Positions 1-64,000 of a stretch of DNA of 64,000 nucleotides are shown in pieces. The position numbers and the translations under genes were made by a program. The stretch spans positions 558,001 through 622,000 of the forward strand of contig CANMDF010000003.1 of assembly GCA_947496605.1 (NCBI GenBank). Direction: 5' to 3'. Below the pieces are notes generated by a model. The model saw only the letters and a list, made by a program, of their open reading frames with translations, ran no database searches and was not told the DNA's origin. Position 1 is the stretch's first letter; every line of letters begins with the position of its first letter. The DNA comes from an uncultured Paracoccaceae bacterium (GTDB taxonomy: Bacteria; Pseudomonadota; Alphaproteobacteria; Rhodobacterales; Rhodobacteraceae).

Positions 1-446
1 CAAGCTGGACCAGCGACAATGCCATGAACCCCACATCAAACACGGTCTTATTGCTTGTCCCGCGAGAGGTTTATCACACCCTCGGTGCCATTGTTCTCAG
101 CAGCCAACTGCGCCGGATGGGCGTTTCAGTGAAACTTATCTTAGGTGGTAAACCAGAAGATATTGCCCAGCGATTAAATCGTACTAACTATCAAGCCGTC
201 TTTATATCGGCTTCCTGTGGCGAAACGCTTGAATCGCTGCGCCGGATTGTTCATTCAATAAAGACCTCGGCGAAAACACCGTTACCCGTTGTGATTGGTG
301 GTTCCATTCTGGATGTCGAGACAAGAGAGAATGTAACGGCGCTCACAGGGGCGGACTATGCCACAAAAATACCAGACGAGGCCCTAAGACTTTGCGGGCT
401 ACAAGTAAAAACACATCACCAAATGAACGCCAAGGGTGGGACCTGA
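1..446 (+). CDS. ppaA: PpaA/AerR-type B12/heme-binding photosynthesis regulator (5' end missing)
   Basis: The reading frame is open from base 3, so the gene begins left of the window and about 147 C-terminal residues are visible. An ATG at base 24 is in frame, but the codons before it read on without a stop. The visible part is a Rossmann-like cobalamin-binding fold: a hydrophobic strand (VLLLVPREVYHTLG), helix, strand (VKLILGG), then a VVIGGS strand. The His of YHTLG lies where AerR-family proteins place the ligand to cobalamin or heme. PpaA/AerR works with PpsR/CrtJ to tune bacteriochlorophyll and carotenoid genes to light and oxygen. It lies directly upstream of ppsR in the same direction, as aerR lies upstream of crtJ in Rhodobacter. 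The family call rests on fold pattern plus neighbour. Confidence 0.8.
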   Translation, partial: SWTSDNAMNPTSNTVLLLVPREVYHTLGAIVLSSQLRRMGVSVKLILGGKPEDIAQRLNRTNYQAVFISASCGETLESLRRIVHSIKTSAKTPLPVVIGGSILDVETRENVTALTGADYATKIPDEALRLCGLQVKTHHQMNAKGGT

Positions 447-481
447 ACCATGAAAACGGTCTATCCCAACAGGCGTCTTCC

Positions 482-1909
482 ATGACGTCGCGTGGAACCA
501 AATACTGGAATAGCGGTGCTATCCCGTTGATCGCACCAGAGATACTTGGTGATATTATTGCCGAAGTGGCCGACGTTGGTGTCGTTATTTCGGAAACCGG
601 GACGATCCTTTCCATCATCGTAAATCCAAACAATGATGCATTTCGTCGTCTGGAACACTGGGAAAAAAAAGACCTGCGCACAACGCTGACAATTGAAAGC
701 GTGTCAAAGTTTGAGAACCGGCTGGCTGAGTTTCTTGGTGAGAATCCATTGGTGCGTCCGGTTGAGTTAAACCACACTGACGGTAGCGACCGCTGGGAAG
801 CGCCAGTGCGCTACAGCTTCCATCGCATTGGCCCCGACGGTGCAATCTTGCTCTTGGGTCGCGATCTCCGGCCTATTGCCGAAATGCAGCAACAGCTTGT
901 TGAGGCGCAGCTTGCGTTAGAACGCGATTATGAAACGCAACGTGAATACGACACCCGCTTTCGTGTGCTCATGGAAAGCTCATCTGAGGCAATGCTGTTT
1001 GTATCCGTTGCGACGGGTGAAATTACCGAAGCAAACTCTGCCGCGGTTGCGCTGATCGACAGGCCGATCGAGAATTTGATCAACAATCAGCTGTCCGGCT
1101 GTTTTGAAGGTCGCAAACGTGGCGACATGGTCGATGTGCTCGCATCGCAAGCTATTTCTGACATCAACAAAAAGATGACAGTGGAATTGCGCGGTAACGG
1201 CCAAACAGTAGAGGTCTTCCCAACGGTCTTTCGTGCTGCAGGCGAGCGTATTTTGCTTTGCCGCCTCGTACCGGAAAACGGGAAAGGGATGCGCCCTGAC
1301 GATATCAATCAGAACCTGCAATCCCTTTACGCAGATGGACCCGAAGCAATCGTCTTTACATCTGATGATGGCGATGTGCTGTCTGCCAATGACGCGTTTC
1401 TTGATTTGATCGATGTCGCCCATGACATCAACGTCCGTGGCCGTAGTTTTGCGGACTACCTTCAGCGTGGCAGTGTTGATTTCAAAGTGCTGACCGAAAA
1501 TGCCAGTCGCGCTGGGCGGATGCGTAACTACGCGACCAAGCTCGCTGGTGAATACGGAAGCCCACGTGCTGTCGAAGTTTCTGTGACCAAAGTGATGGCG
1601 GGTCAACGCACGGTGTTTGCATTTGTTCTGCGGGATACGAACCGCGCAGAAATGGCGCAGGCCCGTCCACATCCAAGCAGTGATGAAAACATGCGATCTG
1701 TTGCAGAACTGGTTGGAAGCGCCACATTGAAAGACATTGTCGCAGAAACAACCAATGTGGTTGAGAAAATGTGTATTGAGACCGCGGTCGAATTAACCAT
1801 GAATAACCGGGTCGCAGCTGCAGAGATGCTCGGGCTTTCACGCCAGTCGCTATACGTAAAATTGCGCAAGTTTGATCTGCTGAGCCGTGATGGCGAAACC
1901 GACAAATAA
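482..1909 (+). CDS. ppsR: PpsR/CrtJ photosynthesis transcriptional repressor
   Basis: This is the redox-sensing regulator that represses photosystem genes under oxygen. With the ATG at 482 the protein has 475 residues, close to the usual length of about 465; the frame is open to 392, but the extra residues look unlike the family start. It has an N-terminal PAS-like domain (about 15-130), two further PAS domains (about 150-390, the second starting near ADGPEAIVFTSDDGDVLSAN) and a C-terminal Fis-type helix-turn-helix (about 425-470, VAAAEMLGLSRQSLYVKLRK). Two cysteines, Cys260 (LLCRL) and Cys431 (EKMCIETAVE), sit where Rhodobacter PpsR carries its redox-active Cys251 and Cys424. It overlaps or directly follows the end of ppaA depending on the start used. 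Function is from the family; no operator sites were identified. Confidence 0.93.
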   Translation: MTSRGTKYWNSGAIPLIAPEILGDIIAEVADVGVVISETGTILSIIVNPNNDAFRRLEHWEKKDLRTTLTIESVSKFENRLAEFLGENPLVRPVELNHTDGSDRWEAPVRYSFHRIGPDGAILLLGRDLRPIAEMQQQLVEAQLALERDYETQREYDTRFRVLMESSSEAMLFVSVATGEITEANSAAVALIDRPIENLINNQLSGCFEGRKRGDMVDVLASQAISDINKKMTVELRGNGQTVEVFPTVFRAAGERILLCRLVPENGKGMRPDDINQNLQSLYADGPEAIVFTSDDGDVLSANDAFLDLIDVAHDINVRGRSFADYLQRGSVDFKVLTENASRAGRMRNYATKLAGEYGSPRAVEVSVTKVMAGQRTVFAFVLRDTNRAEMAQARPHPSSDENMRSVAELVGSATLKDIVAETTNVVEKMCIETAVELTMNNRVAAAEMLGLSRQSLYVKLRKFDLLSRDGETDK

Positions 1910-1934
1910 TACCGCTAATTCGCTGAAATTTAGC

Positions 1935-2486
1935 CTACCGCGGGCTTCTTTTCGCTAGAATCCGCTGCAACGTCCGACGGTGCATGGACAGCCGTCGCGC
2001 CGTTTCAGATACGTTGCGGTCGCAAAGCTCGTATACGCGCTGAATATGTTCCCAACGCACGCGATCCGCGCTCATCGGGTTTTCTGGTGGCGGTGGCAGC
2101 TCATCCGTCAGGGCAAGCAGTGCATTGGTCACGTCGGTCGCATCCGCAGGCTTTGACAAGTAATCTGTTGCGCCAATTTTAACGGCAGCAACAGCAGTCG
2201 CAATCGCGCCATAACCTGTCAAAACGACAATGCGGGCCTCTGGGCGGCGTTCGCGCAAAACCTCAACAACGTCGAGACCATTCCCATCTTCTAGCCGTAG
2301 ATCTACGACAGCGTAAGCAGGCGGACGGGCCGTTGAAATCGCTTTACCAGCAGCCACTGAGCCTGCCATCTCGACCTCAAATCCACGTTTTTCCATCGCT
2401 TTCGCCAAACGCCGCAAAAACGCTTCATCATCGTCAACAAGCAAAAGGCTTTTGTCTTCGCCCAAATCTAGTGCGCCGGTATTCAT
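1935..2486 (-). CDS. regA: RegA/PrrA/ActR redox response regulator
   Basis: This is the DNA-binding response regulator of the RegB/RegA (PrrB/PrrA) redox two-component system, which controls photosynthesis, carbon and nitrogen fixation and respiration genes in purple bacteria. The protein has 183 residues from the ATG at 2486; a TTG at 2501 is an alternative. The receiver domain (about 12-130) has the acidic patch VDDDE and the phosphoacceptor Asp62 in VVDLRLEDG. The four-proline hinge PPPPENP follows, then the Fis-type helix-turn-helix (VSETARRLSMHRRTLQRIL), which is almost invariant in this family. It is divergent from regB and convergent with ppsR, leaving 25 bases between stops. In Rhodobacter senC precedes regA; here nothing lies between the regA start and regB. 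Confidence 0.95.
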   Translation of the reverse strand: MNTGALDLGEDKSLLLVDDDEAFLRRLAKAMEKRGFEVEMAGSVAAGKAISTARPPAYAVVDLRLEDGNGLDVVEVLRERRPEARIVVLTGYGAIATAVAAVKIGATDYLSKPADATDVTNALLALTDELPPPPENPMSADRVRWEHIQRVYELCDRNVSETARRLSMHRRTLQRILAKRSPR

Positions 2487-2675
2487 GTCCTGCCCAATCA
2501 ATATTTCCCACTTAAGGTAGGATTCCTAATAGCTTCGTCAACTCGCCTTACAGGTTAGCAAGACACCGACTGCGGAACGTACAATAGCCGCGTTTCATGA
2601 TGTGCGTTTTAGCGGCATTGATCCTTTGCATATTCGGTTTATCCTCAGCCTACCCAATGCATCGGATTACCGACA
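2487..2675. promoter_or_regulatory. Divergent regA/regB control region
   Basis: These 189 bases separate the start codons of two divergent genes and must hold both promoters. I see no convincing -35/-10 pair, no TGT-N12-ACA PpsR site and no open frame for a SenC-like protein. Confidence 0.45.
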
Positions 2676-4079
2676 ATGCCGCCCACAGACTTTCAGCTGT
2701 CTAACCAGCAAGAGCACAGCAATTGGGTGCGACTACGCACATTGGTTACGCTGCGCTGGTTTGCAATTGGCGGTCAATCTGCCGCCATTTTTGCGGCGGT
2801 TCGGTTCTATGATGTTGATGTCCCTGTTGGTGCTGCGACATTCTTTATCACCATTGCTGTTGTCGCAAATCTGATTTCCTACTACGCCTATCCAACAAAC
2901 AAACGCCTGTCCGAACTAGAAGCTACGTTTTGGTTGGTATTTGATATCCTTCAGCTTAGTGCGCTCTTGTATCTTACAGGTGGTTTGAACAACCCGTTCG
3001 CGATGCTCGTCCTTGCACCCGTCACGATTTCTGCAACGGTGCTGCATCTCAGAAGCACCGTATTTCTAGGGGTGACGGCGATTTCGCTGATCACACTTGT
3101 TAGTCGCTATAATCTGCCTTTGGTCAGCTCTGATGGGGTCATTCTGACCTTGCCTTTGATCTTTCAATTCGGCTTTTGGGTGGCGTTGCTGATCAGTTTG
3201 GTTTTCTTGGCCCTCTATGCGCGACAGGTCACATCAGAAATGAACGCCATGAATGAGGCTTTGCTTGCGACGCAGTTGGCTTTAGCCCGTGAACAAAAGC
3301 TTACCGATCTTGGTGGCGTGGTGGCAGCGGCTGCACATGAGTTGGGAACACCACTCGCAACAATTAAGCTTGTGAGTAGCGAGCTGAAAGAAGAGCTAAG
3401 CGATCAACCCGAACTTCTTGAAGACGCTGAATTAATTCGATCACAAGCCGACCGGTGTCGCGATATTTTGCAATCAATGGGGCGTGCTGGAAAAGACGAC
3501 TTACATTTGCGTATGGCGCCGCTTGAAACGGTCATCCACGAAGCGGCCGAACCGCATCTGAACCGTGGCAAACAAGTGCATTTTGAGGTTGTTCCTGCTG
3601 AAGGGGCCAGCCTGACCCAACCTAACATTCACCGGCGTCCCGAAATTATTCACGGGCTTCGAAATCTTGTGCAGAACGCTGTCGACTTTTCACAATCCTT
3701 GGTCACAGTGAAAATGACCTGGACCGACACCACGATCGACGTTCAGATTTCGGACGACGGCCCAGGTTTTCCGCAATCGGTGATCGGACGCATTGGCGAT
3801 CCCTATGTCAGGCGCAGGCGCTTTGCCGAAGATGGCGCAAGCCGTCCAGGTTATCAGGGTATGGGGCTAGGGCTGTTCATTGCAAAGACGTTGCTGGAGC
3901 GGTCTGGCGCAAAGTTGTCCTTTTCAAACAGCCGAAGACATGGCCATGCAAGCTGGACAGGACACCCTACTGGCGGGGCGGTAATTAATGTCAGTTGGCG
4001 TCGTGAATTCTTGCAAAAGGATGTGCCGGCAGACGGTGCACCACTCGGACAGAACCAACCAAATCAGATTTGGCCGTAA
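2676..4079 (+). CDS. regB: RegB/PrrB redox sensor histidine kinase
   Basis: This membrane sensor kinase responds to the redox state of the quinone pool and phosphorylates RegA. The protein has 467 residues. Six hydrophobic segments span about residues 25-185, and between two of them lies GGLNNPF (102-108), the conserved ubiquinone-binding heptapeptide. The H-box is AAAAHELGTPLATI with phospho-His221. Cys261 in DRCRDIL corresponds to the redox switch Cys265 of Rhodobacter RegB. The ATPase domain has N, G1 (ISDDGPGFP) and G2 (GMGLGLFIAKTLLERSGA) boxes. The C-terminus carries a proline- and Gln-rich tail after the catalytic domain. A PAS protein follows 71 bases downstream in the same direction and may be co-transcribed. 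Confidence 0.95.
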   Translation: MPPTDFQLSNQQEHSNWVRLRTLVTLRWFAIGGQSAAIFAAVRFYDVDVPVGAATFFITIAVVANLISYYAYPTNKRLSELEATFWLVFDILQLSALLYLTGGLNNPFAMLVLAPVTISATVLHLRSTVFLGVTAISLITLVSRYNLPLVSSDGVILTLPLIFQFGFWVALLISLVFLALYARQVTSEMNAMNEALLATQLALAREQKLTDLGGVVAAAAHELGTPLATIKLVSSELKEELSDQPELLEDAELIRSQADRCRDILQSMGRAGKDDLHLRMAPLETVIHEAAEPHLNRGKQVHFEVVPAEGASLTQPNIHRRPEIIHGLRNLVQNAVDFSQSLVTVKMTWTDTTIDVQISDDGPGFPQSVIGRIGDPYVRRRRFAEDGASRPGYQGMGLGLFIAKTLLERSGAKLSFSNSRRHGHASWTGHPTGGAVINVSWRREFLQKDVPADGAPLGQNQPNQIWP

Positions 4080-4150
4080 TTTCGTTTGACGGATTAATGG
4101 CGCGTTAACTTTCCTAACCGATGTTTTAATCAAACAGAGTCGGGTCAGGA

Positions 4151-5713
4151 ATGGACATGTTTGTCTTATTGGTCGAGTTTGCCGCAATCTCAGGTGCGGC
4201 TATTCTTGGCGCTATCATCATTCTATCAGTGTTGCGCCCGCGCAAAGAGCCCGTTGCGGTCTTTCGCCAAATAGGCAGATCAACACCAGGAACTGGTACA
4301 GTATTCCTATTCCAAAATGACCAATTAGTTGATGCGACAACAGATGCTTGGGCACTGATCAGCAATAGCAATACTGGCCAATCGGATTTTTCTACCATGA
4401 TTGCGGCCATCGGGACCGAATTCCCAAATCTCGAAGAGGCTTTGTACGACAATTCCATCACCGAAGTGCGCATTCGTGGGATGAACGACCCGACGATCTA
4501 CGTCGACATCAGTCGTCAAGGTGGCCGGCTGCGCATTTCGCTCAACGGCGACGAAAGCGGGGCTTATGAAACGGCAACATCGCGCCTTTCTAACACAGCT
4601 CGCGACACGCAAGCAGCGCTCATGCAGCAAATTACAACAAGCTCTCCGCAGCTGGTTTGGCAGACTGATTCAAGTGGCAGCACGGCTTGGGCCAATGATG
4701 CTTACTTTGCCACGCTTTCTGAACATGATCTTGATACCTTGGGTAAGACTGAACCCGGGTCTGTCCCTTCAGAGAACCGCCGCATAGCGGTCAGGTTGGA
4801 AAAAGAGAACAAAGAGCGTTGGTTCGACGTTTTGACAGTGCCCCACGGTGACGGCTTCCTGAATTTTGCAAATGACGCTACTGACATCGTCAAGGCTGAC
4901 ACCGCCAGAACTGAGTTTGTCAAAACGCTGGGCAAAACCTTTGCTGAACTTTCCATCGGCATTGCGATTTTCGACAAGAACCGCGCACTTACGATGTTTA
5001 ATCCAGCACTTTTGGATATGACAAAGTTGCCAGTGGATTTTCTGAGCGCAAGTCCGGCAATTGATAACCTGCTGGACCGGCTTCGCGAACTGCGCATGAT
5101 GCCCGAACCGAAAAACTATAGCTCTTGGCGTGAACAATTCACGGCGGTTGAAACCGAAGCAAAAGACGGCACTTACAGCAAAAACTGGTCATTGGCCGAT
5201 GGGCAAACGTTTCGTGTGACCGGACGGCCGTACCCCGATGGTGCCTTTGCGCTCTTGTTTGAGGATATCAGCGCAGAGGTATCGCTAACCCGTCGTTTCA
5301 GACTGGATATTGAAACTGGGCAGGCTGTTCTTGACACATTGCCTGATGCGATTGCCGTCTTTTCACCGACGGGCACGCTGGTGATGTCCAATCAGGCTTA
5401 TGCAGCCCTTTGGTCAAACGATCCTGAGAAGGTCTTGGAGCATCGTGTCCTACAATCCGAAATGAAGATTTGGCAGGACCATTGCATTCCTTCGCCAATG
5501 TGGGCCGAAATGCGTGATTTCATCCAACAGCTTGGGGGGCGAAAACCATGGATGGACCAAGCGCTGCTTGATGATGGGCGGCACCTGCAATGTAACGCCA
5601 TTCCAATTGCTGGCGGTATGATGATGGTACGCTTTGTCATCGCCCAACCTAAACGTCCGCAAATGACAAAGATCGTGCAGACAGATCACGTGCACTTCGT
5701 CGGAAAACGTTGA
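4151..5713 (+). CDS. Membrane-anchored multi-PAS protein without kinase domain
   Basis: The 520-residue protein starts with one transmembrane segment (about 4-26, LLVEFAAISGAAILGAIIIL) followed by RPRK, which suggests a cytoplasmic body. I see at least three PAS-like units: around 160-200 (PQLVWQTDSSGSTAWAN), 265-370 (IGIAIFDKNRALTMFNPALL, ending ALLFEDISAEV) and 395-500 (VLDTLPDAIAVFSPTGTL). Between units lies a helical connector (TRRFRLDIETGQ). There is no H-box, ATPase, GGDEF or EAL signature, so it is not a complete sensor kinase. It resembles the sensory part of PAS kinases found in Rhodobacterales. Position directly after regB suggests an accessory sensor or scaffold, but this is inference. 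The start has a CAGGA ribosome-binding site just upstream. Confidence 0.8.
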   Translation: MDMFVLLVEFAAISGAAILGAIIILSVLRPRKEPVAVFRQIGRSTPGTGTVFLFQNDQLVDATTDAWALISNSNTGQSDFSTMIAAIGTEFPNLEEALYDNSITEVRIRGMNDPTIYVDISRQGGRLRISLNGDESGAYETATSRLSNTARDTQAALMQQITTSSPQLVWQTDSSGSTAWANDAYFATLSEHDLDTLGKTEPGSVPSENRRIAVRLEKENKERWFDVLTVPHGDGFLNFANDATDIVKADTARTEFVKTLGKTFAELSIGIAIFDKNRALTMFNPALLDMTKLPVDFLSASPAIDNLLDRLRELRMMPEPKNYSSWREQFTAVETEAKDGTYSKNWSLADGQTFRVTGRPYPDGAFALLFEDISAEVSLTRRFRLDIETGQAVLDTLPDAIAVFSPTGTLVMSNQAYAALWSNDPEKVLEHRVLQSEMKIWQDHCIPSPMWAEMRDFIQQLGGRKPWMDQALLDDGRHLQCNAIPIAGGMMMVRFVIAQPKRPQMTKIVQTDHVHFVGKR

Positions 5714-5754
5714 TTTCCACTTGCAGGGGCGACGCAACCTCATAGTGTCGCTGC

Positions 5755-6219
5755 ATGTCCGATACCTTATTCGCATTCTCACTTATTGATGAAGACGCCA
5801 CCCGCGCGTTGGCCGAACGGATCGCTGATATCCTCCAGCGTGGTGATACACTCTTGCTTGAGGGTGACATCGGGGCGGGAAAATCGGCCTTCGCCCGTGC
5901 ACTCATCCGCGCCCGACTGGGTCGCATGGAAGACGTACCTTCGCCTACCTTCACTTTGGTGCAGACCTATGAAGACGAAAGCGGCGATATTTGGCACTGT
6001 GATCTTTATCGGCTGACCCATCCCGATGAAGCGCTAGAGCTTGGGTTAGAGGAAGCGTTTGAAACTGCGATCTGTCTCATCGAATGGCCTGATCGACTGG
6101 CGAACGTTGCACCAAAATCAGCCCTACAATTGAGTTTCGAGGCACAGCATACCCAACATCATGTGACATTTGCAGGACGAGACCCATGGGCTGACAGATT
6201 GCGAGGCCTTGATGCTTGA
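5755..6219 (+). CDS. tsaE: TsaE, ATPase for tRNA t6A modification
   Basis: TsaE is the ATPase that, with TsaB and TsaD, completes N6-threonylcarbamoyladenosine at position 37 of ANN-decoding tRNAs. The 154-residue protein has the Walker A motif GDIGAGKS (37-44) and the family motif PSPTFTLVQTYE, followed by the HCDLYRL segment with its catalytic aspartate. Length is normal. It is the first gene of a compact plus-strand operon; its stop codon overlaps the start of the following sugar kinase by 8 bases. It starts 41 bases after the PAS protein, so it could belong to the same transcript. Confidence 0.95.
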   Translation: MSDTLFAFSLIDEDATRALAERIADILQRGDTLLLEGDIGAGKSAFARALIRARLGRMEDVPSPTFTLVQTYEDESGDIWHCDLYRLTHPDEALELGLEEAFETAICLIEWPDRLANVAPKSALQLSFEAQHTQHHVTFAGRDPWADRLRGLDA

Positions 6220-7183
6220 TCGAAACGCAATCGTCGAAAATTTCGTTGCCAATAGTCCTTGGCACAACTGGGTCTGCGCCCCGATTGCGGGTGATGCATC
6301 AGCCCGTCGCTATCTGCGGCTTACGTCAGGATCAGACACCGTCATTCTTATGGATGCCCCGCTAGAAAACGACGAAGAGACGCAGCCTTTTGTTGAGCTC
6401 GCAAATTTTCTGAACGCGCGCGGGTATGCGGCGCCGGAGGTCTTAGCCCACAATCCAGAACAAGGGATCATCATACTCAGCGACCTTGGCAAAATTGATT
6501 TTGCCCAATGGCTGCTGGCAAAGCCAGCCGATGAACAAATGCTCTATCAATCGGCAACTGACATCTTGCTAGGGCTCGAAAACATTGATGCACCACAGCA
6601 TCTGAAACAAATGACCCCCACTGTTGGCGCTGAAATGGTTGCGATCATTGGCACACATTACAGCCATAAGGGGACCAATGATTTATGCGCGCAAGTGCGG
6701 CTTGCTCTGGAAACCTTTGCGCCTGATCCGAACACGTTGGCCTTGCGCGATTTTCATGCTGAGAACTTGATTTGGAGGTCAGAGAAGATTGGTGATGACC
6801 GGGTTGGATTACTTGATTTCCAAGACGCCTTCCTTGCGCCACCCGGTTACGACCTTGCGTCGCTCTTGCGTGATGCGCGCCGTGACGTATCACCCCAAGT
6901 GGCCGATGCCGCAATTGACTATTTCGCAGAACGCACAAAGGCAAAGGGGCCATTCCGTACATCGCTGGCCTGTCTGGGAGTGCAACGCAACTTACGTATT
7001 CTCGGTGTCTTTGCACGATTAGTGACCGATCTTGCAAAGCCACGATACCTTGCATTCATGCCACGTGTTTGGGGTCACATCGTACAAGACTTGCAAGACC
7101 CAGCTTTGGTTGACCTAAGACAAGCCGTGATGGACACCGTACCAGAACCAACACCCGCAATACTCGCAGGGTTAGCCGCATGA
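6212..7183 (+). CDS. amgK: AmgK-type N-acetylmuramate/N-acetylglucosamine anomeric kinase
   Basis: This aminoglycoside-phosphotransferase-fold kinase of 323 residues is predicted to phosphorylate the anomeric carbon of MurNAc or GlcNAc during peptidoglycan recycling. The APH fold is shown by LLDF-type and Brenner motifs: LRDFHAENLI with catalytic Asp180, and LLDFQDAFLAPPGYDLASLL for metal binding. The ATG at 6212 is chosen because it overlaps the tsaE stop by 8 bases and begins MLDRNAIVENF as in relatives; an upstream in-frame ATG would bury the start deep in tsaE. The specific function is supported by the next gene, a MurU-like uridylyltransferase, since AmgK and MurU act in sequence. The fold alone would not exclude another small-molecule kinase. 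Confidence 0.87.
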   Translation: MLDRNAIVENFVANSPWHNWVCAPIAGDASARRYLRLTSGSDTVILMDAPLENDEETQPFVELANFLNARGYAAPEVLAHNPEQGIIILSDLGKIDFAQWLLAKPADEQMLYQSATDILLGLENIDAPQHLKQMTPTVGAEMVAIIGTHYSHKGTNDLCAQVRLALETFAPDPNTLALRDFHAENLIWRSEKIGDDRVGLLDFQDAFLAPPGYDLASLLRDARRDVSPQVADAAIDYFAERTKAKGPFRTSLACLGVQRNLRILGVFARLVTDLAKPRYLAFMPRVWGHIVQDLQDPALVDLRQAVMDTVPEPTPAILAGLAA

Positions 7184-7851
7184 CCATGCCGATCTTGTTC
7201 TTCGCAGCGGGGCTTGGCACACGGATGGGCCCTATGACAGCGGACCGGCCAAAACCGCTGATTGAAGTGGCGGGAAAGCCATTGATTGATCATGCGTTGG
7301 ACCTTGCTAATCAAGCGGGCACGGGCACAAAAGTTGTTAATCTGCATTACCGCGGTGACATGATAAAAGACCACCTTTCCGGTTGGGAAGTTGCCTTTTC
7401 CGACGAAAGTGATGCGCTTTTGGAAACTGGTGGAGGGCTGCGCAAAGCGCTGCCTTTGTTAGACGAAAGCCCTGTCCTAACCATGAATACAGATGCGGTT
7501 TGGAAGGGTCCGAACCCTGTGCGACATATCCTTGACGCCTGGCGTTCGGATATGGAGGCGCTCCTTTTGATTGTTGAGAAAAGCCACGTTTTTGGGCATC
7601 TTGGCAAAGGTGATTTTCGCATCGACACCAACGGTCGGCTGCACCGTGCACCCCAAGCAATCTACACCGGCCTTCAAATCATCCGCGCTGATGTACTGTC
7701 TGAGATTAATGAGGCAGCATTTTCAATGAATGTGGCTTGGGATCTTATCGCCAAGCGTGGCGGACTGTTTGGCACGACCTACCGAGGGCAATGGTGCGAC
7801 GTTGGTCAGCCATCCAGCATTCCTGCAGCCGAAGGAATGCTGGATGTTTGA
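7180..7851 (+). CDS. murU: MurU-type N-acetylmuramate-1-phosphate uridylyltransferase
   Basis: This nucleotidyltransferase has 223 residues and begins with the sugar-nucleotide pyrophosphorylase signature GLGTRMGPMTADRPKPLI (11-28), where Arg15 and the PKP lysine bind UTP. It is much shorter than GlmU and lacks the left-handed helix acetyltransferase domain, as MurU does. With AmgK it would convert recycled MurNAc to UDP-MurNAc, bypassing the fosfomycin-sensitive MurA step. Its ATG overlaps the amgK stop by 4 bases (ATGA), and its own stop overlaps the addB start by 8 bases, so translation is probably coupled. Confidence 0.87.
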   Translation: MTMPILFFAAGLGTRMGPMTADRPKPLIEVAGKPLIDHALDLANQAGTGTKVVNLHYRGDMIKDHLSGWEVAFSDESDALLETGGGLRKALPLLDESPVLTMNTDAVWKGPNPVRHILDAWRSDMEALLLIVEKSHVFGHLGKGDFRIDTNGRLHRAPQAIYTGLQIIRADVLSEINEAAFSMNVAWDLIAKRGGLFGTTYRGQWCDVGQPSSIPAAEGMLDV

Positions 7852-10771
7852 AGCTGACGGACACCCGCGTATTTTTGCCAGCCCACCGGGCGTTGATTTT
7901 GCCCAAGGGTTGGTTGACGGGCTGATCGCGCGCACGGCACATATGACACCAACCGATCTGGCGCGGGTAGAAATTTATGTGAACACCACCCGCATGCAGC
8001 GCCGGATCAGGGCCGTGTTTGACGCAGGCCCAGCGCGGCTGTTGCCTCAAGTCAGGCTGATTACTGATCTTGCGAATGATCCTGTGTCGTTAGATTTGCC
8101 CCCCGCTATCTCCCCTTTGCGCAGACGGCTGGAATTGTTGCGGTTCGTCGCGAAACTCCTGGAAAAAGAACCCGATCTGGCGCCCCGTGCCGCCCTTTAT
8201 GATTTGTCCGATAGTCTTGCAAAACTGATGGACGAAATGCAGGGCGAAGGTGTAAGCCCCGATACAATTGCGGCACTTGATGTCACCGATCAGTCTGGAC
8301 ATTGGGAACGTGCGCTTGCGTTCCTCCGGATCATCACCCCGTTCTTTGATCAACAAAACGAGCCGCCCGACAAAGAAGCACGCCAGCGCTTAGTCATCGA
8401 AACACTGGCGAAGCTATGGGAAACGGCACCGCCGACACACCCGATTTTGATTGCGGGTTCGACAGGATCACGTGGCGCAACGGCCCTGTTTATGAAAGCC
8501 GTCGCAAAGCTTCCGCAAGGGGCGATCATTCTGCCCGGCTTTGACTTTGATCTGCCGCAGCAGGTTTGGGACGCGATGGATGATGACCTGACAACCCAAG
8601 ATCACCCGCAGTTCAGGTTCCGACACCTGATGGATCAGATCGGGTTTCAACGCGACGATGTGCATGCATGGTCAATGCAATCGCCCCTCCATTCAGAACG
8701 AAACGCCTTGATTTCGCTATCACTGCGCCCAGCGCCAGTTACAGATCAGTGGTTGTCTGATGGGCCTAAACTGGGCGATTTGCACACAGCCACATCCGGC
8801 CTGACCTTGGTTGAGGCCGCGTCCCCCCGTGCAGAGGCTGAAACGATCGCATTGCGCCTGCGCCAAGCGGCCCAAGACGGGATCACAGCCGCGCTTATTT
8901 CGCCAGACCGGATGCTGACCCGACAGGTGACCGCCGCCTTGGATCGGTGGAATATCAAACCGGATGACAGCGCAGGAACGCCACTGGCCCTTTCGCCTCC
9001 CGGACGGTTTTTGCGCCATGTAGCGGATATATTTGGCAAATCCCTGACGGGTGAAGCGCTTTTGACTTTGCTGAAGCATCCGCTGTGTCATTCCGAACGC
9101 GGCGACCGCGGCGATCATCTGCGCCACACCCGCGATCTTGAATTGCATCTACGTCGCAACGGCCCTCCGTTTCCCAAAGCGGATGATTTGCCGACCTTTG
9201 CCAAGAAAGGCAATGACCGCGACGGTTGGGCTGCTTGGCTTGCCGATTTAATCATGGGGCTTGAGGAAACGGGGGATCATCCGCTTGCCGCCCATCTTGA
9301 ACGTCACATCAAACTGTCTGAACAACTTTGTGCAGGGCCCGGTGACACGGGCGCAGGCGGTCTATGGGATGAGGCCGCAGGACGCGAAGCACGCAAGACC
9401 TGTGATAACCTCACCCAAGCTGCCAATGCTGGCGGCACAATGACACCGCGCGATTATGCTGCTCTTTTCGGGGCCATCATTTCCGAAGGCACGGTACGTG
9501 ATCGCGATGCGGGTCATCCCGGCATTCTAATCTGGGGCACACTCGAGGCGCGGGTCCAAGGCGTTGATCTAACCATTCTCGGTGGAATGAACGATGGCGT
9601 TTGGCCAGAAGCCCCGCCACCCGATCCTTGGCTGAACCGTGTGATGCGGGCAAAGGCAGGGCTGTTGCTGCCGGAACGGCGTATCGGTCTTTCCGCGCAT
9701 GACTATCAACAGGCCGTCGCAGGGCGCGAAGTTTGGATCACGCGGGCGAAACGGTCAGCTGATGCTGAAACAGTGCCTTCGCGTTGGGTCAACAGATTGA
9801 CCAATCTGCTTTCCGGTTTGCCAAACCAAAACGGGCCTGCGGCTTTAGCCGCGATGAAGAAAACCGGCGACGACTGGTGCACGATGGCCGCTACACTGGC
9901 GACCCCTGATGCACGTATCGCGGCCCAACCGCGCCCGTCGCCCTGCCCACCAATCGCAGCACGGCCCAAAAAACTGTCTGTCACACAGATCAAAACGCTG
10001 ATCCGCGATCCTTTTGCAATCTACGCCCGCAAAACATTGCAGCTGAACCCGCTTGATCCATTATCGCCGACTGCGGATGCCCCTTTGCGGGGGATCATCA
10101 TGCATAGCGTTCTAGAAAAGTTCATTCGGGGGGGGCACGGGCCTGAAGACCGGGATGCGTTGATGCAAATCGCAGCAGCGGAATTCGCAGCGCAGTGTCC
10201 TTGGCCAACCGTCCGGGCGCAATGGATGGCCCGGATGGAACGTAGCGCGGATCAGTTTCTTGCCGATGAGGCGGAACGCCAGGCCCTTGCGTCTGACCAC
10301 AAAATCGAAGCATTCGGGGAAATCCTTGTCGCTCCGTCAGGTGTCTTGTTGACCTGCAAGGCGGACCGCATCGATCTGACCGAGACCGGGTCCGCCCTGA
10401 TCTATGACTATAAAACCGGCGCTGTTCCTACAAAGAACCAGCAACTTACCTTTGACAAGCAACTGTTGCTTGAGGCGGCCATGGTTGAATTGGGTGCCTT
10501 TCAAGACCTTGGTCGCATGTCGGTTGGTGGCGCCACATTCATCGGTGTCAATGCTGCCATGAAAAACGTGCCCGCGCCGTTGAATGAACAACCACCAGAT
10601 CAAGTTTGGGCAGATTTAGAGACGCTTTTTTCTCATTGGCATGACCCCAGTCGGGGCTACACCGCCCGTCTTGCACTGTTCTTGAAAACTGACCAAAGCG
10701 CCTATGATCATCTCTCTCGCTACGGTGAATGGGATACCAGCGACGACCCAGAACCGCAGGTGCTGACATGA
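7844..10771 (+). CDS. addB: AddB, subunit of the AddAB double-strand break helicase-nuclease
   Basis: AddB pairs with AddA to resect double-strand breaks and load RecA, replacing RecBCD in alphaproteobacteria. The 975-residue protein starts at the ATG 7844, which overlaps the murU stop in ATGTTTGA; the longer frame reaching back to 7730 lies inside murU. The N-terminal helicase-like region (PRIFASPPGVDFAQGLVDGL) has the alphaproteobacterial AddB layout. The motif GILIWGTLEARVQGVDLTIL and the GMNDGVWPE segment are typical of the family. Near the C-terminus, a RecB-type nuclease motif includes Asp855 and Lys857 in LIYDYKTG. The gene ends in an ATGA overlap with addA, as expected for two subunits made together. 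Confidence 0.95.
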   Translation: MFEADGHPRIFASPPGVDFAQGLVDGLIARTAHMTPTDLARVEIYVNTTRMQRRIRAVFDAGPARLLPQVRLITDLANDPVSLDLPPAISPLRRRLELLRFVAKLLEKEPDLAPRAALYDLSDSLAKLMDEMQGEGVSPDTIAALDVTDQSGHWERALAFLRIITPFFDQQNEPPDKEARQRLVIETLAKLWETAPPTHPILIAGSTGSRGATALFMKAVAKLPQGAIILPGFDFDLPQQVWDAMDDDLTTQDHPQFRFRHLMDQIGFQRDDVHAWSMQSPLHSERNALISLSLRPAPVTDQWLSDGPKLGDLHTATSGLTLVEAASPRAEAETIALRLRQAAQDGITAALISPDRMLTRQVTAALDRWNIKPDDSAGTPLALSPPGRFLRHVADIFGKSLTGEALLTLLKHPLCHSERGDRGDHLRHTRDLELHLRRNGPPFPKADDLPTFAKKGNDRDGWAAWLADLIMGLEETGDHPLAAHLERHIKLSEQLCAGPGDTGAGGLWDEAAGREARKTCDNLTQAANAGGTMTPRDYAALFGAIISEGTVRDRDAGHPGILIWGTLEARVQGVDLTILGGMNDGVWPEAPPPDPWLNRVMRAKAGLLLPERRIGLSAHDYQQAVAGREVWITRAKRSADAETVPSRWVNRLTNLLSGLPNQNGPAALAAMKKTGDDWCTMAATLATPDARIAAQPRPSPCPPIAARPKKLSVTQIKTLIRDPFAIYARKTLQLNPLDPLSPTADAPLRGIIMHSVLEKFIRGGHGPEDRDALMQIAAAEFAAQCPWPTVRAQWMARMERSADQFLADEAERQALASDHKIEAFGEILVAPSGVLLTCKADRIDLTETGSALIYDYKTGAVPTKNQQLTFDKQLLLEAAMVELGAFQDLGRMSVGGATFIGVNAAMKNVPAPLNEQPPDQVWADLETLFSHWHDPSRGYTARLALFLKTDQSAYDHLSRYGEWDTSDDPEPQVLT

Positions 10772-13700
10772 TCCGCGACGCCGCCACCCAACGGCAGGTC
10801 GATGCCGCTAACCCGCGCACGTCGACTTGGCTTTCTGCCAACGCAGGTTCAGGCAAAACGCGCGTTTTGACGGACCGGGTTGCGCGATTGCTGCTAGAGG
10901 AAGTGTCGCCGCAGAACATCCTTTGCTTGACCTATACCAAAGCCGCGGCTGCAGAAATGCAGAACCGCCTGTTCCAGCGTCTTGGCGCTTGGGCGATGAT
11001 GTCGGACACCGATCTACGCAAAGAATTGCAAGCGTTGGGCGTCGATCGTCAAATCGAAAGCGCACAGTTATCGCAGGCCCGCACTCTCTTTGCCCGCGCA
11101 ATTGAAACGCCCGGTGGTCTGAAAATTCAAACGATCCACTCATTTTGCGCAGGGGTGTTGCGGCGCTTTCCCTTGGAGGCCAAAGTCAGCCCGCAATTTC
11201 GCGAAATGGAAGATCGCGCTGCCGAATTGTTGCGTGCCGAGGTCGTTGATCAGATGGTCTTGGGTCCAAATGCGCATGTTGTACAAAACTTGCTGATCCA
11301 TTTCACCGGCGATGATCTGTCGCGATTTACCGCCGAGGTCGCCAACAAACGCGATGCATTTGCGCAACCTGCAACGCTTGCAAAAATAAAGCAGGCGCTT
11401 GGCCTTCATGAAAACGCTACGCGTGAAGATGCACTTGCGATGGCGTTTCATGGCGATGAGGCCACGATTGTCTCGGACCTGAAGGAAGTGTTTCAAGATC
11501 AGTCCGCAACTTACAAAAAGTTCGCAGCAACTTTGGCCGCATTGGATTTGAACAACCCGGATTGGGCCGTGTTGGACACTCTTTTTTCGCTCTTCCTTTA
11601 TGCAGGTACCTGCAATTCAAAGTCGGTGAATTACCCCCAGAGCAATCACTCAAAAGCTGTCGAAGCGATGGCACCAATTGCGGATGCGGTGCATGATTGG
11701 ATGGATAGGGTCGCATCGGCACGGGCCCATCTTTGGGCTATGGACGCGGCGGACCGCACAATGGCTGTCCATGCATTCGCGGCTATTTTTGTCCCCGCAT
11801 ACGAGGACCGCAAACTGGCAATGGGTGCGCTCGACTTTGATGATCTGATCCGCAAAGCCAAGTCATTGCTGACAGACCGCGATGTCGCGCAATGGGTTTT
11901 GTTTCGCTTAGATGGTGGCATTGATCACATTCTGGTGGATGAAGCCCAAGACACCAGCCCAACCCAATGGTCTGTGATCGAACAGCTGACCCAAGAATTT
12001 GCAACGGGCGAAGGCGCGCGAATGGACCGCGAGCGGACTGTGTTCGTGGTGGGCGACAAAAAGCAGTCGATCTATTCGTTCCAAGGCGCTGATCCAGCGG
12101 CCTTTGATCAGATGAAGGCGCATTTCAAAGACGCGCATGAAGCGATTAATAAGCCCTTTGAAGTGACATCACTTGACCATTCCTTTCGGTCATCACAAGC
12201 CATTTTATCTGTCGTTGATCAGACGTTCATCGGTGATCGCGCACAAGGTATGGACGACAGCCTGACCCACATTGCGTTCAAAGAAGACATGCCCGGGCGT
12301 GTCGACCTTTGGCCTGTCATTGAAAAATCAAAGGCCGTGGATGACCGCGAATGGTTCAAACCAGTCGACGCGCCCAGCGCCACCGATCACTCAGTTATGA
12401 TGGCCCAGCGTGTTGCGTCACAGATCAAACATATGATCATGCATGAAACTATCCCGGAAGAAATCGGGAATACTGGCAAATTTAACCGCCGTGCCATCAC
12501 AGAAGGTGATGTTCTAATCCTTGTCCAGCGGCGTTCTGATCTCTTTGCTGAGATCATCCGTGCCTGTAAGGCAGCTGATCTGAAAATCGCGGGCGCTGAC
12601 CGCCTGCGTGTTGGGGCCGAACTGGCGGTCAAAGATCTTGCTGCTGTTCTTCGCTTCTTGGCCCTGCCCGAAGATGATCTATCGTTGGCGTCTGCCTTAC
12701 GATCCCCTTTGTTCGGGTGGACGGAGCAAGACCTCTTTACGTTGGCGCATCATCGCCCTGAAAAGAGCTTTCTTTGGGAGGCATTGCGCGGCTCTGATCA
12801 CATAAAAACGCTCACGATCCTGAATGACCTGCGCAGTAAGTCCGACTTTTTGCGTCCCTATGATCTGATCGAACGCATTCTGACCAGACACGATGGACGG
12901 CGCAATCTGCTTGCCCGACTGGGTCCAGAGGCCGAGGATGGCATAGATGCTCTTTTGTCCCAAGCATTGGCTTATGAAAGCACTGGCGTGCCAAGTCTGA
13001 CAGGTTTCCTGACATGGATGGAAACCGACGATCTAGAAGTGAAACGCCAAATGGAAAGCCAAGGCGACCGGATACGGGTCATGACCGTTCATGGCGCAAA
13101 GGGCCTGGAAGCGCCGATTGTCATCCTGCCTGATACTGCCAAGCGTGATGTCAAAGTGAACCAAGAGCTGCTACCGGCAGGTGATGCTCTGATCTGGAAA
13201 ACACCTGCAAAGTCATCAGCCCCTGCAGTGACAGCGCTGCGTGATGCAGTGGTTGAAAAACAGGCACGTGAACGGATGCGTTTGCTGTATGTTGCCATGA
13301 CCCGTGCCGAAAAATGGCTGATCGTTGGGGCGGCTGGCGATGTGGGTGAAGGCGATGCCAGTTGGTACAATATTGTCGCCGAAGGCATGGATCGGCGCGG
13401 GGCTTATGACGCAACGCTGGGTGATATGCCTTTGCGGCGGGTGTCAGAGCTGGAGTGGGACGCCCCCGAATTGACGACGACAGCAATAGAATCGAAAACG
13501 CCAATAGCGCCCCCTAAATTCGGTAATCTGCCTGTCCCCGAACCGGTGAAAACCATCGCGCCATCAGAGTTGCCGGGGGCAAAGATCCTGTCCGGTGATC
13601 CAGCGGGCGACGACCTAGACGACGCTTTGGAACGAGGCACACAAATACACTTGCTGCTTGAACATTTGCCGATGGCCGCTGTCGCAGATCGTCATCAACT

Positions 13701-14109
13701 TGGGTTAAAGTTGGTTGGCACTGACAATACCGCATTAGTCGATCAGGTCATGACCTTGATCGAGAAGCCAGAGCTTGCATGGTTGTGGGGCAGCGACGCG
13801 CTAACCGAGGTGGTGATCACTGCAGACATCCCGAACCTGGGCCGCATTCACGGCGCGATTGACCGTTTGATCGTTGGGGTAGATTCGATCACTGCCATTG
13901 ATTATAAGTCCAACCGACTTGTCCCTAGCACGCCGGAAGAAACACCCATTGGCCTTCAACGCCAACTGGCCGCTTATGATCATGCCTTGCGCGCGATTTA
14001 TCCGGATCATCAGATTACAAACGCAATATTGTGGACTCATACCGGCACTTTGACTGTATTGTCCCAACAACATCTTCACGAAGCACTGAACAGCATTACA
14101 ACATCTTGA
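10768..14109 (+). CDS. addA: AddA, helicase-nuclease subunit of AddAB
   Basis: AddA is the UvrD-like 3'-5' helicase and nuclease subunit. The 1113-residue protein has Walker A ANAGSGKT (24-31), Walker B ILVDEAQDTSP, motif III GDKKQSIYSFQGADP, motif V VMTVHGAKGLEAPIV and motif VI LLYVAMTRAEKW. The C-terminal PD-(D/E)XK nuclease shows as Asp1045 and Lys1047 in AIDYKSN. The start at 10768 is set by the 4-base overlap with addB. All active-site motifs seen are intact. It is followed by trxA 60 bases downstream. Confidence 0.97.
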   Translation: MIRDAATQRQVDAANPRTSTWLSANAGSGKTRVLTDRVARLLLEEVSPQNILCLTYTKAAAAEMQNRLFQRLGAWAMMSDTDLRKELQALGVDRQIESAQLSQARTLFARAIETPGGLKIQTIHSFCAGVLRRFPLEAKVSPQFREMEDRAAELLRAEVVDQMVLGPNAHVVQNLLIHFTGDDLSRFTAEVANKRDAFAQPATLAKIKQALGLHENATREDALAMAFHGDEATIVSDLKEVFQDQSATYKKFAATLAALDLNNPDWAVLDTLFSLFLYAGTCNSKSVNYPQSNHSKAVEAMAPIADAVHDWMDRVASARAHLWAMDAADRTMAVHAFAAIFVPAYEDRKLAMGALDFDDLIRKAKSLLTDRDVAQWVLFRLDGGIDHILVDEAQDTSPTQWSVIEQLTQEFATGEGARMDRERTVFVVGDKKQSIYSFQGADPAAFDQMKAHFKDAHEAINKPFEVTSLDHSFRSSQAILSVVDQTFIGDRAQGMDDSLTHIAFKEDMPGRVDLWPVIEKSKAVDDREWFKPVDAPSATDHSVMMAQRVASQIKHMIMHETIPEEIGNTGKFNRRAITEGDVLILVQRRSDLFAEIIRACKAADLKIAGADRLRVGAELAVKDLAAVLRFLALPEDDLSLASALRSPLFGWTEQDLFTLAHHRPEKSFLWEALRGSDHIKTLTILNDLRSKSDFLRPYDLIERILTRHDGRRNLLARLGPEAEDGIDALLSQALAYESTGVPSLTGFLTWMETDDLEVKRQMESQGDRIRVMTVHGAKGLEAPIVILPDTAKRDVKVNQELLPAGDALIWKTPAKSSAPAVTALRDAVVEKQARERMRLLYVAMTRAEKWLIVGAAGDVGEGDASWYNIVAEGMDRRGAYDATLGDMPLRRVSELEWDAPELTTTAIESKTPIAPPKFGNLPVPEPVKTIAPSELPGAKILSGDPAGDDLDDALERGTQIHLLLEHLPMAAVADRHQLGLKLVGTDNTALVDQVMTLIEKPELAWLWGSDALTEVVITADIPNLGRIHGAIDRLIVGVDSITAIDYKSNRLVPSTPEETPIGLQRQLAAYDHALRAIYPDHQITNAILWTHTGTLTVLSQQHLHEALNSITTS

Positions 14110-14169
14110 CCATCCGGGCGGGGCTTCTTAGTTTCGGCCTCTAACGAATTTTCGCCAAGGAGCATACCA

Positions 14170-14490
14170 ATGGCAACCGTAGCAGTAACCGACGCAACAT
14201 TTGACGCCGAAGTCCGCAATTCCGACATTCCTGTCGTCGTGGATTTTTGGGCAGAATGGTGTGGACCATGCAAACAGATCGGACCAGCACTTGAAGAGCT
14301 GTCAGCCGAAATGGAAGGCAAAGTCAAAATCGTCAAAGTGAACGTCGACGAAAACCCGAATTCACCTGCGCAGATGGGCGTCCGCGGTATTCCTGCGCTT
14401 TTCGTTTTCAAAAACGGTGAAGTTGTATCGAACAAAGCCGGCGCTGCACCAAAGGCAGCATTGCAAGGCTGGATCGAAGAATCCATCTAA
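14170..14490 (+). CDS. trxA: Thioredoxin
   Basis: This 106-residue thioredoxin has the active site WCGPC with Cys31 and Cys34 and the cis-proline segment [14 protein letters not shown]. It reduces disulfides of cytoplasmic proteins such as ribonucleotide reductase, PAPS reductase and MsrA (an msrA is present at 45537-46169, but that one is predicted to be exported). The start has a strong AAGGAG ribosome-binding site 7 bases upstream. There is no signal peptide. It lies 60 bases after addA and may have its own promoter; a clear terminator follows. Confidence 0.97.
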
Positions 14491-14511
14491 GCGATAAGAT
14501 AGATTTTTGAG

Positions 14512-14538
14512 AAGGGCGCCTTTCATGGCGCCCTTTTT
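14512..14538. terminator. Rho-independent bidirectional terminator after trxA
   Basis: A 9-bp perfect stem, AAGGGCGCC and GGCGCCCTT, closes a 6-base loop and is followed by three more T residues on the plus strand. The stem also has A residues on its left side, so it can serve the minus-strand gene that ends at 14543. Confidence 0.9.
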
Positions 14539-14542
14539 GCAT

Positions 14543-15460
14543 TCAAACAGGCCAGCCATGATTGCGCAGGACTGCTGCGATTTGTGTCTTCGCCTCGGGT
14601 CGCCCGGCGTTGATCGCCCGCAGTTGCAGAAACCAATAAAGGTAAGCTGCGTAATCAGGGGCATGAGATTCAACGGCAGCAAATGCTTGGTCTGCGCCTA
14701 AGTCAGCCACACTCAAAGCGATATGGTGAAAGTCTGATTTCGCAAACAGGATCACAGGCTTACCAAAGAAATAGCCTTCAAACCCAACTGCGGAATTCTG
14801 GGTCACGATATAGTCGCAATTTTGCAGATAGCGGGGCGATCCAGCGCGATCTAGGATCAGCCTGTCTTGGCAGCCAGCCAGCCTTTCCAGCACCTTTTCT
14901 TCTTCTGTCGAATACGTCTCGGACGGATGCAAAGTGACAACAATCTGCCGCTTAGTTTCATGTGACAGCAGCGTTTCGATCATCTCAATTGGGCTGCAAG
15001 ACTGAAATGATCTTTGACGCAAAAGTTGGCCTTGCAAGGGAACATAAACAAACCCGTCCTGACGCGCATAGTCAGATGCATCATCAAATAAGCGTTTCCG
15101 CCATAGCCGGTAGAAATTCTTGGCTTTGCGTGGATCAATGCGTGTCGGATCAAAGCTTTCACGCGCGACCGGCCAGTTCCACCGTTCCGCTTCTTTTTCG
15201 ATATGCCAAAACGGAAAAATATAGGTCTTTCGAAAGGTCAAACCGCGTGCATTCACGGGTGGATCCATCAGAAAGAGCCCACGACCCGGCCGAGCCATGG
15301 CCTGCAACCTTGCAAGATCATCGTCATTGTCAAATGCGACAGTGAGCCCAGCTCCGGCTAACACATCACTCACTTTGCGAATGAAATTATGATTGCCGCG
15401 CTCCGCCTGTTTGCGCAGCTGGGGTGGGAGGTAAAAAGTAACAGTGTCGTTGGCGCTCAT
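14543..15460 (-). CDS. Putative capsule/polysaccharide-type glycosyltransferase (GT-B-like)
   Basis: The 305-residue protein begins [14 protein letters not shown] at 15460; the frame extends further upstream but the extra part overlaps the hslV promoter and looks non-coding. The C-terminal half has the pattern of capsule-synthesis/CDP-glycerol-type transferases: [15 protein letters not shown], then IVVTLHPSE, then [20 protein letters not shown] followed by [14 protein letters not shown], which looks like a GT-B nucleotide-sugar site. No transmembrane segment or signal peptide is seen. It stands alone between convergent trxA and divergent hslV, with no other capsule genes nearby. Substrate is unknown; it could add a sugar to a surface glycan. 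Confidence 0.65.
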
Positions 15461-15560
15461 GTGCCAAACGCTAGCGGTGCGCCACACCATGAACAACCCG
15501 TCCGGGGTTGTTTGCCCACCATCGCCCCGCCATATATGCAAAAGCGACAAGGAGCAGATC

Positions 15561-16118
15561 ATGGCAAGTGAAGAATTTCCCGGCTGGCACGGCACAACAA
15601 TCATCGGGGTCCGCAAAGGCGGCCAAGTTGTGATTGCAGGTGACGGACAAGTCAGCCTCGGGCAGACTGTGATCAAAGGGACAGCGCGTAAGGTGCGGCG
15701 CTTGTCCCCGGGTGGACAAGACGTGATCTGCGGTTTCGCCGGATCAACGGCAGATGCTTTTACGCTGCTTGAACGGTTAGAGAAAAAGCTAGAAGCGACA
15801 CCTGGTCAATTGGCCCGCGCCTCGGTCGAGTTGGCCAAGGACTGGCGCACCGACAAATACCTGCAAAAGCTGGAAGCGATGTTGATCGTCAGCGACGGAT
15901 CCGAGTTGTTCGTGATCACCGGTGCAGGCGATGTACTGGAACCAGAGCATGATATTGCGGCCATCGGATCGGGCGGTAACTTTGCCCTCGCCGCGGGTCG
16001 CGCATTGATGGATACCAAGAAAGACGCCGAAACGATTGCACGCGAAGCGATGGCAATTGCGGCTGATATCTGCGTCTACACGAACGGTAAATTGACGGTT
16101 GAGGCCATCAAAGCATGA
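15561..16118 (+). CDS. hslV: HslV, proteolytic subunit of the HslUV (ClpYQ) protease
   Basis: HslV is the threonine peptidase core that degrades unfolded proteins fed by HslU. The 185-residue protein starts at ATG 15561, preceded by AAGGAG. The mature N-terminus should be Thr12 in [12 protein letters not shown], so an 11-residue leader ending in Gly11 must be removed; relatives in Rhodobacteraceae have a similar leader, whereas E. coli HslV loses only Met. The [10 protein letters not shown] segment and the [14 protein letters not shown] motif are typical. Its stop overlaps the start of an integral membrane protein (ATGA), which separates it from hslU. Confidence 0.96.
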
Positions 16119-17182
16119 TCGAACGCGATGATCTTAAGGCTGCCGTTGGCAGTGGCTTGATCGATGAACGGCAGGCGGCGGGGCTGATTACCCTGTCCAA
16201 CAGCCGGAAAGACGCGAAACAGAACCTCGCCCCAGGTGACGAACCGTTTGAGCTGTTCAGGGGTTTCAATGAAATCTTCATCATCATTGGGCTGGTGATC
16301 GCTGCCGTTGGATGGTGGTCCGCCGTTTTCGTGTATTTTGGCAATAATCCTGCAAACCTACAGAACTACATCGCCGTGGTTGCGCTGACGGGTGCTGGCA
16401 TACTTTGGCTGCTGTCAGAGTATTTTATCAGGCGGCGGCATATGATTGGGCCTGCCAGCACGCTTTGTGTGATGTTCGCGGCAAATGCGGGTTTCGGGTT
16501 TGTGACGGCGATGTCTGAACCTTTCATGATCGCCCAGAACGACTTTAGCAGTATTCCGGCACCCTTGTTTCTGGCGACCCTTGCAATCTTTGCATTTTGG
16601 TGGCGCTTTCGCGTGCCTTTCGCGATGGCGATCATTGCCATTGGTCTGTTTGTTGTCGCAATCATTTTCGCAGCCAGCCGCAGCGGCCGCGTTGAGAGTA
16701 TGTCAGAATTGTTCCTGCTATCCGCAGATGGGCCGTTTGCGTTGATAACACTTGCGCTGGGCCTGTTGGTTTTTGCGGTCGCAATGGTATTCGATATGAG
16801 CGATCCTCACCGTGTGACCCGACGCGCAATGAACGGGTTCTGGCTGCATGTCGTTGCGGCACCTGCCTTGGTGAATACGATTGCGCTGTCCTTGCTGGAT
16901 CAAAATGGCGGTGCGGCAAACCTTGTCCTGCTGGCAGTTCTTTTGATGTTTGCGATTGTTGCGATCGTCATTGACCGCCGGTCATTCTTGATTGCCGCCA
17001 TTGGTTACATCGTCGCGCTCGCAATAGCTGTTTTTGATGGTGACGGGGCGGCACTCACCGTGCTGGTTCTTGGCATCGTCCTTCTTCTTCTTGGTGCGTT
17101 TTGGGAACGGATCAGGGCACTTGTTCTACGCCTGATGCCCGGATTTATCCCATTACACCGCCTTCCCCCTTCACAAGTTTAA
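16115..17182 (+). CDS. Unknown multi-span membrane protein (DUF2157-like) between hslV and hslU
   Basis: The 355-residue protein has a short soluble N-terminus (about 1-45: [20 protein letters not shown], then AAGLI) followed by about ten hydrophobic segments to residue 340. The N-terminal pattern with an acidic-aliphatic repeat followed by many helices recalls DUF2157-type membrane proteins, whose function is unknown. The start ATG overlaps the hslV stop in ATGA, and hslU begins 8 bases after its stop, so the three genes form one transcript. No transporter or catalytic motif is visible. Position suggests a link to HslUV or heat stress, for instance in the membrane, but this is inference from context only. 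Confidence 0.75.
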
Positions 17183-17190
17183 GGCCTAAT

Positions 17191-18501
17191 ATGACTGACC
17201 TGACCCCCCGCGAAATCGTCTCGGAACTTGACCGTTTCATCATTGGCCAAAAGGATGCCAAACGCGCTGTTGCTGTCGCGCTGCGCAATCGTTGGCGGCG
17301 CAAACAATTGGGCGATGATCTGCGCGATGAGGTGTATCCAAAGAACATCCTAATGATTGGGCCCACCGGTGTGGGTAAAACCGAAATCTCGCGTCGTTTG
17401 GCGAAACTGGCGCGTGCGCCGTTCCTCAAGGTCGAAGCGACCAAATTCACTGAAGTGGGCTATGTCGGCCGTGATGTTGAGCAAATCATCCGCGATCTGG
17501 TTGATACTGCTATCTTGGACACACGCGAACATATGCGCGAAGACGTCAAGGCAAAGGCACGCGAAGCCGCAGAAGAACGGGTGATAACCGCCGTGGCTGG
17601 CACCGATGCCCGTGACGCCACACGCAATATGTTCCGCAAAAAGCTAAAATCAGGCGAACTGGACGATACAATCATTGAGCTTGAGTTAACTGACAATTCC
17701 AACCCAATGGGTGGTTTTGAAATACCAGGTCAGCCTGCTGGTGGCATGGGCGGCATGATGAACCTTGGCGACCTGTTCGGTAAAGCCATGGGCGGGCGGA
17801 CGATCAAAAAGCAAATGACGGTGGCTGACAGTTATGATGCGCTGATCGCGGATGAGGCCGATAAACTGTTGGACGATGAAACCGTCACCAAAGCAGCGCT
17901 TGAAGCGGTTGAGCAGAATGGAATCGTGTTTCTTGATGAAATCGACAAGGTCTGCGCCCGCGCCGATGCGCGTGGTGCAGATGTATCCCGCGAAGGTGTG
18001 CAACGCGATTTGCTACCATTAATTGAAGGCACAACCGTGTCCACAAAACACGGGCCGATTAAAACCGACCATATCCTGTTTATTGCATCTGGCGCGTTCC
18101 ATGTCGCGAAACCGTCAGACCTTCTGCCAGAACTACAGGGCCGTCTACCGATCCGCGTTGAACTACGTGCTCTGACAGAAGACGACTTTGTGCGTATTCT
18201 GACCGAAACAGATAACGCACTGACCTTGCAATATTCGGCCCTGATGAAAACCGAAGAGGTCACAGTGACCTTCACCGAAGACGGGATCAAAGCGCTTGCC
18301 AAAATAGCGGCTGAGGTGAACGAAAGCGTTGAAAACATCGGTGCACGCCGCCTTTACACCGTGATTGAACGTGTCTTCGAAGACCTGTCATTCAATGCCC
18401 CAGATCGCGCTGGTGATGACATTGCCATCGATGCAGCTTTTGTCGAAGAGCATCTGGGCGAATTGTCACGGTCGACGGATGTCAGCCGCTACGTGCTTTG
18501 A
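17191..18501 (+). CDS. hslU: HslU, ATPase subunit of the HslUV protease
   Basis: HslU is the AAA+ unfoldase that opens and feeds HslV. The 436-residue protein starts at 17191 ([20 protein letters not shown]). It has Walker A GPTGVGKT (57-64), the GYVGRDVE pore motif, Walker [10 protein letters not shown], and a sensor-2 arginine in [10 protein letters not shown]. The I-domain (about 110-220) has a Gly/Met-rich linker ([11 protein letters not shown]). The C-terminal tail SRYVL matches the tail that docks into HslV pockets. The gene is 8 bases after the membrane protein and 3 bases before a small membrane protein. Confidence 0.97.
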
Positions 18502-18504
18502 TCG

Positions 18505-18780
18505 GTGTTTCGACTTAACAGATACCACGCATTAATCGTCTTGCTTATCGCGGGCGTGTTTACCGTGATCTTCGCCTACGCAACGCTGAACCTTTTCCAA
18601 ATGTCGATGGCCAACATCAGGTTCATCCGTGAATTCGGTTGGACCGCCGTGATGGAAGGTGCGCTTTTTCAACTGCTGCAGATCACCCTTTCAGCCGCTG
18701 TCGCCATGACAAGCTATATTGGCTTTAAGATATGTGAAAGCGAGCTGGTTCACCGATATCACAATTGGCAGAACAAATGA
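18505..18780 (+). CDS. Small two-span membrane protein downstream of hslU
   Basis: The 91-residue protein uses a GTG start at 18505, three bases after the hslU stop. It has two hydrophobic segments (about 8-31, HALIVLLIAGVFTVIFAYAT, and 51-75, LFQLLQITLSAAVAMTSYIG) and a charged C-terminus (CESELVHRYHNWQNK). I do not recognise a family. Because of the tight spacing it should be co-translated with HslU. No alternative start inside gives a better signal. Confidence 0.6.
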   Translation: MFRLNRYHALIVLLIAGVFTVIFAYATLNLFQMSMANIRFIREFGWTAVMEGALFQLLQITLSAAVAMTSYIGFKICESELVHRYHNWQNK

Positions 18781-18823
18781 TTTAGGGCTTTCACCTATCC
18801 CGCGCAAAGATCATCAAAGCGGG

Positions 18824-20059
18824 ATGAGCCAACCCACCGGATATCTGGCGTTTATTCGCGAAAATGTGCCCTTCTTGGCGACAGGTGCGCTTCTGTCGTT
18901 CCTATCGAGCTTCGGGCAAACCTTTTTTATTTCCATCTTTGGCGGCGAGATCCGTGCTGAGTATGGGTTGTCCAATGGTGATTGGGGTCTGATCTACATG
19001 GTCGGCACCGGGGCGTCGGCGCTATTGATGGTCTTCGCTGGTGGTTTGGCAGACCGTTTTCGGGTGCGAACACTTGGGATCATCGTAATCCTCATGCTCG
19101 CATCTGCTTGTCTTTTCATGGCGTTTAACGCGGTGGTCGCTTTGCTACCCTTTGTGATCTTCGCGTTACGTTTCACCGGCCAAGGCATGATGAGCCATGT
19201 TGCCACCGTCGCGATGTCTCGTTGGTTCATTGCAACACGAGGTCGCGCACTTGCAGTGGCTGCTTTCGGTTTCATGTTAGGTGAAGCGACCCTTCCGCTT
19301 ACGATGGTTTGGCTAAAATCGTACATTGACTGGCGCACTTTATGGGTCGCCTTTGCGGTGTTTTGCGTTCTGGCATGTTTCATCCTTTTTCGATTGCTCA
19401 GGTTAGAACGCACACCCCAATCTATGGCGGACACGACCCAAGCAACAGGAATGGACGGTAAACACTGGACGCGCGCCGATGCTCTGCGACATCCATTGTT
19501 TTGGTCGATGATCCCAGCGGTCATGTCGTTCTCTGGTTTCGGAACAGCCTTTTGGTTCCATCAGGCACATTTTGCGGAAATCAAAGGCTGGTCGCATTTG
19601 GCACTGGTGTCTGTCTTTCCGTTGGGAACAATCATGTTGGCCACGTCTACGGTGGCCTATGGCTGGGCGATTGACAGGTTCGGGGCGACGCGCCTTTTGC
19701 CGTTCTATCTAATCCCATATGTACTGGCGTTTATCCTGCATTGGTACGCACCAACTTTGGGATGGACCGCGCTAGCCGTTATTCTGATGGGCACGGCAGG
19801 GGGCGGACAGGCCACATTGCTGAACGCATGTTGGGCAGAGTTTTATGGCACCAAACACATTGGGTCGATTAAATCTGCGGCAGCTGCATTGATGGTGCTT
19901 GGTTCGGCCATTGGACCCGGACTAAGCGGTTGGTTGATCGACAATGGTGTTGGATTTGAGGTGCAAATGCTGGGCTATGCCGCGGTGTTTGCTTTTGCGG
20001 CCGTTATCTTGATCATACCGACACGCACGGCACGTTTGGCCTTAGCGGCTTCGTCTTAG
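18824..20059 (+). CDS. Major facilitator superfamily transporter
   Basis: The 411-residue protein has about twelve transmembrane segments and starts MSQPTGYLAFIRENVPFLAT at 18824, after a GGG-rich ribosome-binding site. The loop between helices 2 and 3 has GLADRFRVRTLG, the MFS motif A pattern, and a cytoplasmic loop (about 195-220) divides the two halves. The second half repeats the pattern as YGWAIDRFGATRLLPF. The overall look is a monocarboxylate- or cyanate-permease-like MFS, but no substrate can be named. It ends 18 bases inside the convergent smr gene. Confidence 0.85.
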   Translation: MSQPTGYLAFIRENVPFLATGALLSFLSSFGQTFFISIFGGEIRAEYGLSNGDWGLIYMVGTGASALLMVFAGGLADRFRVRTLGIIVILMLASACLFMAFNAVVALLPFVIFALRFTGQGMMSHVATVAMSRWFIATRGRALAVAAFGFMLGEATLPLTMVWLKSYIDWRTLWVAFAVFCVLACFILFRLLRLERTPQSMADTTQATGMDGKHWTRADALRHPLFWSMIPAVMSFSGFGTAFWFHQAHFAEIKGWSHLALVSVFPLGTIMLATSTVAYGWAIDRFGATRLLPFYLIPYVLAFILHWYAPTLGWTALAVILMGTAGGGQATLLNACWAEFYGTKHIGSIKSAAAALMVLGSAIGPGLSGWLIDNGVGFEVQMLGYAAVFAFAAVILIIPTRTARLALAASS

Positions 20060-20632
20060 ATAAACATAATATGCACCATGCCCGCCGTGTTTAAGGTGGG
20101 CCGGCGTCACTTGCAAAATTGCCTGCGACATCGGCGGCAGCGCCAACCATTGGGGCACTTGATGCCGTAAGATACCGTGGCGTGTTGGGATCGGTCCACC
20201 ATCATCGCGATCTTTGCCCTTGCCGGTAATCACCAAAACCAAACGACGACCCATTGATTGCGATCCGAGGATAAATGCGACCAGTTCAGGATGCGCTTCG
20301 GCCATTGTCATACCGTGCAGGTCAATCCGCGCTTCAGGTTTTAATTTACCGCGCTTCATTTTGCCGAAAGACTTATTGTCCATGTTTACGGGTGCAGCAG
20401 CCAAACGGTCGACCAATGGGCGCATCACATCATGGGTTCTGGCTGCATTGGCCTTTTGTCCCACGCGGAAGTCTGGAACAGGCGAACGCACATCAATCTG
20501 CTTCTTTGGTTTGACCGTGGGGGCAATATCAGGCGCATTGTCTTCACGGTCGGGATGCATCGGCGTTGTACGCTCTGCTACGCGATCCCAAAGTGCCCGC
20601 TCTTCTGAAGATAGATGACGTGGTTTGCGCAT
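20042..20632 (-). CDS. Smr-domain protein
   Basis: The 196-residue protein has a basic, disordered N-terminus (MRKPRHLSSEERALWDRVAE, about 1-75) and a C-terminal Smr (small MutS-related) domain: KLKPEARIDLHGMTMAEAHP at its start, then LVLVITGKGKDRDDGG with the GKG motif, and ILRHQVPQWL near the end. Smr domains nick or bind branched DNA or cleave RNA; which applies here is unknown. The start codon shares one base with the mltA stop, so it belongs to the minus-strand operon timA-like, mltA, smr. Confidence 0.9.
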   Translation of the reverse strand: MRKPRHLSSEERALWDRVAERTTPMHPDREDNAPDIAPTVKPKKQIDVRSPVPDFRVGQKANAARTHDVMRPLVDRLAAAPVNMDNKSFGKMKRGKLKPEARIDLHGMTMAEAHPELVAFILGSQSMGRRLVLVITGKGKDRDDGGPIPTRHGILRHQVPQWLALPPMSQAILQVTPAHLKHGGHGAYYVYLRRSR

Positions 20633-21663
20633 CAGCGGTTTGCCATAACCAGTCGATGGGCCATCGTTTTTGGCATCAAGACAACTATCCGACCGCCATC
20701 TTTAATCTGCCCCGCAGCGCGTCCCGCCTCATCGCCGGTACCAAAGAAGATATCAGCACGCTGCGCACCCTTGATTGCAGATCCAGTATCTTGCGCGACC
20801 ATCAAACGGTTCATGGGTTCAGCGCCTTGCTTTTCGATCCAAACTGGCGCCCCGAGCGTGACAAACGCGGGATCAACCGCGATTGAGCGACCATGGGTGA
20901 TTGAGCGGTTCATAGCACCCAACGGCCCTTGGTCAGCGGGAACTTCGCTGACTTCGCGAAAGAACACATAGCTTTCGTTTTCCCACAAAAGGGCGCGACC
21001 TTCTTCGCGGTTTTGATGCACCCAATTGCGTATGACTGCGGCTGACACTTGATGGGGCTCAAAAATCCCACGGTCGACCAAGACACGCCCAATCGACGAA
21101 TACCCATGTCCGTTCTTTCCGCCATAGCCAACCCGCATCATTGTGCCATCAGGTAAACTGATCCGGCCTGATCCTTGGACCTGCAAGAAGAACAGATCAA
21201 CCGGGTCGGTTAGCCAAGCCAATTCAAGTCCACGGCCAGCCAGGGGTTGATCTTCTTCGATTTCGCGACGGGTGAAATATGGCTCGCCCGGCACAACATC
21301 ATCAGGCATCGCGTATATGGGATAGCGGTAAGATGCATGCTTTTCGCGGGCGCCGGGAAGTTGCGGCTCAAAGTATCCGGTGAAGAGCATCGGTTCGCCG
21401 TCTTCAATCAAGACGGGGTGAAAGAACTTTTCAAAGAAGCCGCGTGGTTCGGGACCAGTTTTGGCGAAATCGCAAAGAACCTTCCACTGCGGATCATCAA
21501 GATCGCGACAGGTGTTCGTAAAAACATCAAAGGCGGCCTGATGATCATCATCACGCCACCCTTGTAAATCGTCAAACGTCAGCTGGGTATGTGTCGGACT
21601 GGCCATCGCGTTGCTCGCAAGTGTCAAAAGAACGCTAAGCCGCCAGACCCAGCCAAAGATCAT
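20632..21663 (-). CDS. mltA: MltA-type lytic murein transglycosylase
   Basis: The enzyme cleaves peptidoglycan glycan strands to 1,6-anhydroMurNAc ends. The 343-residue protein has a signal peptide (MIFGWVWRLSVLLTLASNAMA) without a lipobox cysteine, so it is probably a periplasmic protein and not the lipoprotein form of E. coli. The MltA domain shows FTGYFEPQLPGAR, ELAWLTDPVDLFFLQVQGSG and GYGGKNGHGYSSIGRVL; the C-terminal 3D domain has the catalytic Asp in VAQDTGSAIKGAQRADIFFG. Its start overlaps the upstream Tim44-like gene by 4 bases. The AmgK/MurU pair at 6212-7851 could salvage the products. Confidence 0.95.
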   Translation of the reverse strand: MIFGWVWRLSVLLTLASNAMASPTHTQLTFDDLQGWRDDDHQAAFDVFTNTCRDLDDPQWKVLCDFAKTGPEPRGFFEKFFHPVLIEDGEPMLFTGYFEPQLPGAREKHASYRYPIYAMPDDVVPGEPYFTRREIEEDQPLAGRGLELAWLTDPVDLFFLQVQGSGRISLPDGTMMRVGYGGKNGHGYSSIGRVLVDRGIFEPHQVSAAVIRNWVHQNREEGRALLWENESYVFFREVSEVPADQGPLGAMNRSITHGRSIAVDPAFVTLGAPVWIEKQGAEPMNRLMVAQDTGSAIKGAQRADIFFGTGDEAGRAAGQIKDGGRIVVLMPKTMAHRLVMANR

Positions 21664-22322
21664 TCGCCCGTTGCAACAAGCCGCCAGTTCGGATCGTCTG
21701 CATCCATTTTGCGGGCAAACGTCCAGGTGTCTTGCTGGCGCTTAATCTCTTTTTCACTGCCTTCGATGATATCGCCAGCGTTGTCGCGGACCACAGAAGT
21801 CATCTCAGACTTGAATCGCACAGACACTTCGCCCTCTTTTGAGAAATCGTCAAAGACAGCCTCAGTTAGGGACATATCACTGATGCCGATGAACTTTGCA
21901 TCAACAGTCAAACCTTGACGCTGACGTTCATCAACAACAGATGCGAACGCTTCGTACACATCTTCGGAAATAAACGGCATGATGTCGTCCAGATCACCAT
22001 TTTCAAAGGCCATCAGGATCATTTCATAGGCGCCACGTGCACCGCCCAAAAATTCACTGACGTTGAACGACGGGTCAGCACGCTTCATGCTGGCAAGCGC
22101 CTTGGCCGAATCTGATCCTTCTTCGGCATGGTCAGTGATATCCAGATCAGGACCACCTTCGATCACGTCGAAATCCGGTTTGCCCATACGGGACGATGGC
22201 TCTGGCCGCGTGACGGCAGGCTTCTCAAATCCTTCGCGTGTGCCAAGCACACCGCGCAGACGCAAAATCAAGAAAACAGCGATGCCAGCAAGCACCAAAA
22301 GCTGAATAAGCGGAGAATTCAT
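21660..22322 (-). CDS. Tim44-like (TimA-type) membrane-anchored protein
   Basis: The protein has 220 residues from the ATG at 22322, which has a GAGG ribosome-binding site 6 bases upstream. One N-terminal transmembrane segment (about 4-22, PLIQLLVLAGIAVFLILRL) precedes an acidic linker and a Tim44-like domain (about 75-220, FLGGARGAYEMILMAFENGD). Mitochondrial Tim44 links the Tim23 channel to the import motor; the bacterial relative sits in the inner membrane and its role is unsettled. The gene lies head-to-head with fxsA and close to secB, which also concerns protein export. It overlaps the mltA start by 4 bases. Confidence 0.88.
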   Translation of the reverse strand: MNSPLIQLLVLAGIAVFLILRLRGVLGTREGFEKPAVTRPEPSSRMGKPDFDVIEGGPDLDITDHAEEGSDSAKALASMKRADPSFNVSEFLGGARGAYEMILMAFENGDLDDIMPFISEDVYEAFASVVDERQRQGLTVDAKFIGISDMSLTEAVFDDFSKEGEVSVRFKSEMTSVVRDNAGDIIEGSEKEIKRQQDTWTFARKMDADDPNWRLVATGE

Positions 22323-22434
22323 TTTGACCTCGTTCAGGGGAAGGCATGGAAACACGCCCTTTCGCCCCTTATGTAGGTCGCAGGGGGGGCTGAGTCCACC
22401 TTACCCCCAAACATGTTATGAAAGGCCTAAGCTA

Positions 22435-22917
22435 ATGTGGCTGTTAATTGCGTTTATTGCGGTCCCCATGATCGAAATCGCCCTTTTTATTCAGGTTGGC
22501 GGGTTTATCGGCATTTGGTGGACGCTACTCATTGTTTTGCTGACCGCGATCACAGGATCATACTTGGTCCGCAATCAAGGTTTGCGTGAAATCGGCAACC
22601 TGCAAAGGTCATTTTCAGAACTGAAGGACCCGACAGAGCCTTTGGCCCATGGCGCAATGATCCTATTTGCAGGTGCGCTACTTTTGACACCAGGCTTTTT
22701 CACCGATGTCGTTGGTCTTTCTCTCTTGGTACCAGCTGTCCGAAAACACGCGTTCATTTGGGCAAAATCCAGAGTGAAAGTGCAGCGCTTTGAAATGGGG
22801 GAAAACCCGGCCCAGCGCCCTCAGCCAACCGGTGATCGCGTCATTGATGGTGATTTTGAAGACGTGACGCCTCAGAAAAATCGCCCACAAGGGCCATCCG
22901 AATGGACGCGGGATTGA
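22435..22917 (+). CDS. fxsA: FxsA family membrane protein
   Basis: The 160-residue protein starts MWLLIAFIAVPMIEIALFI at 22435, preceded by AAAGG. Three or four transmembrane segments (about 1-20, 24-47, 80-105) contain the FxsA pattern: IEIALFIQVGGFIGIWWTLL, then GSYLVRNQGL, and LLLTPGFFTDVVGLSLLVP. The cytoplasmic tail is charged. FxsA reduces F-plasmid exclusion by phage T7 in E. coli; its normal role is unknown. It precedes secB by 58 bases in the same direction. Confidence 0.92.
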   Translation: MWLLIAFIAVPMIEIALFIQVGGFIGIWWTLLIVLLTAITGSYLVRNQGLREIGNLQRSFSELKDPTEPLAHGAMILFAGALLLTPGFFTDVVGLSLLVPAVRKHAFIWAKSRVKVQRFEMGENPAQRPQPTGDRVIDGDFEDVTPQKNRPQGPSEWTRD

Positions 22918-22975
22918 GCCTTGTGTTCTTGGCTGATAGGAACGCGCGAACCTTATTTAACTGGAGCAGTTTCCA

Positions 22976-23473
22976 ATGACCGATACACCTGAGAATGGTG
23001 CCGCTGAAGCACCCGCAGCGCCACAAATTACCAGCCGCGTTTTGGCGCAATACATCCGTGATATGTCGTTTGAGAATATCCTTGCGCAAAAGGGCGTGAC
23101 AGGCGACGCGCAGCCGGAAATTCAGGTGCAGGTGAACCTTGATGCACGCAAGCGCAAAGCTGAAAACCAGTTTGAAGTGATCACAAAGCTGAACATCACC
23201 AGCAAAACAAAGGAAAAAGAAGAACCACTGTTCGTTCTTGAGATCGAATACGCTGGTGTCTTCCACGTAGAAGGTGTGCCTGAGGACCAGATGCATCCTT
23301 ATTTGTTGATCGAATGCCCCCGGATCACATTCCCGTTTTTACGCCGGATCGTCAGTGATGTGACACGCGACGGTGGTTTTCCGCCATTGAACCTTGAGAC
23401 AATCGATTTCTTGGCACTTTACCGCTCAGAGCTGGCACGCCGTGCTGAGACTGAGAAAGCGACAGTGAACTAA
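22976..23473 (+). CDS. secB: SecB protein-export chaperone
   Basis: SecB keeps preproteins unfolded and hands them to SecA. The 165-residue protein has the family core (YIRDMSFENI near 36-45, IQVQVNLDARKRKAENQFEV) and the C-terminal half PYLLIECPRITFPFLRRIVS. A short acidic/alanine-rich N-terminus is typical of alphaproteobacterial SecB. A GGAGCAG ribosome-binding site lies upstream. Its stop codon lies in a hairpin shared with the convergent dnaQ gene. Confidence 0.96.
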   Translation: MTDTPENGAAEAPAAPQITSRVLAQYIRDMSFENILAQKGVTGDAQPEIQVQVNLDARKRKAENQFEVITKLNITSKTKEKEEPLFVLEIEYAGVFHVEGVPEDQMHPYLLIECPRITFPFLRRIVSDVTRDGGFPPLNLETIDFLALYRSELARRAETEKATVN

Positions 23474-23491
23474 GCGAAGCGCCTAGTTTTT
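23468..23491. terminator. Hairpin terminator shared by secB and dnaQ
   Basis: AACTAAGCG and CGCCTAGTT form a nine-pair arm with one mismatch and a three-base AAG loop, followed by TTT. The left arm contains the secB stop codon and the dnaQ stop codon is at the left arm's far side (23483-23485). A bidirectional terminator overlapping coding ends is plausible. Confidence 0.6.
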
Positions 23492-24208
23492 CCAAACAGC
23501 GCCGTCGCCCAACTGTTCCACAAAAGCAGCATGGGCGGCGGCTTCTTCTTTTGTAAGTTTAGGTGCAAGCGGGTGCGGTCGCGGTACTGGCCGCCATTCA
23601 TCGGATTGATTTCCACCTGACTGGCCGCGCGGATCGGCTGCGAGAGCGAAATCCGGCTGACGGCCACCGATCAATTCCAGATAAACTTCAGCCAGAATTT
23701 CACTATCCAGCAATGCGCCGTGTAGCGTGCGCGAACTGTTATCAATCGCAAAGCGGCGGCAAAGCGCGTCGAGTGATGCAGGCGAACCCGGAAATTTGCG
23801 ACGCGCGATCGCAAGTGTGTCCAAAGCCTGATCCATCGGTAAAAGAGGGCGATTGACCCAACCCAGCTCAGCATTAAGAAATTTCATATCAAACGCTGCG
23901 TTATGGATCACCAGCTTTGCGTCGCCGATGAAATCGACAAAGTCTTGCGCGATATCTTTGAAAAGCGGCTTGTCGCGTAAGGTTTCCTGGCCCGGCTTCG
24001 GCTCTTGTGGTGGTTGCAACAGATCCGGTCCGATGCCGTGAACACCAAACGCTTCAGCGGGCATGGCACGCTGGGGGTTGATGTATTGGTGATAGGTGCG
24101 GCCAGTCGGGACATGCCCCATCAGCTCAACCGCGCCAATTTCGACGATCCGGTCACCTTCACCGGGTTCAAAGCCGGTTGTTTCGGTGTCGAGTACGATT
24201 TCACGCAT
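23483..24208 (-). CDS. dnaQ: DNA polymerase III epsilon subunit (3'-5' exonuclease)
   Basis: This is the proofreading subunit of the replicative polymerase. The 241-residue protein starts MREIVLDTETTGFEPGEGDR, giving ExoI (Asp7, Glu9). ExoII is LVIHNAAFDMKFLN and ExoIII is HGALLDSEILAEVY with its His and Asp. The C-terminal tail (about 185-241) is the region that binds the polymerase alpha subunit. It overlaps the coaE stop by 8 bases and ends the operon maf-aroE-coaE-dnaQ. Confidence 0.96.
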   Translation of the reverse strand: MREIVLDTETTGFEPGEGDRIVEIGAVELMGHVPTGRTYHQYINPQRAMPAEAFGVHGIGPDLLQPPQEPKPGQETLRDKPLFKDIAQDFVDFIGDAKLVIHNAAFDMKFLNAELGWVNRPLLPMDQALDTLAIARRKFPGSPASLDALCRRFAIDNSSRTLHGALLDSEILAEVYLELIGGRQPDFALAADPRGQSGGNQSDEWRPVPRPHPLAPKLTKEEAAAHAAFVEQLGDGAVWKN

Positions 24209-24791
24209 TTGATTGCCCTGTCAGTTCCGCAATCAGTTTTTGCACGGCTTTTCGGGTTTGGTCCAGCGACACAGTTTCAATAATATGATCGGCGCGTTCC
24301 CGTTTTTCTGAATCAGGCAACTGACGAGCATAGATATCTTCGAACTGAGCAAGGGTCATGCCCGGGCGGGCCATCACGCGGGCTTTTTGAACCTCGGCAG
24401 GGGCAGAAACAACCAAAACTGATGACAACCAATCTTGCGCACTGGTTTCAAACAACAGCGGAATGTCGAAAACTAAAAGTGGGGCAGTCGTATTCGCTAG
24501 AAAAGCACCACGATGCTGGGCCACAAGCGGATGAACGATCTCTTCAAGAATACCCATGACGTTCAGGTCTTCTGCGATTAAATCTTTCAGGACATTTCTG
24601 CTGACGGCCCCGTCGATAACGGCGTCGGGCAAAGCACCCTGGATTGGCGCAACTGCTGCGCCACCTTTTGCGTAGAGCTCATGAACAGCGGCATCTGCAT
24701 CCCAAACTGGGACACCTTCATCGCGAAACATATCTGCTGTTGTAGATTTTCCCATCCCAATTGATCCGGTCAATCCCAACAGATGCGTCAT
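24201..24791 (-). CDS. coaE: Dephospho-CoA kinase
   Basis: CoaE adds the 3'-phosphate in the last step of coenzyme A synthesis. The 196-residue protein has the Walker A motif GSIGMGKS (9-16), the DADAAVHEL motif (around 34-42), and VFDIPLLFET, the conserved segment before the CoA-binding site. Length is usual. It overlaps aroE by 4 bases and dnaQ by 8 bases. Confidence 0.96.
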   Translation of the reverse strand: MTHLLGLTGSIGMGKSTTADMFRDEGVPVWDADAAVHELYAKGGAAVAPIQGALPDAVIDGAVSRNVLKDLIAEDLNVMGILEEIVHPLVAQHRGAFLANTTAPLLVFDIPLLFETSAQDWLSSVLVVSAPAEVQKARVMARPGMTLAQFEDIYARQLPDSEKRERADHIIETVSLDQTRKAVQKLIAELTGQSNA

Positions 24792-25615
24792 GAAAGTACC
24801 GCCGCGCGTGTTGCATCATCGACCTCTGGACGCCGACCAAACCAGCGCTCAAAACCGGGAACACCTTGGTGCAGCAGCATTCCTAGACCGTCGACTGTGA
24901 TGCAGCCTTTGTCCGATGCAGCTTTCAGGAACGGTGTACGCAGGGGATTATAGACAATGTCGGTGACAACAGCTTTGGTAGACATGGCATCTAAAGACAC
25001 TTTGAAATCATGTGCACCTGCCATTCCGAGGGATGTCGTGTTTACCACTGTATTCGCACCATCAAGCATCTTGTCAGCTTGTACCCAATCGACAACACTG
25101 ACACGTGCGCCGAAGTCGGCCCGCAAAGCCTCTGCTTTGGCGCGGGTACGATTTGCTATAATAATCTCTGGAACACCCGCATCGGCCAGCGCGACGATAA
25201 TCGCGCGCGATGCACCGCCAGCACCAAAAATCGCGGCAGGTCCTGCTTTTGGATCCCAATCTGGCGCCCCTTGTTGAAGGTTCGCCATGAAACCATAGCC
25301 ATCGGTATTATCCGCAAAAATACGGCCGTCTTCCTTAAAGGTTAGCGTGTTTGCAGCCCCTATCAGCGTTGCGCGGTCCGTGATCTGATCTGCAAACTGC
25401 ATAACGCTTACTTTGTAGGGAAGTGTGACGTTCGCGCCGATGAAACCCTGAGCTGGCAGATCACGCAAGGTTGTCTCAAGCGCGTCTTCTGTCACTTTGA
25501 TCGCAGTATACTCTCCTGCGATCTCATACCGGTTCAGCCAATAGCTGTGCAATTTGGGCGAAAGGGAATGGCTGATTGGATTACCAAGGACAGCGGCGCG
25601 GGGCATATTCGTCAT
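24788..25615 (-). CDS. aroE: Shikimate dehydrogenase
   Basis: AroE reduces 3-dehydroshikimate to shikimate with NADPH in aromatic amino acid synthesis. The 275-residue protein has the substrate site NPISHSLSPKLHSYW, catalytic Lys in NVTLPYKVSV, the nucleotide-binding motif IFGAGGASRAI and the NADP-phosphate contact NRTRAKA. It overlaps both maf and coaE by 4 bases (ATGA). Confidence 0.97.
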   Translation of the reverse strand: MTNMPRAAVLGNPISHSLSPKLHSYWLNRYEIAGEYTAIKVTEDALETTLRDLPAQGFIGANVTLPYKVSVMQFADQITDRATLIGAANTLTFKEDGRIFADNTDGYGFMANLQQGAPDWDPKAGPAAIFGAGGASRAIIVALADAGVPEIIIANRTRAKAEALRADFGARVSVVDWVQADKMLDGANTVVNTTSLGMAGAHDFKVSLDAMSTKAVVTDIVYNPLRTPFLKAASDKGCITVDGLGMLLHQGVPGFERWFGRRPEVDDATRAAVLS

Positions 25616-26211
25616 GAAGGCAATGTTCCGCGAAGTGTGAGATATGACAAGAGTTCAAGAAGCGGCAGACCGAGGACATTGAAATAATCTCCTTCAATGC
25701 GTGCAAAAAGTCGCACTCCTTCTTCCTCGAGCTTATAGGCGCCGACCGAATGTTGGATGCTGTCCCAATTGCGGTCGACATAGTCTGCCAGATACGCATT
25801 AGAAGCATCACGCATGAAAAGACGCACGACACCAACGTGCCGCCAAAGCGGTTTGCCTTCGCCGTAGATGACAGCCGCAGACAGAAGTTGGTGTTTTTGA
25901 CCGCGCAGTGATTTTAGCTGGGCCAGGGCTTCATCTGGGTTTTGTGGTTTACTGTAGATGTCCTGACCCAAAGCGAGGATTTGGTCACAACCGATGACTA
26001 ACGCATCTGGGTTGCGGGCAGCCACACGTTGGGCTTTCATTTCAGCCAACGTATCGGCAATATCACGCGGTGAGGCTTGTTCTGCTTGCAGCGACGCGCG
26101 GATCGCCTCTTCGTCGACCCGCGCGACAGAGGTTTCAAAACCAACGCGAGCATTTTCTAGGAGTTGGGCGCGAATTTTCGAACCTGAAGCAAGGATGATA
26201 AGATCGCTCAT
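25612..26211 (-). CDS. maf: Maf-like nucleotide pyrophosphatase
   Basis: Maf proteins hydrolyse non-canonical or house-cleaning nucleoside triphosphates (dTTP/UTP or modified pyrimidines) and affect cell division. The 199-residue protein begins LIILASGSKIRAQLLENA, the family's first loop, though the usual SxRR is replaced by GSKIRAQ. The region around DALVIGCDQILALGQ has the catalytic Asp/Gln. The start codon touches a perfect DnaA box. It is the first gene of the operon leading to dnaQ. Confidence 0.93.
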   Translation of the reverse strand: MSDLIILASGSKIRAQLLENARVGFETSVARVDEEAIRASLQAEQASPRDIADTLAEMKAQRVAARNPDALVIGCDQILALGQDIYSKPQNPDEALAQLKSLRGQKHQLLSAAVIYGEGKPLWRHVGVVRLFMRDASNAYLADYVDRNWDSIQHSVGAYKLEEEGVRLFARIEGDYFNVLGLPLLELLSYLTLRGTLPS

Positions 26212-26219
26212 GTGGATAA
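26211..26219 (-). promoter_or_regulatory. Perfect DnaA box beside the maf start codon
   Basis: TGTGGATAA is the exact complement of the consensus TTATCCACA. Its first base is also the first base of the maf start codon on the minus strand, so it occupies the maf ribosome-binding region. DnaA bound here could affect maf expression as well as initiation. Confidence 0.7.
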
Positions 26220-26338
26220 CCTTTGGGACAAAGCATGTGTCTTATGGCGGGTGATTTTGGGCATATCTAGTCTGGGATCAGGTTTTGGGTAGAAAACGTC
26301 CGCGCCACAGTTTTTTAGGTAATAGTTTCCACGGTGGG

Positions 26339-26347
26339 TATGGATAA
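26339..26347 (-). promoter_or_regulatory. DnaA-box-like site, one mismatch
   Basis: TATGGATAA differs from TGTGGATAA at one base. A second, weaker candidate (TGTGGAAGA, two mismatches) follows nine bases later at 26356-26364. Confidence 0.55.
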
Positions 26348-26486
26348 TTTGTGACTGTGGAAGAATCGTTGATATCAGACTGTCAACCAGGTGTGCTGCG
26401 ACAAATAGAGCGTTATTAAGAACTATAAAGCTTTGTTATTATTTATTAATTTTATGGTTTGCGCTATTTTTCATTCTGGCTTTTCG

Positions 26487-26505
26487 TTTTCCACTATTTG
26501 GATAA
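26487..26505. promoter_or_regulatory. Pair of opposed DnaA-box-like sites
   Basis: TTTTCCACT (26487-26495, plus, two mismatches) and TTTGGATAA (26497-26505, minus, one mismatch) are separated by one base, between the two A/T-only runs. Confidence 0.5.
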
Positions 26506-26616
26506 CTCTGAGGATCAAAAAAGAACCCACAGAAAATCATCTGACAAACAACATCATCATCTTTTCTTTCCTTATATATTTATTAAGGAAGAGCAGAACT
26601 AAGAGAGTAAAAACAA

Positions 26617-27066
26617 ATGATCGAATTGCTGGACAGCATTTATCCATGGATAAAAGCGTTGCACATTATGGCAGTAATCGCATGGATGGCAGGATTATTC
26701 TATTTGCCAAGATTGTTTGTGTATCATGCAGAACGCGCAAGTGTTGGATCTGAGTTGGATCACACCTTTCAGATTATGGAAGAGAAGTTGTTAAGGGTCA
26801 TTATGAACCCAGCAATGATAGTCGCCTGGATCGCGGGTTTGATCATGATTGGTCTAGGAGCTTTTGACTGGGGTGCTGCTTGGTCTTGGGTAAAGATTGT
26901 GTCAGTGATTTTGATGACTGGTGCGCATGGTTGGATGAGCGCGCGTCGTAAGGAATTTGCAGCTGGTACAAATACGCGAACTGGCCGGAGCTATCGTTTG
27001 TTCAATGAGGTGCCGACGGTACTGATGGTGTTTATCGTCGTGGCTGTGATTGTAAGACCGTTCTAA
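26617..27066 (+). CDS. hemJ: HemJ-type protoporphyrinogen IX oxidase
   Basis: HemJ is the membrane oxidase that converts protoporphyrinogen IX to protoporphyrin IX, feeding both heme and bacteriochlorophyll. The 149-residue protein has four transmembrane segments. It carries the family motif KALHIMAVIAWMAGLFYLPR with His16, the YHAE and LLRVIMNPAM segments, and the C-terminal FNEVPTVLM. Length is usual. Base composition of the start is AT-richer than neighbours, in line with its place at the origin edge. The ribosome-binding site is weak (GAGAG 8-12 bases upstream). Confidence 0.93.
   Translation: MIELLDSIYPWIKALHIMAVIAWMAGLFYLPRLFVYHAERASVGSELDHTFQIMEEKLLRVIMNPAMIVAWIAGLIMIGLGAFDWGAAWSWVKIVSVILMTGAHGWMSARRKEFAAGTNTRTGRSYRLFNEVPTVLMVFIVVAVIVRPF
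26639..26654. other. 16-bp palindrome of two overlapping DnaA-like half sites inside hemJ
   Basis: TTTATCCATGGATAAA is a perfect palindrome spanning codons 8-13 of hemJ. It contains TTATCCATG and its mirror CATGGATAA, each two mismatches from a DnaA box. It may belong to the origin array or be chance. Confidence 0.4.
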
Positions 27067-27107
27067 GCAGAATTGACTCTGTCGCGATGCTTGCCTATGT
27101 GTAGCGG

Positions 27108-27128
27108 CGCTTCCCGGCCGGGAAAGCG
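27108..27128. repeat. GC-rich inverted repeat between hemJ and rho
   Basis: CGCTTCCCGG and CCGGGAAAGCG pair around a central GGCC with one bulged base and no real loop in the DNA form. There is no T tract after it, so it is not a standard intrinsic terminator. It may be an RNA processing or pausing hairpin at the hemJ end. Confidence 0.45.
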
Positions 27129-27152
27129 AATTTCCATTGCTTATCGAAAGAA

Positions 27153-27180
27153 TGCCCCTGATTGATGCGGGCATCAGGAA
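27153..27180 (+). promoter_or_regulatory. Possible alternative hairpins in the rho leader
   Basis: TGCCC (27153-27157) can pair with GGGCA (27169-27173), or CCTGAT (27157-27162) with ATCAGG (27173-27178). The second stem covers AGG of the rho ribosome-binding site (AGGAA, 27176-27180), so the two folds are exclusive and could switch translation. rho is autoregulated in several bacteria; this particular switch is inferred. Confidence 0.35.
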
Positions 27181-27186
27181 TTATTC

Positions 27187-28458
27187 ATGTCACAGTACCG
27201 TCTGAACCTCGCCGATCTTAAAGCGCAAAGCCCGAAGGATTTGTTGTCCTTGGCTGAAGAGCTGGAGATCGAGAATGCCTCGACCATGCGGAAGGGCGAT
27301 ATGATGTTCGCTATCCTCAAAGAGCGGGCAGATGAAGAATGGGTCATAGGTGGCGATGGCGTATTGGAGGTTCTGCAAGATGGGTTTGGGTTCCTGCGTT
27401 CGCCGGAAGCAAACTATTTGCCGGGTCCAGATGATATTTATGTGTCACCAGATATGATCCGTAAGCATTCGTTGCGGACGGGTGATACAGTTGAAGGTGT
27501 CATGAAGGAACCGAACGACACAGAGCGCTACTTTGCTTTGATGTCGGTCGAGAAGATTAACTTTGAAGAGCCTGAGCGCGCAAAGCACAAGGTGGCCTTT
27601 GATAACCTGACGCCACTTTATCCAGAAGAGCGGTTTAATCTGGAAGTTGAGGACCCGACCATCAAAGATAAATCTGCACGGATTATTGATCTGGTGGCGC
27701 CAATCGGGAAAGGTCAGCGATCTTTGATTGTGGCACCACCGCGGACGGGTAAGACGGTTCTGTTGCAAAACATCGCTAATTCAATCGAGAAGAACCACCC
27801 TGAGTGTTATCTGATTGTTTTGCTCATCGATGAGCGGCCGGAAGAAGTGACAGACATGCAGCGGTCTGTGAAAGGTGAGGTTGTGTCGTCAACCTTTGAT
27901 GAACCGGCAACGCGTCACGTAGCTGTGTCTGAGATGGTGATTGAAAAAGCCAAGCGATTGGTTGAGCATAAGCGGGATGTCGTCATCTTGCTCGACTCGA
28001 TTACACGTTTGGGCCGTGCGTTTAACACGACTGTGCCATCGTCCGGTAAGGTTCTGACGGGTGGTGTAGATGCCAACGCATTGCAGCGTCCAAAGCGGTT
28101 CTTTGGTGCGGCACGGAATATCGAAGAAGGTGGGTCGCTGACGATTATTGCGACGGCTCTGATCGATACTGGTTCACGTATGGACGAAGTCATCTTTGAG
28201 GAATTCAAAGGTACGGGTAACAGCGAGATTGTTTTGGACCGGAAGGTTGCAGACAAGCGCGTCTTCCCTGCGATGGATATTCTGAAATCCGGGACCCGGA
28301 AAGAAGAGCTGTTGGTGGATAAGGGCGATCTGGCAAAAACCTATGTGTTGCGCCGAATCCTGAACCCAATGGGGACCACAGATGCGATTGAGTTCTTGAT
28401 CGGAAAGCTGAAGCAGACAAAGACGAACTCTGACTTCTTCGATTCAATGAATACGTAA
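27187..28458 (+). CDS. rho: Transcription termination factor Rho
   Basis: Rho is the hexameric RNA helicase that ends transcription at unstructured C-rich RNA. The 423-residue protein has the N-terminal helix bundle (about 1-45), the cold-shock-like RNA-binding domain ([20 protein letters not shown]) and the ATPase domain with Walker A PPRTGKT (184-190), Walker [16 protein letters not shown], and the Q- and R-loops. Length is usual. The ribosome-binding site AGGAA lies 6 bases before the ATG. Confidence 0.97.
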
Positions 28459-28487
28459 CTTATTGTTTGAAAACAATGGGTTAAGAT

Positions 28488-29768
28488 ATGGACACGATTT
28501 TTGCCTTAGCAACTGCGCAGGGTCGCGCCGGCGTTGCCGTTATTCGTATTTCGGGCCCGCAAGCCGTGACAGCGGTATCAAAGCTGTGTGGTAATGTGCC
28601 TGACCAACGCGGTGTGCGGGCATTGCGGGATGATGATGGTACCTTGCTAGATGAAGCTTTGATTTTGCGATTTATCGCAGGTCGGAGTTTTACCGGTGAG
28701 GAAGTTGTTGAGCTTCAACTTCATGGTAGTCCAGCGGTTGTGAACGCGGTCTTGCGTCGCCTAGGGGATATGCCCGTATTGAGACATGCTGAGGCTGGTG
28801 AGTTTACCAGAAGAGCCTTGGAGAATGGGCGGCTGAACCTGGCCGAGGTAGAAGGCTTAGCCGATTTAATTGATGCTGAAACTGAGAGTCAGCGCAAGCA
28901 AGCGATTAGGGTTTTCTCTGGCGCGCTGGGTGCGCTTGCCGATGCATGGCGGACCAAGCTTATTCGGGCGGCGGCACTGCTGGAAGCTACGATTGACTTT
29001 GCAGATGAAGAGGTTCCCGTTGATGTCAGCCCAGAAGTGAAGGCGCTATTGTCGGATGTGGTTTCGCAGATGCAGGTTGAAGCGGAGGGCGTCCGTGTTG
29101 CGGAACGGGTTCGGAATGGTTTTGAGGTGGCCATTATTGGTGCGCCAAATGTTGGAAAATCCACGCTTTTGAACATGCTTGCAGGTCGGGATGTTGCGAT
29201 TACATCAGAAGTGGCCGGAACAACCCGTGATGTTATTGAAGTACAGATGGATCTTGATGGATTGCCTGTGACCTTGCTTGATACCGCGGGCGTGAGGGAC
29301 ACGGACGATGTTGTAGAGGGGCTCGGTGTAGCGAGGGCCAAGGAACGCGCTGAAAGAGCTGATTTCAGAGTTCATTTGCTGTTAGATCCAAGTGCGATGA
29401 TCGATGAACTGGGTCCAGATGATCTGGTCGTTCAAGCTAAGGCTGATCTCTACGGTGCAGATGGAATCGCAGTTTCTGGTACGACCGGTGAAGGTATAGA
29501 TAGGCTCATTGCGCATGTAAGCGGGCGGCTTGTATCTAAAGTTGGTCAGATTGGCATTGCGATGCGGGAAAGGCATCGTGTCGCTTTGGTTCGTGCAATG
29601 GGCTATCTGGATGACGCTATGTTAGCGCTTGAAGACGCTGATGCGATGGCGGATTTGGTGGCCGAAGATTTGCGATCCGCTCTTCGTGCTGTGGATAGCA
29701 TCGTTGGCCGGGTTAATGTAGAACATGTTCTGGACGAAATTTTCAGTAGTTTCTGCATCGGTAAGTAG
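28488..29768 (+). CDS. mnmE: MnmE tRNA modification GTPase
   Basis: With MnmG, MnmE makes the 5-carboxymethylaminomethyl (or aminomethyl) group on wobble uridine 34 of certain tRNAs. The 426-residue protein has the N-terminal tetrahydrofolate-binding domain (about 1-115), a helical domain, and an inserted G domain with GAPNVGKS (218-225), the TTRDV switch, DTAGVRDT and VQAKAD. It ends with the invariant FCIGK, whose Cys is catalytic. It begins 29 bases after rho and ends 3 bases before the mnmG start. Confidence 0.97.
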
Positions 29769-29771
29769 GGA

Positions 29772-31649
29772 GTGTTTCACGTGAAACATCACGACTACGA
29801 CGTAATTGTCATCGGAGGCGGTCATGCGGGTGCAGAGGCTGCGCATGCTGCCGCGCGTATGGGTGTACGGACAGCGTTGGTTACGCTTACGAAGGCATCA
29901 ATCGGCGTGATGTCATGCAATCCAGCTATCGGTGGATTGGGCAAGGGCCATCTTGTTCGAGAGATTGATGCGCTTGACGGTGTGATGGGACGGGTTGCCG
30001 ATAAGGCCGGCATTCAGTTTCGGTTGCTAAACCGCAAGAAAGGCCCAGCCGTACAAGGGCCACGCGCTCAGTCGGATCGGCAAATCTATCGTAAGGAAAT
30101 GCAGGCAGAGTTGTCGATGCTAGAAAACCTTACGATCATTGAAGGTGAGGCCGTTGATTTGCAAATGGCTGATCGACGCGTCACTGGGATTAAGATGCGC
30201 GATGGTAGTGAAATAAATGCAAATAGCGTAATCTTAACGACTGGTACATTTCTAAGGGGCATTATTCATATTGGTGATGTCTCGCGGCCCGGCGGCCGTA
30301 TGGGCGACGATCCATCTGTCAAAATGGCAGAACGGCTTGATAGCTTTGGGTTACCGTTAGGGCGTCTGAAGACAGGGACCCCACCGCGGTTGGATGGACG
30401 TACAATTGCTTGGGATAAACTTGAGGCTCAGCCAAGTGACGCAGACCCAACGCTATTTTCATTCATGTCCACAGGCGTTTATGCGCCCCAGATTGATTGC
30501 GGCATCACCCACACAAACGAACATACGCACGCTATCATTCGAGAGAACTTAGGTCGTTCCGCCATGTATGGTGGTCAGATTGATGGTGTTGGTCCGCGGT
30601 ATTGTCCGTCCATTGAAGACAAGGTTGTGCGCTTTGCAGAAAAGACGTCTCACCAAATCTTTTTGGAACCCGAAGGGGTCAATGACCACACGGTTTATCC
30701 CAACGGGATCTCAACATCACTACCAGTGGATGTTCAAGAAGCTTACGTGCATTCCATTTATGGTCTTGAAAACGCAGATATAATCCAGCCTGGATATGCG
30801 ATTGAGTATGACTACGTCGATCCGCGAGCTTTACGTGCTACTTTGGAATTGCGGGATGTCCCGGGCCTGTTTTTGGCGGGCCAGATCAATGGAACAACAG
30901 GTTACGAAGAGGCGGCGGCGCAGGGCTTGGTTGCCGGACTGAACGCCGCAGCGCAGGTGCATCATCAAGAACCGGTCGTCTTTAGCCGGCGCGAGTCTTA
31001 CATTGGCGTAATGGTTGATGACCTAATCACACGAGGTGTGTCGGAGCCCTATAGGATGTTTACGTCCCGCGCCGAGTTTCGGCTTTCTTTGCGTGCAGAC
31101 AACGCAGATCAGCGGCTTACCGAGCGAGGCTATGATATTGGGTGTGTAGGTGAGGAAAGATGGATCCACTTTAGTCACAAGATGGACCAGATCGTAGCGG
31201 CTAAAGTCAAGCTGTCGGAAACAAGCCTGTCGTCACGGGAAATTGCCAGTGTCGGCGTAAAGTTGAACGCAGATGGCCCGCGCCGGACCGCATTAGAGGC
31301 GCTTGCCTTAGCGGACTTCAATTTTGAACATCTTGGCCGATTAGCTCAAGATATAGATGATATTCCATCTGATATACAAGATCAGGTAAAGAAAGACGCT
31401 CTCTATGCGCACTACATTGCAAGGCAAGAACGCGATATTGCAGCGATGGAGCGGGATGAAAAGCATCTTATCCCCGATGACTTGGACTTTTCACAGATCA
31501 GCGGACTATCGAACGAAATAGTAGCGAAGTTAGCAAAAGTATCCCCATCAACCATTGCACATGCCAGCCGAATTGAAGGTATGACGCCTGCGGCGCTTAT
31601 GTTGATCATTGGGGCGACCAAGAAACAGCAGCAGGCGACGGGTACATGA
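29772..31649 (+). CDS. mnmG: MnmG tRNA uridine-34 modification enzyme
   Basis: MnmG is the FAD-dependent partner of MnmE. The 625-residue protein begins [20 protein letters not shown] with the dinucleotide-binding [17 protein letters not shown], followed by [14 protein letters not shown] and the C-terminal helical domain that binds MnmE. The first codon is GTG at 29772, but the only ribosome-binding site (AGGGA, 29767-29771) abuts it; a second in-frame GTG at 29781 has ideal spacing and would give a protein starting MKHHDYDV. A parS palindrome covers these codons. It overlaps rsmG by 4 bases. Confidence 0.96.
29773..29788. other. parS site across the mnmG start
   Basis: TGTTTCACGTGAAACA is a perfect 16-bp palindrome identical to the consensus parS core bound by chromosomal ParB proteins. 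It encodes residues around FHVKH at the mnmG N-terminus, and parA and parB lie about 2.5-4 kb downstream. Confidence 0.95.
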
Positions 31650-32266
31650 AGACCGAGATTGGTGGGGTAAATGTTTCACGTGAAACAATTGCTGAGCTTG
31701 AGGCCTTCGCTGAGCTTATCAAGAAGTGGACGTCTAAGATTAATTTGATTGCCCGCGGCACAATTGACGACATTTGGGAGCGGCATGTTGTCGACTCGGT
31801 GCAACTCTACAAGTTTGCGCCCGCAAAGTTCACGAAATGGGTTGATCTAGGCAGCGGTGGAGGGTTCCCGGGGATTGTTATGGCGATAATCGCAAAGTCA
31901 GAGCAACCACTGGCAAGCTTCACCCTCATCGAAAGCGACCAGAGAAAGGCCACTTTTCTAAGAACGGCTGCCCGAGAGCTTAAGCTTCCCGTAGAGGTTA
32001 TCGCTCAGAGAATTGAATCTGTACCTCCTCTAGGCGCAGATGTAGTATCAGCACGGGCATTAACTGCTCTATCTGGTCTTTTGCCACTAACGCTAAGGCA
32101 TCTAGGGGGCGAAGCTGTCGCCCTTTTTCACAAGGGCCGCCAGTCTCAACAAGAAGTCGCCGAAGCAGAAAAGAACTGGTCGTTTGACCTTGAAGATTAC
32201 CCCAGTATCACTGATCCTGACGCCCGAATACTTCGTATCCAAAGGATAAACGCCCTTGCCTCATGA
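31646..32266 (+). CDS. rsmG: RsmG 16S rRNA m7G527 methyltransferase
   Basis: RsmG methylates guanine 527 of 16S rRNA in the 530 loop, a site linked to streptomycin response. The 206-residue protein has the SAM-binding motif [16 protein letters not shown] and the segment [21 protein letters not shown]. The N-terminal residues NVSRETI are encoded by a second parS palindrome. It starts in an ATGA overlap with mnmG. Its end runs 11 bases into the parA frame. Confidence 0.95.
31672..31687. other. Second parS site inside rsmG
   Basis: The same perfect palindrome TGTTTCACGTGAAACA recurs within rsmG codons 9-14, encoding NVSRET. It is 1.9 kb from the first copy and 1.4 kb from parB. Confidence 0.95.
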
Positions 32267-33053
32267 GCCAAAGATCATTGCGATAGCGAACCAGAAAGGT
32301 GGTGTTGGCAAGACAACCACGACGATCAATCTGGGTGCGGCGCTTGCTGAGAAAAACAAAAAGGTGTTGTTGATCGATCTTGACCCCCAGGGAAATGCGT
32401 CAACCGGGCTAGGTGTTGATCATGACAAGCGTGACGCCACAACATATGACCTACTTTCTGGCGATGTACCTTTCTCAGAGGCCATTCAGCAGACGTCAGT
32501 CGAAAGGCTGACGATTATTCCCGCCACCACTGATCTTAGTTCCGCAGATCTCGAGCTCATCGATAATGCCAAGCGCAGCTTTCTACTTCGCGATGTCCTC
32601 CGCAGTCATGAAGCCAGCGCAGCGGGATATGACTACATATTGATAGACTGTCCGCCGTCTCTCAATATCTTGACAGTTAATGCCATGATCGCGGCTCACT
32701 CCATTATAGTTCCGCTACAAAGTGAATTCTTCGCTCTCGAAGGTTTATCTCAGCTGATCCTGACAATCCGCGATGTGCGTCAAACGGCGAACCCAGACCT
32801 ACGCATCGAGGGGATCGCACTGACAATGTATGATAGTCGGAACAATCTTTCTCTTCAGGTTGAGGACGATGCGCGCGAAAATATGGGTGACATGGTGTTC
32901 AAGACTGTTATCCCGCGTAATGTGCGTCTCAGTGAAGCACCCTCATTCTCTATCCCTGTTCTGACCTATGACAGCGCATCAAAGGGCAGCATGGCTTATC
33001 GTGCCCTGGCGGACGAACTTATTGAAAGAACAAAGAAAAAGAGGGCTGCATAG
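32256..33053 (+). CDS. parA: ParA chromosome-partitioning ATPase
   Basis: ParA pulls ParB-parS complexes apart over the nucleoid. The 265-residue protein has the deviant Walker A KGGVGKT (14-20, with the signature Lys before GGVGK), the A' motif DLDPQGN and Walker B ILIDCPPSL. The start is a TTG at 32256: it is preceded by AAAGGA with 9-base spacing, an in-frame stop lies just upstream at 32247-32249, and the ATG at 32263 is in another frame. It overlaps the rsmG end by 11 bases. Length matches chromosomal ParA/Soj. Confidence 0.95.
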   Translation: MPHEPKIIAIANQKGGVGKTTTTINLGAALAEKNKKVLLIDLDPQGNASTGLGVDHDKRDATTYDLLSGDVPFSEAIQQTSVERLTIIPATTDLSSADLELIDNAKRSFLLRDVLRSHEASAAGYDYILIDCPPSLNILTVNAMIAAHSIIVPLQSEFFALEGLSQLILTIRDVRQTANPDLRIEGIALTMYDSRNNLSLQVEDDARENMGDMVFKTVIPRNVRLSEAPSFSIPVLTYDSASKGSMAYRALADELIERTKKKRAA

Positions 33054-33941
33054 ATGACACGTACACCCAAAAAGGCACGTGGGTTGGGCCGGGGCCTATC
33101 GGCTTTGATGTCGGATGTGGCGACTGACGATACTGTCAGTGCATTGCCAAAACGACCGGACCTTGTCGTGCCAATTGAGAGTGTTCAGCCAAACCCTGAT
33201 CAACCTCGGAGAACTTTTGCAGAAGACGCGCTTAGGGAATTGTCCAATTCGATCGCTGAGAAGGGCATAATTCAGCCCCTCATTGTTCGGAACTCACCCT
33301 CAGATGAAAATATCTATGAGATCGTCGCGGGTGAGCGGCGTTGGCGTGCGGCGCAAATGGCGAAGCTGCATGAGATTCCTGTGTTGGTGCGGTCGTACGA
33401 TGATACAGAAGTTCTCGAAATCGCAATCATTGAGAATATTCAACGGGCGGATCTTAATCCGGTGGATGAGGCTAACGGCTACAAGCAGTTGATGGACCGC
33501 TTTGGACATACACAAGATAAGCTCGCGTCGGCATTGGGCAAAAGCCGAAGCCATATCGCGAACTTGTTACGTCTGCTCAATTTACCGAGCGAAGTGCAAA
33601 CATATTTGATCAATGGTCAGATCTCGGCTGGGCATGCGCGTGCCTTGGTCGGTCATGACCAGGCAGTCGCGCTGGCACGTGAGGTCATTCAGCGAAAGCT
33701 CTCTGTACGTGAGACCGAGCAACTGGCCAAAAAGGGCCCCTCCATCAAGCGGCGTTCTGTGCCAGGCGCGCCAGTTCCCAAAGACGCGGATACAGTGCAG
33801 ATAGAGAATGAGCTTTCCGCGACGCTTGGTATGAAGGTAACGATTGATCATCCTGCCGGATCGGATGGTGGAAAGATGGTGATTGGCTATAAATCGCTTG
33901 ATCAGCTTGATGACTTATTGCGTGCGCTTTCAGGAAATTAA
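33054..33941 (+). CDS. parB: ParB chromosome-partitioning protein
   Basis: ParB binds parS, spreads as a CTP-dependent clamp and activates ParA. The 295-residue protein begins with a basic GLGRGLSALM motif, then the N-domain (VPIESVQPNPDQPRRTF) with the CTP-binding motif GERRWRA (93-99) and IIENIQRADLNP. The helix-turn-helix is ASALGKSRSHIANLLRLLNL. A C-terminal dimer domain ends in DDLLRALSGN. It starts directly after the parA stop, and its stop shares TTAA with the convergent hemW stop. Confidence 0.96.
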   Translation: MTRTPKKARGLGRGLSALMSDVATDDTVSALPKRPDLVVPIESVQPNPDQPRRTFAEDALRELSNSIAEKGIIQPLIVRNSPSDENIYEIVAGERRWRAAQMAKLHEIPVLVRSYDDTEVLEIAIIENIQRADLNPVDEANGYKQLMDRFGHTQDKLASALGKSRSHIANLLRLLNLPSEVQTYLINGQISAGHARALVGHDQAVALAREVIQRKLSVRETEQLAKKGPSIKRRSVPGAPVPKDADTVQIENELSATLGMKVTIDHPAGSDGGKMVIGYKSLDQLDDLLRALSGN

Positions 33942-35107
33942 TCGTCTAATAGTTCCCGTAAGACCGCATTCAGTATTGGCATTCCACGATCAGTGACTTT
34001 GATTTTGTCTCCAATAAAATCAATCAGGCCATTGCTCATTAACATATTGATTTTTTTAATAAAAAATGGATTTTTAAGATTGGGGAATCTGTCAATCGAC
34101 ACACCCTCTCGTAACCGCATTCCCATCAGTAAGAATTCGACCATTTGGTCTTCAGCACTCAGCAATTCCCGCCGCAGATCACCATTTCCGGATTTGCGCA
34201 CCTGAGAAAGCCACACTGCAGGCCCTGCTGGCGCTTCAGTCGCATATCGGGCGCCACCTAATGTCAGACGACCATGTGCACCGGGCCCAATGCCTGCATA
34301 ATCCCCGTATTTCCAATAGGTCTTGTTGTGAATACTCTCAGCACCTTCAGCAGCATGATTGGACACCTCATAAGCTGGAAGCCCAGCTTCGCCACATATG
34401 TCTTGCGTCGCCAGATACATGTCAGCAGCCACATCATCATCGGGAAGTCCGCGCAGCTTTCCAGCAGCATACCGGTCACCAAATGCGGTCCCGTCTTCAA
34501 TCGTCAGCTGATAAAGCGACAAATGATCAACTGCCATGCCCAATGCGTGCGATAGCTCTGATGTCCAGTCCGCGACGGATTGTCCTTGGCGCGCATAGAT
34601 CAGATCAAAGCTCACACGATCAAAAACATTCCGCGCGATATCAAAGGCTTGCATCGCTTCATGTGCTGTGTGCAACCGACCCAGTGCTTTCAAGTCACGG
34701 TCATTTAACGCCTGAACACCCATCGACACACGGTTCACACCCGCATCACGATAGCCTGCAAACCGTCCTGCCTCTACAGATGTTGGGTTTGCTTCCAACG
34801 TCACTTCAATATCATTCGCGATAGGCCATGTTGCACGTATCTTTGACAGAATCACGTCAACAACTGCAGGATCCATCAAGCTCGGTGTGCCACCACCAAA
34901 GAACACGGACCGCAGCACCCGACCTTCGGTTTCTGCACCGATCCGTTCAATCTCACTCAGATAGGCAGTCGCCCATGCTTTTTGATCAATTTGCGCCACA
35001 ACATGACTATTGAAATCGCAATAAGGGCATTTCGCCTGACAAAACGGCCAGTGAATATAAAGGCCAAAGCCTCCGTGTTCCCAGTCTTCAGGCAAAGCAA
35101 CCTGCAA
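33938..35107 (-). CDS. hemW: HemW, radical-SAM heme chaperone
   Basis: HemW (formerly called an oxygen-independent coproporphyrinogen oxidase) is thought to insert heme into respiratory enzymes. The 389-residue protein has the radical-SAM cluster motif with Cys23, Cys27 and Cys30 (CQAKCPYC), the GGTPSLM segment, and HNKTYW, the HNXXYW heme-binding motif that separates HemW from HemN. Its start overlaps the rdgB end by 20 bases, and its stop overlaps parB by 4 bases. Confidence 0.94.
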   Translation of the reverse strand: MQVALPEDWEHGGFGLYIHWPFCQAKCPYCDFNSHVVAQIDQKAWATAYLSEIERIGAETEGRVLRSVFFGGGTPSLMDPAVVDVILSKIRATWPIANDIEVTLEANPTSVEAGRFAGYRDAGVNRVSMGVQALNDRDLKALGRLHTAHEAMQAFDIARNVFDRVSFDLIYARQGQSVADWTSELSHALGMAVDHLSLYQLTIEDGTAFGDRYAAGKLRGLPDDDVAADMYLATQDICGEAGLPAYEVSNHAAEGAESIHNKTYWKYGDYAGIGPGAHGRLTLGGARYATEAPAGPAVWLSQVRKSGNGDLRRELLSAEDQMVEFLLMGMRLREGVSIDRFPNLKNPFFIKKINMLMSNGLIDFIGDKIKVTDRGMPILNAVLRELLDD

Positions 35108-35696
35108 TCAGCTTGGCAAAGGCATCTGCCCTGTGGCTGATCTTGTTCTTTTCCCAACGGTCCATTTCACCAAAGGTGATGTCATAACCATTAGGTTGGA
35201 AAATCGGATCATACCCATGCCCTTGCTCACCGCGCATAGGCCAAACAATCTGGCCGGCCATGACACCAGGGAACACCTCGTCATGCCCATCTGGCCATGC
35301 CAAAACCAGCGTACAACAAAACCGGGCTGTCCGCGGATACGAGGCCGAAACAGTCTCTAACGCGGCCCAACTCCGCTCCATTGCCATTTTGAAGTCACGA
35401 CCGTTCGGCGTTTCGGCCCAGTCAGCTGTATAAACTCCGGGAGCACCATCAAGCCCATCAATCTCAATACCGCTGTCGTCAGAAAGCGCAGGCAGTCCGG
35501 TGGCCTTGGCAGCTGCATGTGCTTTTATCCGTGCATTCCCAACAAAGGTCGTCTCAGTTTCTTCTGGTTCAGGAAGTCCATGATCCGCATTTGACGTCAA
35601 AGACACACCATAGGGCTTCAGAAGATCAGCGATCTCTTCCATTTTGCCTTGGTTATGGGTCGCAATGACCAGCTCTTTCCCGTCAAACCGCCGCAT
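35088..35696 (-). CDS. rdgB: RdgB/HAM1 non-canonical purine NTP pyrophosphatase
   Basis: The enzyme removes dITP, dXTP and similar nucleotides before they reach DNA. The 202-residue protein has the family start VIATHNQGKMEEI, the active-site segment LPALSDDSGIEIDGLDGAPG and GYDPIFQPNGYDITFGEM. Length is usual. Its ATG shares one base with the rph stop (TGATG), placing it in the rph-rdgB-hemW operon. Confidence 0.96.
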   Translation of the reverse strand: MRRFDGKELVIATHNQGKMEEIADLLKPYGVSLTSNADHGLPEPEETETTFVGNARIKAHAAAKATGLPALSDDSGIEIDGLDGAPGVYTADWAETPNGRDFKMAMERSWAALETVSASYPRTARFCCTLVLAWPDGHDEVFPGVMAGQIVWPMRGEQGHGYDPIFQPNGYDITFGEMDRWEKNKISHRADAFAKLIAGCFA

Positions 35697-36403
35697 CAGC
35701 TAACAGCCGCCAGTTGAATCGCAGTCAATTCACCCACACCTTTTTCGGCCAAGTCAACCAATCCATCCATCTGCGCACGCGTAAAGGTCGATCCTTCAGC
35801 AGACATCTGAATTTCAATCAATTTCCCACCGGTCATGACAAAGTTCCCGTCTACACCCGCCTCACTGTCCTCAGGATAATCCAGATCAAGCACCTCTTGC
35901 CCTGCATAAATCCCGCATGAAATCGCAGCAACCGGATCAATCAACGGATCGCTGATCACATCACCCGCTTTCATCAACTTCTGCACGGCCAGCTTCAAAG
36001 CAACCCAACCGCCGGTAATCGACGCACAACGCGTCCCGCCATCGGCCTGAATAACATCGCAATCCACAACAATTTGACGCTCACCCAAGGCAACCCGGTC
36101 AACACCAGCCCGCAATGACCGGCCAATCAGCCGCTGAATTTCTTGTGTGCGCCCTGATTGCCCATTCTTGGCTTCACGGCGCATGCGTGTGTTCGTCGCA
36201 CGTGGCAGCATACCGTATTCCGCCGTCACCCAACCAAGGCCAGAATTCTTCAAAAACGGCGGTACGCGTTCATCAATCGTCGCGGTGCACAAAACATGCG
36301 TGTTCCCGCATTTAATCAGGCAAGAGCCCTCGGCATGCATCGTCACGCCTGTCTCTATGGAAACTTCGCGCATTTCGTTCGTCTGACGGCCTGATGGACG
36401 CAT
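35696..36403 (-). CDS. rph: Ribonuclease PH
   Basis: RNase PH trims tRNA 3' ends by phosphorolysis. The 235-residue protein starts [19 protein letters not shown] at 36403; the longer frame upstream runs through the hrcA promoter and is rejected. The family motifs [15 protein letters not shown], the substrate-binding [18 protein letters not shown] and [19 protein letters not shown] are intact. It is divergent from hrcA, 115 bases away. Confidence 0.96.
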
Positions 36404-36518
36404 GGGGTCTCTCCTATCGGTTGCACTGGGGGGATACGCTGCCCACATATGAAATCCAACCCCGATTGACGCCCCCGCAAACTTCGTTTTAATTGCCCAG
36501 CCTTCAACCGAGGACCTG

Positions 36519-37583
36519 ATGACCGAACAACCGCCAAATATCGACGAAATGAACGATCGCTCACGCGAGGTGTTTCGGCGCGTGGTGGAAGGATACCTGG
36601 AAAGCGGTACACCTGTCGGGTCACGGACCCTGACGCGTGATTTTTCGGAAAAGATCAGCGCAGCGACAATCCGCAATGTCATGCAAGACCTAGAATTTCT
36701 GGGGCTGGTCGGTAGCCCCCATGTCAGTGCAGGACGCATTCCTACCCAATTGGGCCTGCGCATGTTCGTTGATGGTTTGCTAGAGGTTGGCGACTTAGAC
36801 GGCGAAGACCGCCAAAAGATTGACCGCACGCTGACGACCAATGACCAAGACGTCACATCTGTGCTTGATCAGGTAGGCACAGCTTTGTCTGGGGTAACTC
36901 ATGGCGCCAGCCTCGTGCTGACGCCCAAACATGAAGCACCCATCAAGCACATCGAATTCGTGTCACTCTCGCAAGATCGCGCCCTTGTCGTGTTGGTCTT
37001 TGGTGATGGCCACGTGGAAAACCGCGTCTTCACACCACCTCTTGGGCAAACACCGTCATCCATGCGTGAAGCGGCCAATTTTCTGAACGCGATCGCGGCG
37101 GGGCATACGTTGTCCGAACTCGGCGCCGTCATTGCCCGCGAAATTACTGCACGACGGCGGGAAATAGATACGCTTGCGGCAGAGCTGATCGCTGACGGTT
37201 TTGCCCTTTGGGAAAACGAAGGCGAAGCCACCGAACGGCTGATCGTGCGTGGGCGCGGGAATCTGTTGGGCGAGGGCGAAAATGAAGCAGATCTGGAACG
37301 GATCAGAACCCTCTTCGATGACCTAGAACGCAAGCGCGACATCGCCCAATTCCTTGATCTGGCCGAAGAAGGCGACGGCGTGCGCATTTTTATTGGCTCT
37401 GAGAACAAATTGTTCTCTTTATCGGGTTCATCTCTCGTCGTTTCCCCTTATATGAACGCCGACCGAAAGATTATTGGCGCGGTCGGTGTGATCGGGCCAA
37501 CACGGCTCAATTACGGGCGCATCGTGCCAATTGTGAATTATACTGCAAAGCTGGTTGGCAAAATGATCGCTGACCGCTCTTAA
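36519..37583 (+). CDS. hrcA: HrcA heat-shock repressor
   Basis: HrcA represses groESL-type genes by binding CIRCE elements and is kept active by GroEL. The 354-residue protein has an N-terminal winged helix ([20 protein letters not shown], then [20 protein letters not shown]), a GAF-like middle and the C-terminal segment [20 protein letters not shown]. The start ATG follows CGAGGACCTG. grpE lies 11 bases downstream. I found no CIRCE repeat in its own upstream region. Confidence 0.95.
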
Positions 37584-37594
37584 AGGGAAGACAG

Positions 37595-38152
37595 ATGTCT
37601 GAGAAAGAAGAAGAGCTTCAAAGCCTTGATGAACTTGCTGCAGAAGGCGATGAGGTTGATTTTGATGCGGCCGAAGCCAGCTTTGATGAGATTGAGGCGC
37701 TGCGCGTCGAGCGTGATGAGTATCGCGACAAATTCATGCGCGGCTTGGCTGATATGGAAAACCTACGCAAACGTGCCGATCGTGACCGGCGTGAAGCTGA
37801 GGATTATGGCGGTTCAAAACTCGCCCGTGATATGCTGCCCGTATACGACAACATGCGCCGCGCGTTACAATCTGCTGCCGAAGCAGAGCAGGACGTAAAC
37901 AAAGCCTTGCTTGAAGGTGTAGAGCTAACCATGCGCGAGTTGATCAGTGTCTTCAAGAAGCATGGAATCGACCCTATTACACCAGAAGTCGGCGAAAAAT
38001 TCGATCCCAAGATGCATCAGGCCATGTTCGAAGCGCCGCTTCCTGATACCAAAGCAGGTGACATCATTCAGGTCGCCGCAGAAGGTTTCATGCTGCATGA
38101 TCGTCTGCTGCGCCCCGCGCAGGTCGGGGTTTCGTCAACACCCGCAAAGTAG
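37595..38152 (+). CDS. grpE: GrpE nucleotide-exchange factor for DnaK
   Basis: GrpE releases ADP from DnaK. The 185-residue protein has an acidic N-terminus, a long helical stretch (FDEIEALRVERDEYRDKFMR) with ADMENLRKRADRDR, and the C-terminal beta wing (ITPEVGEKFDPKMHQAMFEA, then LLRPAQVGVS). It follows hrcA by 11 bases with a GGGAAG ribosome-binding site. No dnaK or dnaJ is in the window. Confidence 0.96.
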   Translation: MSEKEEELQSLDELAAEGDEVDFDAAEASFDEIEALRVERDEYRDKFMRGLADMENLRKRADRDRREAEDYGGSKLARDMLPVYDNMRRALQSAAEAEQDVNKALLEGVELTMRELISVFKKHGIDPITPEVGEKFDPKMHQAMFEAPLPDTKAGDIIQVAAEGFMLHDRLLRPAQVGVSSTPAK

Positions 38153-38231
38153 GTCGCTTTTCGTTTTGATACGTGTACCCCGGTGTTACCGCTTGCTGAC
38201 ATGCGGTGCCATCGGGCTGCTTGAGCCGTGT

Positions 38232-39524
38232 TCAGCGGTACTCTGTGAAATCCGACAGAGGTTTGTTCTCAATGACTGCGTCATAGATGCGTAACGTGTA
38301 CTTCGCTTTTTCGTCCCAGTCGTAGTAATTTGTCGCATAGGCTTCCGCCTTCTCGGCCATTTCCACATGGCGATCAGGTTCTGACAGGCACCCTTCCATT
38401 GCGGCACGGTAATCCTGAACCAAACCTTCCATTGATTGCAACGGCACCCTTACACCGCGGTCACTTGCGACCAGGTCTCCGGGCGCGCCGTAGTCGGTGA
38501 CAATACAAACCATGCCAGAGGCCATTGCTTCGATCACAACGCCGGCGCCAAGTTCGCGGATCGAAGGAAAGACAAAAGCGTCACACGTCCGCATGAATTC
38601 GGCGACTTCGGCTTGTGTCTTTAGCCCTTCGAAAATGACACGCTTTTCCGCCCCCGCATCAGCGACCATACGTTCAAGCCGTTCCTGCTCTGGTCCGCTG
38701 CCGACAATATGTAAAATGTGCCCTTCCAGCGCGGGGCTGTCGCAAAAAGCCTTCACTACGGCTTCTGGAACTTTGTAGGGCACCAGCCGACCGGCAAACA
38801 GAAAACGCTTCTGTCCATCGCCATCAAAAGGTTTACTTCGGCCTTTGCTGTGAAAGACATCGGGATCAAACCCGATTTCCGGGAATGGCACGATAGTGTC
38901 AGCTTTGGCCGCCGAAAGATCATCAATTGTATGTTGAAAAGCTGCCAAAACACAGGATGCATTTCGGTAAGTTGATCGCGCGAAAGGAAGATATCGATAC
39001 AGCCCACGCAGCTTTCTCAACCCTTCACGCTCGCGTTTTTGTTCATTGGAAAAGGCGGCTGGCCAGTCCAGGTTTCCGTTGAGGGGGCCAATTACAAAGG
39101 GCTGACGTGTGCGGCCGGCGACGAAGCTGGGTAAAGTCGGCGACATTGGCGTGATGCGGTGTATCAAGTCGAAAGAGTTTGCATTCAGCTGCTTGCGAAA
39201 CATCGCCAGCGCCTGCCGTTCAAAGGCAACATATGGCAGGTAAGCCATCATCTGATTTGTTGACCAGGCCACCTCATTCCCGCCGCGCAAAAACTTTGAA
39301 AACCGATGCATAGGTGCAGCAATCCACTCGTTGTCGACGTAACGGGTGATGCCTGTAAGTTCGCCTTCTTTTTCGATATTTTCCTTGTTTCGGATATGCG
39401 TGACCAGCGTCACATCAGCGACCTTGGACAGTGCGCGCGCGTATTTATATCCAACAACCGGCAGGGAAGGCCATTCAGGGTTACAGTCGTCAGCAAGAAC
39501 AAGGATGCGTGGAACAGAAGACAT
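38232..39524 (-). CDS. GT4-type glycosyltransferase
   Basis: The 430-residue protein has the two Rossmann domains of a GT-B glycosyltransferase family 4 enzyme. The acceptor-side start is RILVLADDCNPEWPSLPVVG; the donor side has FLFAGRLVPYKVPEAVVKAF, IVGSGPEQERLERM and the EX7E motif in ELGAGVVIEAMASGMVCIVT. The Leu-rich central region (FVIGPLNGNLDWPAAFSNEQ) resembles enzymes that act on exopolysaccharide or lipid acceptors. No signal peptide. It stands alone between convergent grpE and upstream mutS, so the substrate cannot be named. Confidence 0.85.
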   Translation of the reverse strand: MSSVPRILVLADDCNPEWPSLPVVGYKYARALSKVADVTLVTHIRNKENIEKEGELTGITRYVDNEWIAAPMHRFSKFLRGGNEVAWSTNQMMAYLPYVAFERQALAMFRKQLNANSFDLIHRITPMSPTLPSFVAGRTRQPFVIGPLNGNLDWPAAFSNEQKREREGLRKLRGLYRYLPFARSTYRNASCVLAAFQHTIDDLSAAKADTIVPFPEIGFDPDVFHSKGRSKPFDGDGQKRFLFAGRLVPYKVPEAVVKAFCDSPALEGHILHIVGSGPEQERLERMVADAGAEKRVIFEGLKTQAEVAEFMRTCDAFVFPSIRELGAGVVIEAMASGMVCIVTDYGAPGDLVASDRGVRVPLQSMEGLVQDYRAAMEGCLSEPDRHVEMAEKAEAYATNYYDWDEKAKYTLRIYDAVIENKPLSDFTEYR

Positions 39525-39665
39525 AGATCACCTAAAAATAGCATTTCTAGTTATGACACGAGCAAAAAACCCGACAGAGCTTACCTCTCTGCCTCGGTTA
39601 CGACTTAGATCGCAGTTTATAAATCAATTCAAGCGCGTCCCGAGCGCTGGATTAGGATGGTGACT

Positions 39666-42302
39666 TCACCCATCTTCCACCATGCTCCGCAGTTCATAAA
39701 TTAACGCCAAAGCGTCTTTCGGCGTCAGGTCGTCAGGGAACACACCCTTCAAAGCGTCCTCGACTTTGGATGATTTCACTGGCGTGGGTTTTGGCGCAGG
39801 GGTCGCTGCAAACAACGGCAGATCATCAATAATCGCCTTGCGCGAACTGCCGCCCTCACGCTCACCTCTTTCAAGCGCGTCCAAAACCACTTTCGCCCGC
39901 TCAACAACAACGGGCGGTAACCCCGCCAAACGGGCCACTTGGACCCCATAGCTACGATCAGCCGTGCCGCGTTTGACTTCATGCAGGAAGATGACATCGC
40001 CTTCCCACTCCTTGACGGTGACAGTCGCGTTGTCGACGCCGTCTAATTTTGCGGATAGCGCTGACATTTCGTGATAATGCGTCGCAAAGAGTGCGCGGCA
40101 TCTGTTCACATCATGCAGATGTTCTAATGTCGCCCAAGCAATAGATAGACCGTCATAGGTCGCCGTCCCCCGCCCAATCTCATCCAGTATCACCAGCGCC
40201 CGATCATCGGCTTGGTTCAAGATTGCCGCCGTTTCGACCATTTCGACCATAAATGTGGACCGCCCCCGTGCGAGGTCGTCTGAAGCGCCAACGCGACTAA
40301 AGATCTGGCTGACAATTCCAATGTGGGCATTATGTGCAGGCACAAAGCTTCCCATTTGAGCCAGTATCGCAAGTAATGCGTTCTGCCTAAGAAATGTCGA
40401 TTTACCCGCCATGTTTGGGCCGGTCAGTAGCCAAATTGGCGCATCAGTTAGCCCGCAATCGTTGGCAATGAAGGGCGCGCCATCCTTTTGCAGGGCAGCT
40501 TCAACAACCGGATGACGGCCACCCGAAATGTCAAATGCGCGACTATCATCAACTTTGGGCCGGACCCAGTTTTCAGTTGTGGCAAGATGGGAAAGTGCGG
40601 CCATCAGATCAATCTCAGACAGCGCGCGCGCGAGCGCACCCAAGGGCCCGGCTTGTGCAATAATTGCATCAGTTAGGGCGGAATAGAGCCGCTTTTCAAT
40701 TTCCAATGCGCGGCCACCGGCATTGAGAATGCGCGTTTCTATCTCGGACAATTCAACAGTCGTAAACCGTACCTGATTGGCGGTTGTTTGGCGGTGAATG
40801 AAGGTTTCATTCAATGGGGGGGCCATCATCTTGTCAGCGTGTGTGGCTGTTGTTTCAATAAAATAGCCAAGCACATTGTTGTGTTTGATCTTCAACGAAG
40901 CCACACCGGAGGCTTCGATAAACTCAGCTTGCATTGATGCGATGACTGATCGGCCTTCGTCGCGCAGTGTGCGTGCCTCGTCCAGTTCAGCATCATAATT
41001 TGGCGCGATAAATCCACCATCCCGCGCCAAAAGGGGCGGTTCGGCAATCAATGCTTCATCCAGCAGGTCCAACAACCCATCATGACCAATCAAATTCTTG
41101 GCGGCGTCTGCCAAAATTTGAGGCATCCCCTCCGGCAGTGTTTCTGAAAGCAGCGCTGCCTGCCCAATCGTGTTGCGAATGGCGGCCATATCGCGTGGTC
41201 CGCCACGATCAAGCGCCAGCCGCGACAACGCGCGGTCAAGGTCATGCACACCCCGAAGCGCGTCACGCATGTCACCAGCTAATCGGGCATTTTCTGCTAA
41301 GAAAGACACTGAATCCAGGCGCGACGCGATGACATCGACACTGCAAGAAGGCGAAGCCAAGCGCCGCTCTAACAAACGAGCACCACCAGCCGTTGCAGTG
41401 CGATCGATGCAATGCAAAAGTGACCCTTGTTTTGCGCCATTTATCGTATGTGTCAGCTCAAGCGATTTCCGCGTTGCCGCATCGATTTGCATCGCCGCTG
41501 ACTGACCTTCTTGGACAGGCGGGCGCAGCAAAGGTAGGTTTCCGCGTTGTGTGATCTCGAGGTATTCAGCAACCGCTGACATGGCACCGATTTCTGCGCG
41601 ACTAAAACCACCGAAGGCATCGAGTGACCCAACCTTATACAGTTTGCAAAGGCGTTTCTCACCCGCAGTGCTGTCAAATGCCGCCGCCCCCAAAGTTGTA
41701 AGGGTCGCACCAGAATCAGACACTGTTTCAGCCCAATTTGCCTCATTTCCATCTGCGACTATCACCTCACGCGGTGTAAGCCGGGCCAGTTCCGGCCCAA
41801 GCCGGGCCCCAGCACATGGCATCACATGGAATGCTCCTGTAGATATATCTACCCAAGCCAATGCGCCGTCATTGCGTACCTGATGGAACGCAGCCAAAAA
41901 GTTGTGTCGCCGCGCATCCAACAGCGAATCTTCTGTCAAAGTGCCCGGCGTGACCAATCTCACGACTTCGCGCTTCACCACGGCCTTGTAGCCGCGTTTT
42001 TTGGCCTCTGCCGGGCTTTCCATTTGCTCGCACACCGCGACACGGAACCCTTTGCGGATCAATGTTAGAAAATACCCTTCGGCGGCATGATGCGGAACAC
42101 CACACATGGGAATGTCCTGATCATCGTGCTTGCCGCGTTTTGTGAGCGCGATATCCAACGCTTCAGCCGCAGCCACAGCATCGTCAAAGAACATCTCATA
42201 GAAATCACCCATACGGTAAAACAGGATCGCATCCGGATGATCTGCTTTGATTTCTAGATATTGCGCCATCATAGGCGTTGTGGTGGCTTTGGTGCTGGTC
42301 AT
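39666..42302 (-). CDS. mutS: DNA mismatch repair protein MutS
   Basis: MutS recognises mispairs and starts methyl-independent or -directed repair. The 878-residue protein has the mismatch-binding motif FYRMGDFYEMFFDDA with the Phe-x-Glu pair, the connector and lever domains, and the ATPase domain with Walker A GPNMAGKS (about 628-635), Walker B LVILDEIGRGT and the FATHYHEMSAL segment. A C-terminal tail completes it. It is separated by 122 bases from the divergent maeB gene. Confidence 0.97.
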   Translation of the reverse strand: MTSTKATTTPMMAQYLEIKADHPDAILFYRMGDFYEMFFDDAVAAAEALDIALTKRGKHDDQDIPMCGVPHHAAEGYFLTLIRKGFRVAVCEQMESPAEAKKRGYKAVVKREVVRLVTPGTLTEDSLLDARRHNFLAAFHQVRNDGALAWVDISTGAFHVMPCAGARLGPELARLTPREVIVADGNEANWAETVSDSGATLTTLGAAAFDSTAGEKRLCKLYKVGSLDAFGGFSRAEIGAMSAVAEYLEITQRGNLPLLRPPVQEGQSAAMQIDAATRKSLELTHTINGAKQGSLLHCIDRTATAGGARLLERRLASPSCSVDVIASRLDSVSFLAENARLAGDMRDALRGVHDLDRALSRLALDRGGPRDMAAIRNTIGQAALLSETLPEGMPQILADAAKNLIGHDGLLDLLDEALIAEPPLLARDGGFIAPNYDAELDEARTLRDEGRSVIASMQAEFIEASGVASLKIKHNNVLGYFIETTATHADKMMAPPLNETFIHRQTTANQVRFTTVELSEIETRILNAGGRALEIEKRLYSALTDAIIAQAGPLGALARALSEIDLMAALSHLATTENWVRPKVDDSRAFDISGGRHPVVEAALQKDGAPFIANDCGLTDAPIWLLTGPNMAGKSTFLRQNALLAILAQMGSFVPAHNAHIGIVSQIFSRVGASDDLARGRSTFMVEMVETAAILNQADDRALVILDEIGRGTATYDGLSIAWATLEHLHDVNRCRALFATHYHEMSALSAKLDGVDNATVTVKEWEGDVIFLHEVKRGTADRSYGVQVARLAGLPPVVVERAKVVLDALERGEREGGSSRKAIIDDLPLFAATPAPKPTPVKSSKVEDALKGVFPDDLTPKDALALIYELRSMVEDG

Positions 42303-42424
42303 GCATCCCCCCGGATCATCCCACGCACATTAACAGCCCATGTTAGCGACGAAACCCCGAAATGAACCCGTTGCGGCCTTGTGCCTGAACCCGCTATGTC
42401 TTGTGGGCTTATCAGGGGGAAATA

Positions 42425-44680
42425 ATGACCAAGAATAAACTCACACGCGAAGATGCGTTGCAGTTCCACATGCAGCCAAGTCCCGGTAAGTGGGAAATTC
42501 AGGCCACCGTGCCGATGACAACGCAGCGGGATCTATCGCTTGCGTATTCACCAGGTGTCGCGATTCCCTGTGAAGAAATCGCAGCCGACCCAGCGCTTGC
42601 CTATGATTATACAAACAAAGGCAATTTGGTTGCTGTTATTTCTAACGGTACGGCTGTCTTGGGGCTTGGAAACCTTGGTGCGCTTGGCAGTAAGCCAGTG
42701 ATGGAAGGCAAGTCAGTTCTGTTCAAACGCTTTGCCGATGTGAATTCGATCGACATCGAACTTGATACTGAAGACCCCGATGAATTCATCAAAGCCGTCA
42801 AACTGATGGGCCCCACGTTTGGCGGCATCAATTTGGAAGATATCAAAGCACCGGAGTGCTTTATCATCGAACAGATGCTCAAAGAGCAGATGGATATTCC
42901 TGTTTTCCACGATGACCAGCATGGCACGGCGGTGATTTGCGCCGCAGGTCTGCTGAACGCCCTTCATCTTTCGGGCAAAAAGATTGAGGACGTAAAAATC
43001 GTTCTGAATGGTGCAGGTGCCGCTGGCATTGCTTGTCTAGAGCTTCTTAAATCGATGGGCGCGAAGCATGACAACTGCATCATGTGCGACACCAAAGGTG
43101 TTATCTATCAAGGCCGAACCGAGGGTATGAACCAATGGAAATCAGCCCATGCCGCCAATACCAAGGCCCGTTCTCTGGATGATGCGATGAAGGGGTGTGA
43201 TGTGTTTCTTGGGGTCAGTGCAAAAGGCGCTGTAACCCAAGAAATGGTGTCTAACATGGCAGAAAACCCGGTTATCTTCGCGATGGCTAACCCTGATCCA
43301 GAAATCACGCCAGAAGATGCCCATGCTGTTCGTGAAGATGCGATCGTTGCCACGGGGCGCAGCGATTATCCGAACCAAGTGAACAATGTACTTGGTTTTC
43401 CGTACCTTTTCCGTGGCGCACTGGATATCCATGCACGTGCGATCAATGATGAAATGAAAATCGCCTGTGCCGAGGCGCTTGCTGCGTTAGCCCGGGAAGA
43501 TGTGCCTGACGAAGTTGCCATGGCATACGGTAAAAAGCTGACTTTCGGGCGCGACTATATCATCCCCACGCCTTTCGACCCCCGTCTGATTCACCGCATC
43601 CCAACTGCCGTAGCCCAAGCAGGTATGAAAACCGGTGTTGCTCGCCGCCCAATCGTGGATATGGATGCGTATGAGCTGTCTTTGAAATCGCGGATGGACC
43701 CAACGCAGTCAATCTTGCGCAGTCTAAACGCTCGGGCGCGTTCTAACCAATCTACTGTTGTTTTTGCGGAAGGGGATGACCCACGCGTCTTGCGTGCGGC
43801 GGTCATGTATCAGCGATCTGGCATGGGCAAAGCATTGGTTGTTGGCCGTGATGATGATGTGAGGGAAAAACTGACGGCAGAAGGTTTGGCCGATGCCTAT
43901 GACGAGCTTGAAATCGTCAATGCCGGGACGACAGCGCATTTGGAAACATACAAGAACTTTCTCTATGAACGCCTGCAGCGCAAAGGCTTCGATGCCCAAG
44001 ATGTTCATCGCCTTGCCGCACGCGATCGGCATGTTTTTGCAGCACTGATCCTTGCGCATGGCCATGCTGATGGCATGATCACAGGTGCAACCCGCAAGTC
44101 AGCGCATATTCTTGAGTTGATTAACCATGTCTTTGACGCCGAACCACATCACGGCGCAGTCGGTGTCACTGCTGTCTTGCATAACGGTCGTATTGTCCTG
44201 ATTTCTGATACTTTGGTCCATGAATGGCCCGATGAAAACGATCTCGCTGACATTGCTGAACGCGGTGCTGCTGTTGCGCGGGAACTTGGGCTTGAGCCTC
44301 GGGTCGCGTTTCTGTCTTTTTCAACCTTTGGATATCCCGTGTCTGAACGCGCCGAAAAGATGCATCATGCGCCAAAGGTGCTGGATGCGCGGAACGCAGA
44401 CTTTGAGTATGAGGGTGAAATGACGGTTGATGTGGCGTTGAACGTGAATGCGCAGGAAAATTACCCATTCCAGCGTTTGACAGGTCCCGCGAATGTCTTG
44501 GTTGTCCCTGCACGGCACTCGGCCTCAATTTCGGTCAAGCTGATGCAGGAAATGGCGGGAGCGACAGTGATCGGTCCTATTCTGTCCGGTATCGGTAAAC
44601 CAATCCAGATTTGCTCAACCGGATCGACGGTGAACGATATCATGAACATGGCCGTCATTGCAGCTTGCAAGGTTGACTGA
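42425..44680 (+). CDS. maeB: NADP-dependent malic enzyme fused to phosphotransacetylase-like domain
   Basis: The enzyme decarboxylates malate to pyruvate with NADP. The 751-residue protein starts MTKNKLTREDALQFHMQPSP at 42425 after AGGGGGA. Residues 1-430 form the malic-enzyme part (YTNKGNLVAVISNGTAVLGL, FHDDQHGTAV, and NAD-binding GAGAAGIACLELL). Residues about 440-751 form a phosphotransacetylase-like domain (VVFAEGDDPRVLRAA, ILAHGHADGMITGATR), which in this family binds acetyl-CoA as regulator and often lacks Pta activity. Its stop overlaps the next kinase by one base. Confidence 0.95.
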   Translation: MTKNKLTREDALQFHMQPSPGKWEIQATVPMTTQRDLSLAYSPGVAIPCEEIAADPALAYDYTNKGNLVAVISNGTAVLGLGNLGALGSKPVMEGKSVLFKRFADVNSIDIELDTEDPDEFIKAVKLMGPTFGGINLEDIKAPECFIIEQMLKEQMDIPVFHDDQHGTAVICAAGLLNALHLSGKKIEDVKIVLNGAGAAGIACLELLKSMGAKHDNCIMCDTKGVIYQGRTEGMNQWKSAHAANTKARSLDDAMKGCDVFLGVSAKGAVTQEMVSNMAENPVIFAMANPDPEITPEDAHAVREDAIVATGRSDYPNQVNNVLGFPYLFRGALDIHARAINDEMKIACAEALAALAREDVPDEVAMAYGKKLTFGRDYIIPTPFDPRLIHRIPTAVAQAGMKTGVARRPIVDMDAYELSLKSRMDPTQSILRSLNARARSNQSTVVFAEGDDPRVLRAAVMYQRSGMGKALVVGRDDDVREKLTAEGLADAYDELEIVNAGTTAHLETYKNFLYERLQRKGFDAQDVHRLAARDRHVFAALILAHGHADGMITGATRKSAHILELINHVFDAEPHHGAVGVTAVLHNGRIVLISDTLVHEWPDENDLADIAERGAAVARELGLEPRVAFLSFSTFGYPVSERAEKMHHAPKVLDARNADFEYEGEMTVDVALNVNAQENYPFQRLTGPANVLVVPARHSASISVKLMQEMAGATVIGPILSGIGKPIQICSTGSTVNDIMNMAVIAACKVD

Positions 44681-45543
44681 TGGCAATCTGGAACCTTGGT
44701 TCGATTAACGCGGATTTCGTTTATAGCGTGCCGCATATCCCCGCGCCGGGCGAAACGCTGTCATCAACAAAGCGTCAGGTCTTCCTTGGTGGGAAGGGTA
44801 CCAATATGTCTGTTGCGGCCGCCCGTGCTGCTGCACGAGTGCACCACATTGGTGCCGTTGGCGAAGATGGGCGCTGGGCAGTTGAAAGGCTGCTCGAATA
44901 CGGTGTCGATACACGCAATATCGCTGTGTTAGACACTGAAACCGCCCAAGCGATCATTATGGTCGACCGCGCCGGCGAAAACGCAATAGTCCTACATCCG
45001 GGCGCGAACGCAGAGATACCGCAGGTTACTTTGCAAGCCGCAATGGCTGAGGCAGAAACAGGTGATTGGTTGATCATTCAAAACGAAACCAACCTTCAGC
45101 GCACTGCTGCCGAAATGGGCAAAAAGTTGGGATTGCAGGTCGCCTATGCGGCAGCGCCTTTTGATGCAGAGCGGGTACAGGCGGTGTTACCTCATCTCGA
45201 TTTTCTAATTCTGAATGCGGTTGAAGCAGAACAGCTACAATCTGCAATAGGCCAAGGCCCTGGTGATTTGCCGGTACGCGATGTGATCGTTACACTTGGG
45301 TCTGAGGGTGCTGATTGGTACGGCGACGCAGGAAAAGAACATTTTCCCGCAATCAAAGTGGACCCTGTCGATACAACAGGCGCCGGCGATACCTTTACCG
45401 GTTATGTCTTGGCGGGCCTCGACCGAGGCATGCCAATGGCCCAAGCGATCAGTCAAGCCACCAAAGCAGGCGCATTGATGGTCACCCGTCACGGTACGGC
45501 GGATGTTATCCCTGATTTATCCGAGGTTCAGGCGTTTCAGTGA
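44680..45543 (+). CDS. PfkB-family sugar kinase (ribokinase-like)
   Basis: The 287-residue protein has the two PfkB signatures: [20 protein letters not shown] near residue 32 and [20 protein letters not shown] near 230, with the catalytic Asp in AGD. It is shorter than typical ribokinase (about 305) but complete. [12 protein letters not shown] is the ATP-binding segment. Ribose or another pentose is likely, but no transporter or sugar operon is adjacent, so the substrate is not certain. The ATG shares one base with the maeB stop (TGATGG). It is convergent with msrA, overlapping by 7 bases. Confidence 0.88.
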
Positions 45544-46169
45544 CCGCTGGCAAATGGTGCGGCATCGCCCCAAAGTTCGGTCACGCGCTGATCACGGCCA
45601 CATGCATTGCGGTAAAATGCATAGGCCTCTGATTGAATTTTGATCCCACGGCGCGTCACGATGCGACTTTCGCCTTTGTAGTAATCCTGATGATAGGCTT
45701 CGGCCTCATAAAACGTCGCAGTATCTAGGATTGGTGTGACAATCCGCTGCCCCAGATCGCGCTGAGCTGCGGCTTTGGCAGCCTCTGCAGCTGCGCGTTC
45801 CGCTGGGTTAGACACGAAAATAGCGGTACGATAGGCATCGCCACGGTCACAAAACTGGCCACCTGCGTCGGTTGGGTCAACTGACCGAAAGAAAGCATAC
45901 AAAAGCTGGTCATAAGATACAGTGTCAGCATCATAGGTGATTTCCACAGCCTCATAGTGGCCCGAGCCCTTAAGCGTATCGTAGACTGGGTTCACAGTTG
46001 TCCCGCCCGTATACCCGGACACGACCTCACTCACGCCCTCGACTTTTTCAAAGTCACTTTCGATGCACCAAAAGCATCCTCCAGCGAGAACTGTGGTTTG
46101 AATGTCATCTGCCGCCGCCGTCTGGGCGAAAGGCAAGAGTGCAATTGTAAGGGCAAGTGGTTTTAGCAT
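45537..46169 (-). CDS. msrA: Peptide methionine-S-sulfoxide reductase, exported form
   Basis: MsrA repairs oxidised methionine. The 210-residue protein has a signal peptide ([20 protein letters not shown]) followed by the active site GGCFWC with Cys32 and Cys35 (numbers include the signal). Downstream are [14 protein letters not shown], the [11 protein letters not shown] motif and the C-terminal [10 protein letters not shown]. The signal suggests a periplasmic enzyme, where reductant would have to come from a membrane relay and not cytoplasmic thioredoxin. No msrB is nearby. Confidence 0.93.
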
Positions 46170-46303
46170 GTGGAGGTCTCCTTTGCATTAGATGTGCAGC
46201 TGTCCGACGCCAAAATCTATGGCTGTAGCCAATTCTCACGCGCTCTTTACCTCTTGGAACAGTTTGTGAGCTGGCCTAGCGTCACGATTAAGGGAGAACA
46301 AGA

Positions 46304-47203
46304 ATGACCAAAGTGACGACCCATCAGGCTGAAGATGACGCCCGTAACGAAAATATCCTGATCTATGTTGACGGAAAAATCGTGCCAAAGGCACAAGCCA
46401 CAGTGAGCGTCTACGATAGCGGCTTTATGTTGGGTGATGGTGTATGGGAGGGGCTGCGTCTTTATGATGGCAAGTGGGCCTTCATGGATGAACACATTGA
46501 TCGGCTCTTTGAGGCAGCAAAAGCGATCGATCTTGATATCGGTATGGACCGAGAAGGTGTGATTTCCGCCTTGTTAGAGACACAAAAAGCAAATCAGATG
46601 ACCACAAATGCCCATGCACGTTTGATGGTCACGCGTGGCATCAAGGTTCGGCCATTCCAGCACCCCAGTCTGTCGCAATCCGGACCTACGTTTGTGATTA
46701 TAGTTGAGCATTCCCAACCCAAGATCCCGCGCCCTATTACCCTCGCAACTGTGCCACACCAGCGCGGCTTGCCGATGACGCAAGACCCCAAACTGAACAG
46801 CCATTCTAAACTGAATTGCATCCTTGCTTGTATTGCCGCGCAAAAGGCAGGTGCGGATGAGGCGCTGATGCTGGATGTACATGGCTTTGTGAACACGACG
46901 AATGCCTGTAACTTCTTTATCGTTAAAAATGGTGCGGTTTGGACCAGTACCGGCGATTACTGCATGAATGGAATCACCCGGCAAAAGGTAATCGATCTCT
47001 GCCGCGCCAATGACATCCCAATTTTTGAACGGAATTTCAGCTTGGTCGACACCTATTCCGCTGACGAGGCCTTCTTGACGGGAACGTTCGGCGCGCAAAC
47101 ACCTGTCAGCAGTGTTGATGGACGTATGATTGGTGCAGGTGAACTTGGCCCGATGACCTTGCGATTGCGCGGTCTCTACAAAGATCTGGTCGATAACACA
47201 TGA
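46304..47203 (+). CDS. Class IV aminotransferase (BCAT/D-amino acid transaminase fold)
   Basis: The 299-residue PLP enzyme has the fold-type IV features: VSVYDSGFMLGDGVWEGLRL near 48, LMVTRG near 107, and the PLP-lysine segment with Lys169 in NSHSKLNCILA, followed by EALMLDVHGFVNTTNACNFF and the C-terminal GTFGAQTPVSSVDGR. This pattern covers branched-chain, D-amino acid and aminodeoxychorismate lyase-like members, so the substrate is not fixed. Its stop overlaps a sulfotransferase-like gene by 4 bases, so the two are co-translated. That coupling suggests a shared pathway, perhaps on a sulfonated or sulfated amino compound, which is inference. Confidence 0.88.
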   Translation: MTKVTTHQAEDDARNENILIYVDGKIVPKAQATVSVYDSGFMLGDGVWEGLRLYDGKWAFMDEHIDRLFEAAKAIDLDIGMDREGVISALLETQKANQMTTNAHARLMVTRGIKVRPFQHPSLSQSGPTFVIIVEHSQPKIPRPITLATVPHQRGLPMTQDPKLNSHSKLNCILACIAAQKAGADEALMLDVHGFVNTTNACNFFIVKNGAVWTSTGDYCMNGITRQKVIDLCRANDIPIFERNFSLVDTYSADEAFLTGTFGAQTPVSSVDGRMIGAGELGPMTLRLRGLYKDLVDNT

Positions 47204-47898
47204 GGATCGCCATGTGGTCTGGCCCGCGGAACTTGTCGACCGCGATGATGTACGCCTTTGGCAACCGCGCGGATTTCGCTGTTTGGGATGAACCATTCTA
47301 TGCGCCTTACCTGAAAACGACCGGTGCCGATCATCCAATGAAGGACGAGATTATTGCGGCGCATGAAAGCGACCCCGCGATCGTCGCTCAGCGCTGTTTA
47401 GACTCTATTCCAGCCCAAAAGCCGCATTTTTACATGAAACACATGCCGCATCATATGACCTGCGGCTTCCCGCTGGAATGGGCAAAGGACTGCATCAACA
47501 TCCACCTGATCCGGCATCCGGCCCGCGTGATCGCCAGCTATGGGGCAAAGCGGGATGAGATGACGTTGGAAGACATCGGGTTCATGCAGCAAGCCGCACT
47601 TTACGATGAAATCGGCGGGCTGGTAATCGACAGTTCAGATATTCGCGCTGATCCGGAAGGGATGCTTCAGAAACTTTGTGCCGCAATCGATCTGCCCTTC
47701 GACCCCGCGATGCTGCATTGGCAAGCGGGCCCACGCAAAGCTGACGGAATATGGGCCAAGCATTGGTACAACGCCGTGCATCAAAGCACAGGGTTTGCCG
47801 GGGCAGAGGGACCGCTGCCTGAACTGGATAGAACCCAAGAAAAAATGCGGCACCTCGCGATGCCGCATTATGAAAAACTTGCCGACCGAAAACTTTAA
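47200..47898 (+). CDS. Sulfotransferase-like P-loop protein coupled to the aminotransferase
   Basis: The 232-residue protein has the 5'-PAPS-type loop SGPRNLST (7-14) and a 3'-phosphate site in [20 protein letters not shown]. Both fit the cytosolic sulfotransferase fold. The rest ([32 protein letters not shown]) is typical of a small branch that sits next to class IV aminotransferases. No signal peptide or transmembrane segment is seen. It begins in an ATGA overlap with the aminotransferase and ends sharing TTAA with argG. The acceptor is unknown, and it might use the fold without PAPS. Confidence 0.82.
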
Positions 47899-49109
47899 CC
47901 TTTCCGGTTACGCGCTGCCAACAGCTTCAACCGCAATGCGTTCAGCTGAATGAACCCCTGCGCGTCGGTCTGATCATAAGCGCCCATGTCATCCTCAAAT
48001 GTCACATGTTCTTCGGAATACAGCGTCTGATCCGACCAGCGGGCCACAGTCGTCGCGGACCCTTTGTACAGCTTCACGCGCACAGTACCCGATACGTGTT
48101 CTTGGCTTTTGTCGATCAGGGCTTGCAGCATTTCACGCTCGGGCGAGAACCAGAAACCGTTGTAGATCAGCTCAGCGTACTTCGGCATGATACTGTCTTT
48201 TAGGTGGCCAGCACCGCTGTCCAACGTGATCTGCTCAATGCCACGGTGCGCCTCAAGCAGGACGGTCCCGCCGGGTGTTTCATAGATGCCGCGTGACTTC
48301 ATCCCGATGAACCGGTTTTCCACCAGATCGAGACGGCCAACGCCATGTTTGCCACCAAGTTCATTCAACTTGGTCAGGATGGTCGCGGGCGACATTGTTT
48401 CACCGTTGATCGCGACTGCGTCACCACGTTCAAACGTGATCTCAACCATTTCGGGTGTATCTGGCGCATCCTCTGGCGCGACGGACCGCTGGTACACGTA
48501 CTCTGGTGCTTCCTCGGCCGGATCTTCCAGAACCTTACCCTCGGATGACGTGTGCAGCAGGTTGGCATCCACACTAAACGGTGCTTCGCCACGCTTGTCT
48601 TTCGCGATCGGAATCTGATGCTTTTCCGCAAATTCAATCAGTTTGGTCCGGCTGCCCAAATCCCATTCACGCCAAGGGGCAACCACAGCGATTTCGGGGT
48701 TCAGCGCATAAGCGGCCAATTCAAAGCGGATTTGGTCATTACCCTTGCCTGTTGCACCATGGGAAATCGCATCAGCACCTTCAGCCTCTGCAATCTCGAC
48801 CAGACGCTTGGAAATCAAAGGGCGGGCAATCGAGGTGCCCAACAAATAGAGGCCCTCATACAGCGCATTTGCGCGAAACATTGGGAACACAAAATCGCGC
48901 ACGAACTCTTCGCGCAGGTCTTCGATATAGATGCTTGACGCACCCATCATCTCGGCCTTCTTGCGTGCTGGTTCCAGCTCTTCACCCTGACCCAGGTCAG
49001 CCGTGAAGGTCACAACCTCGCAGCCATATTCAGTCTGCAACCATTTCAGAATGATCGAGGTATCAAGGCCACCTGAATAGGCCAGAACAACTTTTTTCGG
49101 AGCGGTCAT
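47895..49109 (-). CDS. argG: Argininosuccinate synthase
   Basis: ArgG joins citrulline and aspartate with ATP in arginine synthesis. The 404-residue protein has the ATP-pyrophosphatase P-loop [11 protein letters not shown] (8-18), [15 protein letters not shown], the citrulline and aspartate sites ([18 protein letters not shown]) and the C-terminal helix. Length is usual. argH is not in the window. Its stop shares TTAA with the convergent gene. Confidence 0.97.
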
Positions 49110-49248
49110 AGGAATGCGCCTTTACATCAATATAAGCTTTCCCGCGCGATAACGGTTTTTCCCAACAGGAGCAAGAACTGCTACCCTTCCGTTATTATTG
49201 CCCCATAAATATCCTAGAGAAGGCGCGTAGCGACGAAGGTAAAGCCCC

Positions 49249-49686
49249 CTATCGCATTAAATTAGCCACGAAATCTGCGTCACCTTCGTTGTACAATTCC
49301 GCAATCGCGTCTTCTGGCGCTAGCCAAAGCGCAATATGCCCAGCCTCTGTCGGGGGCCCATGCGGCCGGACGGGCCGTGCCAGATAGATATGGCACAGCT
49401 TTTCGGCCCACATGTCGTACTCTGGCATGAAGGTGAAACGCCGGAATACACCTAGTTTGCGGGGTGCCGCAATCCGCCAGCCTGTTTCCTCAAACACCTC
49501 GCGGTGCAGTGCGTTCAACGGATGCTCGCCCGGATCAATCCCGCCACCGGGTAGTTGAATCTCAAAGTGTGGATCGCCCTGATAAGTCAGCAGCAGCTTC
49601 CCATCCAACGGCAAAATCGCATAAACGCCAGCTCGGTGTTTGTACCGCTGCCCGCTTACTGGCACCTCGCCATACCGTCTGATCAT
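49249..49686 (-). CDS. Nudix hydrolase
   Basis: The 145-residue protein starts MIRRYGEVPVSGQRYKHRAG at 49686, chosen for an AAGGGG ribosome-binding site 6 bases upstream; a longer frame to 49740 has no such site. The Nudix box runs from GGGIDPGEHP to REVFEETGW, with all metal-binding glutamates. It lies head-to-head with hslO, 77 bases apart. Substrate is not predictable; nucleotide-sugar or mRNA-cap-like pyrophosphates are possible. Confidence 0.88.
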   Translation of the reverse strand: MIRRYGEVPVSGQRYKHRAGVYAILPLDGKLLLTYQGDPHFEIQLPGGGIDPGEHPLNALHREVFEETGWRIAAPRKLGVFRRFTFMPEYDMWAEKLCHIYLARPVRPHGPPTEAGHIALWLAPEDAIAELYNEGDADFVANLMR

Positions 49687-49763
49687 AGCTTTACCCCTTG
49701 GACGCTGCCTTGCTCCACCTATATAGGCGCGGTATGCCATCCCTAAACTTGTTAGGAAAGACT

Positions 49764-50756
49764 ATGACCACAGGCACCCAAATCGCCTGGGACGATACCG
49801 TCCTGCCGTTTCAACTTGACGCATCCGACATCCGTGGCCGGGTGGCGCGTCTGGATGGCGTGTTGGAACAGGTTCTCAAACAGCACAACTATCCTCCCAT
49901 GATCGAAGGTCTGGTGGCCGAGATGGCATTGCTGACCGCATTGATTGGTCAAACCATGAAACTGCGCTGGAAACTGTCTTTGCAGGTCCGTGGTTCCGGC
50001 CCCGCCCGTTTGATTGCGACAGATTACTATGGCCCCACAGATGATGGGCAGCCTGCGCGTATCCGCGCCTATGCGTCTTATGATGCCGAGACTTTGGATC
50101 AAACCGCTGATCCGTTTAGTCAAATCGGCAACGGGTATTTCGCCATTCTGATCGACCAAGGCGAGGATATGACCCCTTATCAGGGTATTACCCCCATCGC
50201 TGGCGGGTCGCTTTCTGCCTGTGCCGAGACTTATTTTGCGCAATCCGAGCAAATCCCAACCCGGTTCCAATTGACCTATGGCCAGTCGCAGTTGCCCGGT
50301 GAGGCCACGCATTGGCGGGCCGGTGGCGTGATCTTGCAGCATATGCCCAAAGCATCGCCGCATGTGACTGGTGAGGGTGGATCGGGCGAAGACGGGTTGC
50401 TGGATGCGACAGACATCTTGGATGCTGATGAAAGTGAAAACTGGAACCGCGCCAATGCGCTGTTGGACACGGTCGATGAGATTGAGCTGATCGGCCCAAC
50501 CGTGTCGCCGACGGAATTGTTGGTGCGTTTGTTCCACGAAGAGCAGCCGCGCGTGTATGATGCCCAGCCGATCAAGTTTGGCTGCAGCTGTTCGGACGCC
50601 AAAGTCCGGCAAAGCCTGTCGATCTATTCGGCCAAGGATATCGCTACGATGACGACCGAAGAAGGCACCGTGACCGCCGACTGCCAATTCTGCGGTTCGC
50701 ATTATACCTTTGACCCCGCAACACTGGGGTTTGAGGCCAAGGATGCCAGTGCCTGA
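49764..50756 (+). CDS. hslO: Hsp33 redox-regulated chaperone
   Basis: Hsp33 becomes an active holdase when oxidation releases its zinc. The 330-residue protein starts at the ATG 49764 after AGGAAAG. It has the N-domain (LLTALIGQTMKLRWKLSLQV) and the C-terminal zinc motif Cys274-x-Cys276 and Cys307-x2-Cys310, as CSC and CQFC. All four switch cysteines are intact. Its end overlaps the next Nudix gene by 14 bases. Confidence 0.96.
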   Translation: MTTGTQIAWDDTVLPFQLDASDIRGRVARLDGVLEQVLKQHNYPPMIEGLVAEMALLTALIGQTMKLRWKLSLQVRGSGPARLIATDYYGPTDDGQPARIRAYASYDAETLDQTADPFSQIGNGYFAILIDQGEDMTPYQGITPIAGGSLSACAETYFAQSEQIPTRFQLTYGQSQLPGEATHWRAGGVILQHMPKASPHVTGEGGSGEDGLLDATDILDADESENWNRANALLDTVDEIELIGPTVSPTELLVRLFHEEQPRVYDAQPIKFGCSCSDAKVRQSLSIYSAKDIATMTTEEGTVTADCQFCGSHYTFDPATLGFEAKDASA

Positions 50757-51333
50757 CCTACGCCAAAAACTGCAAGACGCGCTGATCCAAACGGGCGGCG
50801 CGTCTTCTGATTTTGACCTGAACGCTGACGTAAAGGTGCCAGTGCGTGATCTAACCCCGGCGGCCGTATTAATCGGCATTCGGGCCGAGTCAGAGACTGT
50901 TATTTTGACAAAACGCTCTGCGCGGCTGAAACATCATCCGGGTCAGATTGCCTTTCCCGGTGGCAAGCAGGATCCAACTGATCCCACTCTTGTCGATGCT
51001 GCTTTGCGCGAAGCGCGTGAAGAGATTGGCCTGCCATCTGATATCGTTGATGTGCTCGGAACGCTTCCGCCTCATCAAACAGTCACTGGTTATCAAGTCA
51101 CGCCCGTCTTGGCGCTGATCAATGGTCACTACGATCCTGTGCCAGAAGCCGGTGAGGTCAGCGAAGTGTTCGAAGTGCCGTTGGCGCATCTGCTGAAGCC
51201 AGCGAATTTTCTGATCGAAGGGCGTCGCTGGCAGGGCCGAAAAAGACTCTATTACACCGTACCTTTCGGTCCTTACTACATTTGGGGCGCCACCGCCCGC
51301 ATCCTGCGCGCCTTGGCCGAGCGTGCGTCATGA
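50743..51333 (+). CDS. NudL-type CoA pyrophosphatase (Nudix)
   Basis: The 196-residue protein starts MPVPDLRQKLQDAL at 50743, overlapping the hslO end. It has the UPF0035 signature LTKRSARLKHHPGQIAFPGG before the Nudix box (ALREAREEIGL), which marks CoA or coenzyme A derivative pyrophosphatases of the NudL/YeaB branch. Length is usual. The stop overlaps the start of the CCA-adding enzyme (ATGA). Confidence 0.92.
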   Translation: MPVPDLRQKLQDALIQTGGASSDFDLNADVKVPVRDLTPAAVLIGIRAESETVILTKRSARLKHHPGQIAFPGGKQDPTDPTLVDAALREAREEIGLPSDIVDVLGTLPPHQTVTGYQVTPVLALINGHYDPVPEAGEVSEVFEVPLAHLLKPANFLIEGRRWQGRKRLYYTVPFGPYYIWGATARILRALAERAS

Positions 51334-52466
51334 CCCAGATTTCTGCATCTTGGTTGGATGACGACGCTTCGCAAAAAATCTGTAAATTGTTCACTGACGC
51401 AGGCTATCAAGCATGGTTCGTCGGCGGCTGTGTGCGCAACACATTGTTGGGTGAACCTGTTGCTGATCTTGATTTGTCGACCGATGCGTTGCCCAAGGTA
51501 GTGATGCAGTTGGCGAAAGCCGCAAAGATCAAAGCAATCCCAACGGGCATCGACCACGGCACCGTCACGCTGGTCGTCAACGACATCCCTTTTGAGATCA
51601 CAACATTCAGGCGTGATGTTGCAACCGACGGCAGACGCGCGACCGTCGCATTTTCGGATAACATGACAGACGACGCACGCCGCCGCGATTTCACGATGAA
51701 CGCGCTTTTTGCCGATGCGGATGGCCAGATCGCCGACCCATTGGGCGGCTTGCCCGACCTGCATGCGCGGCACATTCGGTTCATCGAAGACGCGGATCAG
51801 CGGATCAAAGAAGACTACCTGCGCATCCTGCGGTTCTTTCGGTTCTATGCTTGGTATGGCGATCCTGAGGAAGGTCCAGATGCTGACGGATTGGCTGCAT
51901 GCGCGAATAACATCGAAGGGCTGCAATCGCTCTCGCTCGAACGGGTTACGGCGGAGATGCTCAAACTGCTTGCCGCCCCCGATCCAGCCCCCGCTTTGGC
52001 GTCGATGGCATCAACAGGCGCTTTGGCGCAAATCTTGCCGGGTGCGGAATCGGGCAGTCTTGCGGTTCTTGTCCACTTGGAACAATCGCTCGCGATTCAA
52101 CCAGATCCACTGCGCAGACTTGCTGTGATCGGCGGCATGCCAACCGAGGCACTACGTCTTTCAAACGCCCAAGCGCGTGATCTTACGCAGATGATTTCTG
52201 GGATGTCCTCGGTTGAGACAAGTTACCGATATGGCGCTGACATCGGGCGCGATGTTCTGTTGATTCAATCTGCATCGCTCGGACAACCCGTCGATCAATC
52301 CGCGCTGGACACTGTCAAAAACGCATCGCAGCAAACATTCCCTCTCAAAGCTGCGGACCTTATGCCAACTCTCAGCGGTCCTGCGCTTGGCAAAGCCTTG
52401 AAAGAGGCAGAAGCGCGATGGATAAGCTCAGGCTTCACTTTGACGAAAGCGCAATTGCTTGACTGA
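51330..52466 (+). CDS. cca: CCA-adding tRNA nucleotidyltransferase
   Basis: The enzyme adds or repairs the 3' CCA of tRNA. The 378-residue class II protein has the palm motif FVGGCVRNTLLGEPVADLDL with the DxD pair, TFRRDVATDGRRATV, RRDFTMNALF and ERVTAEMLKLL. Alphaproteobacterial enzymes of this type match in length. It starts in an ATGA overlap with the Nudix gene and ends 8 bases inside a LysE-type gene. Confidence 0.95.
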   Translation: MTQISASWLDDDASQKICKLFTDAGYQAWFVGGCVRNTLLGEPVADLDLSTDALPKVVMQLAKAAKIKAIPTGIDHGTVTLVVNDIPFEITTFRRDVATDGRRATVAFSDNMTDDARRRDFTMNALFADADGQIADPLGGLPDLHARHIRFIEDADQRIKEDYLRILRFFRFYAWYGDPEEGPDADGLAACANNIEGLQSLSLERVTAEMLKLLAAPDPAPALASMASTGALAQILPGAESGSLAVLVHLEQSLAIQPDPLRRLAVIGGMPTEALRLSNAQARDLTQMISGMSSVETSYRYGADIGRDVLLIQSASLGQPVDQSALDTVKNASQQTFPLKAADLMPTLSGPALGKALKEAEARWISSGFTLTKAQLLD

Positions 52467-53040
52467 GTTCCTGCCCCTGATTGGTTTCGTGTTCTTCGGG
52501 CTCTTTTCGCCTGGCCCAAACGTGATCCTGATCACCGCATCTGGTGCGCGGTTCGGGTTTCAACGGACCATCCCGCATATCATCGGGGTGGCTTTGGGCG
52601 TTGGGGTGATTGCGGCGGTGACAGGCATCGGTATTGGTACTTTGATCACGGCGCAGCCTGCGCTGGGCCTTGTGCTTAAGATTATCGCAAGTCTTTGGAT
52701 TCTATGGATGGCGTACAATCTATGGCGGGCTGATCCAACGAAGACAACAGAAACGGATAAGCCGTTCACATTCCTCGAAGCCGTTCTTTTCCAATGGGTA
52801 AACCCCAAGGTCTGGGCCGTCGCCCTGAGCGCCACGGCCTATGTCGCAACCCTTGCGCCAATCCAGCAAGCGATGTCATTGGCAGCGACTTTTTCCACCA
52901 TCAACCTTGGTGTGTGCACCTTTTGGGCCATCGCAGGCAGCCTGCTGTCTTACCTGCTGACCAACGCTGCTGCATGGCGCATTTTCATGCGTATTATGGC
53001 GCTCGCTTTGGTGGGTTTTTCGGTCCTCCTTTTTCTCTGA
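52459..53040 (+). CDS. LysE-family exporter
   Basis: The 193-residue membrane protein has about five or six transmembrane segments and the LysE/RhtB signature FFGLFSPGPNVILITASGAR near residue 12. It starts with a TTG at 52459, which overlaps the cca stop by 8 bases; no ATG or GTG close by keeps the first helix. Substrates of this family are amino acids such as threonine, homoserine or lysine, but specificity is not predictable. Confidence 0.85.
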   Translation: MTEFLPLIGFVFFGLFSPGPNVILITASGARFGFQRTIPHIIGVALGVGVIAAVTGIGIGTLITAQPALGLVLKIIASLWILWMAYNLWRADPTKTTETDKPFTFLEAVLFQWVNPKVWAVALSATAYVATLAPIQQAMSLAATFSTINLGVCTFWAIAGSLLSYLLTNAAAWRIFMRIMALALVGFSVLLFL

Positions 53041-53085
53041 CTGATCCTTTGCTATAGCTGGCGCATTACCCCGAAAGGCAAGCTG

Positions 53086-54933
53086 ATGTTTCGTTGGTTC
53101 GAAAATCTTGTCGATCCCTATGTGCCCTACAAAGAGAGCGACACGCCGCCCCAGCGGCTCTATCCGTTTCTGCGTGAATACGCAGAGCCGTTTAAACGCG
53201 TGTTCTGGATTACGGGCCTAACCTCGATCGTTATTGCGATCGTTGAGATTTGGTTGCTTGGGTATTTGGGCCGGTTGGTCGATATCCTGTCTGGTGGTAC
53301 GCCAACACAGGTTTGGGCGGAAAGTGGCAAAGAGTTCATTATCGTTGCCATTCTGATCCTGACCATGCGCCCTGCGTTCCACATGTTTCAGATTCTGTTG
53401 CTGAACAATACGATCCTGCCAAATTTTGGCACGTTGGTCCGTTGGCGTGCGCATCGCCATGTATTGCGCCAATCGGTTGGTTGGTTTGAAGATGATTTTG
53501 CCGGGCGCATTGCGAACCGGATCATGCAAACACCGCCCGCAGCGGGTGAAGTGGTGTTCCAGCTCTTTGATGCGATCACGTTCGCTTTGGCCTACGTCAT
53601 CGCAGCGGCTGTTCTCATGGGGCAGGCGGATGTACGGCTTCTGGTTCCGCTATTGCTGTGGATTGTGCCTTATATTTTCCTGCTGCGATGGGTCGTGCGC
53701 CGTATTGGACCTGCGTCTGAAGCTGCTTCAAATGCCCGAAGTGCGGTGACCGGGCGTGTCGTTGATAGCTACACCAATATCCACTCAGTTAAGATGTTCG
53801 CCCATCACGACCGGGAAATCGACTATGCAAAGGAAGCCATTGAAGAGGCACGGCGCACGTTTCAGATCGAGATGCGTCTTTATACGATCATGGATGCGGG
53901 CCTGATGCTGTTGAACGGTTTGCTGGTCGTTGGCGTCGTTGGCTGGGCGATCTGGCTTTGGATGCAGGGTGCGGCCAGTGTTGGTGTTGTCGCGGTTGCG
54001 ACGTCGCTTGCACTGCGTTTGAACGCGATGTCCGGGTGGATCATGTGGGCTGTGACCAATTTTTTCCGTGAATTGGGCGTGGTGTCGGAAGGCATGCAAA
54101 CAATCGCGCAGCCGGTGACTTTGGTGGATGGCAAGACGGCGAAACCACTGGAACTGACAGCCGGTGGCGTCGAGGTGCGCGATCTTTCACACCATTATGG
54201 CAAGCAGTCTGGCGGTTTAGATCATGTAAACCTATTGATCGCGCCCGGTGAAAAGGTCGGCCTTGTCGGTCAATCCGGTGCAGGTAAATCAACGCTCGTT
54301 AAGTTGCTACTTCGCTTCTATGACGTTGAACACGGCGAGATTCTGATTGATGGGCAGGACATCAAGACTGCTACCCAAGACAGCCTGCGGAGTGCCGTAG
54401 GTATGGTCCAACAGGATAGTGCGCTTTTGCATCGGTCTGTCCGTGAAAATATCCTTTACGGGTGTCCGACCGCGACTGAGGACGAAATGATCGCTGCAGC
54501 CAAAAAGGCCGAGGCGCATGACTTTATTCTTGGGCTCGAAGACAACGAAGGAAATGATGGTTATGATGCGCGTGTAGGCGAACGTGGTGTTAAACTATCG
54601 GGTGGCCAGCGGCAACGGATCGCGCTGGCGCGCGTCATTTTGAAGGACGCGCCAATCTTGTTATTGGACGAAGCGACCAGCGCCCTAGATAGTGAAGTCG
54701 AAGCTGCAATTCTTCAGACGCTTTATGGGATGATGGAAGGCAAAACGGTCATCGCAATCGCACACCGCTTGTCGACGATTGCCCAAATGGACCGGATCAT
54801 CGTCATGGATCAGGGGCGCATCATCGAGAACGGGACGCATGACGAATTGCTGGCTGAGAATGGCCAATACGCACGGTTCTGGGCGCGCCAATCAGGGGGC
54901 TTTCTGGGGCAGAACAAACAGGAAGTTGAATGA
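53086..54933 (+). CDS. ABC exporter half-transporter 1
   Basis: The 615-residue protein has an N-terminal six-helix transmembrane domain (about 35-320) and an ATPase domain with Walker A GQSGAGKS (395-402), signature LSGGQRQRIAL, Walker B LLLDEATSALDSE and the His switch IAHRLST. All nucleotide-site residues look canonical. The N-terminal FLREYAEPFKRVFWI precedes the first helix. It overlaps the next half-transporter by 4 bases, which suggests a heterodimer like TmrAB or MsbA-type lipid and drug exporters. Substrate is not predictable. Confidence 0.9.
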   Translation: MFRWFENLVDPYVPYKESDTPPQRLYPFLREYAEPFKRVFWITGLTSIVIAIVEIWLLGYLGRLVDILSGGTPTQVWAESGKEFIIVAILILTMRPAFHMFQILLLNNTILPNFGTLVRWRAHRHVLRQSVGWFEDDFAGRIANRIMQTPPAAGEVVFQLFDAITFALAYVIAAAVLMGQADVRLLVPLLLWIVPYIFLLRWVVRRIGPASEAASNARSAVTGRVVDSYTNIHSVKMFAHHDREIDYAKEAIEEARRTFQIEMRLYTIMDAGLMLLNGLLVVGVVGWAIWLWMQGAASVGVVAVATSLALRLNAMSGWIMWAVTNFFRELGVVSEGMQTIAQPVTLVDGKTAKPLELTAGGVEVRDLSHHYGKQSGGLDHVNLLIAPGEKVGLVGQSGAGKSTLVKLLLRFYDVEHGEILIDGQDIKTATQDSLRSAVGMVQQDSALLHRSVRENILYGCPTATEDEMIAAAKKAEAHDFILGLEDNEGNDGYDARVGERGVKLSGGQRQRIALARVILKDAPILLLDEATSALDSEVEAAILQTLYGMMEGKTVIAIAHRLSTIAQMDRIIVMDQGRIIENGTHDELLAENGQYARFWARQSGGFLGQNKQEVE

Positions 54934-56762
54934 CACCAGAGCGCTGGATTGACCCTTTTGAACCTGCCGAAGGAGCGCCACCACGGACGTTGATGGCGTT
55001 TATGGGTTGGTGCCTGAAGGGTAGCACAAAAGTGACGGTTTGGGCCGGGATAGTGTCTGCTTTGGCGGGCACGCTTGAGGTGGCAACCGCCCTTATGCTG
55101 GGCTGGGTGATTGATGCTGCTCTCGCATCTTCGGGCGAAGGGTACTTTACCGAGAATGTGCTATTGTTGCTGGGTGTGACAGCTTTCTTTGTGATATTGC
55201 GTCCTATCATCTTAGGATTGTCCGGTGTCATGCAAGCCGTCGTTGTTGGCCCCGCGCTCGGCAATCTGATCTTATCGCGATTGCATCGCCATTCGCTTGG
55301 GCAGTCGGTGACGTTCTTCGACGACGACTTTGCAGGCCGGATTGCACAAAAACAGATGCAAGCTGCACGCGCTGCCAGCGATCTGGTGGTTGATATGATC
55401 CACACAGTGGCATTTGCGTTGGCATCTCTTGCCGCCTCTGTGATCCTGCTGTTCACAATTGATGCGCGTTCGGCATTGCTGCTGGCGGCATGGGCAATGG
55501 CCTACATTTTGCTCATCCGGTTTTTCATGCCGCGGATCCGTGCCCGCTCAAAGGCAAGGGCGGCAAGCCGGGCGATGGTCACTGGCCAAGTTGTCGACAC
55601 GATCACGAATATCAAGACGGTGAAACTCTTTGCCCATGACGCACATGAAGACCGCGCGGCAACCGACGCAATGGCGACGTATTGGGGCACGGCAGTCAGT
55701 TTCGGATGGTTGTCGGCATCATTCCGGTTTTGGTTAATGACGCTGGGTGGAATGCTACCGATTATCTTGGTTGGCGTGACCCTTTACTTCTGGACGACAG
55801 GGTCCGCGACTGCAGGTGATATTGCCGCCGCTGGTGCGATTTCACTGCGTCTCAGCCAAATGACAGGTTGGGTCAGTTTCACGCTCATGGGCATGTACGC
55901 CAATGTTGGCGAAGTTGAGGATGCGATGAACACGCTTAGCCCTGAACATACATTGACTGACGCACCAAATGCTTCTGAGCTTGTTGCGAAAGATGGCGCG
56001 ATTTCACTCAAGAATGTGTCTTTCAGCTATGGCGGTGGTCCCGGTGGCTTGGATGATGTGACGCTTGATGTGCGGACTGGCGAAAAATTGGGTCTGGTTG
56101 GTGCATCTGGTGCGGGCAAGTCGACGCTCGTCGCATTGTTGTTGCGGCTTTACGATACAGAAGCCGGCAAGATCGCGATCGATGGCACGGATGTGCGCGA
56201 GGTGACCCAAGAAAGCCTGCGCCGCCAAATCGCGATGGTCACGCAGGAAACCGCGATGTTTAACCGCTCAGCCCATGACAACATCAAATACGGCAAACCT
56301 GACGCCACTTTGGCCGAGATTGAAGCAGCCGCACGGCAGGCCGAGGCGCATGAGTTTATCGAGACGTTGAAAGATCACAAAGATCGCGTCGGATATGAGG
56401 CGCATTTGGGCGAGCGCGGTGTCAAGTTGTCTGGTGGCCAACGCCAGCGTATCGCGATTGCCCGCGCCATTCTAAAGGACGCGCCGATCCTTGTGTTGGA
56501 TGAGGCGACGAGCGCTCTGGATTCCGAGGTCGAGGCCGCCATTCAAGGTGCGTTAGAGTCTATTATGGAGGGCAAGACGGTTATCGCCATCGCCCACCGC
56601 TTGTCGACTTTGGCGCGGATGGATCGGATCGTCGTGCTTGACGCGGGGCGCATTGTCGAAGAAGGAACCCATGATGCGCTGCTGGCCCAAGATGGGCTTT
56701 ATGCGCGTTATTGGAACCGCCAATCCGGTGGCTTCATCAATGTGAAAGATGCGGCGGAATAG
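54930..56762 (+). CDS. ABC exporter half-transporter 2
   Basis: The 610-residue protein has the same architecture as its neighbour: a six-helix domain (about 25-315) and an ATPase with Walker A GASGAGKS (391-398), LSGGQRQRIAI, LVLDEATSALDSE and IAHRLST. The ATPase domains of the two are nearly the same while the membrane domains differ, consistent with an old tandem duplication. Both sites keep the catalytic glutamate. Translation is coupled upstream (ATGA), and an RNA methyltransferase follows immediately. Confidence 0.9.
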   Translation: MTPERWIDPFEPAEGAPPRTLMAFMGWCLKGSTKVTVWAGIVSALAGTLEVATALMLGWVIDAALASSGEGYFTENVLLLLGVTAFFVILRPIILGLSGVMQAVVVGPALGNLILSRLHRHSLGQSVTFFDDDFAGRIAQKQMQAARAASDLVVDMIHTVAFALASLAASVILLFTIDARSALLLAAWAMAYILLIRFFMPRIRARSKARAASRAMVTGQVVDTITNIKTVKLFAHDAHEDRAATDAMATYWGTAVSFGWLSASFRFWLMTLGGMLPIILVGVTLYFWTTGSATAGDIAAAGAISLRLSQMTGWVSFTLMGMYANVGEVEDAMNTLSPEHTLTDAPNASELVAKDGAISLKNVSFSYGGGPGGLDDVTLDVRTGEKLGLVGASGAGKSTLVALLLRLYDTEAGKIAIDGTDVREVTQESLRRQIAMVTQETAMFNRSAHDNIKYGKPDATLAEIEAAARQAEAHEFIETLKDHKDRVGYEAHLGERGVKLSGGQRQRIAIARAILKDAPILVLDEATSALDSEVEAAIQGALESIMEGKTVIAIAHRLSTLARMDRIVVLDAGRIVEEGTHDALLAQDGLYARYWNRQSGGFINVKDAAE

Positions 56763-57965
56763 ATGCTGACGATTGAAAGTTTGACCCACCTTGGATTGGG
56801 GCGTGCCTCTGATGGGCGTTCTCTGTTGCCCCGCGTATTGCCAGGTGAAGAGGTGGATGTCGCCCAAGATGGCACCGTGCGGATTGTGACGCCTTCGGTC
56901 GACCGGATCGCTGCCCCGTGCCGGCATTTCAAATCCTGTGGTGGTTGTGCCATGCAACATGCCACCGATGTTTTTGTGGCCGATTGGAAGCAGGATATTG
57001 TGGTGAAAGCCGTCCAAGCGCGTGGACTAGACACTGTTTTCCGCGAAATCGCGACGTCACCGGCGCAATCGCGCAGGCGTGCGAAATTGTCGGGTCGGCG
57101 CACCAAGAAAGGCGCGATGGTCGGGTTTCATACCCGTGCATCCGACACCTTGGTTCAGGTTCCCGATTGCCAATTGCTGACACCTGCCTTGATCGCTAGC
57201 TTTCCAGCGCTTGAGGCGTTGACCGTTCTGGCCTGTTCGCGCAAAGGCGAGATTGATTTGACGGTGACCGAGGCCAAGTTAGGTCCGGATGTACTGGTCG
57301 CGACCGACAAAGAACTGACCCCGCAGTTGCGTGTCGAGCTTGCGGGTCTGGCCAATCAGTTCGGGTTGTCGCGGTTGGTTTGGAATGACGAACCTGTCGT
57401 GATGATTAATCCGCCGGTGCAGGATTTTGGCGGCACGGGCGTTGTACCCCCGCCGGGTGCGTTTTTGCAGGCGACGAAACATGGCGAAGCGACGTTATTG
57501 GCGGCGGTGGAAGAGATCACCTCAAACGCCAGTCGTGTGATTGATCTGTTTTCTGGTAGTGGGACGTTCGCCTTGCCATTGGCAAAGCGGGCAGAAGTGC
57601 ATGCGGTTGAAGGTGAAGCCGCGATGCTGGGTGCGCTGGATCGTGGTTGGCGCGAAGGCCACCAACTGCGCCGGGTCACAACCGAAACCCGCGATTTGTT
57701 CCGGCGACCGCTGGAAGCAGATGAATTGCGTCACTTTGATGCGGCCGTGATCGACCCGCCGCGTGCGGGTGCCGAGGCGCAGATCGAAACGCTGGCCGCG
57801 TCTGAAGTTAAGATAATCGCAATGGTATCCTGCAACCCTGTGACATTCGCGCGTGATGCACGGACTTTGGTGGATGCGGGTTTTGCCATGCCATGGATAC
57901 AGGTCGTTGATCAGTTCCGTTGGTCGCCCCATGTTGAGGTTGTTGCATCATTCACGCGGAAATGA
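56763..57965 (+). CDS. TrmA/RlmC/RlmD-type RNA uracil-5 methyltransferase
   Basis: The 400-residue protein has an iron-sulfur cysteine cluster Cys53, Cys59 and Cys62 (CRHFKSCGGC), the SAM-binding motif VIDLFSGSGTFALPLA, IDPPRAGAEAQIETL, and the catalytic Cys357 in VSCNPVTFARD. This is the 23S rRNA or tRNA m5U methyltransferase family; in alphaproteobacteria the exact target is often unassigned. The N-terminal TRAM domain is short but present (LGLGRASDGRSLLPRVLPGE). It begins one base after the ABC gene stop. Confidence 0.92.
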   Translation: MLTIESLTHLGLGRASDGRSLLPRVLPGEEVDVAQDGTVRIVTPSVDRIAAPCRHFKSCGGCAMQHATDVFVADWKQDIVVKAVQARGLDTVFREIATSPAQSRRRAKLSGRRTKKGAMVGFHTRASDTLVQVPDCQLLTPALIASFPALEALTVLACSRKGEIDLTVTEAKLGPDVLVATDKELTPQLRVELAGLANQFGLSRLVWNDEPVVMINPPVQDFGGTGVVPPPGAFLQATKHGEATLLAAVEEITSNASRVIDLFSGSGTFALPLAKRAEVHAVEGEAAMLGALDRGWREGHQLRRVTTETRDLFRRPLEADELRHFDAAVIDPPRAGAEAQIETLAASEVKIIAMVSCNPVTFARDARTLVDAGFAMPWIQVVDQFRWSPHVEVVASFTRK

Positions 57966-58053
57966 TGGTGGACGGCTTAAGTTCTCTTTGGTGAAAGTGC
58001 CAATTCATGTATTCAATCAGAAAACGGCGCAGACCGTAGCGATGGGCAGAGAC

Positions 58054-58545
58054 ATGATTTCACGACGTTCAATGATGGCAGGGACAGCAGCATTTGGTAT
58101 TGCGGGCTGTACAGGTCAATTGCCGGTTTATCGCGGTCCGGAAGTGACCCGTATTCAGGTGTTGAAAGACCGCCGTGAAATGCAGTTTTTTCATAACAGA
58201 ACTCTTTTGAAGAATTACAAGATCGATCTGGGCTTTGCCCCTATTGGCCATAAGACCCAAGAAGGTGACGGTCGCACGCCCGAGGGTGGGTACCGTATCA
58301 ATCGACGCAATCCCAACAGTCGGTTCCATTTGTCTTTGGGCATTTCTTACCCTGATGCAAATGATGTCGCTTATGCCCGTTCCAAAGGTATCGATCCGGG
58401 TGGTGATATTTTCATCCATGGCACGCCACCCAAATGGATTGGCACGCCGGATTGGACGTGGGGCTGTATTGCCGTCACAAACGACGAGATGGATGAAATC
58501 TTTCCGATGATTAACACCGGAACGCTGATCTATATCTACGCTTAG
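58054..58545 (+). CDS. L,D-transpeptidase-family lipoprotein (YkuD)
   Basis: The 163-residue protein starts MISRRSMMAGTAAFGIAGCT. It shows a twin-arginine motif (SRRSMM) and a lipobox (GIAGC), so it is probably a Tat-exported lipoprotein. The YkuD catalytic pattern has His122 (FIHGTP) and Cys138 in TWGCIAVTN, where the usual SxGC is TWGC. An in-frame ATG at 58042 is possible. The fold is that of enzymes which make 3-3 cross-links or attach lipoproteins to peptidoglycan; some members are hydrolases. It is convergent with a CAP-domain lipoprotein, sharing four bases. Confidence 0.85.
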   Translation: MISRRSMMAGTAAFGIAGCTGQLPVYRGPEVTRIQVLKDRREMQFFHNRTLLKNYKIDLGFAPIGHKTQEGDGRTPEGGYRINRRNPNSRFHLSLGISYPDANDVAYARSKGIDPGGDIFIHGTPPKWIGTPDWTWGCIAVTNDEMDEIFPMINTGTLIYIYA

Positions 58546-59093
58546 AAACTAAATCCGGATATCGGTTGGCTAATCGTGGGATCGCTACCCATGTTCATTG
58601 TCCACCACAGCTTGGTTGATTCTTCTTGGAACCACGCAAAGCCCATGAAGCGGGCGTTTGCATCTAAGATAACTGCACGCGTGTCTTCTTGGGCCATCCA
58701 TGCCGCAAGTGTTTGCAGTTCTGATTCAAATGATTCTGAGATGTTTTCACCCAAAAGCCTGCCAGGGAAACCGACGCGGCGTGCGCGTTCTACCGGGCTG
58801 GACCCATCTGAGCCAAAGAGCCACGGACGGTTTTGAACCGCCATATCGCGTGAATGGGTTGCCGCGGCTGCATTCAAACGTGCATCAAGCTCAACCGCTT
58901 GAACGCCCGCGTTCTGTCGCAACGCATTGACGCTATCCAGCATACGAAACTGAATTGCAGCTTCGTCGCCGGGGCTGATCACAAAGGCCGAGGGCAAAGG
59001 CAGACCGTCTGAACCAAGGGGCCGTGTTGAGGCTGCGCCACATGCTGAGAGGCCAAGAGCCGCCATCCCCAAGAATACTTCGCGTCGCAACAT
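58542..59093 (-). CDS. CAP/SCP-domain lipoprotein
   Basis: The 183-residue protein has a lipoprotein signal (MLRREVFLGMAALGLSACG) and a CAP (SCP/PR-1) domain: MLDSVNALRQNAGVQAVELD, LNAAAATHSRDMAVQNR with the His, and GRLLGENISES with the Glu, and a final WWTMNMGSD. The His and Glu of the CAP cavity are present. Bacterial CAP proteins of the YkwD type are envelope proteins of unclear role. Together with two L,D-transpeptidases it forms a small envelope group. Confidence 0.85.
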   Translation of the reverse strand: MLRREVFLGMAALGLSACGAASTRPLGSDGLPLPSAFVISPGDEAAIQFRMLDSVNALRQNAGVQAVELDARLNAAAATHSRDMAVQNRPWLFGSDGSSPVERARRVGFPGRLLGENISESFESELQTLAAWMAQEDTRAVILDANARFMGFAWFQEESTKLWWTMNMGSDPTISQPISGFSF

Positions 59094-59263
59094 TTCACTA
59101 CTCGCCTTTGCATTAGTCGATATTCTTTAACGGGAATTAGGTGACACTTCAAACCCACAAGTCCATAGAACTATAGGGATGACATTTGTTTGAATTGCGG
59201 CGCATTGCCAGACACATTATCTGTCACTCTTGAAAGATGACTGATCCTTTAAGGAGGACCAAC

Positions 59264-59845
59264 ATGACGACGAAATTATCGCGCCGGGGTTTCTTGGCCG
59301 CATCCGCAGCAATGGTGGGCACCGGTGCAATTGCACAAACTGCAAATAGCACCGAGATAGAAGCTGATATTTCCAGTGGCGTTCAGCGTAACGTAGCGAG
59401 TTTCCGGTCGTTGGATTGGCAACCCTACTTTAGCAACCTGAACAAAGGTGCTGTGTTGGTTGATATTCAATCACGCGCTTTGCACTACTGGTCAGAAGAT
59501 GAAGCGATTTACAAACTGTTCCCGACAAGCGTTCCGCTATCTGCAGAGCTAACGCGAACAGGGCGTACTTCTATCACACGCAAAGTCGAAGGTCCCAGCT
59601 GGGCACCAACGCCTTCAATGAAAATTCGCAATCCTGAATGGCCGGATTTCATCGGCCCTGGTCCTGATAATCCGTTGGGCACACACGCATTGCACCTGAC
59701 GTGGCAGTACTACCGTATTCACGGCACCCACGACACACGCAAAATCGGCCGTCGTTCATCGAACGGCTGTATTGGTCTTTATAACGAACAGATTGCCGAG
59801 CTCTATAACCTGACACAGGTTGGCACGCAGGTCTTGTTGATTTGA
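59264..59845 (+). CDS. Tat-exported L,D-transpeptidase (YkuD)
   Basis: The 193-residue protein starts at 59264 after AAGGAGG. The signal peptide LSRRGFLAASAAMVGTGAIA has a twin-arginine motif and ends in AIAQ, so it is probably cleaved and periplasmic. The catalytic motif has His153 (IHGTHD) and Cys169 in RRSSNGCIGLYN, a canonical SxGC-type site. It probably forms meso-DAP-to-meso-DAP links or anchors proteins. It has its own terminator. Confidence 0.92.
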   Translation: MTTKLSRRGFLAASAAMVGTGAIAQTANSTEIEADISSGVQRNVASFRSLDWQPYFSNLNKGAVLVDIQSRALHYWSEDEAIYKLFPTSVPLSAELTRTGRTSITRKVEGPSWAPTPSMKIRNPEWPDFIGPGPDNPLGTHALHLTWQYYRIHGTHDTRKIGRRSSNGCIGLYNEQIAELYNLTQVGTQVLLI

Positions 59846-59863
59846 GAATTACCAGAAAGCACC

Positions 59864-59897
59864 AAAAAAGGGCGTATCATGCGATGCGCCCTTTTTT
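59864..59897. terminator. Bidirectional Rho-independent terminator
   Basis: A six-A run plus GGGCG at 59864-59874 pairs with CGCCC plus six T at 59887-59897. The stem extends inward through four more pairs, one of them G-T, to a four-base loop. It fits the transpeptidase end and the convergent kinase gene that ends at 59908. Confidence 0.9.
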
Positions 59898-59907
59898 GTT
59901 TCATTGA

Positions 59908-61242
59908 TCAAGTGGATGGCTTGGTCGGTGGCGGCGTCTTCAAGAAGCCAAATCGCCACCAGTTCTTTTTCTTCCACGCGGCCATTTCCAGCTCTGCTTG
60001 ACGCTGGGCCTTACGTTCTTCAAGTTCAGCCACTGTCTTTTGGATCGCCCGCTGCTCTTCAAGAGTTTCAGTGGTTTCTTGATTGAACTCATCGACCCAG
60101 CCCAATGCTTTTGCTGGCTTTGGATCAGAGAGTTTCGGCGGCGGCGGCGCTTTCTTTGCGTCACGTGGTTCTGAGTTCAGAACGTATTCGTTTGTTTCAG
60201 ACACAAGACGGGTCAGCGTTTTTTCAAGGTTGAACCGCGAAGACACGTTTAGCGGCTTAACCCGCTTACCTTCTTTGTTGATGATGTTCAGCCACTCGGT
60301 CGCGGACTGAAGACGTGCCTTTGGCAGGATCTGCATCGCCTTATCGATCGCGCCAAGGAAGGCAGCGTCATATTCTGGGAAACGACCGGTCAATGGTTCG
60401 CACGGATCAGGGTTGTTGCCCGCAAATTCAGCCATCCGCGTTTGACTATTTGGTGGGGCCACGCCGCTGATCAGGTGATAGAATGTCGCGCCAAGCGCAT
60501 AGAGGTCACTGCTTGGGCCTTGCTTGCCGCCAGCAAAATAGAATTCCTGCGGTGAATACCCATCTTTGACAATCAGCACAGAAGAAATCGCGCGTGTCTC
60601 GCGGCTTGCTTCTTCTCGGGCTGCGCCAAAGTCGATTAGGAATGGGCTGCCCCATTTATCAAGCAGGATGTTGTCGGGTGAAATGTCGCGGTGCAATAGA
60701 TCACTCTGGTGAACCAAATCAACGGCATCCAGAACCTTAATCAGGATTTCCTTGATCTGGTCAGGCGGAACAGGATTGTTTTCATCGTTGATGATGCTTA
60801 GCAGGTCACGACCTTGGATGAGGTCAAGAACCATATAGGCGGTTTCATTGTCCTCAAAAATCCGGTGAACGCCGACGACATTCGGGTGACGCATTTTCGC
60901 GATACTACGCGCTTCGCGCATAAACATGTCAACGATTGTACGGTATTTTTCGGTGTGCTGCTCTGAACGAACAAGTACATCCTTGCCAACGCGCATACAG
61001 AACACTTCTGGGTAGCATTCTTTGATAACAACGTCCCGATCAAGGTAGTTGTCTTTTGCAAGATAGGTGATGCCAAAACCACCATTGCTGAGCGCGCGAT
61101 CAATTGTGAATTGGTCACCTAGCAGAGTCGTACCATCCGGGAGCGCCTCACTGCGTCCTTCCTGAATGTCCTCTTCGAGAGGTTGGGTTGCTGCCGTCAT
61201 TTTCTCACTCATCGCCCCAGACACACGGGACGACCCAAACAT
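59908..61242 (-). CDS. Soluble Hanks-type Ser/Thr protein kinase
   Basis: The protein has up to 444 residues; starts at 61242, 61212 (MSEKM) or 61200 are all weakly supported, and I keep the longest. The kinase domain (about 43-315) has the glycine loop LSNGGFGITY (51-60), ATP Lys74 in VVIKEC, HRD at 184-186 (HRDISPDN) and DFG at 204-206, with YSPQEF for APE. All catalytic residues are present. The C-terminal part (about 340-444) is charged, with PPPPKL and a predicted coiled coil (ETLEEQRAIQKTVAELEERK), ending WWRFGFLKTPPP. No transmembrane segment or PASTA domain. Substrates are unknown; neighbours suggest an envelope role. Confidence 0.9.
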   Translation of the reverse strand: MFGSSRVSGAMSEKMTAATQPLEEDIQEGRSEALPDGTTLLGDQFTIDRALSNGGFGITYLAKDNYLDRDVVIKECYPEVFCMRVGKDVLVRSEQHTEKYRTIVDMFMREARSIAKMRHPNVVGVHRIFEDNETAYMVLDLIQGRDLLSIINDENNPVPPDQIKEILIKVLDAVDLVHQSDLLHRDISPDNILLDKWGSPFLIDFGAAREEASRETRAISSVLIVKDGYSPQEFYFAGGKQGPSSDLYALGATFYHLISGVAPPNSQTRMAEFAGNNPDPCEPLTGRFPEYDAAFLGAIDKAMQILPKARLQSATEWLNIINKEGKRVKPLNVSSRFNLEKTLTRLVSETNEYVLNSEPRDAKKAPPPPKLSDPKPAKALGWVDEFNQETTETLEEQRAIQKTVAELEERKAQRQAELEMAAWKKKNWWRFGFLKTPPPTKPST

Positions 61243-61427
61243 TTACTTTTACGGTTCACGTTATCTTACGAAATTATGTTACCTTTAGGGCAAGCTTGAA
61301 CCAAAGTAATGGCCGATCTGCCAAAAATCCCGCCATATTCTATAGTTAACAGGTATTTTGTTTCATTTCTTGCACCAAAATGAACGGACTCGGGCATTAT
61401 TTAGGCAGCCCTGAATGTAACTGCAAC

Positions 61428-61679
61428 CTATCGGGGTGATCTGATTCTCGTTGTCTTCAAGACATTGCCATCTTGGTCGCAAATCATACGGATGCGGTGG
61501 TCTTGATACCAAAAGGTTAGGCGCACCCGTCCATCGTCTTCACCGACCCCATTTTCAGACTGGCTCGTGATCTCGCCGCTGCGCATTTTTTCGGGCACCT
61601 GAGAGGGTTCTAACCCCAGAAGTGGCCCCAGATCATGTGCATCAACCGTTGCACCATCTGCAGTCAGCGCAACCTTCAT
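61428..61679 (-). CDS. Small DUF6522-like protein after hemH
   Basis: The 83-residue protein starts MKVALTADGATVDAHDLGPL at 61679, four bases after the hemH stop; a longer frame runs into hemH. It has an N-terminal segment of the DUF6522 kind (LGPLLGLEPSQVPEKMRSGE) and a beta-rich end (VRLTFWYQDHRIRMICDQDG). No catalytic motif is recognised. Operon position suggests a link to heme or iron, which is inference. Confidence 0.7.
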   Translation of the reverse strand: MKVALTADGATVDAHDLGPLLGLEPSQVPEKMRSGEITSQSENGVGEDDGRVRLTFWYQDHRIRMICDQDGNVLKTTRIRSPR

Positions 61680-61683
61680 ATTT

Positions 61684-62769
61684 CTAGCCAAGCCAGCCTT
61701 TGAGGTTCTTCTCAATCACGCCTGATAGCGCGTCGATATGTGCAGGATCGTCGTTGAGGCAGGGGATATATGTAAAGTGCTCTCCGCCCGCCTCTTCAAA
61801 GCTTTCCTTGATCTCTTCGTTGATCTCTTCGAGCGTCTCGATGCAATCGGCGGAGAACGCAGGTGCGCAGATCGCGATGTTCTTGATACCTTCTTCTTCG
61901 GCTAAACGCGCCACTTCGTCGACGGTGTAGGGTTTTAGCCACTCTTCTGGCCCGAACAATGATTGAAAGGTCGTCACGATCTGTGTGTCGTCCCAGCCAA
62001 GACGTTCCTTCAAAAGCCGTGTCGTTTTCTGGCATTGGCAATGATACGGATCGCCTTCGCGCAAGTAGCGTTCTGGCACACCGTGGTAAGAACAAATCAG
62101 CTTTTCTGGCTTTTCGTCTGCTTCTGCATAGGCACGTTCGATCGATTGCGCCAACGCCTCGATATAGGCAGGCTCTTCGAAGTAAGGGTCAACGATCCGG
62201 GCCGTTGGTTGCCACTTTTCCTTCATCAAAGCGCGGAAAAATTGATCGTTTGCGGTGGCCGAGGTTGCGCCCGCATAATGCGGGTAAAGCGGGAAAAACA
62301 GGATCTTGGTGCAACCGTCTTCGATCATTTCCCGCACTTTGGATTGCGTCGACGGGTTGCCATAGCGCATGCAGAAATCGACGCGTACATCATCACCGTA
62401 ACGCTCAACCATCTGCGCTTTGATCGCTGCGGTTTGCTTTTTCGTGATCGTCAGCAGCGGGCTCTCATCGTCTTCTTCATTCCAGATCGATTTGTAAGCC
62501 GCACCGGATGAAAACGGGCGCTTGGTTAGGATGACCAACTGCAAAAGTGGCTGCCAAATCCAAGCGGAGTAATCGACGACACGTTTGTCAGACAGGAACT
62601 CGTTTAAGTATCGGCGCATTGACCAATAATCCGTTGCATCAGGCGTGCCAAGGTTGGCCACCAAGATACCCACTCGCGCGGGTTTCACCGCTGGGTGATC
62701 AGGCTGCGCATGCATGGGGCATGTGGCGGGGCGCTCTTCGGCCGTGGCTTGTGCATCGAACATTTTCAT
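61684..62769 (-). CDS. hemH: Ferrochelatase
   Basis: HemH inserts ferrous iron into protoporphyrin IX, the step after HemJ (26617-27066). The 361-residue protein has VGILVANLGTPDATDYW, the RYLNEFLSD motif, YRY-like FCMRYGNPS, and the catalytic His in ICSYHGVPERYL followed by the product-side Glu near the C-terminus. Two ATGs (62769, 62763) are candidates; the second sits 8 bases after AGAGG and may be preferred. In a bacteriochlorophyll maker, ferrochelatase competes with magnesium chelatase. Confidence 0.95.
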   Translation of the reverse strand: MKMFDAQATAEERPATCPMHAQPDHPAVKPARVGILVANLGTPDATDYWSMRRYLNEFLSDKRVVDYSAWIWQPLLQLVILTKRPFSSGAAYKSIWNEEDDESPLLTITKKQTAAIKAQMVERYGDDVRVDFCMRYGNPSTQSKVREMIEDGCTKILFFPLYPHYAGATSATANDQFFRALMKEKWQPTARIVDPYFEEPAYIEALAQSIERAYAEADEKPEKLICSYHGVPERYLREGDPYHCQCQKTTRLLKERLGWDDTQIVTTFQSLFGPEEWLKPYTVDEVARLAEEEGIKNIAICAPAFSADCIETLEEINEEIKESFEEAGGEHFTYIPCLNDDPAHIDALSGVIEKNLKGWLG

Positions 62770-62821
62770 CGCCTCTTAGGTAGCGTCATTTGTCTGGTAG
62801 TAAAATGGAATACGCATGGGT

Positions 62822-63646
62822 TTAGTCATTGGACCGCTTTATTGGTGTTTCACTCGTATTTAGTGCATCTGCCAGCCGTGTTTTCGCACTGCCGGGCCGC
62901 AAAGGTTGCGGTTGGCTGTCGGCGGGTGCCCATCCTGTCAGCGTGATGACCTCAAAAGTGGCATCGACGCGATTCTCGTCGTTGCGGAAATTGTCAGCGT
63001 AAATGCAGGCCGCTTCGGTTAACACGTTGCGGCGGGTCGCGTGTTTGATGCGCTGATGCAGGGCGTTGTTCTCACCCATTTTGCGCAGATCATGCATCAG
63101 GTGGAACGCGTTTGCGTAGCTGACGGTCAGCAGTGTGCTGTCGGCAACCGGCAACGCGAAACCAGCGCGTTGCAATAACGCGCCAAGGTCACGGATTTCG
63201 CCCATTGGTGCGATCCGTGGCGATAGACCGCCCGCGACCACCGCCTCGGCCTCGGCCAAAGATGCACGCAGCTCGTGCAGGGTCTGACCGCCAAGAAAGG
63301 TGCAAAGCAACAGCCCATCTGGTTTTAGCGCGTGGCGTGTCTGCACAAGCTGCCCGACTGGATCATTCGCCCAATGCAAGCACATGACATGCAAAATCAG
63401 ATCGTGGGCATGAGGGGTCAGGGCCAGCGCGTCTTCATCGCTGACAATCGTGGCTTCTGGATAACGCGCGCGCCAAAAATCGGGAAAACCCGTGACAATC
63501 GCGATCGACGTAAAGGTTCTATTAACCTCAATCAGTCTCTCATGCAGTTCATCGGCGGCGTGTTCGTGCAAAAACAAGGCGCTGGGCTCGGCGCGGGCGC
63601 GGTTGCGCATCAAAGCGGCGCGGTCTGTTAGCTGGGGCATATCCAT
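62822..63646 (-). CDS. NDUFAF5-like SAM methyltransferase
   Basis: The 274-residue protein resembles the methyltransferase family that contains BioC and NDUFAF5 (a complex I assembly factor of mitochondria). It opens LTDRAALMRNRARAEPSALF, has LILHVMCLHWANDPVGQLVQ where BioC/NDUFAF5 proteins have the ALQWVND motif, and LKPDGLLLCTFLGGQTLHEL. The first SAM glycine motif is weak (IAIVTGFPDFWRARYP). It starts 24 bases from divergent comF. Role in complex I hydroxylation or assembly is by family only. Confidence 0.82.
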   Translation of the reverse strand: MDMPQLTDRAALMRNRARAEPSALFLHEHAADELHERLIEVNRTFTSIAIVTGFPDFWRARYPEATIVSDEDALALTPHAHDLILHVMCLHWANDPVGQLVQTRHALKPDGLLLCTFLGGQTLHELRASLAEAEAVVAGGLSPRIAPMGEIRDLGALLQRAGFALPVADSTLLTVSYANAFHLMHDLRKMGENNALHQRIKHATRRNVLTEAACIYADNFRNDENRVDATFEVITLTGWAPADSQPQPLRPGSAKTRLADALNTSETPIKRSND

Positions 63647-63669
63647 GCTGGGTCATTTAGGGTGCATTC

Positions 63670-64000
63670 ATGCGGTTGCAAAGCGTCATTCGGGCAATTT
63701 ATCCACCGCAGTGTGTCGCGTGTGATGCACAAACAGAAGATGACTTTGGTTTATGTGCCGCGTGCTGGACCGAAACCCAGTTCATTGGGGGGCTGGTTTG
63801 CGATAAGTGCGGGACCCCTTTACCGGGTGAGGACAGTGGTGAAATCGTCCAGTGTGATGATTGCATGACTATCGCCCGGCCGTGGGACAAGGGACGATCT
63901 GTTCTTGTTTATTCTGGTGTCGGTCGACGACTAGTGTTGGGCCTAAAACACGGGGATCGTACCGATCTTGCACCGACAGCCGCGCGTTGGATGGCGCATA
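63670..64000 (+). CDS. comF: ComF-family phosphoribosyltransferase-like protein (3' end missing)
   Basis: The frame is open from ATG 63670 to the window edge, giving about 110 residues, so it is cut at the right. It begins MRLQSVIRAIYPPQCVACDA and has zinc-finger-like cysteine pairs (CVAC, CAAC, CDKC, CDDC), typical of the ComF N-terminus; LVYSGVGRRLVLGLKHGDR leads into the PRTase domain, most of which lies beyond 64000. ComF is needed for DNA uptake in some bacteria; its role in alphaproteobacteria is unclear. Confidence 0.88.
   Translation, partial: MRLQSVIRAIYPPQCVACDAQTEDDFGLCAACWTETQFIGGLVCDKCGTPLPGEDSGEIVQCDDCMTIARPWDKGRSVLVYSGVGRRLVLGLKHGDRTDLAPTAARWMAH

Follow-up and report, generated by a model that had tools for sequence, protein, structure and literature searches.

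An AT-rich gap between maf and hemJ as the probable chromosomal replication origin of a Yoonia-like member of the Rhodobacteraceae

Results and Discussion

Divergent genes flank an AT-rich gap of 405 bp

The window, by which we mean the whole 64-kb stretch of DNA analysed, spans positions 558001-622000 of contig C3 (694 kb), which belongs to a genome of 3.47 Mb assembled in 13 contigs (G000; other genomes are likewise cited by our own labels). Two series of genes point away from each other within it. Leftward transcription covers genes for a dnaQ-like exonuclease, coaE, aroE and, next to the break, maf (25612-26211, minus strand; PF02545, E = 7.3e-45). Rightward, the order is hemJ (UPF0093; 26617-27066, plus strand; PF03653, E = 9.3e-59), rho, trmE, gidA, gidB, parA and parB. 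The reading frame at 29772-31649 is presumably gidA, a name that we assigned from the usual gene order rather than from a family search. In a protein search, the closest named relatives of Maf, among the best 80 of 546 matches, were those of Roseobacter sp. CCS2 (87%) and Yoonia maricola (86%), from which we infer a host close to Yoonia within the Rhodobacteraceae.

Between maf and hemJ lies an intergenic gap of 405 bp (26212-26616). The initial annotation had described it as AT-rich, with about 29% G+C over 26401-26616, and we measured a G+C fraction of 0.292 there against 0.530 for the whole window. The lowest-GC 216-bp windows of the 64 kb begin at 26403-26413 (0.287). Elsewhere on the contig, 18,327 windows of 216 bp were sampled, all of them above 0.292. 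Two runs consist of A and T only, one of 20 bp (26436-26455), whose sequence is weakly if at all conserved, and another of 15 bp (26572-26586). Judged by sequence, these runs and the low G+C would suit the AT-rich unwinding element of a DnaA-dependent oriC. One terminator-like site is also present in the gap (26252-26280; 0.2 expected).

A box scan located one perfect DnaA box, two sites with one mismatch (26339 and 26497), and three further sites with two mismatches at the gap, so that the perfect box, near-boxes and A/T-only runs claimed at the outset were all recovered by our scans. The perfect box, TTATCCACA (26211-26219, minus strand), overlaps the maf start codon and is supported by conservation as well. 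A middle cluster (26326-26366), which forms a conserved block in many relatives, combines a TTTCCAC arm with two minus-strand sites, TTATCCATA with one mismatch (26339-26347) and TCTTCCACA with two (26356-26364). The hemJ-side box group (26497-26531) contains TTATCCAAA with one mismatch (26497-26505, minus strand), TGATCCTCA with two (26509-26517, minus strand), and a degenerate plus-strand site, GAACCCACA, with three (26523-26531), at whose place relatives have TAATCCACA. Further towards hemJ stands a trinucleotide repeat on the plus strand, CAA-CAT-CAT-CAT-CTT (26549-26563), which reads 3'-GTT-GTA-GTA-GTA-GAA-5' on the bottom strand and is a candidate DnaA-trio-like element. It runs into a pyrimidine tract and AT-rich run, TTATATATTTATTAA (26561-26587), which from the alignment and its base composition we regard as the probable DNA-unwinding element.

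Box counts in a single genome are modest evidence

With at most one mismatch allowed, the gap holds three DnaA boxes against 0.59 expected from Markov shuffles (P ~0.02, for this genome alone), a cluster such as a DnaA-dependent oriC should have, if a modest one when this genome is taken by itself. In 458 kb of sampled sequence from the same genome, five other places of about 400 bp also contain three such boxes, and the window as a whole is not enriched for them (29 found, 39.8 expected). We therefore rejected box counting in a single genome as proof of an origin; the count is weak to modest evidence, and it is comparison between genomes that carries the claim. One of the five tying places, with three near-DnaA boxes in about 280 bp, lies at the window's right edge (63456-63731).

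The gap is conserved among relatives

For the comparison we fetched maf loci from 80 genomes of a named collection, the best 80 of 546. The divergent neighbour of maf was hemJ, whole or clipped by a contig end, in 79 of the 80 loci. One locus (L029), cut off at its contig end and hence devoid of a gap, was left out of the gap comparison. Among 79 relatives the gap measures 408 +/- 15 bp (sd; range 383-500), and in 79 of 79 it is poorer in G+C than its own locus. The 80 gaps, the window's included, average 2.35 boxes with at most one mismatch, where shuffled sequences give 0.40; ten gaps have none. Of 80 sequences, 76 have a box of this quality close to the maf start, compared with 0.75% of shuffles.

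Alignment of the gaps revealed three conserved blocks, corresponding to the maf-start box, the middle cluster and the hemJ-side module. The order within this last block is box, GGATAA, box, trinucleotide repeat, pyrimidine tract and AT-rich run; the motif CATCATC occurs in 56 of 80 gaps and CA[AT]CA[AT]C in 67. Mean conservation was 0.698 for the hemJ-side terminal module and 0.545 for the whole gap, compared with 0.566 for the intergenic leader between hemJ and rho. Since that leader is similar, we rejected the whole-gap mean as a discriminator.

The likeness to the hemJ-rho leader bears on a different reading, according to which the gap does no more than provide divergent promoters and leaders for maf and hemJ, so that its AT-richness and conserved blocks would serve transcription, with DnaA possibly regulating it. 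The gap does separate divergent genes, its conserved module stops about 30 nt before hemJ, and on average the hemJ-rho leader is conserved to a similar degree, all of which would fit. Against it, a scan for sites of the sigma-70-like type returned numbers near chance (2 found, 1.3 expected), no Rfam family matched in the gap at E up to 1, and the length stays nearly constant at about 400 bp. Together with the chromosomal context described below, these results make a purely transcriptional role highly improbable.

To search whole genomes for the hemJ-side module we used a sequence-only model, R1, made with the window excluded from 56 relative modules out of 79; the other 23, selected by eye, were dropped to reduce redundancy. 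Sixty whole genomes were searched. In G000 the model matched once, at window positions 26497-26587 (E = 5.5e-21), under strict filters that passed 68 of 341 first-look candidates to scoring and might have let a weak second site escape. In a direct search of 461 kb of the genome's own sequence, the gap was the sole match at E up to 1. Of 36 genomes of the same genus, counting G000, R1 matched 34, always at one place beside hemJ; the two genomes devoid of a match, G019 and G025, had no hemJ match either. Within these searches, with their partial scoring of candidates, the module thus behaves as a single site per chromosome, as expected of an oriC. Outside the family, weak matches were obtained in 4 of 24 genomes, lying in the corresponding chromosomal slot in G055 and G053 and outside it in G048 and G057.

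The origin slot appears to have outlived its marker genes

The Cori of Caulobacter crescentus sits between hemE and COG1806, a pair that probably reflects the ancestral order (PMC1914354). We mapped hemJ, PF03618 (COG1806), hemE and maf in 17 genomes with a hemJ match from other alphaproteobacterial families, and fetched the slots of 12 of them. The slot, defined as leftward maf with or without ppsR facing rightward hemE and/or hemJ on one contig, was intact in 11 of the 17. In ten of these genomes leftward maf faces rightward hemE and hemJ, with PF03618 present in G036, G044, G047, G049, G050 and G051 and without it in G043, G055, G057 and G059; in G039, PF03618 and maf face hemJ while hemE lies elsewhere. 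The arrangement in G053 is consistent but split, with hemE on two contigs. G040, G041, G045, G048 and G054 cannot be judged, as their genes lie on separate contigs or maf was unmatched. Where intact, the slot in other families is mostly the classical hemE origin site. That it is kept there even with hemE instead of hemJ as the right-hand gene speaks again against a gap serving only the transcription of maf and hemJ.

In the window's genome, hemE resides on another contig (G000:C2:652968-653987). Its distance from the gap is about 0.76 Mb in G015, about 1.08 Mb in G032 and, if the contig is circular, about 1.05 Mb in G028, and PF03618 had no match in G000, G015, G028 or G032. Because the slot is kept while hemE is distant and PF03618 unmatched, the origin slot would seem to have stayed in place as both of its markers left. 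The flanks of hemE contain no box with at most one mismatch in 1,981 bp, and the 1,401 bp upstream of the genome's own dnaA (L189:1171-2526) contain one; the stronger cluster near either gene that might have displaced the gap as a candidate was therefore sought in vain, and we rejected both hemE and dnaA as origin markers here. An ancestral alphaproteobacterial slot that outlasts hemE and COG1806 makes hemE an unreliable guide to the origin in this group.

The gap thus shares with Cori, as located in PMC1914354, a slot with a leftward maf/COG1806 arm and a rightward hemE/hemJ arm, AT-richness and DnaA boxes. It differs in its immediate flanks, neither of which is hemE or COG1806, the former being on another contig and PF03618 unmatched. 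Sites for CtrA (TTAA-N7-TTAA) number zero in the window's gap and occur in 7 of 80 gaps. Consensus sites for IHF, a count that would pass over degenerate ones, number zero in the window's gap and occur in 9 of 80. Given the absence of both kinds of consensus site, regulation probably differs from that of Caulobacter Cori.

GC skew and parS support the region

Two perfect parS sites, TGTTTCACGTGAAACA at 29773-29788 and a second at 31672-31687, were found by motif scan, followed by parA and parB (32256-33941, plus strand; PF13614 for the former, PF02195 and PF17762 for the latter). Both sites lie 3-5 kb from the gap on its hemJ side, and they are the only ones in the genome at up to two mismatches. 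The position claimed for the gap, at the break between leftward and rightward genes and close to parS and parAB, is borne out by these coordinates. Almost all genomes analysed in PMC8116508 have parAB near the origin, with some exceptions; the same source suggests coverage gradients for locating origins.

We measured GC skew on sampled 20-kb stretches; with G000 in 13 contigs, these do not add up to a whole-chromosome curve. On C3, skew is negative in 11 of 14 stretches left of the window, strongly positive in the 8 kb containing the gap, and positive in the two stretches sampled beyond the window's right end. With finer sampling, the cumulative minimum fell at 555 kb of C3, 29 kb from the gap at 584 kb, and the corresponding offsets, all to the maf side, were 32 kb in G015 and 89 kb in G032. 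Coarser sampling of four large contigs, taken as circles with steps of 139-191 kb, placed the minimum on the maf side in G016 (57 kb away), G015 (93 kb) and G032 (171 kb) and on the hemJ side in G028 (35 kb), with maxima roughly opposite. The skew minimum, which the initial annotation had named as a check, is therefore near the gap in all five contigs sampled (29 to about 170 kb) and exactly at it in none: GC skew backs the region, not the exact gap.

The shift to the maf side in all three finer-sampled genomes, and in three of the four sampled coarsely, would also be expected if the true origin lay 30-90 kb in that direction, leaving the gap as an origin-near regulatory or DnaA-titration site. 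Yet the offset varies (29, 32 and 89 kb) and takes the opposite sign in G028, the sampling is coarse and the curve flat near its minimum, the module was found nowhere else in the R1 searches, and the parS sites are beside the gap on the hemJ side. An origin on the maf side is accordingly extremely improbable in our estimate. A skew shift can in any case span a fairly large region (PMC1914354). The skew and parS context suits an origin at the gap better than a region devoted to transcription.

Two features of base composition and gene orientation were noted in passing. Between 2676 and 20059 of the window, long open reading frames run mostly rightward, towards the proposed origin and opposite to the usual orientation bias, which counts against an origin at the gap; such frames may account for part of the flat skew minimum. 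A stretch of 10 kb in G032 (L162:1-10000, equal to G032:C2:2340001-2350000) has 26.8% G+C against about 58% beside it, and is perhaps a foreign island.

The maf-hemJ gap as the probable oriC

Conservation among relatives, the single R1 match, the match to the alphaproteobacterial slot, the nearness of the skew minimum and the lack of box clusters at hemE and dnaA together lead us to read the maf-hemJ gap as very probably the chromosomal replication origin of this marine bacterium. A likely origin at this place had been put forward at the start, and it is chiefly the comparison across relatives that now upholds it. As an oriC the gap would be ordinary in kind; its DNA-opening element looks unusual.

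From sequence anatomy, conservation, position and skew we infer that DnaA binding, melting, helicase loading and initiation take place at the gap. DnaA would bind at three places, namely the maf-start box, the middle cluster and the hemJ-side box group, and would spread from the third along the repeats at 26549-26563 to open the AT-rich element at 26561-26587, where DnaB would be loaded and from which two forks would depart. ParB on the two parS sites would then move the duplicated origin region.

Ori-Finder predictions of oriC have been published for 101 Rhodobacteraceae chromosomes, with Loktanella vestfoldensis among those discussed (PMC6699656). That set shares with our analysis the bacterial family and the use of DnaA boxes, the GC disparity minimum and parAB proximity, and it possibly refers to the same place; its main text mentions neither 'maf' nor 'hem'. 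Judged by listings of the open-licence literature, we found no paper that describes an oriC in the maf-hemJ gap. For Yoonia/Loktanella-type Rhodobacteraceae, our results narrow the probable origin to a gap of 405 bp with conserved elements.

A possible deviant DnaA-trio

The basal unwinding system of Bacillus subtilis consists of a DnaA box and repeated 3'-GAT-5' trios, separated by a spacer whose length peaks at 10-13 bp (PMC8287927). The order found here, namely box, spacer, trinucleotide repeat and AT-rich element, is the same as in the B. subtilis oriC (PMC8287927, PMC10721633). The units differ, being mostly 3'-GTA-5' or 3'-GTT-5', and in the window the adjacent box is degenerate. Over the 80 gaps we counted 247 units in the G-first register, including 153 GTA, 48 GTT and 18 GAT; T occupies the middle position in 203 of the 247. 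Runs of at least four units with C at every third position occur in 54 of 80 gaps as compared with 11% of shuffles. Taken literally, the NAN rule (at least three trios with a middle A) yields a run of four in the window and of at least three in 79 of 80 sequences, a result that a T-rich tract gives readily.

The placement of the box is loose. A plus-strand box with at most two mismatches lies in the last 150 nt of 64 of the 80 sequences. In the window, no box of that quality stands within 16 nt of the trios, as the B. subtilis system would have it, the plus-strand site having three mismatches. Spacing from box to repeat could be measured in 52 sequences (of the 80, 3 are without a repeat core and 25 without an upstream plus-strand box at up to two mismatches) and was 19-23 nt in 32 of them, the others scattering from 4 to 53. 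We thus found no strict spacing, and the common 19-23 nt exceeds the peak of 10-13 given in PMC8287927. On the relatives' consensus, only the single CTA of CCCTA sits 13 nt from the box.

Slots from other families vary as well. GAT units are mixed with GTT, GGT or GTA in G036, G044, G050, G055 and G059, five consecutive GTT units occur in both G043 and G057, and G039 has GTA-GTA-GAA. In G047, G049, G051 and G053 the automatic longest run fell elsewhere in the gap, and no trio was called; by eye, G051 and G053 carry CTACTA-type repeats, equivalent to GAT units, near the AT-rich end.

In B. subtilis DnaA, Asn187 contacts the amino group of the middle adenine, while Arg202 and Glu228 contact the guanine; changing the middle A to T or G impairs initiation, and C is better tolerated (PMC10721633). 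The DnaA of G000 has Tyr, not Asn, where the middle base is read. Among 23 alphaproteobacterial DnaA sequences, this one included, the Asn187 position is Tyr in 21, Phe in one (G047), Arg in one (G039) and Asn in none, the Arg202 position is Lys in all 23, and the Glu228 position is Glu in all 23. The 23 include the sequences from G054, G047 and G039; G043 gave no DnaA match.

These observations suggest, tentatively and with the balance of our judgement against it, that alphaproteobacterial origins use a deviant trio in which the 3'-G is kept and the middle base is often T (mostly so in Rhodobacteraceae), matched by a class-wide change in DnaA; the protein would capture G at every third base and make little demand for a middle A. 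If this is true, the lead would test whether the code by which DnaA reads single strands differs between bacterial classes. Judged by titles, and with PMC5043019 included, we found no paper on alphaproteobacterial DnaA-trios in the open-licence literature.

Several points argue against a deviant trio. What links the change in DnaA to the units is correlation within a single class, and the same Tyr is present in families whose units are GAT; the published NAN rule can be satisfied by an out-of-register 3'-TAG-5' or by the pyrimidine tract; the adjacent box is degenerate in the window; and the 19-23 nt between box and repeat core in 32 of the 52 sequences measured is beyond the published range. 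A trio variant restricted to Rhodobacteraceae we rejected, since GTT units are present in other families too and the loss of Asn187 extends across the class.
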